Assembly (NCBI GenBank): GCA_015484845.1
Contig: WFUT01000010.1
Location: forward strand, 1 to 45,011
DNA length: 45,011 nt
Origin: Desulfobulbaceae bacterium
GTDB lineage: Bacteria; Desulfobacterota; Desulfobulbia; Desulfobulbales; Desulfobulbaceae
Direction: 5' to 3'
A program made the position numbers and the translations under genes. Below, piece after piece: positions 1 to 45,011 of the stretch (the first letter of the stretch is position 1; each line of letters opens with the position of its first letter). The notes beneath the pieces were generated by a model. That model was not told where the DNA came from and made no database searches. It saw only the letters and a list, made by a program, of their open reading frames with translations.

Positions 1-42
1 ATTTTTATGATCAATTAATATCGCATTATTTTTTTGTAAATA

Positions 43-1239
43 TTATTTTTTCCCTATAATAACAGTATTTGATCCTATAGGATCATTTTGTATATATATT
101 CTACCTGCTTTTATTCCGATAACTTTTTCTAATGTAAAATACTTTCCACATAATTCTATTATTCCATCAAGATCATACTCTATTGTGTGAGATGTTATTA
201 TTGGTATATGTCCAAATCTGTTTTGCGGTGTGCTTAAAATCAGTAATCCTCCTGGGCGAATAATTCGATGAAGTTCCTTTAAGCATGCCATTGCATCAAC
301 ATGTTCAATGGTTTCCATAGATATTACAGTATCAAAAGTGTTGTCCGAAAAGCTTGTTTCGGTGATGTCTTCGACATGAAAATGAGTATTTGTTCTATTC
401 GATAAAGATTTAGCATGAACTATAACATTGTTATCAATGTCTGCACCGTGTATTTCTGCAACTCTATCAGATAGATAGATTGTACCGTATCCTTGACCGC
501 AAGCGATATCCAGAACTTTCATGTCGGGTTCAAGGTATGTTTCCGCGATCTTATAATGAAAATCTCTCTGGTTTCCCATCCACAAGGGCTTGAATATTGA
601 GTCTATTCGATGTTGGTTATAGATTTCTTTTGCCTGTTCGCGGCATGTCTGGAGAAAAGGGTCTTCATATTCAGGTACCTGTTTGATGTAAGCGCAGGAG
701 AATTGTTCAGGATGAGAAAACATGAAAAATTTCGGGTGGACATGGAACGGTTTATCTTCGCGATTAATCAGGATACTTCCGAGTTGCCGCAGGGCCCCGA
801 TCCTGTATATGTCAACACCGAATTGCACAGGAAAATCATCTGGAAGTTTTACCGCATCAAGTTTCTTAGAAATAGCCTGTTGCAGCATTTCCTGGGCAGC
901 CTGACTGTCGAAACAGAAGTGCACACCGTCGATACGTACCAGGTAATCAGACACGGATAAATTCTCGGTCGCCTCCAGAATCCGTAGAAGAGGGCTTGTA
1001 TCGTGGGCATAATGTACCTGTACTTGGCTGGCAGGAAATTCTGTAACTACATTGTTCAGCATACCTCCCCGGTCAAATTCCGGTGCAGCCAGAATCAGTT
1101 TGCTCTCCGGGAAAGCTTCAAGGGCTCTTCGAATGGTATGAAATACCACCGGTTTTCCCTGCACAGGCTTGATACAGAGGTCCGGGCCACCTGACCATGA
1201 ACGTGAGCTGGCCTGAATAATAATCGTTGGTCGATACAT
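43..1239 (-). CDS. Nucleotidyltransferase-like / SAM methyltransferase chimera
   Basis: 398 residues with two parts. Residues 1 to about 200 look like a nucleotide-sugar transferase of the SpsF/CMP-sugar synthetase type: an N-terminal beta strand, a KPVQGKPVVFHTIRRAL segment like the substrate-binding helix of that fold, and YLVRIDGVHF where family members carry their D-x-D region. The usual R-x-x-S-x-R-LPGK loop is degenerate (ASSRSWSGG), so activity is uncertain. Residues about 225-398 are a class I methyltransferase with SAM motif VLDIACGQGYG at 242-252, an acidic motif near GADIDN, and an SMETIEHV post-motif. It lies at the downstream end of the nonulosonic-acid/Maf cluster, so it may modify a flagellar glycan or its precursor. 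GC content falls from roughly 45 percent over the N-terminal part to about one third over the methyltransferase part, which suggests a fusion or recent acquisition. The stop lies 42 bases from the window edge. Confidence 0.75.
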   Translation of the reverse strand: MYRPTIIIQASSRSWSGGPDLCIKPVQGKPVVFHTIRRALEAFPESKLILAAPEFDRGGMLNNVVTEFPASQVQVHYAHDTSPLLRILEATENLSVSDYLVRIDGVHFCFDSQAAQEMLQQAISKKLDAVKLPDDFPVQFGVDIYRIGALRQLGSILINREDKPFHVHPKFFMFSHPEQFSCAYIKQVPEYEDPFLQTCREQAKEIYNQHRIDSIFKPLWMGNQRDFHYKIAETYLEPDMKVLDIACGQGYGTIYLSDRVAEIHGADIDNNVIVHAKSLSNRTNTHFHVEDITETSFSDNTFDTVISMETIEHVDAMACLKELHRIIRPGGLLILSTPQNRFGHIPIITSHTIEYDLDGIIELCGKYFTLEKVIGIKAGRIYIQNDPIGSNTVIIGKK

Positions 1240-1327
1240 GAGCTGTTCCAGGTTCCAAGACTCTGTTTTGCCAAATAAAGGGTTGTTTCTAGATAATTAT
1301 CAGGTTGCCTTGTTTCTATTTCATCTC

Positions 1328-2236
1328 CTAGCGGGCAAACAGGACAATCTCTCTCCCCAGTCCATGACAGGCAAGGGCTTGGTACATCTTTCGCTTCACA
1401 TGATTCATTCCGGCTTTCCTGAGATTTTTTTCAAAGGTCATCCTCTTTACGTGGCAGGCTCGGCCTAGTGAGTCATCAGCGATATAATTATCTCCCATCA
1501 GCAGAAACATGTCGATTGGAAAGGTGGTTTCCCGGGCAAGGATTTCAAATTGACATTTTGTCAGGAGTCGCTCCAGGCTGTCAAAATCAAAGTAGTTGAT
1601 GTGATGGGGGGGAGCCACCCACCAGGTATCGAAATTACAGGCCTTCTGCAGAGCTGTCTGGAATGGGTTGAAGTCGTTGGGTGCAACAACGCACAGAATA
1701 CCGCCGGGATCAAGAAGCCCGTGACAGCGTTTAAGCATGTCGATCGGGTCGGGCAGGTGCTCAAGAACGTTGTTCATGTGTATGGCATCGAACTTTCCCA
1801 GACGCCTGGCCATGTCGTCATCTAGAAATCCTTCCATAACGGGTACGCCCAACTGGCGGCTGTGGTCAATGGCCTGTTGGGACGGTTCGATACCCAGGAC
1901 CTGCCAGCCCTGTTGCAGTCCGTATTGCAGGAAGAAGCCAGGGCCTGAACCTACATCCAGTATGCGTCGTCTTCCAGGCTGAAGATATTTTGAAAATTCC
2001 AGGTAGCGGTCACTGTATGCCCCCTGCCACCAATCAAGATCTCTTGTAACGCCCTCAATATAGAGAGGTTTGTCTTTGGCGTAATATTCGTTGCGATAGA
2101 CATGCTCAAGCTCGTCAATGTCTGGAATGGGAACAACATGTTTGAAACGGCATGTTTGGCAGTCGATAAGCTCAAATTCTCCGCAGGTCTGAACAATATA
2201 CCCCCTGTGCTGCTTCCACTCATGTAACTTGTTCAT
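1328..2236 (-). CDS. Class I SAM-dependent methyltransferase
   Basis: 302 residues. A short N-terminal region carries a CQTC pair (residues 26-29), like the metal-ribbon lead-in seen in some sugar methyltransferases. The Rossmann methyltransferase core follows: motif I is ILDVGSGPGFF at about 92-102, the acidic residue that binds the ribose lies in LGIEPS, and IHMNNVLEHLPDP is the downstream motif with the usual LEH signature. This is the methyltransferase type 11/12 group, often found in polysaccharide and glycan loci. It sits between the NeuB-like synthase and the chimeric transferase on the same strand, with about 90 bases on either side, so O- or N-methylation of a flagellin glycan is the reasonable inference. 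The actual substrate cannot be read from the sequence. Confidence 0.8.
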   Translation of the reverse strand: MNKLHEWKQHRGYIVQTCGEFELIDCQTCRFKHVVPIPDIDELEHVYRNEYYAKDKPLYIEGVTRDLDWWQGAYSDRYLEFSKYLQPGRRRILDVGSGPGFFLQYGLQQGWQVLGIEPSQQAIDHSRQLGVPVMEGFLDDDMARRLGKFDAIHMNNVLEHLPDPIDMLKRCHGLLDPGGILCVVAPNDFNPFQTALQKACNFDTWWVAPPHHINYFDFDSLERLLTKCQFEILARETTFPIDMFLLMGDNYIADDSLGRACHVKRMTFEKNLRKAGMNHVKRKMYQALACHGLGREIVLFAR

Positions 2237-2325
2237 CGCTAACAGGCTCCGTTATTGAGAAGAGGTCCTGAAGAAAAGGAATGAAGGAGACCAACAGCGC
2301 AGTCTGTCCGGTTAGGTTGCCGTTG

Positions 2326-3168
2326 TTACCGGATTTGACTCAGGGGACGCAGTCCGTCACGGGGATCCCGGCGCCAGGCGCGATCAGGCTCTTCCGAGGG
2401 TATGATCTTTTTTCCGGGGGCACCATCAGCCTCCATGCCGAGCCGGATCGTCTCGATCACCTCTGTGACTTTTTGCGGAAGCCAGCAATGGCCCAGGGGG
2501 TATTCGACACCCTGACCATCGATATCGAGATGGAACTCTATCATGGATGCCTTCCATCTGTGCACGGCCCGGTACATCACGGCCGGCGATACACTGTGAT
2601 CGGACCATCCGACCCGGCAACCGAAATGTTGCCGGAGTGTTTCGATGACCGCCAGGTTGCACTGGTCCACGGGCGTCGGGTAGGCGGAGACGCAGTGAAG
2701 GAGTGTGAGGTCCCGACAGCCCGCCGCCTGCAATGTCGTCACCGCCTCGTCTATTTCCTCCATGGTCGCCATGCCGGTGGAGAGAACAACGGGTTTGCCG
2801 GTCCTAGCGCAGGCGATCAGGAGATCTTTCCAGGGCAGCTCGTAGGACGCGATCTTGTAGAAGCTGACATACGGAGCGAGTTCGTTCACCGCTTCCAGGT
2901 AGAAGGGCGTACATGAAAATGCAATATCATGTTCTGCGCATTTTTCATGGAGAAGGGGAAGAAATTCTGTGGGTAATTCCCATTGTTTTCTTTTTCTATG
3001 TTCCGCACTTAGCTGCAGCACAGAGGGGGCAAAGAGCTTGTCGATCCGGAACAGCTGAAATTTAACCGCAGCACATCCTATTTGGGCAGCTGTCTCGATA
3101 AAGCGATAACAGCGCCCGAGATTCTGATTGTGGTTGCTGGATACCTCGGCGATAAATGTGACAGTCAT
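2326..3168 (-). CDS. NeuB-like N-acetylneuraminate/legionaminate synthase family protein, short form
   Basis: 280 residues when begun at the ATG whose ATGA overlaps the stop of the upstream gene; an open frame continues upstream only as a shadow of that gene. NeuB-type enzymes condense phosphoenolpyruvate with an N-acyl hexosamine to give a nine-carbon sugar acid. Visible TIM-barrel motifs are FIAEVSSNHNQ at the N-terminus, AVKFQLF, the FYKIASYEL strand, PVVLSTGMATMEE and GWSDHSVS near the C-terminus. The enzyme stops shortly after KKIIPSEEPDR with a WRRDPRDGLRPL tail. It therefore lacks the C-terminal SAF (antifreeze-like) domain that normally completes a NeuB of about 340 residues. The tail looks natural rather than frameshifted. 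With the SpsF/SpsG-like fusion upstream it forms part of a sialic-acid-like pathway that probably decorates flagellin. Confidence 0.85.
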   Translation of the reverse strand: MTVTFIAEVSSNHNQNLGRCYRFIETAAQIGCAAVKFQLFRIDKLFAPSVLQLSAEHRKRKQWELPTEFLPLLHEKCAEHDIAFSCTPFYLEAVNELAPYVSFYKIASYELPWKDLLIACARTGKPVVLSTGMATMEEIDEAVTTLQAAGCRDLTLLHCVSAYPTPVDQCNLAVIETLRQHFGCRVGWSDHSVSPAVMYRAVHRWKASMIEFHLDIDGQGVEYPLGHCWLPQKVTEVIETIRLGMEADGAPGKKIIPSEEPDRAWRRDPRDGLRPLSQIR

Positions 3169-4922
3169 GCGCAGGGTTGCTTCAGGAGAGAGTTTATCTT
3201 GCGGACAATGTTGGAGGTGCCGTCCCCAATGACCTGTCCTGTTTTCTCGACCAGGGCCTGATTGATGGTCCTGGAAAGTTCGTCCTGCGTTGCATCGGTG
3301 GGTACCACGATCTCCCTGAGACCGGTCTGCCTGTAAAAGCATCGGGCATCGCGGCAATGGTCAGCGGAAAACGCCCAGGTTACCGGGTAGGCACCCAGGG
3401 CAAGGGCCTCGTAAAAAGAAACGCCAAATCCGCTTAAAAACACACGGCTTCTCGCTATAAGGTAATGAAAATCAGGACGTTGCCCCTCAATAATGTGAAC
3501 AGTAAGATCAGTTGCTGCAGAAAATTTCTTGATGATATCTCTTTGCCACTCGTGATGCAGGTACGCCAGTAGATCAATGTTCTTGGGAATCTTCCGGTCC
3601 GTCAGCCTGCTGATTTCCCTGCGAAGTATCACATAGTCGCGTCCTGTAAGAATTTCAGGTTTCCCATCAGCGGACTGGCTTTCGGGAACTTGTCCTGTAA
3701 CACCAGGAATAATGACAAGGTCCGATTCCCTGGTCCAGTCATCAAGCCGGTCGATGATTACGACCCTTGAACTTTCGGGAAACCTCTGTCTCCACCCCGG
3801 TGGCAGATTGTTCTGGCAATTCAGGTCCAGGATAACCAGGTCAAAGGAGGCAAGCCAGGTGGTATTCCCGGGGCTGGAGAGACCAAGGAGTTCGACGGGA
3901 TTTTTTCCATCGTACATTGGCAGGGATACGGAGCGGTCTGTCGTGTCTTTATCCTTTGACAGTACCCGGAGTCCGACCGTCTCCAGGGAGTTTGTCGCCT
4001 CCTGGTCGGTTACCAGGAAGGTGACCGGCCATCCAAGCCGTTCCGTGATCTGCAACGCCAATTCACGGCTCCGCATGAGATGCCCGTAACCGTATTTTTC
4101 GCCGGCATCTACCACCATGAGGACCTTCCTGTCGATTTCTCCCACACCTTTCTGGTGGACATGGCTGTTGATGGTTAGAAGGGATTGATCCTGCCGCAGG
4201 AGGTTGACGGCCGCAGGAAGGCTGTAGGTGGAGCCGCTGGCTGCAAGGGTGTTGTACACTACATTATGGAATTCAAGATCCGCCCAGGTATCTATTGAAT
4301 AACGATGATGAAACGGGGCATAGAGGTCTTTTTGAAGCGCGATCCTATGACAGGTGAAAAGATCAGGACACTGGTGGAGGATCGGAAAATGGTGTTCCTT
4401 CAGAGCCGGCCGGTCCGACAGGTCATCGGCACGCTGCCAGGTCTTGATCCTGGCAACCGAGATACCCTGCAAGGCCGGCCGGTGGCCCTGGCTGTCTGGT
4501 TTGGCCGCGACAAAGTCTGCCTCCGGGTGGGACTTGAGTGACGAGATCAGCAGATCGATGGCCGGGGCATGGATTAATGGACAGTCGCCACTGACAAGCA
4601 CGCATATCTCCGCGAAGCATTTTTCGGCTGCCCGCCGCAACCGGGTGGTCACATGGTTAACGTCTCCAGGATACCTGTAGGTGGCTATTCCCTGCTTGTC
4701 GCTCCAGGAAAGAAGAAGGTCGTTTTCCGGCTCCGCTGATGTGGCCAGAACTATTTCGTCGACTTGCCGACATCTCCTGAGTTCCTCCAGAAGCCACTCC
4801 AGGAGCATTTTGCGCCCGATTTTTCTAAACTGCTTTCCTGGAAGCCTGGACGATCCGAGACGGGCCACAATAAAGGCCACTGTTCGTTCCGGCTTCAACG
4901 TGTTCCTGCTGCTCTCCTGCAT
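3165..4922 (-). CDS. SpsF-like cytidylyltransferase fused to SpsG/PseG-like glycosyl hydrolase-transferase
   Basis: 585 residues containing two enzymes of sialic-acid-type sugar biosynthesis. Residues about 12-250 are a cytidylyltransferase of the SpsF/NeuA family, with the CTP-binding loop RLGSSRLPGKQF at 21-32 and VLVSGDCPLI in the metal-site position. Residues about 265-585 resemble SpsG/PseG, a GT-B-fold UDP-sugar hydrolase: VVDAGEKYGYGHLMRS gives the G-x-G-H-x-x-R loop, and FLSGFGVSFYEALALGAYP is the C-terminal nucleotide-binding region. PseG releases UDP from the amino-sugar before NeuB acts, and CMP activation follows NeuB, so this protein would catalyse the steps on both sides of the adjacent synthase. 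The start is an ATG with AGCAGGG just upstream. The gene begins 111 bases after maf ends and overlaps the NeuB-like gene by 4 bases, implying translational coupling. Confidence 0.8.
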   Translation of the reverse strand: MQESSRNTLKPERTVAFIVARLGSSRLPGKQFRKIGRKMLLEWLLEELRRCRQVDEIVLATSAEPENDLLLSWSDKQGIATYRYPGDVNHVTTRLRRAAEKCFAEICVLVSGDCPLIHAPAIDLLISSLKSHPEADFVAAKPDSQGHRPALQGISVARIKTWQRADDLSDRPALKEHHFPILHQCPDLFTCHRIALQKDLYAPFHHRYSIDTWADLEFHNVVYNTLAASGSTYSLPAAVNLLRQDQSLLTINSHVHQKGVGEIDRKVLMVVDAGEKYGYGHLMRSRELALQITERLGWPVTFLVTDQEATNSLETVGLRVLSKDKDTTDRSVSLPMYDGKNPVELLGLSSPGNTTWLASFDLVILDLNCQNNLPPGWRQRFPESSRVVIIDRLDDWTRESDLVIIPGVTGQVPESQSADGKPEILTGRDYVILRREISRLTDRKIPKNIDLLAYLHHEWQRDIIKKFSAATDLTVHIIEGQRPDFHYLIARSRVFLSGFGVSFYEALALGAYPVTWAFSADHCRDARCFYRQTGLREIVVPTDATQDELSRTINQALVEKTGQVIGDGTSNIVRKINSLLKQPCA

Positions 4923-5033
4923 CCCTGCTCAGCTCAAGTTTTGATGTTGGATTGTCAGTGGAAAGTTGAAGCCGGGACCACATCACGCACCGTCAATTGT
5001 CTTCCACGCATTTTTACGGCTTTCCTAAAACAA

Positions 5034-7022
5034 CTAATCCAACTCCTTCACCGGCCATTCGAGTTGCTCAACCACGGCCCTGATCTTTTTCAGGCCGGAG
5101 CGATAAATCTCTTCCGCCATCTCCTGCTGATCGGCAAACAGCAATACCTTGTACCAGGCGACCAACAGGTGAAGAATAAACAGGATAAAGACTTCCGGCC
5201 GTCTGTCCCTCTCATCTTCCCGGTTCGCCATGACAGCAGCCAGTACTGCCCGGTCGACAACCTGGTTGAATTTCTTCCAGGTAAAAGTTTCGAGTTCCAG
5301 CCCACGGATCACATCTCTTTTCAACCCTTCAGCCACCTGACTTGAATCTTTGGCGTATGGTTTCCAATTTTTTCCTTTTTGAGCCGGTAAAAAAGCCTTC
5401 CTGATCCGATTGATATCATCCTGTTTGCGAGGATATTTTCGCAATTTAATGGCCTGGGACCGCCTGGCCCGTGCCCCCCTGACCCTGGCACCGTCGGACA
5501 GATTGTACACTGTCGTTTTATTTCCTGCCGCCTCAATGGCCTGCTCGATAACGATCCGCACATGAGTCAAAAAAGGCGTACTGGTGACAACATCCCGGTC
5601 TTTAGATGAGAAATTGGCCTCGACAACAATCTGCTGCATTTTTTCCAGGTAATCATCAACCGACCGTGCATCCGATCCCTGCTCCGGCTTGTCATATATG
5701 GTGGATCCGGCATGACTCTTATCGATAGAATAATAACCGAAATCGCAGCCAAGCAGGTAAATCTCCTTTGGCTGACACAGGCAGGCAAAGGAAAACGCCA
5801 TGGAGGTGCTGGAGGGCAGGACCCCGTGCAGGGGCATCGTAAAACGCACTGGCGCAACCTTGTCTCCTATGCCACAGAGCAGGAGTTCATTGAAATATCG
5901 CACTATCGACACCGGAGCATTGCACCCCGCAATCACTGGTATGTCCGGATCAAGACCAAGAGGGCTACGCAAACCTTGCTGAAGTAATTTCGTCTCCAGG
6001 GTGACCTGGAAATCAGGCCTGATTCCATGATGCAACAAAGGCCTGACCGCGCTGAACACTGCGAAAATAATCAGATTATCCTGGTTTGTCCTTAGCCACT
6101 CAAGATCATGATCAAGGGAAGGCCCTGATGCCACAACAGCAATCCTGGATTTTTCGGACAGACGGGGCCGGCTTGTCAGCAAAGGACACTGTTGCCTGAT
6201 ATTGGCCACAACCTGACGAATGGCATCATAATCGTGATCGAGCGGAAAGACCACGTTGGACATGGTGGCCTGATGCATGCGAAATGATTCGACCAGGTGC
6301 GGATTGTCCTGGCATTCATACCCTGGCAGAACACGGGTCCAGAGCTGACGGCTCACCGAGTAATTGCTGAAAAAATACCTTATCGCCTCGCTCTGAGGAT
6401 CAGGCCCGAGGGAAAACACCACCTCGGCCTGGCCGTTTATCTTCCGGTAATCAAGAAAATAACAGGAAACCTCAAACCGTTCCAGATCTGGCTCGACCAG
6501 AAGAATGTGACTCACCTCGGTACGAGAAAGATAGTAATCTATATGTAACCCGTGAAAAATACCGAGAAAAACAACTGGAGGAGAAAAACGGCGGCCATCA
6601 GGAAGCTCCTTGAGGTTGATCTGTTTGAGGGAAAAACGGATCAGGGAATCCGGGAACTCTGTCAGGAGCTGCTGGTACGTTGTTCGTAACGGCTTGCCGT
6701 GCAGTGGGTACCTGTCCATGGCAGGTATCTTGAAATTGCAGAGATCGATCCAGGTGTCATGGACCCAATCGCCCATCATGGCGGCAAACATATCCAACCC
6801 GGCTTCCGGGTGGGCCAGCTGACCGCTCTCTTCATGCGTTATTGACAGAAATTCCGGCGTAATATTCAACTGGTAAGGACATTTCTTTTTCCGGACAAGC
6901 GACAACAGGAAAGGATACCGCTGACGGAAAAATTCCATATTGCTCTCATATGTTTTCTGGAGAAGAAGCGGGCGTTCCTCTGGAGAGAGACATCGGAGCC
7001 TGTCTATCATTGACTGATTCAT
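5034..7022 (-). CDS. Maf-type motility accessory factor (DUF115), flagellin glycosyltransferase
   Basis: 662 residues from the ATG that overlaps the fliS stop as ATGA; a GTG two codons earlier is possible but less economical. The core, around residue 290 onward, is DUF115/MptE-like: IAVVASGPSLDHDLEWL is the nucleotide-binding glycine loop, followed by FAVFSAVRPLLHHGIRPDF and a strand leading to YLLGCDFGYYS. Maf proteins in Campylobacter, Helicobacter, Aeromonas and Clostridium transfer pseudaminic or legionaminic acid onto flagellin serines and threonines in the cytoplasm before export. The downstream genes for nonulosonic acid synthesis and the upstream fliS (flagellin chaperone) fit that role. 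No signal peptide or membrane segment is apparent. Because fliS is broken, the translational coupling from fliS into this gene is probably lost; expression may now depend on internal initiation. Confidence 0.85.
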   Translation of the reverse strand: MNQSMIDRLRCLSPEERPLLLQKTYESNMEFFRQRYPFLLSLVRKKKCPYQLNITPEFLSITHEESGQLAHPEAGLDMFAAMMGDWVHDTWIDLCNFKIPAMDRYPLHGKPLRTTYQQLLTEFPDSLIRFSLKQINLKELPDGRRFSPPVVFLGIFHGLHIDYYLSRTEVSHILLVEPDLERFEVSCYFLDYRKINGQAEVVFSLGPDPQSEAIRYFFSNYSVSRQLWTRVLPGYECQDNPHLVESFRMHQATMSNVVFPLDHDYDAIRQVVANIRQQCPLLTSRPRLSEKSRIAVVASGPSLDHDLEWLRTNQDNLIIFAVFSAVRPLLHHGIRPDFQVTLETKLLQQGLRSPLGLDPDIPVIAGCNAPVSIVRYFNELLLCGIGDKVAPVRFTMPLHGVLPSSTSMAFSFACLCQPKEIYLLGCDFGYYSIDKSHAGSTIYDKPEQGSDARSVDDYLEKMQQIVVEANFSSKDRDVVTSTPFLTHVRIVIEQAIEAAGNKTTVYNLSDGARVRGARARRSQAIKLRKYPRKQDDINRIRKAFLPAQKGKNWKPYAKDSSQVAEGLKRDVIRGLELETFTWKKFNQVVDRAVLAAVMANREDERDRRPEVFILFILHLLVAWYKVLLFADQQEMAEEIYRSGLKKIRAVVEQLEWPVKELD

Positions 7023-7710
7023 TTCCACAGGGTGGCTGCTATTTTGGTGTGCCCTGGAGCAGGATCGCTGTCCAGGTTTGGAGACCCCGGTTTCACCTGC
7101 TCGTTTCTGGCAAGAACTATGGCCTCGGCCCAGGTTTCGCGCAACTCCTTGAGCATCATCTTGACTATAGCCTTGAGTGGTTCAGGATCATTGTCCCCAT
7201 TGGCACTCATGAACTCTTTGGGCAGGTAATGATGCCGGGCGCCGAGGTTCTCGGCCAGGTTGGCATCCTGGAGGTGATCCAGGGTCGCATCGAGCTCGGA
7301 TATGATAGCCGAGGCCTTGTTTATATAATACCTAAATCCTGCAATTGGCAATTTTGCCGGAGATGCGAGGCATCAGGGGCGCAGACGTATAAGAATACTT
7401 CAAGCCCTTGATAACGATGCAGATTCGGTAAAATTGCCAATCCCGAATAACGAGAAAATGAAGAAAAAAAATCCTTCACACGGTCAGTGAGTCGAAAGGA
7501 ACGATCAAGTTCGTGTAATCCGCTGATATGGCAAAAAAATTTTTTTCTTCATTTTCGAAGTGCAGGATTTAGGTAATAGGCCCGCCTGGGGATATCATTG
7601 CTATCAATGGCCTTGACTGCCAAGGTCGTGCAGCGGATGGCGCCGTCATAAAGCATGAGCAGGAACTGTTCCGAAGTGGCACTGGCGATCTGGTTGGCGT
7701 ATCCGTTCAT
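7019..7710 (-). pseudogene. fliS: Flagellar export chaperone FliS, interrupted by a palindromic element
   Basis: Two halves of one FliS gene flank a 243-bp insertion. The 5' half starts at the ATG at 7710 and reads MNGYANQIASATSEQF, then LLMLYDGAIRCTTLAV and NDIPRRAYY, typical of FliS. The frame then runs into the element and stops at 7549, after 53 residues. The 3' half (from 7330 down to 7019) continues in register with YYINKASAIISELDATL and KMMLKELRETWAEAI. Removing the element and one copy of the TAATA duplication restores an uninterrupted 147-codon frame of normal FliS length. The 3' half has only a TTG inside the element as a possible start, so it is unlikely to be made. FliS binds the C-terminus of flagellin and prevents premature polymerisation, so its loss should impair filament assembly unless a second copy exists. 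Its start overlaps the preceding small gene by 4 bases, and its stop overlaps maf by 4 bases. Confidence 0.92.
7331..7573. mobile_element. 243-bp MITE-like element inserted in fliS
   Basis: The element begins CCTAAATCCTGCA (7331-7343) and ends with its exact reverse complement (7561-7573). It is flanked by the direct repeat TAATA at 7326-7330 and 7574-7578, the expected target duplication, because excision restores fliS. Inside are two further inverted repeats. One is a 16-bp pair at 7344-7359 / 7426-7441 with one mismatch. The other is an A/T-tract pair at 7454-7472 / 7539-7556 with one indel. Each encloses 66 bases. No open frame long enough for a transposase is present, so it would move in trans. 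The CCT-start ends and AT-rich 5-bp duplication resemble IS1380-family ends such as ISEcp1; that family assignment is inference. Two shorter relatives lie at 27160-27229 and 31986-32021. Confidence 0.9.
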
Positions 7711-8006
7711 GATACGTGGTGCCTGCCGCCAAGCGAAAGGACAAAGGCCTCATTGACCGCGAACCTTTTGCCCGGGGTAAACGGCGTCTTCCTGCCGCCT
7801 TCGCGCATCACGACCGTGTTGATGATCACCGGCGCATCGCGGCATATGATCTGGACCCTGGAGATATCCCGGTTCACCGGCACCTCCTTGGCGCCGCCGC
7901 CGGCATGCTGCTGCGCAATCTCGGTCCAGGAAAAGGCCGCACCCGGGAAGAGCAGGAGACAGGAAAGGAAAAGAAAGGGGAAAAAGAGAGATTTCCGGTA
8001 CAACAT
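7707..8006 (-). CDS. Small exported protein of unknown function
   Basis: 99 residues with a clear signal peptide: MLYRKS, then a hydrophobic stretch rich in Phe and Leu, ending at an A-F-S cleavage region near residue 26. A strong ribosome site (AGGAGG, five bases before the ATG) supports the start. The mature part is predicted beta-rich: VQIICRDAPVIINTVVM, then a polar turn and AFVLSLGGRHHVS at the end. The pattern loosely resembles DUF2541-type secreted proteins, which usually continue past this point, so the C-terminus may be truncated; this is a weak inference. Its stop overlaps the fliS start as ATGA. The unusual partnership of a secreted protein with fliS, at the boundary between the high-GC backbone and the lower-GC glycan island, may mark a recombination junction. 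Confidence 0.6.
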   Translation of the reverse strand: MLYRKSLFFPFLFLSCLLLFPGAAFSWTEIAQQHAGGGAKEVPVNRDISRVQIICRDAPVIINTVVMREGGRKTPFTPGKRFAVNEAFVLSLGGRHHVS

Positions 8007-8060
8007 GGGGCCTCCTTCTGTTGACAGGCAGGGACGGCCGCAACGGTGGGGACAAGACCG

Positions 8061-8714
8061 TCAGATGATATCCTGGATCCGGCTCCTGAACTCGGACGCC
8101 AGCTCCTCGTCACCGATCTCCTCGGCGAGCATGGCGGCCAGTTCCGAGAGGCGGGCCGGGATGACCGGGCCGTTTGCGCGCCATTTTTCGAGAAAATCCT
8201 GCATGACCACCTCGGCGACGGGACCGATGGCGCCGGCCAGGGCCTGCTCGATGTCACGGAGATAGCCTTCCATCTCCAGGTCCGTACCCGCCGCGTCGGT
8301 TTCGCTCTCCTGGCCGCTGGTCGGAGCAGCATCGTTTTCCGGCTCCGGCCCGGTCTCCCCGCCGCGGCCGGCGAGGTTGTCACACATGTCGGCAACGAGC
8401 ATGCCGGCCGTGGTCGCGATCAGCGAACAGTTGGCCTGGGTCTCGCAGATGGTCATCAGGATGGCCCCGTTGTCCAGGGGGATGCCCACCACCGTGTACC
8501 TGTCGAACCGAAAATGGCTCGAGCGGACAGAAAGACCGCACATGCCCCCCATCTGGACCAGGCGCACAAGGTGCATGCCCACGTCCCGGAACATCTCCGC
8601 CGTGAGCGGCGAGTCCAGGTCCCGGCACAGGGGACCCCTGTGCCGGTCAAAGACGCAGGAACCGGTGACGCCGGGAATGGCGGCGATCTCCCTGAGCAGC
8701 TTCTCCATGGACAT
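8061..8714 (-). CDS. Roadblock/LC7 domain protein
   Basis: 217 residues from an ATG that overlaps the stop of the upstream gene by one base (TGATG); a GTG one codon earlier (8717) is an alternative. Residues 1-110 resemble the roadblock/LC7 fold: a helix MEKLLREIAAIPGVTGSC, the strand-turn VFDRHRGPLCRDL, then HLVRLVQMGG and VVGIPLDNGAILMTICE, the central sheet of that fold. The linker from about 115 to 150 is acidic and low in complexity (GETGPEPENDAAPTSG). The C-terminal helix region GAIGPVAEVVMQDFLEKW is not recognised. Bacterial roadblock proteins usually act as co-regulators of small Ras-like GTPases such as MglA, but no such GTPase is in this window. It is paired with another roadblock-like protein immediately upstream, so the two may form a heteromer. 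Confidence 0.75.
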   Translation of the reverse strand: MSMEKLLREIAAIPGVTGSCVFDRHRGPLCRDLDSPLTAEMFRDVGMHLVRLVQMGGMCGLSVRSSHFRFDRYTVVGIPLDNGAILMTICETQANCSLIATTAGMLVADMCDNLAGRGGETGPEPENDAAPTSGQESETDAAGTDLEMEGYLRDIEQALAGAIGPVAEVVMQDFLEKWRANGPVIPARLSELAAMLAEEIGDEELASEFRSRIQDII

Positions 8715-9463
8715 CACGAATCCCCCATCCTGCTGATGGCCTGCCGCAGGCCGGCGGTCACCTCCGCGGCAGAGCCGTTTTCATCCAGCAGCAGGCCGAT
8801 GATCATGCCGCCGCCCGGAACGATCAGCATGCTGTCGCCATTGTCCAGGACCATGTGGATGCGGTGCGGCCCCTTGACATTGAGCACCTTGCGCATCTGG
8901 ATGCCGCTGACAACGCAGTAGGTGATGAAATCCCCCACCTTCCGGTTCCGCGACGACTGGGTTATCACCTTGCCCTGCCGGTTCAGGATGTAGTAATGCT
9001 TCACCGACGGAATGGCGATAATGGACTCCACCAGGCGCCGGAGGACGGCATTGCCCTGGATATCGGCCATGACCCGGGGACGCTCTTCCTCTTCCTGCCG
9101 GGCCGGGCCGGCGGTGCCGGTCGCCTGCTGTCCCTGTTGCTGCTCCTCGAACTTCCGTTCATCATGGCGGGTCGCCGCAGCGAGCAGGAGGTGGGCCAGG
9201 GGCTGCCTGATGCGCTGCAGCCTGTCCTCGGGATCAGTGACGCTGAACGATGGATTGCTCCAGGCAAGGAGGGAGAAGGCGGCCTCCTCGCCCACCTGGT
9301 CATCGCAGCAGGCATCGACGAGCACGCCACCGTCAAAAAAGAAACAACCGGACCGGTCCTCACAGTTGACCACCAGGGTGCAACTCTTTCGTTCCTGCTC
9401 CAGCATCTGGAGAAAAGATGCCAGAGAGACCCCGCCAATCTGTCCGCCGACCGTCTGCACCAT
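8714..9463 (-). CDS. DUF4388 (PATAN-like) and roadblock-like domain protein
   Basis: 249 residues from the ATG at 9463; an in-frame TTG at 9526 would add 21 residues that look non-native. Residues about 8-100 fit DUF4388/PATAN: GGVSLASFLQMLEQERKSC, TLVVNCEDRSGCFFFDGG, VLVDACCDD and a short helix EEAAFSLLAWSN, the arrangement seen in response-regulator-associated PATAN domains. A Gln/Glu-rich linker follows. Residues about 135-245 are roadblock-like: VLRRLVESIIAIPSVKHYYI, LNRQGKVITQS and SMLIVPGGGMIIGLLLDENG. PATAN domains are thought to mediate protein interactions in signalling linked to gliding or exopolysaccharide in myxobacteria and cyanobacteria. Here the target is unknown. The gene overlaps the next roadblock gene and lies downstream of a weak promoter with a 13-bp palindrome at 9566-9578. 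Confidence 0.75.
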   Translation of the reverse strand: MVQTVGGQIGGVSLASFLQMLEQERKSCTLVVNCEDRSGCFFFDGGVLVDACCDDQVGEEAAFSLLAWSNPSFSVTDPEDRLQRIRQPLAHLLLAAATRHDERKFEEQQQGQQATGTAGPARQEEEERPRVMADIQGNAVLRRLVESIIAIPSVKHYYILNRQGKVITQSSRNRKVGDFITYCVVSGIQMRKVLNVKGPHRIHMVLDNGDSMLIVPGGGMIIGLLLDENGSAAEVTAGLRQAISRMGDS

Positions 9464-9565
9464 TGTCTTCTGCTGTCCGGAAGTTGCCAAAGCCGTACAG
9501 CACCACGCGTACGGCTCCTGGAGCAATAGAGTTTCTTACGAATACCTGCAGTATGTTATCACGAA

Positions 9566-9578
9566 CAAATCGGATTTG
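9566..9578. promoter_or_regulatory. 13-bp perfect palindrome upstream of the PATAN/roadblock pair
   Basis: CAAATC-G-GATTTG is a perfect palindrome in the 67-base space between the CLC gene end (9594) and the roadblock operon. On the minus strand a plausible weak sigma-70 promoter overlaps it (TTTTCA, 18 bases, TAACAT). It could be an operator, but no regulator is assigned. Confidence 0.35.
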
Positions 9579-9593
9579 AAAAGTAAAATTGCC

Positions 9594-11684
9594 CTATTTT
9601 CCTTTTCCGGGACGCGTGAACTCCTCGCGGGCCCGGCGCAGGGACTCCTTTCTGCCAAAGACGGTGACAATATCCCCCTCCGCAAAGCGGGTACCACCAC
9701 GGGGGATAAGGATGGTGCCGTCCCGCTCCACCGAGACCACGTTCACCGACTCGGGCAGGTCCAGCTCGCGCAGGAGCGCGCCAATGGCCCGCTGGCCCTT
9801 CCTGAGGCGAAACTCCGCGAACCCGTTGTATTCCTGTTTGCGCAGGGCGACATGGCCCTCCAGCAACTGGCCGCGCTGCTTGCGGACGATACCCACGTCG
9901 TAGGCCCGCAGGATGTCACTGCGGCTGATCAGGCCGAGCAGCCTTCTCTTCTCGTCCCGGCTGACCACCGGCAGGCGGGCAAGATCCCGTGGCGCCATCT
10001 TCTGGATGGCCGACCAGATCGGCTCGTCCGGGTAGACCGTGACCGGGTCGGACACGGCCACGTCCTCCACCTTGAGGCCGCGCAGGTTGATGGCCGACTG
10101 GGACAGGGCCTTTTCCATGTCCTGCAGGGTGACGATGCCCCAGAGCAACCCCTGTTCATCCAGGACCGGGAAGCCGAGGAAGTGGGTCTCCTGGAACTGC
10201 TGGTAGAGTTCGGCCAGGGGCTGGTCCCTGCGGATGGTCACCGGGTTCCGGTTCATCACCTCGCCCACCATGACCCCCTGCATGATGTCCATGTCCCTGC
10301 CCTGGGAGAAACGGATGCCGCGCCGGGTCAGCTTGATGGTATAGATGGAATCCGGGTAGAGGTGCTGGGCCAGGTAGGAGGCCATGACCGCGGTGATCAT
10401 CAGGGGCAGGATCAGGGAGTAGTCGTTGCTCATCTCGAAGACGATCAGCATGGCGGTGAGCGGGGCGCGCGCGCAGGCGGAGAAGACGGCGGCCATGCCC
10501 ACCAGGGCGTAGGCGCCGGGCGGCCCGGCCAGTTCCGGCTGCCAGGCGGAAAACAGGGTGCCCATGGCGCCGCCGAGCACGGCGCCGATGAACAGGGACG
10601 GCGCAAAGACACCGCCGGAATTGCCCGAGCCCAGGGTAAAGGAGGTGGCCAGCGGCTTGAGGATGACCAGCAGGGCCAGGAGCCAGAAATCCACCCTGCC
10701 CTGCAGCGCCTCCTCGATAAAGGTGAAGCCGGCGCCGTAGACGTGGGGGATGTTCTCGATCAGCGGCATCTCGAGCCGGAACTCGGTAATGGACCTGAAG
10801 CCGATGCCGGGCAGGTGCAGGTAACCGAAACCGAGCAGGCCGAGCAGCAGGGCGCCCACGGCCGGTTTGAGCGCCAGCGGGAACCGCCAGTTGTCAAACA
10901 GGTCCTCGAACCAGCCGAGCATGCAGATGAACATGATGCCCACCAGGGCGGCCACCAGGCCGAGCAGCAGGTAGAAGAAGATGGAGAGCGGCGAGTGCAT
11001 GGTATAGGTGGGCACGGTGAAGGCCGGCCGGGCACCGAGGAAGATCTGGCTGACGATGGAGGCCGCCACCGCGGAGATCACCACGTTGCCGAACATGCGC
11101 ACCTGCAGCTCGCTCATCAGGACCTCGATGGCAAAGGCGACCCCGGCGATGGGCGCGTTGAAGGTGGCGGCGATACCGGCGGCCGCGCCGCAGGAGACCA
11201 GGTTCCTGATCCGTTCGTCGGAGAGGTGCAAGAGCTGCCCCATGGTGGAGCCCAGGGCCGAGCCCACCTGGACGATGGGCCCCTCGCGGCCCGCCGAGCC
11301 GCCGGTGCCGATGCACAGGGCCGAGGCCACGATCTTGGCCAGGGCCACCCGCGGCCGGATGCGGCCGCCGCGCAGGACCAGGGCCTGCATGACCTCGGGC
11401 ACGCCGTGCCCCTTGGCCTCGCGGGCAAACCAGGCGATAAGCGGCCCCACCAGCAGGGCACCGGCAACGGGCACCAGGACGTGGCTCCACATGCCAAGGC
11501 GGGGAAAGGTAAACTGGATGGTGGAATAGGACCAGCCCTGGATCAGGGCGATGAGACGGATGAAAAAGACAGCGGCCAGGCCGGTGGCGGCACCGATGAG
11601 CATGGCCAGAATGAGCAGAAGGAGCCCTTCCGGGGGAGAGATCTTGTCAAGGAGGAGGCCGCCGGGACGGCGCTTGCTGCTCAT
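9594..11684 (-). CDS. CLC-family chloride channel/transporter with CBS and RCK_C-like domains
   Basis: 696 residues. Residues about 20-440 are the CLC membrane domain. The selectivity segment GHGVPEVMQAL is followed by GTGGSAGREGPIVQVGSALG, whose Glu in GREGP is the gating glutamate; the later FEMSNDYSLILPLM gives the last pore helices. After the membrane part, two CBS motifs (VMNRNPVTIRRDQPLAEL and VAVSDPVTVYPDEPIW) form an adenine-nucleotide-sensing module. The last ~80 residues (AIGALLRELDLPESVNVV through GDIVTVFGRKES) resemble the RCK_C/TrkA_C domain that binds ligands in K+ channels. CLC with CBS is common, while an added RCK_C tail is less so. The product would exchange or conduct chloride across the inner membrane. 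A second CLC lies at 22177-24003 without this tail. Confidence 0.9.
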   Translation of the reverse strand: MSSKRRPGGLLLDKISPPEGLLLLILAMLIGAATGLAAVFFIRLIALIQGWSYSTIQFTFPRLGMWSHVLVPVAGALLVGPLIAWFAREAKGHGVPEVMQALVLRGGRIRPRVALAKIVASALCIGTGGSAGREGPIVQVGSALGSTMGQLLHLSDERIRNLVSCGAAAGIAATFNAPIAGVAFAIEVLMSELQVRMFGNVVISAVAASIVSQIFLGARPAFTVPTYTMHSPLSIFFYLLLGLVAALVGIMFICMLGWFEDLFDNWRFPLALKPAVGALLLGLLGFGYLHLPGIGFRSITEFRLEMPLIENIPHVYGAGFTFIEEALQGRVDFWLLALLVILKPLATSFTLGSGNSGGVFAPSLFIGAVLGGAMGTLFSAWQPELAGPPGAYALVGMAAVFSACARAPLTAMLIVFEMSNDYSLILPLMITAVMASYLAQHLYPDSIYTIKLTRRGIRFSQGRDMDIMQGVMVGEVMNRNPVTIRRDQPLAELYQQFQETHFLGFPVLDEQGLLWGIVTLQDMEKALSQSAINLRGLKVEDVAVSDPVTVYPDEPIWSAIQKMAPRDLARLPVVSRDEKRRLLGLISRSDILRAYDVGIVRKQRGQLLEGHVALRKQEYNGFAEFRLRKGQRAIGALLRELDLPESVNVVSVERDGTILIPRGGTRFAEGDIVTVFGRKESLRRAREEFTRPGKGK

Positions 11685-11749
11685 GGGCTGGCTCGCTTCC
11701 GCGGGTTGGGGTTTCCGGAAACGGATCCCGGCAGAAAACGGGAAAAATC

Positions 11750-12256
11750 TCAGTCCTGCCGGACGGCGAGCTTCTTCGGATAATCAAAGAAGACCAGGTT
11801 TCCGCCCCCTTCCTCTACATCCTGCCACGAGGCCACGGGAAAATCAAGACAGACGACACCGCTGGTGGGCACGTTGCCGATGGCAAGGCCACCGAGCAGG
11901 TTGGCCAGGATGGTGAACTCGTTGTTGTGGCCCACCATGATGACCTGTTCCCAGCCCGGGTCGAACCGGTGGATGCAGTCGAGCAGGACTTCCGGGCTCG
12001 CGGCGTAGATCCTGTCGATGATCCGTATGTCGGCCAGTGGAAAATGCAGTTTCCGGGCCAGGTGCCGCGCCGTCTTGCGCGCCCTCCTGGCCGGGCTGCT
12101 GACCACGGCGTCCGGCATAATGCCCCGGGCCGCGAGCCGCTCGCCCATCAGGGGCGCGTCCCGCTTGCCGCGCCTGTTGAGCGGCCGGTCCAGGTCGGCG
12201 AGCGACGGATCCTTCCAGCTCGACTTGGCGTGCCGGCAAAGAACAAGCCGTTTCAC
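11750..12256 (-). CDS. sixA: SixA-like phosphohistidine phosphatase
   Basis: 168 residues starting at a GTG that overlaps the parA-like stop as GTGA; an ATG seven codons earlier is less likely. It is a short histidine-phosphatase-superfamily protein: the catalytic R-H motif is LVLCRHAKSSW at the N-terminus, DRPLNRRGKRDAPLMGERL binds the phosphate, SSPARRARKTA supplies the Arg, and the C-terminal VGHNNE supplies the second active-site His. In Escherichia coli SixA dephosphorylates phosphohistidine in the ArcB HPt domain and PtsO. Its place as the last gene of argJ - CHAD - ParA suggests a substrate related to CHAD or polyphosphate rather than ArcB, which is speculative. About 65 bases separate it from the CLC gene downstream. 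Confidence 0.9.
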   Translation of the reverse strand: MKRLVLCRHAKSSWKDPSLADLDRPLNRRGKRDAPLMGERLAARGIMPDAVVSSPARRARKTARHLARKLHFPLADIRIIDRIYAASPEVLLDCIHRFDPGWEQVIMVGHNNEFTILANLLGGLAIGNVPTSGVVCLDFPVASWQDVEEGGGNLVFFDYPKKLAVRQD

Positions 12257-12999
12257 GGCCTCTCCAGTTTGCCGCATATGGCGTCCCAGAGCACGCGGTA
12301 GCTCTCGGCTGCGGCCGAGTTCGGCAACATGGCAGCCACGGGCTGCCGGTAGATACCCATCTTTTCCACGTCGGCCAGGAAAGGAATGCCACAGGGCAGG
12401 ACACCGGGTTCGTCGCGGAGAAGCCGCATCATCTCGCCATGCATCTTCTTGCGCTTTTCCACCATGGAAAAGAACACCAGGACCTTGCCCCGGTCCTGGC
12501 CGATCTCTTTCAGGAAGTCGAGGAGCTGGCCCAGAGCCAGGTGGGAGAGGGTGGTGGGGATCAGCGGCACCAGGATCCGGTCGGCGGCATGGAAGATGTT
12601 CTCGGAGAGCAGGGTGACATTGGGCGGGCAGTCCAGGAAGATGTGGTCATACTCCTCGCGCAGGGGCTTGAGGATCTTCGATATTCTCTGCCGCGATTTC
12701 TTGAGGTCGTCCAGGGCGATGTCGATGTTGCGATACGAAAAATCCGCCGGCAGCAGGTCCAGGCCCGGGTAATCGGTGCCCCGGATATTGCGGTCAATGT
12801 GCTTGCCGCCCTTGAGCAGTTTCCTGGTATTGAACTTCTTGGCCGGCCTGATGCGGAAGTAGTAAGTGGCCGAGCCCTGGGAATCCATGTCGCACAGCAG
12901 TGTCCTGTTGCCCTGGCAGGCCGAGAGGTAGGAGAGATTGACCGAGGTTGCCGTCTTGCCGACTCCGCCCTTGATGTTGTATACCGCGATTACGCTCAT
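12253..12999 (-). CDS. ParA/MinD-family ATPase
   Basis: 248 residues from the ATG at 12999. The deviant Walker A motif KGGVGKTATS (residues 10-19) with its signature lysine, the CDMDSQGSAT switch region and HIFLDCPPNVTLL (Walker B) are typical of the ParA family. The C-terminal part (KVLVFFSMVEKRKKMH) matches orphan ParA-like ATPases more than Soj, and there is no ParB or centromere nearby, so plasmid or chromosome partitioning is not implied. ParA-type ATPases move a cargo by gradient binding to the nucleoid, for example carboxysomes by McdA. Here the partner is likely the CHAD protein encoded 16 bases upstream; polyphosphate granules, which CHAD proteins bind, are the obvious candidate cargo. 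That link is inferred from context only. Confidence 0.88.
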   Translation of the reverse strand: MSVIAVYNIKGGVGKTATSVNLSYLSACQGNRTLLCDMDSQGSATYYFRIRPAKKFNTRKLLKGGKHIDRNIRGTDYPGLDLLPADFSYRNIDIALDDLKKSRQRISKILKPLREEYDHIFLDCPPNVTLLSENIFHAADRILVPLIPTTLSHLALGQLLDFLKEIGQDRGKVLVFFSMVEKRKKMHGEMMRLLRDEPGVLPCGIPFLADVEKMGIYRQPVAAMLPNSAAAESYRVLWDAICGKLERP

Positions 13000-13015
13000 A
13001 CCGGTCTCCGCCGAA

Positions 13016-14551
13016 TCAATAGAACAGCTTCCTGAAGAGGGCCACGTTTTTCCTGCTCCCGAACCGGGAAAAGGTCCTGGCAAACCGCTTCCTCACCCGC
13101 TGCTGTTCATGGAAAAGGTTGGTCAGCAGGCCGCCGATGGCGGCTGCCAGCTCCATGTTCCGCCGGGACCCGGGCCGCAGGCCCCGGAGGTAACGGGCCA
13201 GCATCTCCTGCTGCACGGACAGGTCATTGAAGTCCCCGAGATTGTTCTGCAACCGTTTGAGCTGCCGGATCACGCTCCCCACCTCGTCCTCCGGGAAGAG
13301 CGAGCGGAAGAATTCCAGGCTGTAGCGCAGTTTCTTGCCCTGGATCCGCAGCCGGTGCAGGTGCTCGTCCGGGCTGCTGTCGTCAATGGCCCGGCCGTCT
13401 TTCATGATCCGCTTGAAGCGGCGGCGGATGATGCGCCGCGCCAGGTCGATGACCGGCACATCGCCCTGGGCCGAGGGCGTGGGGTCGTCCGAGCGCAGGT
13501 ATTCATCCCAGGTGGTGACGATCTGGCGATAGCGCGGCGAGCGCAGGGCCCGGACCAGCTTCTTCTGCTCGACCCGGCGCTGCTCGGCCAGGTCGGTGAA
13601 GAACGTCCCCAGCCCCTCCTGGAGCAGCTCCGGCAGGCGGGCGCGGTAATCGCGCTCCTTGAGCAGGTAGACATCCAGGTCGCGCACCGGCCCGGTGATC
13701 CTGCCCAGGTAGGCAAACTCCTCCTTCATGGTGGCGGTGATGTCGGCGGGCAGTACCTTCTTCATTTGCGCCAGGCCCGCGCGGGTCCTGCGGATGGCGA
13801 CCCGGAAATCGTGCAGGAACTCGGTATCGAGATCGCGGAGAATGCCCTCCTCGTTGGCCAGCATGGTATCGAGCAGGTGCCGGTAGATGGTGATGGCGGC
13901 CTGGCGCGCGGTCAGGTCGGGATCGAGGCGGATGGCGAACCTGGAGCTGTAGTCTCCCGGCGCCCGGCCCACGGCCCGCAGCCCCTGCTCGAAGTCGTAA
14001 AAGAGCGGCACCTGGCCGGTGATCCCGTGCTCGTCAAAAAAGGCGCGCACCGCCCGCAACGGCTTGTCATAGCCCCGCACGGGAACAAGGCGCACCAGGC
14101 GCAGGACGGTGTCCGTCCCCCTGACCTGCTGGCGGCTGAACTCGACAAAGACCGTGGTCTTCCGGTCCCGGTTCAGGACGCGGATGCGGGTCTCCTCGGA
14201 CTGGAGCGTCACCAGGAGCAGCAGGGCGCGCACATCCAGCACCGGTTCGAGCAGGGCGCGCAGCCGGCCGGCGGGCAGGTCCCGGGCAAAGACCCTTTTC
14301 CTGCCTGTCCCAGCCCTGGAGGTGACCAGGGTCTCGCCGCTGCCGCGGTCCAGGAGGTGCCAGTGCCGATCGCCGTGGCGCAGGAGATAACCATGGTTGT
14401 ACAGGCGCCAGTCAAAGGTGTCGTACCAGGCGGCCACGCTCGACCGCTTCCCCTCGATCTCCACGGTAAAGGAGTCGGCCAGGGCGTCCATGAGGGACCC
14501 CATCTCCACGGACTCGGGCAGACGGCGGGTATCCTGCTGTAACTCCTGCAT
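13016..14551 (-). CDS. CYTH-like/CHAD domain protein
   Basis: 511 residues starting at the ATG at 14551, 10 bases after argJ ends; the open frame upstream of this is a shadow. Residues about 20-200 are a degenerate CYTH-like (triphosphate tunnel) domain: EIEGKRSSVAAWYDTFDWRL resembles the E-x-E-x-K start followed by the Y-F-D-T-x-D-x-x-L strand, and HGYLLRHGDRHWHLLDRG follows. Residues about 215-500 are CHAD: LHDFRVAIRRTRAGLAQMKK is the first His/Arg-rich helix, VRDLDVYLL is the central one, and LHRLRIQGKKLRYSLEFF is the second basic helix pair. CHAD domains are established binders of polyphosphate and localise to polyphosphate granules in several bacteria. Pairing with SixA and ParA suggests phosphate-polymer handling. 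A cytoplasmic location is likely because no signal or membrane segment is visible. Confidence 0.88.
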   Translation of the reverse strand: MQELQQDTRRLPESVEMGSLMDALADSFTVEIEGKRSSVAAWYDTFDWRLYNHGYLLRHGDRHWHLLDRGSGETLVTSRAGTGRKRVFARDLPAGRLRALLEPVLDVRALLLLVTLQSEETRIRVLNRDRKTTVFVEFSRQQVRGTDTVLRLVRLVPVRGYDKPLRAVRAFFDEHGITGQVPLFYDFEQGLRAVGRAPGDYSSRFAIRLDPDLTARQAAITIYRHLLDTMLANEEGILRDLDTEFLHDFRVAIRRTRAGLAQMKKVLPADITATMKEEFAYLGRITGPVRDLDVYLLKERDYRARLPELLQEGLGTFFTDLAEQRRVEQKKLVRALRSPRYRQIVTTWDEYLRSDDPTPSAQGDVPVIDLARRIIRRRFKRIMKDGRAIDDSSPDEHLHRLRIQGKKLRYSLEFFRSLFPEDEVGSVIRQLKRLQNNLGDFNDLSVQQEMLARYLRGLRPGSRRNMELAAAIGGLLTNLFHEQQRVRKRFARTFSRFGSRKNVALFRKLFY

Positions 14552-14561
14552 ATTCTTTATC

Positions 14562-15746
14562 CTAGCTACGGTAATCCGCGTTGATCTTGACGTAATCCAC
14601 CGACAGATCGCAGGTATAGACCTCGGCCGTCTCCATGCCGTCACCCAGGTCCACCGTGACCGTGAAATGGCGCTGGCCCAGGACCGCGGTGGCGGCCTCT
14701 TCGGCGGCCCTGCCCAGGCCCTGGCCATTCTGCACCATCAGCACGTCGTCAAAGGAGATGGAGACCCTGTCCGGGGAAAAGACACAGCCCGACCGGCCCA
14801 GGGCGGCGATGATCCGGCCCCAGTTGGCGTCCTCGCCGAAAAACGCGGTCTTGACCAGGGCGGAATTGGCAATGGTCTGGGCGGCATTCATGGCGCTCTC
14901 CGCATCGCGCCCCCCCGTGACCCGGATGGTGACCAGCTTGGTGGCACCCTCACCGTCCTCGACGATCTTGAGCGCAAGCTCGCGGAACACGGCATGCACC
15001 GCGCCGGCAAAGATCCGGGCCGCCTCGGGATTCTCCTCGTCGATCCAGGGGTTGCCGGCCGCGCCGTTGGCCATGACCAGGACGGTATCATTGGTGGAGG
15101 TGTCGCCATCCACGGTGATCCGGTTGAAGGACCGGTCCACGCCGCTCTTGACGATCTGCCTGAGGACCGGGAAGACGATCTGGGCGTCGGTGACCACGAA
15201 ACAGAGCATGGTGGCCATGTCGGGCATGATCATGCCCGAGCCCTTGGCCACGCCGAGAACCGAGACCTCGACCCCGTCCAGGAAAACCGTTGCCGTGGCC
15301 GTCTTGGGCCTGGTATCGGTGGTCATCATGGCGCGGGCCAGGTCGTCGAAGCCGTCGGCGGAGAGCGCACCGGCCAGTTCCGGCATGGCGCGGGCAAAGG
15401 GCTCGGTCGCCATCTGCTCGCCGATGACACCGGTGGAGGCGACCTGGACCAGCTCCTCGTCTATGCCCAGCTGCCGGGCCGCCATGGCGGCGGTGGCGAC
15501 AGCGACCTCCATGCCGCGCTCGCCGGTGCAGGCATTGGCGTTGCCGGCATTGACCAGCACGGCCTGGGCCCGGCCCTGGCGCAGACGTTCCATGTCCAGG
15601 AGGACCGGCGCCGCCTTGACCAGGTTGGTGGTAAAGGCGCCGGCGGCAACGGCCGGAACATCGGAATAGATAAGGCCCAGGTCCAGCCTGTCCCTGTAGC
15701 GAATGCCGGCCTGGACGGCGGCGGCGGAAAAACCCTTGACTCTCAT
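14562..15746 (-). CDS. argJ: Bifunctional glutamate N-acetyltransferase/N-acetylglutamate synthase ArgJ
   Basis: 394 residues from the ATG at 15746; ATG 15755 is the other option. ArgJ transfers acetyl from N-acetylornithine to glutamate (and may use acetyl-CoA), closing the cyclic arginine pathway. VKGFSAAAVQAGIRYRDRLD is the family N-terminus. GSGMIMPDMATMLCFVVTD contains the conserved A-T-M-L autocleavage site, whose Thr becomes the nucleophile of the beta chain. VDGDTSTNDTVLVMANG and ANVNWGR-like ANWGRIIAALGRSG follow. The length and the DYVKINADYRS end are complete. It is the first gene of a tight minus-strand run into the CHAD, ParA and SixA genes, an odd partnership for an arginine enzyme. 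A promoter should lie in the 15747-16179 region, but none is obvious. Confidence 0.95.
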   Translation of the reverse strand: MRVKGFSAAAVQAGIRYRDRLDLGLIYSDVPAVAAGAFTTNLVKAAPVLLDMERLRQGRAQAVLVNAGNANACTGERGMEVAVATAAMAARQLGIDEELVQVASTGVIGEQMATEPFARAMPELAGALSADGFDDLARAMMTTDTRPKTATATVFLDGVEVSVLGVAKGSGMIMPDMATMLCFVVTDAQIVFPVLRQIVKSGVDRSFNRITVDGDTSTNDTVLVMANGAAGNPWIDEENPEAARIFAGAVHAVFRELALKIVEDGEGATKLVTIRVTGGRDAESAMNAAQTIANSALVKTAFFGEDANWGRIIAALGRSGCVFSPDRVSISFDDVLMVQNGQGLGRAAEEAATAVLGQRHFTVTVDLGDGMETAEVYTCDLSVDYVKINADYRS

Positions 15747-16179
15747 GGCGTCCATCCCCGAACGAAGACGGCCCCGGTGCGTACCAGCAGGCCGCACCGG
15801 GTCCGCAAGTGACTGCGAAGCTGCCCGCGGCAACCATCCCGGCCGGCCGCCCGCAGGGCCGCTGGGACCGGTTTCCCGGACATCGGCAGCCAGTCTACCA
15901 GAAAAGAGGGAAAAAACAAAATATCATTGCGCATATCGTGCGGGAAAGCGGGCAGAACACCATTTTTCTTGACCTGGAATCGGAAAATATGCGAATGTGA
16001 TCACCCCGGCCGGTGGCGTACAACCGGATACCGGGACGACTGATCATGGACCACATGCCTGCTCCGCGGTCCGTACCACAAATGGCTCGCCGCACCGCCG
16101 GATGCCGGCCGGGACGCGTCCCCGCGGAGCAGGACCCCGGGCCCACCGCACGGCCCCAGGCGGCCTGACCACGAAACCC
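15747..16179. other. Divergent intergenic region between argJ and cls
   Basis: 433 bases without a convincing gene. The open frames here are frameless GC-rich shadows without ribosome sites. It must hold the minus-strand argJ promoter and the plus-strand cls promoter. An A/T-rich core around 15900-15990 (TTGACC at about 15968, then AATATGCG) is the best place for one, but spacing is poor. A 12-bp perfect inverted repeat (16058-16069 / 16122-16133) is described separately. Confidence 0.6.
16058..16133. repeat. 12-bp perfect inverted repeat in the cls leader
   Basis: CCTGCTCCGCGG at 16058-16069 is matched exactly by CCGCGGAGCAGG at 16122-16133, enclosing 52 bases, which themselves contain GC-rich hairpin potential. 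The pair ends 46 bases upstream of the cls start codon. No flanking direct repeat is seen (ACATG on the left, ACCCC on the right), so a structured leader RNA is more likely than an insertion. Confidence 0.55.
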
Positions 16180-17640
16180 ATGGAATCATACTACTGGATA
16201 CCCACCGGCATGATCCTGATCGCGGATCTCACGATCCGCATCGGGCTCTCCATCAGGGTGATCATGCGCAAGCGGGCGGCGAGCGTCACCCTGGCGTGGC
16301 TGGTCGTCATCCTGCTACTGCCCTTTGTCGGCGCCTTCATCTATCTCCTGTTCGGAGAAAACAGGCTGGGCGAGCACAGGGCGGCCCGGGCCGCCGCCGA
16401 CCTCGAGATCATCACCCGCTGGGCAGATTCCCTGCGCCGGCGAACCCGGGTGGAATGGGAAGGGGTCAACCCGGAGTGCCAACCCCTGCACCGCCAGATC
16501 GACACCATCATCGGCATCCCCACCATGCCCGGCAACAGGCTCGATCTCATCACCAGCCCGGCGGACTTCTTCCGAAGCCTGATCGCGGACATCGACAACG
16601 CCAGGTCGAGCTGTTTCCTGGAGTTCTATATCTGGAACGAGGGCGGCATGGCCGACCAGGTCGTCGAGGCCCTCATCCGGGCCCGCAGGCGGGGGGTCAC
16701 CTGCCGGGTCCTGCTCGACTCCATCGGCAGCAAAGACTTTTTTTTCAGCCCCACCTGCCAACGGATGCGCCGACACGGGATAAAGATCATCGAGGCCCTG
16801 CCGGCCGGCCTGATCCGGGCCCTGTTCGTCCGCATCGACCTGCGCAATCACCGCAAGATCGTCACCATCGACGGCAGGATCGGCTACAGCGGCTCCCAGA
16901 ACCTGGTCGATCCCCGCTATTTCAAGCAGGACCAGGGCGTGGGCCAGTGGATCGACACCATGGTCCGGGTCGAGGGCCCGGTGGTGGAGATCATGACCGC
17001 CTCCTTCATCTACGACTGGCTGCTGGAGAGCAGAAAGAGCATGCAGGAACTGACCGAGTCCTCGGACATTCACCCGGTTCCGCCCGGCGGCAGGGCCCTG
17101 GTCCAGCTGGTGCCCTCGGGGCCGGGCTATGGCGAGGACACGATCCATAACCTGCTGCTGACCACCATCTATGCCGCCCGCGAGGAGCTGGTCCTGACCA
17201 CGCCCTACTTCGTGCCGGACAACGCCATCCTGGCCGCGCTCAAGTCCGCGGCCCAGCGCGGCGTCGAGGTGATCATCATCCTGCCGGCAAAAAATGATTC
17301 CCGCCTGGTCCAGTACGCGAGCCGGGCCCACTTTGACCAGCTCATCGAGGCCGGGGTGAAGATCATGGCCTTTTCCGGCGGCCTGCTCCATGCCAAGACC
17401 ATCACCGTGGACCGCGACTTCTGCCTGATCGGCTCCGTGAACCTGGACATGCGCAGCTTCTGGCTCAACTTCGAGATGACCCTCTTTGTCTATGACAAGG
17501 AATTCACTGTCCGCCTCTGCGATGTCCAGCGCGGCTACCTGCGGCAGGCCCGGCAGATCAGGCGGACCGAGCTGAGCGACCGCTCGGCCGGGCAGCGGTT
17601 CCTGGAAAACTGCGCCCTGCTGGTGGGCCCCCTGCTCTGA
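16180..17640 (+). CDS. cls: Cardiolipin synthase
   Basis: 486 residues from the ATG at 16180 (MESYYWIPTGMILIADL); the longer open frame starts in non-coding sequence. It is the typical Cls architecture: two N-terminal membrane helices (about 5-25 and 38-60), then two phospholipase D domains. The first catalytic H-x-K-x4-D motif is HRKIVTIDG near residue 223, followed by IGYSGSQN. The second is HAKTITVDRDF near 403, followed by LIGSVNLD. The reaction joins two phosphatidylglycerols, releasing glycerol, at the inner membrane. The length equals that of ClsA-type enzymes. It is followed immediately by the phosphodiesterase gene, which may be co-transcribed. Confidence 0.93.
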   Translation: MESYYWIPTGMILIADLTIRIGLSIRVIMRKRAASVTLAWLVVILLLPFVGAFIYLLFGENRLGEHRAARAAADLEIITRWADSLRRRTRVEWEGVNPECQPLHRQIDTIIGIPTMPGNRLDLITSPADFFRSLIADIDNARSSCFLEFYIWNEGGMADQVVEALIRARRRGVTCRVLLDSIGSKDFFFSPTCQRMRRHGIKIIEALPAGLIRALFVRIDLRNHRKIVTIDGRIGYSGSQNLVDPRYFKQDQGVGQWIDTMVRVEGPVVEIMTASFIYDWLLESRKSMQELTESSDIHPVPPGGRALVQLVPSGPGYGEDTIHNLLLTTIYAAREELVLTTPYFVPDNAILAALKSAAQRGVEVIIILPAKNDSRLVQYASRAHFDQLIEAGVKIMAFSGGLLHAKTITVDRDFCLIGSVNLDMRSFWLNFEMTLFVYDKEFTVRLCDVQRGYLRQARQIRRTELSDRSAGQRFLENCALLVGPLL

Positions 17641-17710
17641 CATGGACACGCCTCCCACCAAAACCCCGAAAGTGTCGGCCCCCGGGGGCGGAGCGCAGGA
17701 GCCGGCTCCC

Positions 17711-18427
17711 ATGCAGATCCTGCTCATCAGCGACATCCACGGCAACTTCCCGGCCCTTGCCGCCGTGGCGGCGCATCCGGCGGCCGCGGCCTGCACCAAG
17801 GTCCTCAACTGCGGCGACTGCACGGTCTATGCCCCTTTTGCCGACCAGACCCTGGCCTGGCTGCGCGATCACGGTGCCGTATCCATCCTCGGCAACACCG
17901 ACCGCAAGGTCCTGAAACTTCTCAAGGGCAAGACCTTCAAGAAACCGCGCAAGCCGGAAAAACGGATCATGTACGAGGATACGGCCCGCCGGCTGTCCCC
18001 GGCAGGGCGGGAGTACCTGGGGCAACTGAAAAAAAAGAAAAAACTTGTCCTGGCCGGCTTTCCCGTCGGTCTCTACCACGGCAGCCCCGAGCATGCCGAC
18101 GAATTCCTGTTTGCCGACACACCCGAGGCGCGCTTCCGGGAGCTGGCCGCACAGACCGACCGCCGGATCATCATCTGCGGCCATTCCCATACACCCTACC
18201 ACCGGCTGGTGGACGGCGTCCACTTCATCAACCCCGGTTCTGTCGGCCGCATGTTCGACGGCAATCCCGACGCCTCGTTCGCGGTCCTCCTGCTCCATCC
18301 GGACGGGATCGAGGTCCATCACCACCGGACCCCCTATGACATCGAGCAGGTGGTGGCCGGCCTGGCCCGGCACCACCTGCCCCCCATCTACGCGGCAATG
18401 TACCGCCAGGGCAGAAAACTGAACTGA
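17711..18427 (+). CDS. YfcE/MJ0936-like metallophosphoesterase
   Basis: 238 residues from the ATG at 17711, preceded by CAGGAG; an ATG at 17642 right after the cls stop is possible but adds a low-complexity Pro/Gly tail. Metal-binding motifs are [11 protein letters not shown] (D-x-H), LNCGDCTVY (G-D, with Cys in the family's usual place), ILGNTDRKV (G-N-x-D/H) and CGHSHTPYH plus FINPGSVGR (G-H-x-H). These place it with YfcE- and MJ0936-type single-domain phosphodiesterases, whose natural substrates are mostly unknown. A cytoplasmic location is likely. The central [20 protein letters not shown] region differs from short YfcE and may form a lid. A GC-rich space with hairpin potential separates it from the chemoreceptor. 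Confidence 0.85.
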
Positions 18428-18656
18428 CCCCGGCCGCCCCGCTCCCGCCTCCCATGGGGGCCGGCGGCCATTTGGGGGACGGTTTCCATTGCTGTTTGCC
18501 AATCAGACTGTTTCCCATTTCCCACCCTCTTTCCGGCATGCCGCGCCCGGCCCGCTTTTTTTTCACAAAGATCCTACACATGGTGGTACCGAGATGATAC
18601 ACTTTCCATACAGAGAGCGATCTATCAACCCACAATTTTCACAAGCGGGGATTTCC

Positions 18657-21101
18657 ATGAACCTCTTTCTTCGCAACAACTTCCGCCTGCAGCTCATCGC
18701 GCCGGTCGCCATTGCCATGACCCTGTCCATCGCCTGCGCGGTCACCTTCATCGTCATCATGCAGAACCGTTCAAGCTCTGCCCTGAACCAGCGCATCGGC
18801 GACGGGTTTGACCGTATCGCCAACCTGGTCAAAACCGATCTCGAGGACCTGTCGTTGCAGCAGAAGAAAAGGCTCCGTTCCATGACCGACTCGGTCAAGG
18901 AGGCCCTCACCGAGGCCTCCACCGAGGCCCTCAGCGAGACGGCCGAGTCGGTCCAGGAGGACCTGCGCGCCATGCGCCGCCAGAACGGCAGGACCATGGC
19001 CCTGCTCCTCGCCAGGATGGCGGAATCCCCGATCCTCAGCCACGACTACGCCACCCTGCTCCACTACGTGCGCGCCGCCCACAAGAACCCGAACGTGGTC
19101 TTTGTCTTCTACCGGGACAGCGCCGGCAGGACCATGACCAGGTTCCTGGACCGGAAGAACAGTAAACTCCGCTCCCTGCTGCCGGCCACGGGACGCCCCG
19201 ACATCGGCGCCATCATTGACCGGGCCAGGAAAGACCCCGATGTCCTGGTCATCAGCCAGCCGGTGGAATCGAACGGCGACACCGTGGGCTCCGTTGCCCT
19301 GGCCCTGGACATGACCGGGGCCAGGGCCAGGGCCGCGGCCATGCAGGAGCGGTTCGACAAGCTGATCGACAGCAACGAGCAACAGATCGAGACCATCCTC
19401 GGCCGCAAATCCGCGGACATGATCAACGCCCTCAACGGCATCATCGCCAAGCTGCGCCAGGACATCCAGTCCACGGCAATGACCATCCGGGACCAGATCA
19501 AGCAGAGCAACTCCGCCATGGTCTCCCGGCTGCGGCACTCGTTTGTCATCGGCAGCCTGGCCGCCCTGGCCATGGTCATTGTCATCCTGCTCCTCAATGC
19601 CCGCTCGGTCCTGCGCCTGCTGGGAGGAGAGCCGGCGACCATGGTGGCGATGGCGCGGCGGATCGCCAAGGGCGACCTGGACATCGAAATCGACCGTTCC
19701 GGTGACCGGGCCAGCCTGCTTGCCGCCCTCCAGGACATGGTGGTCAACCTGCAACACCTGATCGGCAAGATCACGGCCGAGAACCGCCGCCTGGCCGACA
19801 CCTCCCGCGACCTGGAAAAGGCGGCCGAGGAGATGTCCGGCGATGCCCGCCAGTCGGCGGAACGGGCCAATGCCGTGGCCGCGGCCACAGAGGAGATGAG
19901 CACCAACATGGACTCGGTGACCACGGCCAGCGAACAGGCTGCCGGCAATGTCAATATCGTTGCCACGGCAGTGGAGGAGATGTCCGCGGCCGTGCGCGCC
20001 ATCGCCGGCAACACCGACAAGGCGAGCCGTATCACCGGCGAGGCGGTCAGGTATGCCGAGAGTTCCTCGGAAAAGGTCAACACCCTGGGCGAGGCGGCAC
20101 GGGAGATCTCCAAGTTCACCGAGGTGATCAACGAGATCTCGGAACAGACCAACCTCCTCGCCCTCAACGCCACCATCGAGGCGGCCCGCGCCGGCGAGGC
20201 CGGCAAGGGCTTTGCGGTTGTCGCCAACGAGATCAAGGAACTGGCCCAGCAGACCGCCGAGGCCACGGGCGAGATCAAGAGCCTGATCACCTCCATCCAG
20301 GGCTCCACCGATGACACGGTGGACGAGATCCGGCAGATATCCCAGGTGATCAACGACGTGGACAAGATCGTCTCTTCCATTGCCACGGCCGTGGACGAAC
20401 AGAGCAGCGTGACCGGCGAGATCGCGGACAATGTCTCCGAGGCGGCCCAGGGCATCCGCGAGGTCAACGAAAACGTGGCCCAGAGTTCGGCCGTGGCCGG
20501 CGAGATCGCGCGCGACATCGCCGAGGTGAGCGAGCTTGCCGAAAACTCGAGAAAATGCAGCATCAAGGTGGAGGTAAGCGCCCAGATGCTGACCACCATT
20601 GTCGAAGAGATGGGAAAGGAGACCGGCCGCTTCAGGATCGCGCCCGCCATACTGGAGGCGGCCATGGAGGAGAGCGGGGTCGGCGCCGGGCAGAGTGATC
20701 TCCCCTTTGCCTGGAGCAGCGCCCTGTCAGTGGGCATCGGCAGCATCGACAGCCAGCACAAGCGGCTGATCGAGCTGATCAACCGGCTGTACAAGGCCGT
20801 GGTCAACCAGCAGGACCGGCAGACCTCGGGCCGGATCCTGGACGAACTGATCGATTACGCCGCTGTCCACTTCCGGACAGAAGAGGAGCTGTTTGACCGG
20901 CACGGCTACGCCGAGGGCCGGCAGCACCGGGAGATCCACGAGAAGCTGGTGCAGCGGATCCTCGCCTACCGGGATGAATTCCGGCAGGGGGCGGCGCTGG
21001 ATATCTCCCTGCTCGAGTTCCTCAAGAACTGGCTGGTGGAACACATCATGCGCACCGACAAGAAGTACAGCGCCTTTCTCCGCGACCGCGGCGTCAGCTG
21101 A
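18657..21101 (+). CDS. Methyl-accepting chemotaxis protein with C-terminal hemerythrin domain
   Basis: 814 residues from the ATG at 18657 (AGCGGGG seven bases upstream). Membrane helix 1 is about 10-33. The periplasmic region is about 34-292 and rich in long helices ([17 protein letters not shown]). Membrane helix 2 is about 293-316, followed by HAMP ([18 protein letters not shown]). The cytoplasmic coiled coil peaks at the conserved hairpin [20 protein letters not shown] near residue 493-530, which binds CheA/CheW. Residues about 681-810 are a bacteriohemerythrin: [40 protein letters not shown] and [12 protein letters not shown] supply the expected His, Glu and Asp ligands of a diiron site. 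A cytoplasmic O2-binding domain on a chemoreceptor resembles DcrH of Desulfovibrio and suggests aerotaxis. No convincing sigma-28 promoter is seen. Confidence 0.93.
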
Positions 21102-21122
21102 ACCTGCCCGGCCGGCGGATCA

Positions 21123-22094
21123 TCAGTCGATACCCGGCAGGAAGGGCTCGCCGCTCTTCTCGTACCAGTCGTTGAGCCCCTGCCAGATCTCGTCCGCTGT
21201 CTCGGCATACCAGAACAGCTCCCGGTCCTCCTCGTCGATGACCCCCTCTGCGGCCAGGAACTCCACGTCCACGGCCCGGCGCCAGAACGACTCGCCCACC
21301 AGGACCACGGGCAGGGGATGCATCTTGCGGGTCTGGATCAGGGTCAGGGTCTCGAACAGCTCGTCCAGGGTGCCGTAGCCGCCGGGAAAGGCGACCAGGG
21401 CACGGGCGCGCAGGAGAAAGTGGAGCTTGCGGATCGCAAAATAATGGAACCGGAAACAGAGTTCCGGCGTGATGTAGGGGTTGGGATACTGTTCGTGGGG
21501 CAGGGTGATGTTGAGCCCGATGGACTTGGCATGGACATCGAACGTGCCGCGGTTGGCCGCCTCCATGATGCCTGGCCCGCCACCGGTGACCAGCATGACC
21601 CGGTTGTCCTCGGGTCCCTTTCCCGCCCTGCCGACCAGGGCCCCGAACTCCCTGGCCACATCGTAATAGCGGCTCTTGGCGAGAAGGCGTTCCTCCACGG
21701 CCAGGCGGCGTTGCAGTTCCCCGTTCCCCGGGTCCGCGGCCAGGGCCGCCCTGGTCCTCTCCAGGCGGCGGGAGATCGCCCGCGGCTCGCGCAGGCGCGT
21801 GCTGCCGAAGGCGACAATGGTGTGCCGGACCCCGTGTTTTCTGAGCAACAGTTCCGGCTTCAGGTAATCGAGCTGCAGCCGGATTCCCCGGGTCTCGTCG
21901 CGGCCGAGAAAATCGACATCCTCGTCCGCCTGGCGGTAGCCGGGGCTCTGCATGATCTTCTCCACCCTGCTCCTGGCCTGGGGATCATCCTCGCTCTCCT
22001 TGGGTGACTGCCAGGGCAGGGGCTCCCGGCGTCTCACCGGGTGCGGCGGTGTACATATCCTGTCCCGACAGCCTGCATGCTCGCTTTCCTTCAC
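21123..22094 (-). CDS. LOG family protein (TIGR00730-like)
   Basis: 323 residues from a GTG start with a good AGGAGAG site. LOG-family proteins share a Rossmann fold and release cytokinin-type bases from nucleoside monophosphates, or act as nucleotide pyrophosphate hydrolases (PpnN). Motifs are VTGGGPGIMEAANRG (phosphate-binding) and ALVAFPGGYGTLDELFETLT, the PGG-x-GT-x-x-E signature. The extended N-terminus (about residues 1-75, acidic and rich in Arg) and the HTIVAFGSTRL strand make it a long form of the family rather than the ~190-residue LOG. The natural substrate is not defined. It converges with the MCP gene, with only 21 bases between stops and no strong terminator. Confidence 0.85.
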   Translation of the reverse strand: MKESEHAGCRDRICTPPHPVRRREPLPWQSPKESEDDPQARSRVEKIMQSPGYRQADEDVDFLGRDETRGIRLQLDYLKPELLLRKHGVRHTIVAFGSTRLREPRAISRRLERTRAALAADPGNGELQRRLAVEERLLAKSRYYDVAREFGALVGRAGKGPEDNRVMLVTGGGPGIMEAANRGTFDVHAKSIGLNITLPHEQYPNPYITPELCFRFHYFAIRKLHFLLRARALVAFPGGYGTLDELFETLTLIQTRKMHPLPVVLVGESFWRRAVDVEFLAAEGVIDEEDRELFWYAETADEIWQGLNDWYEKSGEPFLPGID

Positions 22095-22176
22095 GCTCTC
22101 TCTCCTCGTCGTGTCCGGTTCCGGTTCATCTCAAACAGGGGCCCGGGCCGGGCGGGCCCCGGCAACAGGCAAGTGG

Positions 22177-24003
22177 TCAGGACGTGCCCCTGACCGGTGC
22201 CGGCTCATTCTCCATAAAGATACGCTTTTCATAGGCCCTGAGGATATCGGCGCGGGTCAGGATGCCGATGACCCGGTCCTTTCCCTCCTCGGGCGACAGG
22301 ACCACCACCTCGTCCACGTCATCTTCCGCCATCAGCTCCAGGACCCGGTTCAGCCGTTCCCACGGATAGACCGTCTTCCTGGGCTCGACAAAATCCCTCG
22401 CCTTCAGGCCCTTGACGATCCCCCGCGTGGCGACGAGCTTGCGGACCACCGGCGCGTGGATCACGCCGATGTAGCGTTCCTCGTCATCGATGACCGGAAA
22501 GTGGGCCTGCGGGAAACGGGCCATGTGTTCCAGCAGCTCGGCCATGGGCAGCTCGTGCGGCACAGGCTCCGGCTGCGGGGTATCGCTCTGCTGGAGAGTC
22601 TCATGTACCGTCAACCGCGAAAGAACGCCATAAAAAAAATCACCCAGGTGGATGGGGGTATCGAAACGGGTGGGAATCTGTTTCTCGTAGAGTCCTATGC
22701 GGCCACGCAGGAGAAAGGCGATGGTGGAGACCCAGACCGCGGGCAGCAGCAGCTCGTAACTGCCCGTCATCTCGCTGACCATGATCACCGTGGAAAAGGG
22801 GGTGGAGGCGGCAGAGGCGAAGAACCCGGCCATCCCCACCACCACGTAGGCCGGGGCATCGTGGACCAGGCCGGGCCAGACATGCTGCAGGGCGAGTCCC
22901 ACGCTGCCGCCCAGGGCACCGCCGATCACCACCGAGGGCCCGAAGACACCGCCGGAGCCGCCGGAGGCGATGCTGAAGGCGGTGGTGAATATCTTGGCCA
23001 CGGCAATGGCCAGCAGGATCTGCATGGAAAGCTGCCCGTTCAGGGCCTGCTGCAGGATTCCGTAGCCGGTATAGATGGCACCGGGCAGAAAAAAGCCGAT
23101 GACCCCGGTGAGAAAGCCGCCGATGGCCGGCTTGTAATGGGGCCTGACCGGCAGTTTCAGGAACAGGTCGCGGATGCCGTAAAAACAGCGGGCATAGAGG
23201 CCGGCGGCGATCGCCACCACGATGGCGAGCAGGGTGTACGGCACCAGCTCCATGGCGCTGGAAAAGACAAAGTGCGGGGTGATGAACAGGGTCTGGAAAC
23301 CGAAGAAGAGCGAGAAGACGCAGTAGGCGATCACCGAGGTGATGGCCGAGGGCACCAGCAGTTCATACTCCATGTCGATGTCCCGGTACAGGATCTCGGC
23401 GGCAAATATGGCCCCGGCCAGCGGCGCATGGAAGATGGAGCCGATACCGGCGCTCATGCCCGACATCATCAGGATGCGGCGCTCCTGGACGTTCAGGCCG
23501 AGGCGATGCGCGAACAGCGAGCCAAAGGCGGCGCCGACCTGGGCGATGGGTCCCTCGCGGCCGCCCGAACCGCCCGAGCCGATGGTCAGGGCAGAGGAGA
23601 CGATCTTGATCAGCGGCACCCGGCCCCGCATGCGGGCATGCTTGAAATGGTAGGCCTCCAGGGCGGCATCGGTACCATGCCCCTCGGCCTCCGGGGCAAA
23701 GGTGAAGACCAGCCAGCCGGAGATGATCCCTCCCAGGGTGGGCACCAGCAGCAGCATCCAGGGCACGAAGGCGGTGGTGGACGGCGCGAACAGGGAATGT
23801 TCCCCACCCGGGCCGGGCGGCCGGTAGCCGGCCAGGTGATCGAGGAAAAAGGACGAGGCAGCATCGAGCGAGGTGTAGAAGACAACCGAACCAAGACCGG
23901 CGATGATACCCACCGGCAGGGCAAGCAGGAGAACCCGCCGGTACCTGATCCAGTTGCGCACGGAAATGGTGAACTGCTTTCTGTTAATGGACAGGAAATT
24001 CAT
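22177..24003 (-). CDS. CLC-family chloride channel/transporter with CBS domains
   Basis: 608 residues from the ATG at 24003, which has TGGAG six bases upstream; the longer frame is spurious. The membrane domain (about 25-440) carries the CLC signatures GHGTDAALEAYHF, GSGGSGGREGPIAQVGAAFG with the gating Glu, GSGGVFGPSVVIGGALGG, and SEMTGSYELLLPAVWV. After it, MAELLEHMARFPQAHFPVID and DFVEPRKTVYPWERLNRV are CBS motifs, with VVVLSPEEGKDRVIGILTRA ending the second. There is no RCK-like tail, unlike the CLC at 9594-11684. The two channels are clearly different subfamilies, not a recent duplication. It may be a channel or a Cl-/H+ exchanger. It is divergent from the glycosyltransferase operon, from which it is separated by ~255 bases. 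Confidence 0.9.
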   Translation of the reverse strand: MNFLSINRKQFTISVRNWIRYRRVLLLALPVGIIAGLGSVVFYTSLDAASSFFLDHLAGYRPPGPGGEHSLFAPSTTAFVPWMLLLVPTLGGIISGWLVFTFAPEAEGHGTDAALEAYHFKHARMRGRVPLIKIVSSALTIGSGGSGGREGPIAQVGAAFGSLFAHRLGLNVQERRILMMSGMSAGIGSIFHAPLAGAIFAAEILYRDIDMEYELLVPSAITSVIAYCVFSLFFGFQTLFITPHFVFSSAMELVPYTLLAIVVAIAAGLYARCFYGIRDLFLKLPVRPHYKPAIGGFLTGVIGFFLPGAIYTGYGILQQALNGQLSMQILLAIAVAKIFTTAFSIASGGSGGVFGPSVVIGGALGGSVGLALQHVWPGLVHDAPAYVVVGMAGFFASAASTPFSTVIMVSEMTGSYELLLPAVWVSTIAFLLRGRIGLYEKQIPTRFDTPIHLGDFFYGVLSRLTVHETLQQSDTPQPEPVPHELPMAELLEHMARFPQAHFPVIDDEERYIGVIHAPVVRKLVATRGIVKGLKARDFVEPRKTVYPWERLNRVLELMAEDDVDEVVVLSPEEGKDRVIGILTRADILRAYEKRIFMENEPAPVRGTS

Positions 24004-24258
24004 CAAGACTCCACACGGTTCCGGTTGCGGCGGCCGGCAGGCGCCGGGGCAAGGGGGTGGTGCTCCGGCATCCCCTGGCACAACTGCTCGCTATAATAGC
24101 CTTGTTCCCCGGTCAAGCACCATCTTTTTTTCCAGGTCCGGAATCACGACTTGCAAACAGCGCTCATTTATGGCTTGCTGTACATTTCACAGAGGGCCCG
24201 GCGCCCCACAGAGTGCCATCATCCCCTGGCCCGGGCATGAACACAGAACCGCAGATCA

Positions 24259-25383
24259 ATGCATCTAGCTGATATAACGATATTCTGGACCAACTCGTGT
24301 GGAGGGGTCCGTACCTACCTGGAGGCCAAGCAGCGCTGGCTGGCAGAGCGGCAGGACGTCCGCCACAGCCTGCTCGTGCCAGGCTCCGACGAGGGCGTGA
24401 AATTCAATATCTTCACCCTGCCGGCGCCACGCCTGCCTTTTGGCAAGGGCTACCGGTTTCCCGTGCGCCGCAGGGCCTGGACCGAAAAGCTGGTCATGCT
24501 CGGGCCCGATCTCATCGAGGCCGAGGATCCCTATGTCCTGCCGTGGGCCGCGCTCGAGGCCGGCCAGAGGCTGGGCGTGCCGGTGGTGGGATTCTACCAC
24601 TCCGACCTGCAGCGGCTGGTGACCGCCCGTGCCGGCCACTGGAGCAACCGCTGGCTCGATCGCTACCTCCTGCGCCTCTATTCCCGTTTTGACCGCGTGC
24701 TGGCCCCGTCCCGGGTCATGGCCGACAAGCTGCGGCACCTGGGCATCCCCGCGGACAGGGTGCATGTTCAGCCGCTGGGCGTGGACAGCTCCCTCTTCCA
24801 CCCCGACCGGCGGGACCAGGCCCTGCGCCGCCGGCTCGGCATCGAGCACCACGTCCGGCTGCTGGTCTTTGCCGGCCGCGGCTCCCGCGAAAAGCACATC
24901 CCCCTGCTGCTCAGGGTCATGACCGAACTGGGACCGGGCTTTCACCTCCACCTGGTGGGGTCCAACATGCCCCGCCGCCTGCCGGCCAACGTCAGCAGGT
25001 CCAACGGTTTTGTCGATCCGCTGCGCCTCTCCCGGATCCTGGCCAGCAGCGACGCCCTCCTCCACGGCGGCGACGCCGAGACCTTCGGCCTGGTGGTCCT
25101 GGAGGCCATGGCCAGCGGCATCCCGGTGGTGGGGGTCAATGCCGGCGCCGTGGCCGAACTGGTGGTCCCGGGAACAGGCCTGCTGGCCGAGCCCAATTCC
25201 GCGGCCTCCCTGGCCGACACGGTGAAAAAACTCTTTGCCGACGACTACACGGCCATGGGACGCCGGGCCAGGCAGCACGTGACCGCCAACTATACCTGGG
25301 CACAGGTCTTCTCCCGGCTGCTGGACCATTACCGGGAGCTGACCGGCCGCGGGCCGGACTCCGGGGAGGCAGACCATGGCTGA
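24259..25383 (+). CDS. Glycosyltransferase family 4 (GT-B)
   Basis: 374 residues. The N-terminal acceptor half begins MHLADITIFWTNSCGGVRTY, with a Gly pair typical of GT4. The C-terminal donor half has LLVFAGRGSREKHIPLLLR, then SDALLHGGDAETFGLVVLEA with the E-x7-E signature, and GIPVVGVNAGAVAELV. These transfer a sugar from a nucleotide or lipid donor with retention. It overlaps the DUF2334 deacetylase gene by 8 bases. That gene in turn overlaps the LPGS-type membrane protein gene by 4 bases, so the three are one operon. A glycolipid whose acetyl group is removed and which is then handled at the membrane is the best guess. The ribosome site is weak; no alternative start is near. Confidence 0.88.
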   Translation: MHLADITIFWTNSCGGVRTYLEAKQRWLAERQDVRHSLLVPGSDEGVKFNIFTLPAPRLPFGKGYRFPVRRRAWTEKLVMLGPDLIEAEDPYVLPWAALEAGQRLGVPVVGFYHSDLQRLVTARAGHWSNRWLDRYLLRLYSRFDRVLAPSRVMADKLRHLGIPADRVHVQPLGVDSSLFHPDRRDQALRRRLGIEHHVRLLVFAGRGSREKHIPLLLRVMTELGPGFHLHLVGSNMPRRLPANVSRSNGFVDPLRLSRILASSDALLHGGDAETFGLVVLEAMASGIPVVGVNAGAVAELVVPGTGLLAEPNSAASLADTVKKLFADDYTAMGRRARQHVTANYTWAQVFSRLLDHYRELTGRGPDSGEADHG

Positions 25384-26128
25384 GCCCGCTGTTCACCGCG
25401 GCTTCTGTGTCGTTCTCCACGACGTCGCCCCGTCGCAGTGGCCCCTGTACCGGCCCCTGGTCGAGGAGGCCGACCGCCTGGGCCTGCCGCTGACCCTGCT
25501 GGTGGTGCCCGACTTCCATCGCCGTGACAGGATCGACCGGGCGCCGGAGTTTCTCCGCAGCATGGAGAGCCGGCTGGCCCGTGGCGACGAGATCGTCCTG
25601 CACGGCTGGTTTCACGACGATCCAGGTCCCGTGCCCCTGCGGCCGGAGGAACTCTTCATGCGCCGGGTCTTCACCCACGAGGGCGAATTCTACCGCCTGG
25701 GCGCGGCCGAGGCGTTGCAACGAATGCAAGACGGCCTGGCGCTCTTCTCCCGGTTAGGCTGGCCGGTGCACGGTTTTGTCGCCCCGGCCTGGCTCCTGGG
25801 CAGGGAAGCCCGCCGGGCCCTTTCCAGCCTTCCTCTCGACTACACCAGTGACCCGGGCGGCCTCATCCGCCTGCCCGCTTTCCAGCACCTGGCCGCACCG
25901 ACCCTGGTCTGGAGCTCCGGCACATGGTGGCGCCGCCTCCTCTCCCTGGCCTGGAACACCGCTCGCCTGGACCGGCACCGCCGCAGCGCGCCCCTGATCC
26001 GCCTGGGCCTGCACCCGGTGGACATGCGTCACCGGCTGGCGCGCGGCTACTGGCTGCGAACCATGGCCGAGCTGCTCCGGGACCGGCGGCCGATGACCAA
26101 ACACCAGTGGCTGGAGGCGGGACAGTGA
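25376..26128 (+). CDS. DUF2334 polysaccharide deacetylase-like protein
   Basis: 250 residues. CVVLHDVAPSQWPLYRPLVE is the N-terminal NodB-like strand with the D that binds metal, LVVPDFHRRD and ELHGW-like IVLHGWFHDDPG provide the H-x-x-x-H region, and FVAPAWLLGREARRAL is a downstream motif. These fit DUF2334, a deacetylase-like clade related to polysaccharide deacetylases of carbohydrate esterase family 4. It is made between a GT4 and a membrane protein in a tight operon, so an N-acetyl group on a glycolipid sugar is a plausible target. The fold implies a zinc-dependent enzyme. No signal peptide is visible, so it probably acts on the cytoplasmic face. Confidence 0.82.
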   Translation: MAEPAVHRGFCVVLHDVAPSQWPLYRPLVEEADRLGLPLTLLVVPDFHRRDRIDRAPEFLRSMESRLARGDEIVLHGWFHDDPGPVPLRPEELFMRRVFTHEGEFYRLGAAEALQRMQDGLALFSRLGWPVHGFVAPAWLLGREARRALSSLPLDYTSDPGGLIRLPAFQHLAAPTLVWSSGTWWRRLLSLAWNTARLDRHRRSAPLIRLGLHPVDMRHRLARGYWLRTMAELLRDRRPMTKHQWLEAGQ

Positions 26129-27120
26129 AACAACGGTACTGGCTGCTTGCCTTCCTTTCCCTGGGCCTGAGTTTCGGCATCCCGCTTCTCCTGGGCGGCC
26201 CTGATCTGCTGCCGGTCCTGGCCCGGCTCGAGCCGCGCTGGCTCCTGCTGCTCCTGGGCATGATCCTGGTCTGCTGGAACCTCAACGCCTGCCGCCTTCG
26301 CCTGCTGGCCGGCGGTACCGGCACCCGCATCCGCCACCTGCGGGCCCTGGGCATCCTGATCTCCACCGAGTTTGCCATCTGTGCCACCCCCGGCGGCACC
26401 GGCGGTCCGGTGACCTACACCTGGCTTCTCCGCCAGGACGGCATACCGCCCTCGCGCAGCCTGGCGCTGTATGCTGTTGACCAGTTCATGGACATGCTCT
26501 TCTTCCTGGGCGCCCTGCTCTCCATCTCGCTCTACTGGCTGCTGATCCCGGCCGACCTGCCGTTTCGCTGGGAGATTCTCACCCTGGGTTGCATCCTGAC
26601 CCTCGGCCTGGCGACAAGTATCCTCCTGGTCAAGCGGTACCGGCTGGTACTCCTGGTCAGTGTCAGGATCCTGCGCTTTCTCCGTCTCAGCCCGAAAAGC
26701 CGGAGGCGCGTGGCTCGCGGCATCCTCGAGTTCAGGCGCAACCTGCAGATGGTACGCTCTTTCCGGCCCTCGCGCCTGCTGGCCATCTACCTGCTCTGCA
26801 CGGGCCACTGGCTGCTGCGCTACTCGGTCCTCTACCTGGCCATCCGGGGACTGGGCGCCACCATCTCCTGGAGCTACGCCCTGCTGGTGCAGATGTTTTC
26901 CCTGACCGCCGGCCACCTCACCCTGCTGCCCGGTGGCAGCGGCGGTGCCGAGTTCAGCGGTTCCCTGCTCCTGGCCACCTCTCTTGATCCGGCCACCGCG
27001 GCCGCCGCTGTCCTGATCTGGCGCTTTGTCACCTTTTACTGGTACCTCATCGCCGGTGCGCCGGTCTTCTCGCTCATGGCCGGCCTGCCCCTGTGGCGGC
27101 GGCTGAAGAGCGGCGGCTGA
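26125..27120 (+). CDS. LPGS-type (YbhN-like) multi-span membrane protein
   Basis: 331 residues from a GTG that overlaps the preceding stop (GTGA). About eight membrane helices are visible, for example LLAFLSLGLSFGIPLLL, LLLLLGMILVCW, LFFLGALLSISLYWLL, ILTLGCILTLGLATSILLV and AAAAVLIWRFVTFYWYLIAG. The ATPGGTGGPVTYTWLL segment, with Gly-rich loop, and LLPGGSGGAEFSGSLL are the signatures of the lysylphosphatidylglycerol-synthase transmembrane family (YbhN/AglD). These act as flippases or lipid-linked sugar membrane components, but direct activity is known for few members. Its operon with a glycosyltransferase and deacetylase implies export or flipping of a glycolipid across the inner membrane. 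Confidence 0.83.
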   Translation: MKQRYWLLAFLSLGLSFGIPLLLGGPDLLPVLARLEPRWLLLLLGMILVCWNLNACRLRLLAGGTGTRIRHLRALGILISTEFAICATPGGTGGPVTYTWLLRQDGIPPSRSLALYAVDQFMDMLFFLGALLSISLYWLLIPADLPFRWEILTLGCILTLGLATSILLVKRYRLVLLVSVRILRFLRLSPKSRRRVARGILEFRRNLQMVRSFRPSRLLAIYLLCTGHWLLRYSVLYLAIRGLGATISWSYALLVQMFSLTAGHLTLLPGGSGGAEFSGSLLLATSLDPATAAAAVLIWRFVTFYWYLIAGAPVFSLMAGLPLWRRLKSGG

Positions 27121-27126
27121 ATGGCA

Positions 27127-27155
27127 TTGACAAGTCACCGCCCAATGGCAATAGT
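27127..27155 (+). promoter_or_regulatory. Possible sigma-70 promoter upstream of the usp gene
   Basis: TTGACA (27127-27132), 17 bases, AATAGT (27150-27155). The -35 is perfect and the -10 matches only in part. It lies seven bases after the LPGS-type gene and ~250 bases upstream of the universal stress gene, with a palindromic repeat between them. Confidence 0.35.
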
Positions 27156-27159
27156 CTTA

Positions 27160-27229
27160 CCTGAATCCTGCACCGCTGCGGCCCCGATGCCCCGCGTCTC
27201 CGGCGCACCCGCCGACTGCAGGATCCGGG
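27160..27229. mobile_element. 70-bp MITE-like relative of the fliS element
   Basis: Ends are CCTGAATCCTGCA (27160-27172) and TGCAGGATCCGGG (27217-27229); 11 of 13 positions pair. The flanks are TCTTA (27155-27159) and TCTTT (27230-27234), a 4/5 match that fits an aged 5-bp target duplication. The 44-base GC-rich core (CCGCTGCGGCCCC...) is unlike the AT-rich core of the copy at 7331-7573. It lies in the 284-base region between the LPGS-type gene and the universal stress gene. The rest of that region holds only the candidate promoter and unassigned GC-rich sequence. Confidence 0.75.
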
Positions 27230-27404
27230 TCTTTCACAACACGAGGAAAGATTGATTCTTCCCTGGTCAGGCCTGGCACAGAAGTTCGCCAATCAGGGGG
27301 CGGTCTCCCTGCAGCAGCCGAACCGCGTCCATGGCTGCCGCTCTCCGTGGCCCGGCCTTTTGGCGACACCATTACACAGTTGAAAACAACAGGAGGAAAG
27401 GAGA

Positions 27405-27848
27405 ATGGTAGAGATCAAGAAGGTTGTCGTTCCGGTCGACTTCACAAGCATCATGGACAAGGTGGTCGACTATGCAACCTCAGTGGCGGACAAGCTGGGG
27501 GCCCACGTGACTTTTTTCCACGTTGTCAATGACTTCCAGGGATATGACATGTTGCTGGTCCACCCGTCCTTCGGCGAGATGACCAAGGAGTTGAGGGAGA
27601 AATCCGAGCAGAGGATGGCCGACCTGGTACAGGATTACAAGCACCTCAAGGCCGGGGTCTCGGGCAAGGTGGTGGTCGGTGACGCGGCCGAGGAGATCAT
27701 CAAGTTCGCGGAACAGGAAAAGGCCGACATGATCATCATCGGCACGCACGGTGTCAAGGGGCTGGAAAAGATCCTGATGGGAAGCACGGCAGAGAAGGTG
27801 GTCAAGAAGGCACCCTGCCCGGTTCTCACCTTCAACCCCTACAGGTAG
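27405..27848 (+). CDS. Universal stress protein, UspA family
   Basis: 147 residues, a single Usp domain of normal length. VVVPVDFTSIMDKVVDYATS is the N-terminal strand with the nucleotide-contacting Asp. IIIGTHGVKGLEKILMGSTA fits the G-x2-G-x9-G-(S/T) ATP-binding motif, and KAPCPVLTF ends the domain. Such proteins bind ATP and appear under starvation, redox and other stress. AGGAGG (GGAGGAAAGGAGAATG) gives a good ribosome site. An inverted repeat followed by T-rich sequence after the stop is a likely terminator, so this is probably a single-gene transcript. Confidence 0.92.
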   Translation: MVEIKKVVVPVDFTSIMDKVVDYATSVADKLGAHVTFFHVVNDFQGYDMLLVHPSFGEMTKELREKSEQRMADLVQDYKHLKAGVSGKVVVGDAAEEIIKFAEQEKADMIIIGTHGVKGLEKILMGSTAEKVVKKAPCPVLTFNPYR

Positions 27849-27889
27849 GACGGCCGCGGCCTGTCGTCTGCCCCGAACCACGAACCAGG

Positions 27890-27930
27890 ACTCCGCCACC
27901 GGACCGGCCGGGGCGGAGTTTCCTGTTTTC
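27890..27930 (+). terminator. Rho-independent terminator after the usp gene
   Basis: ACTCCGCC (27890-27897) pairs with GGCGGAGT (27912-27919), with the 14-base loop able to form a second GC-rich stem, then TTTCCTGTTTTC. It begins 41 bases after the usp stop. Confidence 0.7.
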
Positions 27931-27960
27931 CCTGCCGCCGGCATCCTTCATCCCGCTGCC

Positions 27961-29133
27961 ATGGAAACCATCGACCACACTGACACGGTCCGGGAACTGA
28001 TGCTGGACTTTGCCCGGCAGACGGGTCTCTCCCCGGCCGCCCCGGCGCCGGAACGCTACCTGTGGACCGATGCCTTTGCGGTCTGCAACTTCCTGGAACT
28101 CCACCGCCGTACCGGCGACACCCGCTTCATGGACCTGGCCACGACCCTGGCCGGGCAGGTGCACACCACCCTGGGCCGACACCGGCCCGACGACCCGCGA
28201 TCCGGCTGGATCAGCGGCCTCAACGAGGAGGAGGGCCGGCGCCACCCCACTGCGGGCGGCCTGCGTATCGGCAAAAAACTGCCCGAGCGGGGCCCGGACG
28301 ACCCGGTGGACGAGGAGCTGGAGTGGGATCGCGACGGTCAGTATTTCCATTACCTGACCCAGTGGATGCACGCCCTGGCAGCCCTTACCCGCGCCACCGG
28401 TGATCCGAGCTGGAACCGCTGGGCCATGGAGCTTGCCGTCACCGCCTGTGCCCGCTTTGTCCACATCTCGCCCCTGGACGGGCGCAAGCGCATGTACTGG
28501 AAGATGAGCATCGATCTCGGCCGGCCCCTGGTCCCTGCCATGGGCCAGCATGATCCCCTGGACGGCCTGATCACCCTGCACGAGCTGGTGATGACCGGCC
28601 GCGACCACCCGGCCCCCGGCCTGCCGGATCTCGGGGGCGAGATCGCGACCATGGAGGAGATATGCAACGGCCTGGCCTGGGAAACGGACGATCCCCTGGG
28701 CATGGGCGGCCTGCTGACCGCTGCCTGGAGGGCCGCCTCCATGGCCGGCCGCGGCCTCTTCCCCCACCCCGATCTCCCGGCCAGGCTCCTGCGGGCGGCC
28801 CTGGCCGGCCTGCCGGTCTTCGTCCGCAGCGGCACCCTGCGCCTGCCGCCCCACTACCGTCTCGCCTTCCGCGAACTGGGCCTGGCCATCGGCCTGCACG
28901 CGCTCTCTCCCCTGGAACAGATGGTGGAGGAAGCAGCGGCCGACAACGTCACCGCGCCACTGCGCGAACCGCTGCGCAGGGCACTGTCCTACAGGCCACT
29001 GGCCGGGGAAATCGAGACCTTCTGGCTCAGGCCCGAATCAAGAAGCGCCGCCACCTGGCAGGACCACCGGCAGATCAACATGGTCATGCTGGCCACCAGC
29101 CTCCTGCCCGGGGGCTACCTGCGCCTGGACTGA
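27961..29133 (+). CDS. Conserved hypothetical protein, probable alpha/alpha-toroid
   Basis: 390 residues, not confidently assigned. Repeated helical hairpins resemble an alpha/alpha-toroid (glycosidase-like or terpenoid-like) fold: TDAFAVCNFLELHRRTGD, RDGQYFHYLTQWMHALAALT, WNRWAMELAVTACARF and DPLDGLITLHELVMTG have the aromatic and acidic residues commonly lining such a barrel. The GWISGLNEEEGRRHPTAGGL segment has a basic/acidic surface. No signal peptide is visible, so it is probably cytoplasmic. A function in sugar processing is possible but not supported by clear catalytic motifs. It follows the universal stress gene and its terminator and converges with the DUF202 gene, so it is likely monocistronic. 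Confidence 0.65.
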   Translation: METIDHTDTVRELMLDFARQTGLSPAAPAPERYLWTDAFAVCNFLELHRRTGDTRFMDLATTLAGQVHTTLGRHRPDDPRSGWISGLNEEEGRRHPTAGGLRIGKKLPERGPDDPVDEELEWDRDGQYFHYLTQWMHALAALTRATGDPSWNRWAMELAVTACARFVHISPLDGRKRMYWKMSIDLGRPLVPAMGQHDPLDGLITLHELVMTGRDHPAPGLPDLGGEIATMEEICNGLAWETDDPLGMGGLLTAAWRAASMAGRGLFPHPDLPARLLRAALAGLPVFVRSGTLRLPPHYRLAFRELGLAIGLHALSPLEQMVEEAAADNVTAPLREPLRRALSYRPLAGEIETFWLRPESRSAATWQDHRQINMVMLATSLLPGGYLRLD

Positions 29134-29223
29134 CCGCACGCGGCCGTACCGCCGGCAACCCCGACCGGCAGGCCCGGGTAGCCCCCCGGACCTGCGCACG
29201 GACCGGGCGGGTGGCGGCCGTTC

Positions 29224-29604
29224 TCAGCCAACGACTCCCCATACCACCAGCAACGCGATGAGCGAACAGGCGGCAAGGATCAGGCTGAGCAGCCGGACCA
29301 GGGCCGGCGGCACCATGTCCACATCCACGTGGATCAAGCGCAGGTGGAGGTGATGATAGCGCCAGTCGGCGAGCAGAAAGGCGGCGGCGGAAAAAAGAAT
29401 CAGGATGGCGGCGATGACACGGATACTCCACAGCGGCCAGGTATCGCGCATGAACCTGGCCACTCCCAGCCCGGAGACCAGGCAGGCCAGCCCGCTGCGG
29501 ATCCAGGCGGCAAAGGTCCGCTCGTTGGCGAGCACGGTCCGGTCCAGAGCCAGTCTCGTCCTGTCTGGACAGTTGTCGGCAGAGCCGCCTGTCTTCCTGT
29601 CCAT
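29224..29604 (-). CDS. DUF202 (YidH-like) small membrane protein
   Basis: 126 residues, three transmembrane helices. ALDRTVLANERTFAAWIRSG is the conserved DUF202 N-terminal segment (L-A-x-E-R-T-x-x-A-W). The helices are LACLVSGLGVARF, VIAAILILFSAAAFLL and LLSLILAACSLIALLVVW. The family includes YidH and YidG of Escherichia coli and the Vtc1 type of the yeast polyphosphate polymerase complex, though most bacterial members have no known role. It lies downstream of an exported coiled-coil protein and the porin on the minus strand, with 110 bases between, so weak co-transcription is possible. A GC-rich 90-base gap separates its stop from the converging hypothetical gene. Confidence 0.8.
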   Translation of the reverse strand: MDRKTGGSADNCPDRTRLALDRTVLANERTFAAWIRSGLACLVSGLGVARFMRDTWPLWSIRVIAAILILFSAAAFLLADWRYHHLHLRLIHVDVDMVPPALVRLLSLILAACSLIALLVVWGVVG

Positions 29605-29714
29605 CGCTCCCCCCTGCCGGACGCACGGGTGCCCGGCATCCGGCTACTGCCCGTTTTCCGGACAGGCTGCGGGCGGTGCAGGCCCCGTGGCCGGGCCGTG
29701 CTCAGCAGCCCGTC

Positions 29715-30257
29715 TCAGTCGAACTGTCCGGTCGAGATATCTTCTGGCACATTTTCAAACAGGATGGTGCGCTTCGAGGACGGCCGGGCCTCGTCCTTCT
29801 CCTTCTTTGCCTGCTGTACCGCCTCCTCCGGCCGGGCCCGGGACGCGACGTCATCCTTGCCGCCACTGACAAGGCGTTCCAGTTTCCGCTGGTAGGCAGC
29901 GTAGACCCTCTCCCGCCTGCCACCCAGGTCGACGAGCTCGTCGAGCAACTCGTCCCGCCGGGAACCCTCTGCCGTGGCGGCGGCGGCCTTCAGTTTCCCG
30001 ATCCGGGCATCAAGGGCGAGGATCTCTTTCTGCAGCCCGGCATTGAGCTCTCGCGCCTGCCTGCCGACAGAACGGTCCAGCCTGCCATTGTCCACGGAGC
30101 GGAGGATGCCGGCATACAGCTCGACAAAACCCAGCTCCGGGTTACTGCTGCTGTCCGCGGCACGAAGGGGGGCGGGAGAGCCCGCAACGACCACCGCGAG
30201 CAGGACAGCACCACAGAACAGGGACAGGCGACAGGATATCCGTTGCAACATGACCAT
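29715..30257 (-). CDS. Exported coiled-coil protein of unknown function
   Basis: 180 residues from the ATG at 30257, which has AGAGGA five bases upstream. A signal peptide covers about residues 1-33 (SLFCGAVLLAVVVAGSPAPL then RAADS). The mature protein is mostly charged helix: LDRSVGRQARELNAGLQKEI, DARIGKLKAAAATAEGSRRDELL and GGRRERVYAAYQRKLERLVS form heptad-like coiled coils. The last ~40 residues (AVQQAKKEKDEARPSSK) are low complexity. It lies between the porin and DUF202 genes on the same strand, a position common for small periplasmic adaptors, but its function is not known. Confidence 0.65.
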   Translation of the reverse strand: MVMLQRISCRLSLFCGAVLLAVVVAGSPAPLRAADSSSNPELGFVELYAGILRSVDNGRLDRSVGRQARELNAGLQKEILALDARIGKLKAAAATAEGSRRDELLDELVDLGGRRERVYAAYQRKLERLVSGGKDDVASRARPEEAVQQAKKEKDEARPSSKRTILFENVPEDISTGQFD

Positions 30258-30444
30258 TCGTTCCTCTTTTTTTCTCTTTTCAAGGGGGTGTCCGGGCAGG
30301 CGCGTGGCTCTGCCCCGCAGCGCCCGGCATGGGGCACCGGCACATCCCGCACGGCCCGGGAACATCCCGGCCGTACGGGATTGGTTGTTCCGGCCGGGTC
30401 ACGGAAGACGGACACAAGGAGCCGGTTTTTTGCCACCGGACCGA

Positions 30445-31662
30445 TCAGTAGGTGACATAGAAACCAACGACAAAGGTGTCAACGTCCTCCTCGCCGGGGG
30501 TGTCGTTGGTCAGCTTCTCATAGCCGACCTTGACATTGGCGTTATGGCCCTTGATGAAATAGGACAGGCCGATGCGGTAGGCATGCCAGTCGCCGGCATC
30601 ATTGGCGCCGTCGCTGTCCCACTGCTCATACATCAGCCATGGCTGCCACTTGTCGATGTAATAGCCGATCTGGCCATAGAAGCCACTGCCCTGGGCCTGC
30701 GGCGCCGCAACCGCTCCGGCAAAGGGGGTCCTGGTCTTCTCGTCCGCCAGCACGCCCCGGGCGTCATCGAGATCGAGATCGTTGTAGGCCATCTCCGCGG
30801 TTACGGAACCGGGACCAACCGGGTACTCGACAAAGGCATCAAATGTGTAGAAGGCATAGTCGATCTTCTTGCCGGTGAGACTGTCAACGGCAACGTCCGA
30901 CTGGGTGTCATAGCCCGCGCCCAGGGCGATGGTCTTTTTCTTGCCCAGGTAAGTCGACAGGTTGAACAGACCGCTTTCGGCATCAAGGAAATTAAACTGG
31001 ATCCTGCCGGTATAGCGCTCCGAATCCGAGGACCTGGTTGCCGGATCCTGGCCCTCAAAGACGCCCAGGTAGTACTTGAAGTGGGCCGTATCGGTAAACG
31101 ACGTGCTGCCGAACAGGGAGAAGCCCAGGTCACGGACCATGACATCGCCGCCAAGCCCGTCCCTGGTGCCGGCCAGGGTGGCGGTGTTGAAGGCGACCCG
31201 TCCCCGGGAGCCCCAGGTGAGCATGTAGTTGTTGATGCCCGGCCGGTCCATGGTCATGGCGCCGCCGGACGAGGTCATTCCCTCCCGTGTCACGGCCGCC
31301 ATCTGCAGGCCGCCGATGACGTTGAACAGCTTGTGCGGCTTGATCATGATCCAGCCGTCGATCAGGCGTACGTCCCCGCCGCTGTTGATATCGTCATCGG
31401 AGAAGTCGGTCTGCAGGAAACCGGTGACCCATTTCGTGACATTACCCTTGAGGCGGATCCTGGCCCGCCGCAGCTTGAACTCGTTGGTGTTGCTGGTCCG
31501 TGAGCTGTCATTGTGCAGGTACAGGGTCTGCAGCCTGAAGCCGAGATCAAAGTTGGAATCATCGCTGATCGTGATCTTTGCCCCTGCCTGCGCATTCTGA
31601 ACGCCAAAAAACCCCAGAGCCAGAAGAGCAGCCGTCCCCAACAGATACCTTTTCTTCATCAT
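30445..31662 (-). CDS. Phosphate-selective-type porin (OprO/OprP-like)
   Basis: 405 residues including a signal peptide (MMKKRYLLGTAALLALGFFG to A-Q-A, about residue 26). The mature part consists of alternating beta strands: ITISDDSNFDLGFRLQTLYL, EFKLRRARIRLKGNVTKWV and GFLQTDFSDDD, the Arg/Lys-rich first strands of Porin_O_P proteins, and a C-terminal VGYEKLTNDTPGEEDVDTFV ending in VGFYVTY, an outer-membrane insertion strand with terminal aromatic residue. It should form a 16- or 18-stranded trimer in the outer membrane with an anion-preferring pore. AAGGAG gives the ribosome site. A near-perfect 9-bp inverted repeat lies in its leader, and two repeat elements lie farther upstream. Confidence 0.87.
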   Translation of the reverse strand: MMKKRYLLGTAALLALGFFGVQNAQAGAKITISDDSNFDLGFRLQTLYLHNDSSRTSNTNEFKLRRARIRLKGNVTKWVTGFLQTDFSDDDINSGGDVRLIDGWIMIKPHKLFNVIGGLQMAAVTREGMTSSGGAMTMDRPGINNYMLTWGSRGRVAFNTATLAGTRDGLGGDVMVRDLGFSLFGSTSFTDTAHFKYYLGVFEGQDPATRSSDSERYTGRIQFNFLDAESGLFNLSTYLGKKKTIALGAGYDTQSDVAVDSLTGKKIDYAFYTFDAFVEYPVGPGSVTAEMAYNDLDLDDARGVLADEKTRTPFAGAVAAPQAQGSGFYGQIGYYIDKWQPWLMYEQWDSDGANDAGDWHAYRIGLSYFIKGHNANVKVGYEKLTNDTPGEEDVDTFVVGFYVTY

Positions 31663-31688
31663 ACCATCTCTCCTTTGTTGCTGTTTGC

Positions 31689-31711
31689 GGGCATCAGCAC
31701 ACCTGACGCCC
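31689..31711. promoter_or_regulatory. 9-5-9 inverted repeat in the porin leader
   Basis: GGGCATCAG (31689-31697) and CTGACGCCC (31703-31711) pair with one mismatch around CACAC. It ends 26 bases before the porin start and could be an operator or a leader hairpin. No promoter with normal spacing is clear; a TATAAG sits ~70 bases upstream of the start on the minus strand. Confidence 0.45.
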
Positions 31712-31820
31712 AGAGGCCCTTATATCTCTCAAGCTGCGACAACAGGATAAACCAGCATGGCTGGAGTGGGTTCTCGGCTCATCACCTTGGTCACTCATGA
31801 AAATGGGCTGCAGCCCTCAC

Positions 31821-31951
31821 CTGACACCGCAGGGCGGTGCCAGGAGGTTGCGGTGGCACCGGAGGTCCCGGGGTAGAAACCCGGGGGATGCTCTGCTCTT
31901 GCTGCACCGCTTGGCGGTGCAACACCTCACCAGGCGCTCTGCGCCATTTTC
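31821..31951 (+). repeat. Multi-hairpin dispersed repeat, copy A
   Basis: About 130 bases made of consecutive hairpins: GACACCGC / GCGGTG at the start; GGTGCCA and TGGCACC (31836-31842 / 31854-31860); a CCCGGGG region; TGCACCGC-TTG-GCGGTGCA (31903-31921); and GGCGC-TCT-GCGCC (31933-31945). It is closely similar to 36444-36569 (inverted) and 43636-43764. No protein is encoded. It occupies the 388-base gap between the porin and MscK-like genes, with a 36-bp palindromic element ~35 bases after it. Confidence 0.85.
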
Positions 31952-31985
31952 GGATACGCCACAGCAACGGGGACAGTGCCTGTAA

Positions 31986-32021
31986 CCTGAATCCTGCAAA
32001 TTGCCAATTGCAGGATTTAGG
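31986..32021. mobile_element. 36-bp minimal MITE-like palindrome
   Basis: CCTGAATCCTGCA (31986-31998) and TGCAGGATTTAGG (32009-32021) pair at 12 of 13 positions, with only ten bases between. TGTAA lies directly on each side (31981-31985 and 32022-32026), a perfect 5-bp duplication. On the minus strand the first 24 bases match the left end of the fliS element, including AATTGGCAATTT beyond the terminal repeat. It looks like two ends joined with the centre lost, downstream of the MscK-like gene. Confidence 0.85.
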
Positions 32022-32050
32022 TGTAATTAATCCACTCTGTGGTAATTCTG

Positions 32051-35000
32051 TCAAGAACTATCAGCGGCTGCGGTGCCCGGCGATTGCGCGGCAGGTGGAG
32101 TGGCCGTGGTATCGGGCAGGGGTGACGGCCCGGACTCCTGCCCGGACGGCAGTTCCTTGATATAGATGTCCTGCTGCGGGAAGGGGATGCCGATATCGGC
32201 GTCCTTGAGGGCGTCCCAGATGGCAAACATCACCTGGGACTTGACCGAGAGCTGACCGGCCTGGCCGTCGGATTCGGAAAAAAACTCCACCCGGAAGTTC
32301 ACCGACGAACTGCCGAACTCGGTCAGGTAGACCCGGGGTGCCGGGTCCAGGGAGACCTCGGGCACCATGGAAACGGCGTCCAGGAGCACCTCCCGGGCCT
32401 GGTGGGGATCGTCATGGTAGTGGATCCCCACCTGGAAGACGGTGCGGATCAGCCGGTCGGAAAGCGTCCAGTTGGTCACCGGCTCGGTGATCAGCTGGGC
32501 GTTGGGCAGGATGACCTCCTGGTTGTTCCAGGTTCTCAGCGTCAGGGAACGGATGCCGATGCGGGTGATCACTCCCTGCTTGTCGCCGATGGCGATCCAG
32601 TCCTCGATGCGCACCGGTCTCTCGGCAAGCAGGATCAGGCCGCTGATCAGGTTGTTGGCGATGTTCTGCAGCCCGAAACCGATACCCACGCCCAAAGCGC
32701 CGGCAAAAACGGTGAGACTGGTCAGGTTGAAGCCCATGGTGTTGAGGGCGATCAGGACACCGATCACGAGGACCGCGTACTGGGTAAAGATGGAGAGGCT
32801 GTTGCGCAGGCCCCGGTCGGTGACGTTGCGGTAGAAGAGAAAGTAGGCCACCTGCCGGGCCAGGACGCCGACATAGAAGACCAGGACCAGGAGAAAGAGG
32901 GTGGCGGCCACGTTGAACAGGGTGACGGCCTGACCGCCGACATGGAAAAGGGGATAGCCCAGCCAGCTCTTCAGGAACCCGCTCACCGCGTTGCCGCTGC
33001 CCCAGCCGTAGAGACGTGCCAGGCCCCAGAGAACGATGGCGACCAGGACGAGCTGCAGCATGTGTTCCAGGGAATCGAGCAGCCGTGGCCCCAGGCCATC
33101 CCGGCCGCTGCCCCCCTGTTCCAGGCGCTGTCTCCAGTTCCTGAGCAGGTCCCTGACCAGGTCACTGGCCACCATCCAGGCCATGATCACGGCCAGGAAG
33201 ATGGCCAGCTGCGCCGCCACGAACCAGGCCAGGTTGATGTAGCCTGCCAGTCCGACCACGGCGGCGGTCAGGGCGGTGAGAGGAATGGAGAGGCTGGCCA
33301 GGGCCACCATCCTGACCCAGAAACCCGACTTCCACTCGGCGTGGATCCGGGAGACCAGCAGGGTCCGCAGCCGCATGAACAGGTAGACCACCAGGAGCAG
33401 GAGCAGCATGAAGGCCCGGTCGATCACGTCGCGCAGCCGGGTCGAAAGCAGGCCAATATTTCCCAGGCCCACCAGGAGCGTGAACAGGGCGCTGACCGAG
33501 GCGACCAGGACAATGGTGTAATGGAGACGGGCCTGGCGGTGCTCCGGCGCCACCATGGGCGAGACAAAGACCCAGTAACTGAGCTTGATCACGAGCTGGA
33601 GGACAAACCAGATACTGACCAGGAGGACCAGGACGTGGAAGGAGACCGGGTCAATGCCGGTGAGCAGGCCAAAGAGCAGCAGGGAGCCGCCCAGGAGGAC
33701 CACCGGCCGACAGCCCCGCAGCAGGGCCACGAAGATGGCCCTGGCCCGGACCGTGAACCGAAGATCCTGCGCCGCCTGGCCCGTGGGCGGGGACGGCAGG
33801 CGGCCCAGGCCCAGGCTGAGCAGAAGCAGGGCCAGGAGGCCACCAAAGAAGATCAGGCGGCGGCCGGTGTCAGAGGTGGCCCAACCCGAGGCCATCTGGC
33901 CGGCGATACGCCCGGCTATGGCGACAAAGGACCTGGGCAGGGTGACCAGTTCCAGGGCCAGCGCCTTCCAGGCCGACAGGTCGCGGGGCAGGATCTGGCG
34001 GGCGGTCAGGCTCTGCTTGACATTGGCGGCATAGGCGTTGCGGACGCTTTCCAGTGCCTGGCTGACCCTGGTCTCCAGGGCCTGGAGATTGTCAAGCTGC
34101 TGGTTGAGGCTGTCGATGATCCCCTGGAGGATCTTTTTCTCCTGGGCAAAGATCCTGGCCGGCACCTCTTTGAGCGCATACTGTTTCTGGAGCAGGGACC
34201 ACTGCTGGCTGAAGAGCGCCAGCTTGCCGCTGGTCAGGGTCTGGAGCTGCTGCAGCTCGTCGTTGATCTGCTGCAGCGTCTGCTGGTAGCTCTTGAGCGT
34301 CTCCGCGGCCAGCCCCGTCACCGTGGCCAGGTTCATGGCATCGAGCCGGTTCCAGATCTCCTGTATCCTGAGCCGGGTCCGCAGGACGTTGAGCGACTCC
34401 TCCTCTGCCTCGATGCGCCAGTGGATCAGGTCCCGCCGGACAGCGGTTTTATTGTCGGCCCCGGTGAGGGCCGCCAGTTGCCTGCGCAGGCGGGCCGTCT
34501 CCTCCTGGACATCCTGTTCCTCTCTCTGCAGGCGGTGCTGCAGCTCCTCCAGGGATTCACGGTGCCGCTTCTTCTGCTGCTGCTGATAGACCGCCTGCAC
34601 GTTCTGCCACCAGGAGGTGGCCAGCTCGAGCCTGGTCTTGAGCAGGCTCTTACGCTCCTGGAGCTGGGCCAGCCGCTGCTGCTCCACCGCCAGGAGGGCG
34701 CCGAGTTCCTGCAGTTTCTTCTCGGTTGCGGCCTGGGTCTGGGCCTGGGGCGGATTCTTGCCGGCAGTGCCGGCCTTGGCGCCCTGCGCGCCGAGCTTCT
34801 TTATCCTGTCCTGGAGATCCTGGATCTTTTGCTCTTCGTTGGTCAGGTCGAGCTCCACGGAATGGACCTTGAGCCTGGCCGATTCCATGGCCAGCCTGGT
34901 CTCCTCCAGCATGGTGTCGGAGACCGTCTCCTCGCGCAGCCGGGCCAGCCTGGACTCCAGTTTCTTCTGTTCCTCCGCCACCTCGGCCTGGAGTTTCTTC

Positions 35001-35212
35001 AGGGACGCGGCCTCGGCCCGCACCACCTGCCGTACCACCCTGATCGGATCAGCAGCCCTGCCGCCCGCCGCGGCGGTTGCACACCAGCCCATCCCGGGCC
35101 GAAAAAGCAGCAGCAGGAGAACAGGCAGCAGGCACGACCATGCCGGGCCGCGCCCCATCTCCCTGTCGGGCCGCGAGACACGTCCTGCTGCAGATAATGC
35201 CGGCCAGCGCAT
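32051..35212 (-). CDS. Large mechanosensitive ion channel (MscK/MscM type)
   Basis: 1053 residues. A signal or first helix (about 25-47: SCLLPVLLLLLFRPGMGWCA) is followed by a long periplasmic coiled-coil region of about 60-420, with long Glu/Lys/Gln helices (KLQAEVAEEQKKLESRLARL). A membrane section with ten or so helices follows (LIFFGGLLALLLLSLGLGRL, VLVLLVSIWFVLQLVIKL, LLLLVVYLFMRL and others). The MscS-type channel core at about 850-990 has the pore helix LTVFAGALGVGIGFGLQN, AERPVRIEDWIAIGDKQG and WNNQEVILPNAQLITEPV. The start overlaps no neighbour; the MarC stop lies 5 bases upstream. It would open under membrane tension during hypo-osmotic shock. It fits the minus-strand group with MarC and the DUF5335-like gene. 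Confidence 0.9.
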   Translation of the reverse strand: MRWPALSAAGRVSRPDREMGRGPAWSCLLPVLLLLLFRPGMGWCATAAAGGRAADPIRVVRQVVRAEAASLKKLQAEVAEEQKKLESRLARLREETVSDTMLEETRLAMESARLKVHSVELDLTNEEQKIQDLQDRIKKLGAQGAKAGTAGKNPPQAQTQAATEKKLQELGALLAVEQQRLAQLQERKSLLKTRLELATSWWQNVQAVYQQQQKKRHRESLEELQHRLQREEQDVQEETARLRRQLAALTGADNKTAVRRDLIHWRIEAEEESLNVLRTRLRIQEIWNRLDAMNLATVTGLAAETLKSYQQTLQQINDELQQLQTLTSGKLALFSQQWSLLQKQYALKEVPARIFAQEKKILQGIIDSLNQQLDNLQALETRVSQALESVRNAYAANVKQSLTARQILPRDLSAWKALALELVTLPRSFVAIAGRIAGQMASGWATSDTGRRLIFFGGLLALLLLSLGLGRLPSPPTGQAAQDLRFTVRARAIFVALLRGCRPVVLLGGSLLLFGLLTGIDPVSFHVLVLLVSIWFVLQLVIKLSYWVFVSPMVAPEHRQARLHYTIVLVASVSALFTLLVGLGNIGLLSTRLRDVIDRAFMLLLLLVVYLFMRLRTLLVSRIHAEWKSGFWVRMVALASLSIPLTALTAAVVGLAGYINLAWFVAAQLAIFLAVIMAWMVASDLVRDLLRNWRQRLEQGGSGRDGLGPRLLDSLEHMLQLVLVAIVLWGLARLYGWGSGNAVSGFLKSWLGYPLFHVGGQAVTLFNVAATLFLLVLVFYVGVLARQVAYFLFYRNVTDRGLRNSLSIFTQYAVLVIGVLIALNTMGFNLTSLTVFAGALGVGIGFGLQNIANNLISGLILLAERPVRIEDWIAIGDKQGVITRIGIRSLTLRTWNNQEVILPNAQLITEPVTNWTLSDRLIRTVFQVGIHYHDDPHQAREVLLDAVSMVPEVSLDPAPRVYLTEFGSSSVNFRVEFFSESDGQAGQLSVKSQVMFAIWDALKDADIGIPFPQQDIYIKELPSGQESGPSPLPDTTATPPAAQSPGTAAADSS

Positions 35213-35217
35213 GAAAT

Positions 35218-35859
35218 CTACCCCAACCCCGGAAAGAGGCTGACCAGTCCACCGGCCATCATCTGGATACCGATGGCGGCAAGGAGCAGCCCCATGACCC
35301 GGGTGGCGATATTGAGACCAGTGATACCGAGCCTGGCGCCGATGGGCTCGGCAAGATGGAGGACCAGCCAGACAACCAGGGCCACGACCACGATGGCACC
35401 GGTCAGAAACAGCCGGTTGCCCAGGCCCACGGCCTGGTGCGTGTCAACGATGACCATGCTGATGGCGCCCGGACCGGCCATGAGGGGGATGGCCAGGGGC
35501 ACGACAGCGATATCCTCCCTGCTGTCCGCCTCCTCGGCCTCCCGCTGGTTCTGGCGGGACGGGCTGAGACGGGCATGCATCATGGCAATCGCCATCAGCA
35601 GGATCAGCAGGCCGCCGCCGGCCCGGAAGGCGGGCAGGCCGATGCCGAAAAACCTGAGCAGGGCCTCGCCGGTCCAGGCGGAGATGACCAGGATCAGGCA
35701 GACGGCCAGCGCGGCCCGGCGGGCGATGCGCCTTCGTTCCGCCGGGCTGCGCTCCCCGCACAGGGAGAGGAAGACCGGGATGGCGCCCATGGGATTGACG
35801 ATGGAAAGCAGGCCGACCACGGCCTTGGCGTACAGGGTGTACTGGGGAGAGAAGATCAT
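35218..35859 (-). CDS. MarC-family integral membrane protein
   Basis: 213 residues from the ATG at 35859. Six membrane helices: AKAVVGLLSIVNPMGAIPVF, ALAVCLILVISAWTGEALL, AGGGLLILLMAIAMMHA, VVPLAIPLMAGPGAISMVIV, FLTGAIVVVALVVWLVLHL and LAAIGIQMMAGGLVSLF. NPMGAIPVF and the PL-x-x-P-L-M-A-GPG-A-I motif are diagnostic of MarC/UPF0056. The family was once linked to antibiotic resistance, but its transported substrate is unknown. The hydrophilic loop SRQNQREAEEADSREDIA in the middle is usual. It stops five bases before the MscK-like gene and lies 92 bases after the DUF5335-like gene, so the three may be co-transcribed. Confidence 0.92.
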   Translation of the reverse strand: MIFSPQYTLYAKAVVGLLSIVNPMGAIPVFLSLCGERSPAERRRIARRAALAVCLILVISAWTGEALLRFFGIGLPAFRAGGGLLILLMAIAMMHARLSPSRQNQREAEEADSREDIAVVPLAIPLMAGPGAISMVIVDTHQAVGLGNRLFLTGAIVVVALVVWLVLHLAEPIGARLGITGLNIATRVMGLLLAAIGIQMMAGGLVSLFPGLG

Positions 35860-35951
35860 GGTTGACCGGTCACATGGCCTTTCCCGCCACCGGGACGGGA
35901 AAGGCAGGGCCAGAAAGAAACGGCCGGCCCCGGGCCGGCCGGGACGGGGGC

Positions 35952-36278
35952 TCAAAGCCGGACAGGTTCCTTGAAGCGTAGCAGGTGCGTATATCCGTCG
36001 GAGGCGACAACCTCGATCTTCTCCAGGCCCTTGTCGGTTTCATAGAGATTGATCTCGCGGGGTTTCTTGATCTGGTGATCCAGGTTCTCACAGTAGATGT
36101 AGAGAATATCCTCGTCCGGGTTGTAGGTGAGGCCGTGGATCCTGATCCAGGCGGTCTCCTTACGGTCCATGGTGCCAACGGCCATGACCTCGATCTCGGC
36201 CTGGTTCTCCCGCAGCGCCTTGGACAGGTTATCACAATAGGCCTCTGCCTCCGACTTTTCAAGCTTTCTCCATGCCAT
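35952..36278 (-). CDS. DUF5335-like small protein
   Basis: 108 residues from the ATG at 36278, with an ideal ribosome site (AAGGAGGTGGAATATG). MAWRKLEKSEAEAYCDNLSK is an N-terminal helix; EIEVMAVGTMDRKETAWIRI, GLTYNPDEDILYIYCENL and DHQIKKPREINLYET are beta strands of the pattern seen in DUF5335 (Y-x-P-x-x-D-x-L, L-D-H-x-I-x-x-P). The role of that family is not known; it is soluble and has no signal peptide. A promoter (36327-36355) lies upstream. It is the first of a minus-strand run to MarC and the MscK-like channel. Confidence 0.7.
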   Translation of the reverse strand: MAWRKLEKSEAEAYCDNLSKALRENQAEIEVMAVGTMDRKETAWIRIHGLTYNPDEDILYIYCENLDHQIKKPREINLYETDKGLEKIEVVASDGYTHLLRFKEPVRL

Positions 36279-36326
36279 ATTCCACCTCCTTGTACGGGTT
36301 TCCTGATTTTTCCCTTTTACCTCCAC

Positions 36327-36355
36327 ATATTAACCACCCTGCTTCCCCTTGTTAA
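36327..36355 (-). promoter_or_regulatory. Sigma-70 promoter of the DUF5335-like gene, overlapped by a hairpin
   Basis: On the minus strand TTAACA (36350-36355), 17 bases, TAATAT (36327-36332). The start codon is ~50 bases downstream. CCCCTT-GTT-AAGGGG (36345-36359) covers the -35, making it a possible operator, though no regulator is known. Confidence 0.6.
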
Positions 36356-36443
36356 GGGGCAATTGTTATTTTCTCCGAAAATGCCTGTCTGCAGTGCGAG
36401 GGGCGCCGACCTGGAAACCCCGGCCATGCCGGTTTATTGGATA

Positions 36444-36569
36444 ATGGCGCAGAGCGCCTGGTGCGGTGTTGCACCGCAGAGCGGTGCAACAAGAGCAGCC
36501 CGCCTCCGGGTTCTCCCTCGCACCCCGGGCGTCATCCCCAACCTCGTGAGGCCGCTCCGCGGTGTCACG
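36444..36569 (-). repeat. Multi-hairpin dispersed repeat, copy B
   Basis: Reverse complement of the copies at 31821-31951 and 43636-43764, about 126 bases. Hairpins: TTGCACCGC-AGA-GCGGTGCAA (36469-36489) is perfect at nine pairs, and GGCGC-AGA-GCGCC (36446-36458) matches copy A. Read on the minus strand, it begins GTGACACCGC and shares GAGAACCCGG, CTGCTCTTGTTG, GCAACACC and CACCAGGCGC with the others. It lies in the divergent region between the DUF5335-like gene and the HTH-PBP regulator. Confidence 0.85.
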
Positions 36570-36643
36570 TTGATGTGGCCTGCGACATCCATGGTACTGC
36601 AGAGATCTTGACATGCCAGAGAACGCCTGTGTTGTCAGTATAA

Positions 36644-36673
36644 GTTATTCTCGGTTATTCTGGCGAACAGAAT
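36644..36673. promoter_or_regulatory. Candidate operator upstream of the HTH-PBP regulator and wtpABC
   Basis: Two tandem 10-mers, GTTATTCTCG (36644-36653) and GTTATTCTGG (36654-36663), differ at one base. The perfect inverted repeat ATTCTG-GCGAA-CAGAAT follows (36657-36673). TATAAG at 36639-36644 is a possible -10, with no clear -35. The regulator starts 120 bases downstream, so autoregulation or metal-oxyanion control is plausible. Confidence 0.5.
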
Positions 36674-36793
36674 CAACAACAAGTGAATCGGATTGACAGA
36701 AAACGACCCGGCCAGTATCATCCGTGGTGCTGTCCGCCGGCCGAATGGCGGGAGAGTACGGTGAGAGCCGCCGGGCGAAACCAGGAGCACCGG

Positions 36794-37738
36794 ATGCAAC
36801 AGGACCAGCTGATGACGACCCGCGAGGTGGCGCGCTACCTCAATATCAACGAAAAGATGGTCTACACCCTGATCGCCGAAAAGGGGCTGCCGGCCACCAA
36901 GGTGACAGGCAAGTGGAGATTTCCCCGGCACCTGGTGGACAGGTGGCTGGACCACCAGACCATCAACTATCCACGGCCCAGGATCACCGCCGACCTGCGC
37001 CATGACCTGACCGTGCTCTGCGGCAGCAACGATATCCTCCTGGAGCGGACAATCTCGCTCTTCAACCGGCGCAACCCGGACCATGTCCTGGTCTTCGGCA
37101 ACCTGGGCAGCATGGGCGGCCTGCGCTGCCTGGGCCGCAACCTGTGCCACATGGCAGCCAGCCACCTGCTGCAGGAGGAAGACGGCGAATACAACTTTTC
37201 CTTTGCCCTGCAGGAGCTGGGCCAGCTGCCCGCGGTGGTGAACTTCTGCCGGCGCGAGCAGGGCATCCTCCTCGCCCGGGGCAATCCGGTCGGGATCACC
37301 TCTGTCCGTGACCTGGGCCGGTCCGGTATCAGGATCGTCAACCGTCCCGTGGGCACCGGCACCAGGCTGTTGTTCGACAGGGAACTCCTCAGGGCCGGTA
37401 TCAGCGGCGAGGCCATCACGGGATACGACCGGGAATTTGCCCGCCACCTGGACGCGGGCCTCGAGGTGCTGGCGGGCAGGGCCGATGCCGCCCCCTGCAT
37501 CCGGGCCGTGGCCGGGCTCCTGGACCTCGATTTCCTTCCCCTCTGCTGGGAACGGTTCGATCTCCTGGTCCGGCGGGAGATCTTTTTTGAGCAGGGCGTA
37601 CAGCGGTTTCTCGGCCTCCTCCACGAACCGGCCTTCCACGCCCTGGCCGCGGAACTGGCAGGCTATGACCTCAGTCTTTCCTCGCGAATGGTCTTTCCGC
37701 GGGAGGATATGCAAAACCAACGCACGGAGAATCCATGA
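36794..37738 (+). CDS. Helix-turn-helix regulator with periplasmic-binding-like sensor
   Basis: 314 residues from the ATG at 36794 (CAGGAG seven bases upstream). Residues 1-60 are an excisionase/MerR-type helix-turn-helix: QLMTTREVARYLNINEKMVY, then TLIAEKGLPATKVTGKWRF. Residues about 70-300 resemble a substrate-binding (PBP-like) sensor: LTVLCGSNDILLERTISLFN, VLVFGNLGSMGGLRCLGRN, GILLARGNPVGITSVRDLG and VNRPVGTGTRLLFDRELLRA with the expected T-G-T-R. Such HTH-PBP fusions are often found beside molybdate/tungstate uptake genes and are thought to sense the oxyanion directly. The stop overlaps the wtpA-like start as ATGA, so the sensor and importer are translationally coupled. Confidence 0.85.
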   Translation: MQQDQLMTTREVARYLNINEKMVYTLIAEKGLPATKVTGKWRFPRHLVDRWLDHQTINYPRPRITADLRHDLTVLCGSNDILLERTISLFNRRNPDHVLVFGNLGSMGGLRCLGRNLCHMAASHLLQEEDGEYNFSFALQELGQLPAVVNFCRREQGILLARGNPVGITSVRDLGRSGIRIVNRPVGTGTRLLFDRELLRAGISGEAITGYDREFARHLDAGLEVLAGRADAAPCIRAVAGLLDLDFLPLCWERFDLLVRREIFFEQGVQRFLGLLHEPAFHALAAELAGYDLSLSSRMVFPREDMQNQRTENP

Positions 37739-38715
37739 GATTGCGCAACAGAAGACCACGGCGACCATTCCTTGTCTGCGCCCTGTCCGGCCTGGTCCTG
37801 CTCCTGTCCCTGGCCCCGGCCGTGGCCGGACTGCAGGGCGAGCTGATCATCTTTCACGCCGGATCGCTGTCCATTCCGTTCCGGCAGATCAGCAGGGCCT
37901 TCATGGCAGCAAACCCGGGTGTGCGTATCTCCCGGGAGGCAGCGGGTTCCCGCACCAGCGCCCGCAAGATCACCGATCTCGGCAGGCCCTGCGACGTCAT
38001 GGCCTCTGCCGACGCCTCGGTGATCGACCAACTGTTGATCCCCGGGTTTGCCGACTGGAACATCTCCTTTGCCACCAACGAGATGGCCATCATGTACCGG
38101 CCCGACTCGGCCTTTGCCGACGAAATCAACGGCCGGAACTGGCCGGAGATCCTGCTGCGCAAGGGCGTCCGGTACGGTCATTCCGATCCGAATGCCGACC
38201 CGTGCGGCTACCGCAGCCAGTTTACCTGGCAACTGGCGGAAAAGTACTACCGGATCCCCGGGCTCTACCGGAAGCTGCGACAGAACTGTCCGCCACGCAA
38301 CATCCGGCCCAAGGAGACCGACCTGATAGCCCTGCTGGAGAGCGGTGAACTGGACTATCTCTTCATCTATCGCTCCATCTGCGAGCAGCACCACATGCCC
38401 TACGTGGTGCTTCCCGACGAGATCAACCTGAAATCCGCTGCCCTGGCCAGATATTACAGCCAGGCATCCCTGCGCATCTCCGGCAGGAGCCCGGGCCGGT
38501 TCATCACCAAGACCGGCAGGCCCATGGTCTACGGCATCACGGTCCTGAAAAATGCCCCCAACAGGAAGGTGGCCGAGGCCTTTGTCGAGTTCGTGATCGG
38601 GCCCGAGGGGCAGAAGATCATGCGGGCCAACGGCCAGCCGCCCCTCGTCCCGCCCCGGGCCACGGGAAAGGTGGAACTGATGGGACCGTCGCTTGCCGCC
38701 CTTGTTGGCCGGTGA
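37735..38715 (+). CDS. wtpA: Tungstate/molybdate ABC transporter, substrate-binding protein (WtpA-like)
   Basis: 326 residues with a signal peptide (about 1-30, ending PAVAG before LQGEL). The mature protein is a type-II oxyanion-binding protein: ELIIFHAGSLSIPFRQISRA is the N-terminal strand with the Ser that contacts the oxyanion, EAAGSRTSARKITDLGRPCD is the second contact with conserved Ser and Arg, and RYGHSDPNADPCGYRSQF is the WtpA-type third segment; GITVLKNAPNRKVAEAFVEF is the C-terminal lobe. WtpA-family proteins bind tungstate tighter than molybdate, which fits an anaerobe using tungsten enzymes; ModA is the alternative. Coupled to the upstream regulator; the permease follows 13 bases later. 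Confidence 0.88.
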   Translation: MRLRNRRPRRPFLVCALSGLVLLLSLAPAVAGLQGELIIFHAGSLSIPFRQISRAFMAANPGVRISREAAGSRTSARKITDLGRPCDVMASADASVIDQLLIPGFADWNISFATNEMAIMYRPDSAFADEINGRNWPEILLRKGVRYGHSDPNADPCGYRSQFTWQLAEKYYRIPGLYRKLRQNCPPRNIRPKETDLIALLESGELDYLFIYRSICEQHHMPYVVLPDEINLKSAALARYYSQASLRISGRSPGRFITKTGRPMVYGITVLKNAPNRKVAEAFVEFVIGPEGQKIMRANGQPPLVPPRATGKVELMGPSLAALVGR

Positions 38716-38728
38716 AGGGCTACAGGGG

Positions 38729-39505
38729 ATGAACAGTTTCCGTCTTCTCGTTACGGGGGCCGGCCTGCTGCTGCTCCTGCTGCTCACCGTGCCCCTGGTC
38801 AACATGCTTGTCCAGTCGGAGCCGGCCATCCTGGCCTCGACCCTTGCGGACCAGGAGGTGATCGCCTCTGTCTTCCTGACCCTGCGGGCCGCCCTCTGGG
38901 CCACCCTGGCCGGCCTGCTCCTGGGGGTGCCCCTGGCCTACCTCCTGGCCCGTTCCGAGTTCCGTGGCAAGAGCATTGTCCAGGGCATGGTGGACCTGCC
39001 GGTCATGATCCCCCACACCGCCATGGGCGTGGCCCTGCTCATGATCTATGGCAGGAAATTCCTCCTGGGCGGCCTCTTCCAGCGCCTGGGCATCACCTTT
39101 GTCGGCACCGAGGCCGGCATCAGCCTGGCCATGGCCTATGTCTCCATGCCCTTCCTGGTCAACGCGGCCCGGGAAGGATTTACGGCCGTGGACCCCAGGC
39201 TGGAAAAGGTGGCCAGAACCCTTGGCGCCTCTCCCTGGCAGGCGTTTTTCCGGGTCTCCCTGCCGCTCTGCCGGCGCGCCATCCTCTCGGGCGCGATCAT
39301 GATGTGGGCGCGGGGCATATCCGAATTCGGCGCTGTCGTGGTCCTGGCCTACCACCCCATGGTGGCCCCCATCCTCATCTGGGAACGGTTTCAGTCCTAC
39401 GGTCTCCGTTATGCCCGCCCGGTCGCCGTACTGCTGATCATCCTCTGTCTCTTCGTGTTCGCCGGCCTGCGCTGGCTGGCCGCGCGCAACGGCCGGGAGG
39501 AATAG
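38729..39505 (+). CDS. wtpB: Tungstate/molybdate ABC transporter permease (WtpB-like)
   Basis: 258 residues from the ATG at 38729. Five to six membrane helices, including LLLLLLLTVPLVNMLV and FLTLRAALWATLAGLLLG. The cytoplasmic coupling loop FLVNAAREGFTAVDPRLEKV then ARTLGASPWQAFFRVSLPLC is the permease EAA motif, with G in the conserved place, which contacts the ATPase. ISEFGAVVVLAY is the last helix signature typical of ModB/WtpB/CysT permeases. Two copies should form the inner-membrane pore. AGGGGATG gives the ribosome site. Lies between the binding protein and ATPase in one operon. Confidence 0.9.
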   Translation: MNSFRLLVTGAGLLLLLLLTVPLVNMLVQSEPAILASTLADQEVIASVFLTLRAALWATLAGLLLGVPLAYLLARSEFRGKSIVQGMVDLPVMIPHTAMGVALLMIYGRKFLLGGLFQRLGITFVGTEAGISLAMAYVSMPFLVNAAREGFTAVDPRLEKVARTLGASPWQAFFRVSLPLCRRAILSGAIMMWARGISEFGAVVVLAYHPMVAPILIWERFQSYGLRYARPVAVLLIILCLFVFAGLRWLAARNGREE

Positions 39506-39507
39506 CC

Positions 39508-40590
39508 ATGCTGCGGCTCGGCAACATCCGTGTCCACCTGGGGAGATTCAGGCTCCGCATCCACCGGCTCCATGTCCGGCCTGGAGAATACAGGGTCCTG
39601 CTCGGCCCCACCGGCACGGGCAAGACCGTGCTCCTGGAGACCATCGCCGGCCTGTATGCGCCGCGACAGGGACAGATCGTGCTCAATGGCCGGGACGTGA
39701 CCAGGACCCCGCCGGAACACCGTGATCTCGGCGTCGTCTACCAGCAGTACGCCCTGTTTCCCCACCTGCAGGTGTTTGACAACATCGCCTTTGGCCTGCG
39801 CCTGCGGCGTGAAGCCGACAGCAGGATCAGGAAGAAGGTGGAGGAGATGGCATCTTTCCTCGGCATCAGCCACCTCCTTGCCCGGCGTCCCGGCAACCTC
39901 TCCGGCGGTGAATGCCAGCGGACAGCCCTGGCCCGGGCCCTGGTCCTGCGGCCCCGGCTGCTCCTGCTGGACGAGCCCCTGAGCGCGCTGGACCTCCTGA
40001 CCCGGGACCGGCTGCGGCGTGAACTGCAGCGGATCCACGCGAACTTCGGGATCACCATCCTCCACATCACCCACGACCTGGACGAGGCCTTTTTCCTGGC
40101 CGACCGGATGACGGTGATGCGGAACGGCATGCTGCTCCAGGAGGGGACGCCGCAGGCCGTTGCCCGGCGGCCGGCAACCAGGTTCGTGGCCGAACTGACG
40201 GGCACGAAGAACTTTCTTCCGGCCACGGTGGCGGCAGATGGCACCATCATGGTCAGGGAGATGGGCCCCCTGGACCCCGGCCTGATGACGACACCACCCA
40301 GGGCGGGGCAGGGAGAGATCCTGCTCACCTTCCCGTCCTGGGCCATCGAGCTGGGCGCGGCAGCGGAACAGGGCAGCCACTGGTGGCGGGGAAAGGCCCG
40401 GGTCACGGACATCCGCCGGACCGAGAGCCAGGTGGAGCTGGAGCTGGCCCGTGGCGATGCGGTGCGGCTTCATACCACCCTGTCCAGGCGCGAGGCAGAA
40501 CAGCTCCCCTTCCGGCCGGAACCGGGCGCGACGGTGCGCATCGCCATCGGGCAAAACGACCTGCACTGGCTGCCGGCAGGGGAAGAATAA
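39508..40590 (+). CDS. wtpC: Tungstate/molybdate ABC transporter ATP-binding protein (WtpC-like)
   Basis: 360 residues from the ATG at 39508, with GGAGGAATAGCC as the ribosome site and the permease stop two bases before. GPTGTGKT (about 34-41) is Walker A, QQYALFPHLQVFDNIAFGL the Q-loop region, NLSGGECQRTALARALV the ABC signature, and PRLLLLDEPLSALDLLTRDRL Walker B and D-loop; HITHDLDEAF has the switch His. Residues about 230-355 form a C-terminal regulatory region with a TOBE/Mop-like part, LRQDEILLTFPSW-like GEILLTFPSWAIELG and RVTDIRRTESQVELELARG, which in ModC/WtpC responds to oxyanion. It hydrolyses ATP to drive import; completes the wtpABC operon. Confidence 0.9.
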   Translation: MLRLGNIRVHLGRFRLRIHRLHVRPGEYRVLLGPTGTGKTVLLETIAGLYAPRQGQIVLNGRDVTRTPPEHRDLGVVYQQYALFPHLQVFDNIAFGLRLRREADSRIRKKVEEMASFLGISHLLARRPGNLSGGECQRTALARALVLRPRLLLLDEPLSALDLLTRDRLRRELQRIHANFGITILHITHDLDEAFFLADRMTVMRNGMLLQEGTPQAVARRPATRFVAELTGTKNFLPATVAADGTIMVREMGPLDPGLMTTPPRAGQGEILLTFPSWAIELGAAAEQGSHWWRGKARVTDIRRTESQVELELARGDAVRLHTTLSRREAEQLPFRPEPGATVRIAIGQNDLHWLPAGEE

Positions 40591-40737
40591 ACCGACCCGC
40601 AAGGGCGGGACATGGAAAAGGAAGCAGGTCTTCGTCCGGAGCAACCGGAGATTGCCGGCACTGCCGGGGCCGGGAACTGCCCCTGGTAACAGGTCCAACA
40701 GGTCAAAAGAAGAGGAAAGCCGAGGAGGAAAGAAACC

Positions 40738-41523
40738 ATGCATACACCACTGACCAGGGTCGAGATCCTGTCCATCTACAAGGTCCATGGCGAACGGGTA
40801 CTTCTTCCGAAAAGGATGGCCCAGGCGCCGCCCGATGTGCGGGAGACGATCCTGGCACTGGCCGGGGACGTGCGCGAGGCCGGGGGACGCCTGATCCTCT
40901 CGGACCTGTTCCGCAGCTATGACATGCAGTTCCAGGCGCACCTGGACTGGAAGACAGGCAAGAAAAAGGCCTACAGCCCGCCACCGGGCGGTTCCATGCA
41001 CGAGGCAGGCAGGGCCTTTGATCTCTCCCTGCGCGACCTGAAGATACCGCTGGCAGAGTTCTGGAAGATGGCGGAGCGCCGGGGTGTCTTTCCCATCATC
41101 AGCACACCGGACAGGAAAAAGAGCGAGGCATGGCACTTTGACTGCCCCGGCAGCCACCGTTTGGTGGCCGAATACTACCGGTCCGGCAAGGGGGACAACA
41201 TGCCCCCCTACAAGGCCATGGCAGCCTCGGCCATCCTGGCCATCGGGGTCAGGGTGGATACCTTTGGCGACAACCAGGACGCGGCCCGTCTCCAGGCCTC
41301 CCTTGTCCGGCTGGGATATGAAATCGGCAATATCGACGGCCGCATCGGCCGGAGGACGCGGGCGGCCATGGCGGAGGCGGAGATCGACGACCAGGAACCG
41401 GCCCGGGCCGTGGCCAGGGCCGAAGACCTGCTCCAGCAGCGATACGCCGCGGAATACAGGGAGTCATCGCCCGCCGGCAGTGCTCCTTTCGATTTCCAGG
41501 CGCCGCCCCATATCCTGGCCTGA
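40738..41523 (+). CDS. M15-family peptidase with C-terminal peptidoglycan-binding domain
   Basis: 261 residues with an ideal ribosome site (GAGGAGGAAAGAAACC). Residues about 80-140 have the M15 (VanY-like) zinc site: SMHEAGRAFDLSL gives the S-x-H-x2-G-x-A-x-D motif and SEAWHFDCPG gives E-x-x-H. Such enzymes trim the D-Ala-D-Ala or other peptide of peptidoglycan. RLQASLVRLGYEIGNIDGRI followed by GRRTRAAMAEAEI (about 180-220) is a peptidoglycan-binding domain 1 repeat, here C-terminal to the enzyme although it is often N-terminal. No signal peptide is visible, which leaves its route to the wall unclear. It is 147 bases after wtpC; a small CCCGC / GCGGG hairpin near 40597 without a T-tract is the only hint of a terminator. 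Confidence 0.8.
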   Translation: MHTPLTRVEILSIYKVHGERVLLPKRMAQAPPDVRETILALAGDVREAGGRLILSDLFRSYDMQFQAHLDWKTGKKKAYSPPPGGSMHEAGRAFDLSLRDLKIPLAEFWKMAERRGVFPIISTPDRKKSEAWHFDCPGSHRLVAEYYRSGKGDNMPPYKAMAASAILAIGVRVDTFGDNQDAARLQASLVRLGYEIGNIDGRIGRRTRAAMAEAEIDDQEPARAVARAEDLLQQRYAAEYRESSPAGSAPFDFQAPPHILA

Positions 41524-41548
41524 GACAGGCCCGGTACCGCAGCTCCCC

Positions 41549-42445
41549 TCATATCCTGGAGCCGATGACCGCATACTGCGCCTGGCGCCGCTCTTCCGGC
41601 AGGGCGAGGAAGTCCCGCACCTCGGCAAGCATCTGGTCCCGCTCCTCGCGCAGCAGGCCGCTGACCTGGACATAGTTGTTGGCATGGTCACAGGCAAGGA
41701 AGGTCTCCAGGGGCCGGAGCTGTTCCAGGAGCAGCTCCAGCTCGCGCACGGTCCCCTCGGGGTCCTGCTCGACAAAATCCCCGGCCCGCACCTCCTGCCA
41801 GAGCGGGCAGCCATTTTCCACATTTCCGTGCAGCCACAGGCGGCGGACACGGACGAAACCGGGCTCGATCCTGTTGATGAGGCGCGCGGTTTCGGTGATG
41901 TGGCGCCGCCACTGGTCCCTGCCGCCAAGGCCGAGCAGGACGTAACAGGAAAGCTCGATACCCGCCTCCCGCAACCAGCGGGCAACCCGCACCACCATCT
42001 TCGGGGACTGGCCCTTGCGCTGCCGCCGCAGGATCTCGGCATCTCCGGACTCGAGCCCGACATGGATCCGGTCCAGCCCGGCCGCCGCCAACCTGTGGAT
42101 ATTTTCCGGTCCCAGCCGATGAAGGGTGGCAACACGTCCGTAACAGGTCAGCCGCTGCACCGGCATGCGCTGCCGCAGATACCTGGCCGCGTCGCAGAAG
42201 ATCTCCATGCCCGCGGCCAGGGGATCGGCATCGCCGAAAAAGGCGGTCTCGGCCCGGGGATGGCGCAGGACCAGCACGTCGATATCACGACGAATCTCTG
42301 CCAGGGAACGGATGGAGAAATCGGCCTGGCCCATGGCCGGATAGATGCCGCAGAACCGGCACCGGTTCCAGTTGCAGCCCCGGGTAATCCGCACCAGCAG
42401 GCTGCGCCACTCCGACGGCGGCCGGATAATCAGGGATTCAGGCAC
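41549..42445 (-). CDS. Radical SAM protein
   Basis: 298 residues from a GTG start whose ribosome site is AAGG before a T-tract. RITRGCNWNRCRFCGIYP holds the cluster ligands Cys24, Cys29 and Cys32 as C-x4-C-x2-C, one residue longer than the classical C-x3-C-x2-C but known in relatives with an R-G-C-x-W-N-x-C-x-F-C motif. FFGDADPLAAG is the next strand, LDRIHVGLESGDAEILR and YVLLGLGGRDQWRRHITETA belong to the TIM barrel. The last ~80 residues (FLACDHANNYVQVSGLLREE) are not recognised. It would bind a 4Fe-4S cluster and cleave S-adenosylmethionine to a 5'-deoxyadenosyl radical. The substrate is unknown. It ends 25 bases from the converging M15 gene. Confidence 0.85.
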   Translation of the reverse strand: MPESLIIRPPSEWRSLLVRITRGCNWNRCRFCGIYPAMGQADFSIRSLAEIRRDIDVLVLRHPRAETAFFGDADPLAAGMEIFCDAARYLRQRMPVQRLTCYGRVATLHRLGPENIHRLAAAGLDRIHVGLESGDAEILRRQRKGQSPKMVVRVARWLREAGIELSCYVLLGLGGRDQWRRHITETARLINRIEPGFVRVRRLWLHGNVENGCPLWQEVRAGDFVEQDPEGTVRELELLLEQLRPLETFLACDHANNYVQVSGLLREERDQMLAEVRDFLALPEERRQAQYAVIGSRI

Positions 42446-42672
42446 AAAAAAACCTTTTTTTCTTCGTTTGTTACCAAACAGTTACCTCCGGCGGAACATA
42501 ATACGTCAAGCAAAGGCCACTCTTTCAGGTTGCCGTTTTCCCGCCCTGTCCAGCGGCAGACCGCCATGACGGCTCTGCTGCCATTGCCGGCGAAGAATAC
42601 GGGAAGAGACTTCGCCCCGGTCCACGGCAGGATACCATCCTGTTCCCATGAAAGCAAAAGGAGGGATTGACA

Positions 42673-43593
42673 ATGAACGTGAAAAAAACAACATGCCTCG
42701 TGGCTGTGCTTCTGTCTTTCGGCGTTATCGGATGCGCACCGGACCTGGTTGTCAAGACCGTGAACGTACAATGGGATGCCACGCACAAGGAGGCAACCGC
42801 CAGGATTGCCAACACCGGGAACAGGGATGCAGGAAATTTCCTGGTCTATTTTGACGCGGAAGAAAGCCCTGTATCACAGCACGACAGGCCGCAGGTCCAA
42901 CATAATGTGCCGGGCCTGGCCAAAGGACAGTCCATTGTTCTTAACGCAAATTTTGCTCCTCTTGCCAGCCCTGGCAATCACTTCCTGAAAAATGTCTACA
43001 AGATCAACGTAATCGCTGACCCCAAGAACATGGTGAAGGAATCGAACGAAAACAACAACCAGAAAAGCGCGCCAGTCCCGCAGGGTATCGCCTGCATGGA
43101 CTTTGACCCCCTTCCGGCGGTTGGCACGGTGTATGGTCAACCAGCCGGCAATCCCCCCGGCGCCGTGGTATTCACCGAAAGCGGAATCAGGATGTCTGTC
43201 CGGAACTTCAGGTGGACCAACGGCGGCGGAACATTCAACCTGGCCCGCATCGAAGCACCACCACGGCAACTCGGTTCCGGGAATACCATCAGGACCAACA
43301 ACATCAACCTGCAGTTTGACTTTTCGGCTCTTGGATTCCCTGTCTCACAGGTGGATGTTCAGTTCCTGGACATGGGCGGCTTTGAAAATATTGCTGTCAA
43401 CGGACAGCCGAGCCCTGTTTATGCCGGTGAACTGACCCGGGCGCCGTCGTCCATTGCCGGGGTCAGTGTCAACGTGGTCACGACCTCGCTGCCGGGAGGA
43501 AAATCCGGGACACTGACGCTCAACGGTCCTGTTACCACCCTCACCATCGGTGGGCAGGAGTTCTGGCTCGACAACATCTGCGCCAGACAATAA
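42673..43593 (+). CDS. Lipoprotein with CARDB domain and C-terminal beta domain
   Basis: 306 residues from the ATG at 42673 (AAAAGGAGGGATTG upstream). The lipoprotein signal peptide ends SFGVIGC at Cys21, the lipidated residue. Residues about 25-130 are a CARDB-type beta domain: LVVKTVNVQWDATHKEATARI, SIVLNANFAPL and KINVIADPKNMVKESNENNN, whose N-x-x-N-E-x-N-N-x tail is the CARDB signature. Residues about 135-306 are an unassigned beta domain: CMDFDPLPAVGTVYGQPAGN, RTNNINLQFDFSALGFPVSQ, DMGGFENIAVNGQPSPVYAG and GGQEFWLDNICARQ at the end. A Cys near its start and one near its end could form a disulfide. It is likely at the outer membrane or surface. Its gene ends just before repeat copy C. Confidence 0.8.
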   Translation: MNVKKTTCLVAVLLSFGVIGCAPDLVVKTVNVQWDATHKEATARIANTGNRDAGNFLVYFDAEESPVSQHDRPQVQHNVPGLAKGQSIVLNANFAPLASPGNHFLKNVYKINVIADPKNMVKESNENNNQKSAPVPQGIACMDFDPLPAVGTVYGQPAGNPPGAVVFTESGIRMSVRNFRWTNGGGTFNLARIEAPPRQLGSGNTIRTNNINLQFDFSALGFPVSQVDVQFLDMGGFENIAVNGQPSPVYAGELTRAPSSIAGVSVNVVTTSLPGGKSGTLTLNGPVTTLTIGGQEFWLDNICARQ

Positions 43594-43635
43594 CCGGCGG
43601 GCTCCCCAGCTTTTCCCGCGCCTCTCCCCCTGCCC

Positions 43636-43764
43636 GTGGCACCGCCCCGCGGTGTCACGAGGCAGCGGTGACACCAGGGGGCAGGGAGAGAACCCGGGGG
43701 CAGGCTGCTCTTGTTGCACCGCTCTGCGGTGCAACACCTCACCAGGGCGCTTCTGCGCATTTTC
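43636..43764 (+). repeat. Multi-hairpin dispersed repeat, copy C
   Basis: About 129 bases in the 326-base convergent gap (43594-43919) between the lipoprotein and LysR genes. Hairpins: GTGGCACCGC/GCGGTGTCAC (43636-43658) with one G-T pair; GGTGTCAC/GTGACACC (43651-43658 / 43668-43675); TTGCACCGC-TCT-GCGGTGCAA (43714-43734), perfect. The last stem, GGGCGC-TTCT-GCGC, is degraded relative to copies A and B. The remainder of the gap has one further hairpin (CCGGGC/GCCCGG near 43889-43905, no T-tract) and no gene. Confidence 0.85.
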
Positions 43765-43919
43765 GAAGAACCAACATTCCCGGCGCACCGGGCACGACAA
43801 GGCATGCAGACAGGGGCATCAAAAGGCCCATCTTCATCCGCCGCAGGCACAAACTGACCTGGTGCCCGTCCCCCGGCTCCTGTTTTCCGGGCAAATCGCC
43901 CGGTCGCAGATCCTCCCGG

Positions 43920-44879
43920 TTATTCATCTCCTGCCGCTCTCCTGCCGAGAAGGGTCTCCAGGAACACCGTGTAGTGGTTGGGCAGGGTACGTTTTTTCAG
44001 GGTGCTGATATAAAAGGAACGTTTGAGAGAGACACCCTGAATGCGAATTTTCTGCAGCCTGCCGCACCGCAGCTCGTCACGGATGGAAATTCCGGAGAGC
44101 ACGGAGACACCAAGATCCTCCTTGATGGCCTCCTTGACCGCGGCATTGGATCCCAGGACCGCGACAATATTCAGCCGGCTGAGATCAAAGTCATTCTTCA
44201 GGCCATATTCCTCCAGGGTCTTTCGCGTTCCCGAGCCCTGTTCCCTGAGAAGAAAGGGCAGCTCCGCAAGCTCCTGCAACGTGACGGTCGGTGCCAGTTT
44301 TCTCCGGGCCGATGCCGCAAGGACCAGTTCGTCCTCGATAAAAGGAAAAAAATTCAGCCTGGCAGAGGAGATCCGCGTACCGACGATGCCGATGAGCAGG
44401 TCGTGGTTAAGGACCGAATCAATGATCTCGCCGGAATCGGCTATCCGGATCTCAAAGGATATCTCCGGATGCTCGGCCCTGAAGTCCGTGGCAATACGGG
44501 GCAGGATATAGGTGCCGGCAATGGTGCTGGCCCCCAGGAGCAGCTCGCCGGAGACCTCGTTGGCCTCGACCAGGAGGTCACGTTCCAGCCGCCTGATGTC
44601 ATCGAGCACTGCCAGGGCCCTGGGGAAGAGGATCTCGGCCTGCCGGGTGGGCCTGATGGACCGGCCGAGGCGGTCAAAGAGCCTGCAGCCCAGCCGACGT
44701 TCCAGGGAACGGATCTGCTCACTCACGGCCGGCTGGCTGGTGGAGAGCTGTTCGGCCGCCCGGGTGAAGCTGCCGCTCCTGTAGACAGTGACAAAAATCC
44801 TGAGCTGTCGCGTTTCGATGATAGCCTCCCTCTCGTCTCCCCCGGCAGGCGAGCCCTGCGCACCGACCGGGACGGCCAA
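43920..44879 (-). CDS. LysR-family transcriptional regulator
   Basis: 319 residues from the only conventional start, a TTG at 44879. The family normally starts at about residue 21 here (ETRQLRIFVTVYRSGSFTRA), which suggests a true start near 44819-44822. AGGGAGG is well placed there, but the codons are ATC. Residues about 22-80 are the winged helix-turn-helix (SFTRAAEQLSTSQPAVSEQI). Residues about 110-310 are the inducer-binding fold: ELLLGASTIAGTYILPRIAT, FEIRIADSGEIID, ELVLAASARRKLAPT and GSNAAVKEAIKEDLGVSVLS with the usual conserved residues. It is divergent from a gene beyond the right edge and probably controls it. Binding sites are expected between 44880 and 45011. Confidence 0.88.
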   Translation of the reverse strand: MAVPVGAQGSPAGGDEREAIIETRQLRIFVTVYRSGSFTRAAEQLSTSQPAVSEQIRSLERRLGCRLFDRLGRSIRPTRQAEILFPRALAVLDDIRRLERDLLVEANEVSGELLLGASTIAGTYILPRIATDFRAEHPEISFEIRIADSGEIIDSVLNHDLLIGIVGTRISSARLNFFPFIEDELVLAASARRKLAPTVTLQELAELPFLLREQGSGTRKTLEEYGLKNDFDLSRLNIVAVLGSNAAVKEAIKEDLGVSVLSGISIRDELRCGRLQKIRIQGVSLKRSFYISTLKKRTLPNHYTVFLETLLGRRAAGDE

Positions 44880-44963
44880 GGGGCCAGGACCGCTGTCCCG
44901 CCCCTTTACCGACTGTTTCCCCGCCCCGGACAGACCCGCCGCTGCCAGGCGGCTCTATTCTGC

Positions 44964-44993
44964 TTGACAGCCACGGCGTGGTCTTATTATAAG
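44964..44993 (+). promoter_or_regulatory. Sigma-70 promoter and LysR-type site for an unseen rightward gene
   Basis: TTGACA (44964-44969), 18 bases, TATAAG (44988-44993). A perfect 13-bp palindrome TCTTAT-T-ATAAGA (44982-44994) overlaps the -10, fitting a site for the divergent LysR regulator. The gene it serves lies beyond the window edge. Confidence 0.65.
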
Positions 44994-45011
44994 AATAAAA
45001 TATGGGTACAG

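Follow-up and report, generated by a model that had tools for sequence, protein, structure and literature searches.

A short MITE-type element with a phylum-wide covarying hairpin interrupts a second fliS gene in a Desulfobulbaceae bacterium

In the genome of a sulfur-cycle bacterium of the Desulfobulbaceae (GenBank assembly GCA_015484845.1), a second fliS gene is interrupted by a 243-bp element whose internal hairpin recurs across the phylum. The whole stretch of DNA that was analysed, the window, comprises 45,011 nucleotides (contig WFUT01000010.1, positions 1 to 45,011). The explanation that best accounts for the observations taken together, and which we consider very probable, is that the element is a MITE of a phylum-wide family, moved by an IS1380-family transposase into a spare fliS gene that had itself been transferred. 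Where the first-pass annotation of this DNA implied a loss of flagella, the analysis points instead to a redundant fliS, probably acquired by transfer, that is decaying.

The element and its insertion site

The element occupies positions 7331–7573 and is inserted in the fliS reading frame. Its terminal inverted repeats (TIRs) are 13 bp long and perfect, the right one at 7561–7573 (minus strand) being the exact reverse complement of the left one, CCTAAATCCTGCA, at 7331–7343 (plus strand). An exact 5-bp target-site duplication, TAATA, lies on both flanks, at 7326–7330 and 7574–7578. Joining the flanks after removal of the element and one TAATA restores an open 147-codon FliS frame. On all these points, the first-pass annotation was correct and its coordinates were exact. 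It had also described the element as palindromic, which is true of the inverted ends but not of the whole, since the layout is that of a TIR stem enclosing two separate hairpin arms.

Arm A, at 7344–7441, is a conserved covarying hairpin in which the plus strand is the structured one, as judged by the covariance model match, the covariation and the strand asymmetry described below. Arm B, at 7454–7556 (plus strand), is a second long palindromic arm that runs from GAAAATGAAG to CTTCATTTTC and has a variable interior. Between the two, family alignments place a short linker hairpin of the CCCGNAGGG type, which in this copy (7442–7452, plus strand) is degenerate (CCCGAATAACG). At 243 bp, the element is short and contains no transposase-sized open reading frame.

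The window holds two further traces of such sequences. A minimal relic of 36 bp at 31986–32021 has the same TIRs, which nearly abut each other, and is flanked by a TGTAA duplication of its own (31981–31985 and 32022–32026); it is the smallest form of the element family. On the minus strand, the arm A model has a further weak match at 27130–27229 (19 bits, E 0.011), which may be due to chance.

Copies in the host genome

The host genome is a draft (233 contigs, 97 % complete) in which a number of contigs end in this repeat. About 40 places match the element at 85–100 % identity over most of its length, 39 of the copies being near-full. With up to one mismatch allowed, 201 occurrences of the TIR were counted, but just 2 of a reversed-pattern control. 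These counts, together with the exact 5-bp duplications that flank 25 of the 39 near-full copies, exclude a chance origin of the TIR and the element. The duplications are mostly of the form TNNNA, 23 beginning with T and 24 ending with A. The copies are modular and come as full elements (~243 bp), with arm B only (~154 bp), with arm A only (~131 bp) or as relics of 36–56 bp. Almost all the other copies in this genome are intergenic or lie at gene ends. The surrounding genes were called by a rough codon-score method, and where automated calls had put several copies inside genes, reading of the sequence showed most of them to lie upstream, in antisense or at the end of a gene.

Judged by its sequence, the element is a MITE, i.e., a non-autonomous mini-transposon: short, non-coding, bounded by TIRs and a target duplication, multi-copy, with an empty site in a relative, and presumably moved in trans. 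A candidate autonomous element, delimited by two TIRs 2.0 kb apart on contig C198, was rejected; host genes lie between the TIRs, which belong to two separate partial copies.

A candidate transposase

Neither the element nor the host genome, at 97 % completeness, yielded an IS1380-family transposase (PF13701), so that the mover has to be sought in relatives. Members of the same family of bacteria carry insertion sequences (IS) of the IS1380 family, to which ISEcp1 also belongs. They are about 1.67–1.69 kb long, generate 5-bp duplications and have ends that match those of the MITE over 13–16 bp. Genome G067 contains such an IS (loci L120 and L145) with 13-bp ends identical to CCTAAATCCTGCA and 5-bp duplications. 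In G057 (L121), the IS has CCTAAATCCTGCA ends, one of them with 1 mismatch, and a 5-bp duplication, and G015 (L129) has a decayed element with the same ends. In G067, a single chromosome carries this IS in 23 nearly identical copies with the exact ends of the MITE.

The MITE and these IS have only their ends in common, and no match to arm A was found in the 21 IS loci examined. The ends therefore follow the IS, while the interior does not derive from it. Mobilisation in trans by an IS1380-type transposase is the best reading of how the element moves, based as it is on the ends of IS in relatives. An IS1380-family DDE transposase would have recognised the 13–16-bp ends of the MITE and produced the 5-bp TNNNA duplication. 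IS1247, a member of the same family, has inverted repeats of 16/13 and a direct repeat of 5 (PMC3281130), thus resembling the MITE in end length and in the 5-bp duplication, whereas the MITE lacks a transposase gene and the IS loci examined lack arm A.

Phylum-wide conservation of arm A

An alignment of arm A from relatives reveals covariation. With a model built on these relatives (R1), arm A was detected within the class in 82 of 258 genomes and 35 of 69 genera. In a broader alignment of 33 sequences, 29 of the 33 base pairs show double compensatory changes, and 91.8 % of the cells are paired. Shuffling lowers this share to 71.4 %, and displacing the partners by one to three columns leaves no more than 38 %. 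The model derived from this alignment (R2) detected arm A in 48 of the 395 genomes of a phylum sample (39 of 246 genera), many of the matches having E values below 1e-20; the genomes surveyed are mostly draft assemblies. In the window, the R2 match extends over 7331–7458 with 140 bits. Arm A, thus conserved throughout the phylum, has internal loops that are non-palindromic. The number of matches varies greatly between genomes: 86 in the host genome, none in G001 of the same genus, and fourteen, of a divergent type, in G006, which belongs to another genus.

Full elements in other genomes measure mostly 244–259 bp, and 49 of 66 are flanked by exact 5-bp duplications. A whole-element alignment of 35 sequences supports 64 pairs, 44 of them with double changes, at 94.4 % paired cells. 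Its fold consists of a TIR stem enclosing arm A, the short CCCGNAGGG hairpin and arm B. Searches of Rfam at gathering and relaxed thresholds returned nothing credible for the element, and plasmids, phages and viral contigs gave no match to the family.

Two variant forms were encountered in the course of the survey. L095 and other copies in G015 form a subfamily whose arm A stem contains an additional ~16 bp. L214, L216 and L217 are arm-A-like hairpins that lack the usual TIRs, end in CGCTTAC and abut apparent stop codons; they perhaps constitute a separate REP-like branch.

The two strands of arm A are not equivalent. Outside two conserved G-U columns, G-U cells outnumber A-C cells by 71 to 20, and the consensus folds at -34.5 kcal/mol on the plus strand versus -15.1 kcal/mol on the other. 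These figures are to be read with the limits that the structure was derived on the plus strand, that the sequences are related, and that a structure derived on the minus strand gives 33 to 45. Arm B shows no such asymmetry (26 G-U versus 23 A-C cells). The cell counts and folding energies of arm A suggest that selection acts on only one of its strands, either as RNA or as single-stranded DNA. Arm A would serve the propagation of the element itself.

Could the element have arisen by ordinary deletion from a single IS1380 element, with a leftover interior and with palindromic arms that only DNA processes such as arm-to-arm correction maintain? An origin of this kind would agree with the restriction of the likeness to the ends and with the absence of strand asymmetry in arm B. 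However, it does not sit well with the lack of anything like arm A in the 21 IS loci, with the phylum-wide conservation of arm A, non-palindromic internal loops included, or with its strand asymmetry in both pairing and folding energy. We regard it as unlikely, if still a serious contender.

A second possibility is that elements of this kind are not selfish DNA but have been domesticated as cis-acting RNA structures, which would act on neighbouring genes as 3' UTR stabilisers or terminators. The mostly intergenic location of the copies and the contact of some hairpin-only relatives (L214, L216 and L217) with apparent stop codons would be in keeping with such a role. A bias in orientation was considered as a sign of cis regulation and rejected: the copies in the host genome are co-directional with genes in 9 cases and opposite in 2, but the figures for ten other genomes are 9 and 18. 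Overall, orientation relative to genes is unbiased, and a role for the neighbouring genes is therefore not favoured. Since the duplications and the matching TIRs moreover show transposition, domestication appears improbable.

The same hairpin between different ends

The same arm A is found between TIRs of at least five types, among them CCTAAATCCTGCA, CCCAGATTATGCA/CCCGGATTATGCA, CCTGAATTTTGCA, CCCGGATTTCTCA, CCTAAATTGAGCG and CCCTAACGTTGCA. Two types can occur within one genome, as exemplified by L283 and L286 in G285. The ends of IS1380-family elements match other TIR variants in G133, G321, G608, G497 and G613; the IS of G133, for instance, has CCCGGATTTCTCA ends and CTAA/CTAG duplications. 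In G133 and G613, the IS ends match the TIR type of other genomes and not that of the MITEs listed for the same genome.

The usual view of MITEs is that of short-lived remnants, each left by a single IS element and restricted to a few species. A fold that is conserved across a phylum, combined with ends that track IS1380 subgroups, suggests instead a long-lived parasite of transposases with a structure under selection. The MITE in the window would be one local form of this phylum-wide family, in which the TIRs of whichever IS1380 subgroup is at hand surround arms A and B. We propose, tentatively and in the awareness that it may well be wrong, that arm A functions as a structured, strand-specific RNA or single-stranded DNA maintained by a phylum-wide selfish element that exchanges its ends to exploit the IS1380-type transposase of its host.

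An intact operon gene and a decaying second fliS

According to the first-pass annotation, the insertion was recent, had left an undecayed coding remnant and should abolish a flagellin chaperone. A search of the genome for a second fliS, however, located an intact one encoding 148 aa on contig C179, where it is part of a canonical fliC-fliC-flaG-fliD-fliS operon; fliW, flgL and flgK are found further on along this contig (names given by sequence reading). The predicted abolition of the chaperone is thus contradicted. In the interrupted gene, the 5' part (7574–7711, minus strand, ATG at 7709–7711) continues into the element, where a stop codon soon ends it, while the 3' part (7019–7330, minus strand) has lost the normal stop and now ends against the start of a Maf gene. 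Both fragments score over the cut-off of PF02561. In a phylogenetic tree, the window fliS does not group with the operon copy of its own genome but with the single fliS of G006 (96/91 support). An empty-site allele was looked for among relatives and is provided by this very gene, which has a single TAATA, no element and 90 % identity across the joined site.

Several observations bear on the state of the interrupted gene. At 14 of 66 positions that are invariant in six other FliS, the window protein is changed or has lost the residue, compared with 0–6 in the others. These losses include an in-frame deletion of five codons; the stop has moved as well. The dN/dS of the window gene relative to G006 is 0.45, whereas a comparison of the G000 and G002 operon copies gives 0.11. 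The element copy itself is 5.4 % diverged from the family consensus and ranks 29 of 39, the youngest copies being at 1.7 %. A second assembly (contig G073:C184) has the same insertion and two 1-bp deletions in fliS, of which one hits the start codon and the other lies within the gene; no indels occur along the Maf and Pse stretch of that contig. The lost residues, the dN/dS value, the divergence of the copy and the deletions in the sister contig together overturn the notion of an undecayed, recently hit gene: the insertion is not evidently recent, and from its sequence the window fliS is a pseudogene whose function is judged lost.

The gene was presumably dispensable, given the intact operon copy. 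Since this copy remained in the main flagellar operon, the insertion would have been tolerated and the second copy left to decay. The location of nearly all other copies between genes or at gene ends fits the view that the one in fliS survives because the gene is spare. That a recent insertion has only just inactivated the organism's fliS, and with it flagellin export, is hardly credible, for the exact duplication and the open joined frame are outweighed by the intact gene in a canonical operon, the 5.4 % divergence of the element, the loss of conserved FliS residues and the presence of the same insertion in a strain whose copy has been inactivated by additional changes.

The glycosylation island and its junction

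The second fliS belongs to an island at 2342–7713, delimited by the contrast in identity to G006 and G001, which also contains Pse/Neu genes and a second Maf gene (5034–7028, minus strand). Over 2342–7024, the larger blocks are 91–95 % identical to G006, although this is another genus, and the fliS pieces reach 88–95 %, while the same-genus G001 shows 70–76 % in the Maf and Pse/Neu blocks. The relation is reversed from 7714 on, with 88–98 % identity to the same-genus G002 and 67–77 % to G006. The junction between the acquired island and native sequence falls at 7698–7714; its native side is 98 % identical to G002 over 7714–8212, and it cuts the tail of an exported-protein gene (7707–8006) that is complete in G002. 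The pieces of the island are apart or inverted in G006, hence the island has been rearranged. It was likely acquired from a G006-like donor, the direction of transfer being inferred. The MITE would then have landed in a second fliS that was cut off from its operon and carried on a flagellin-glycosylation island from a G006-like lineage.

The contig from the second assembly (G073:C184, locus L218) is 3,581 bp long, 98.9 % identical to window positions 4614–8195, and spans both the junction and the insertion. It sits in the bin of another genus and is probably misbinned or transferred. An artefact of metagenome assembly could in principle mimic both the fliS interruption and the junction in a draft of 233 contigs, a number of which end in this repeat, but with a separately assembled contig spanning the two and differing at 38 scattered positions, such an accident is extremely unlikely.

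Relation to described elements

MITEs as such are already known; what appears to be new is the conserved internal fold and the switching of ends. No literature was found on these sequences or on such elements in this bacterial group, and the family has apparently not been described before. Prokaryotic MITEs are short, non-coding, multi-copy, intergenic and hairpin-forming, with TIRs and a target duplication (PMC10969869). The element in the window shares all these general features but differs in that its fold has been preserved throughout a phylum, with extensive covariation, and that its TIRs differ between lineages and even within a genome.

Two known repeats come close. Chunjie, a MITE of Geobacter (Geotalea) uraniireducens, is 235 bp long, has 37 further copies, TIRs and direct repeats, and is intergenic (PMC10969869). 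Compared by description only, it resembles the window element in size, TIRs, repeats and intergenic copies, comes from the same phylum in NCBI taxonomy, and may be a member of the family. The MRSC-65-2 mobile/repeat motif, of the MRSC class, is likewise multi-copy with a covarying long stem, is thought to be selfish and has a conserved UYCCGG repeat (PMC11109978); set against this published description, the consensus of arm A contains no such repeat. In kind, the family can also be likened to ERIC and REP/BIME of enterobacteria, which are dispersed structured repeats as well.
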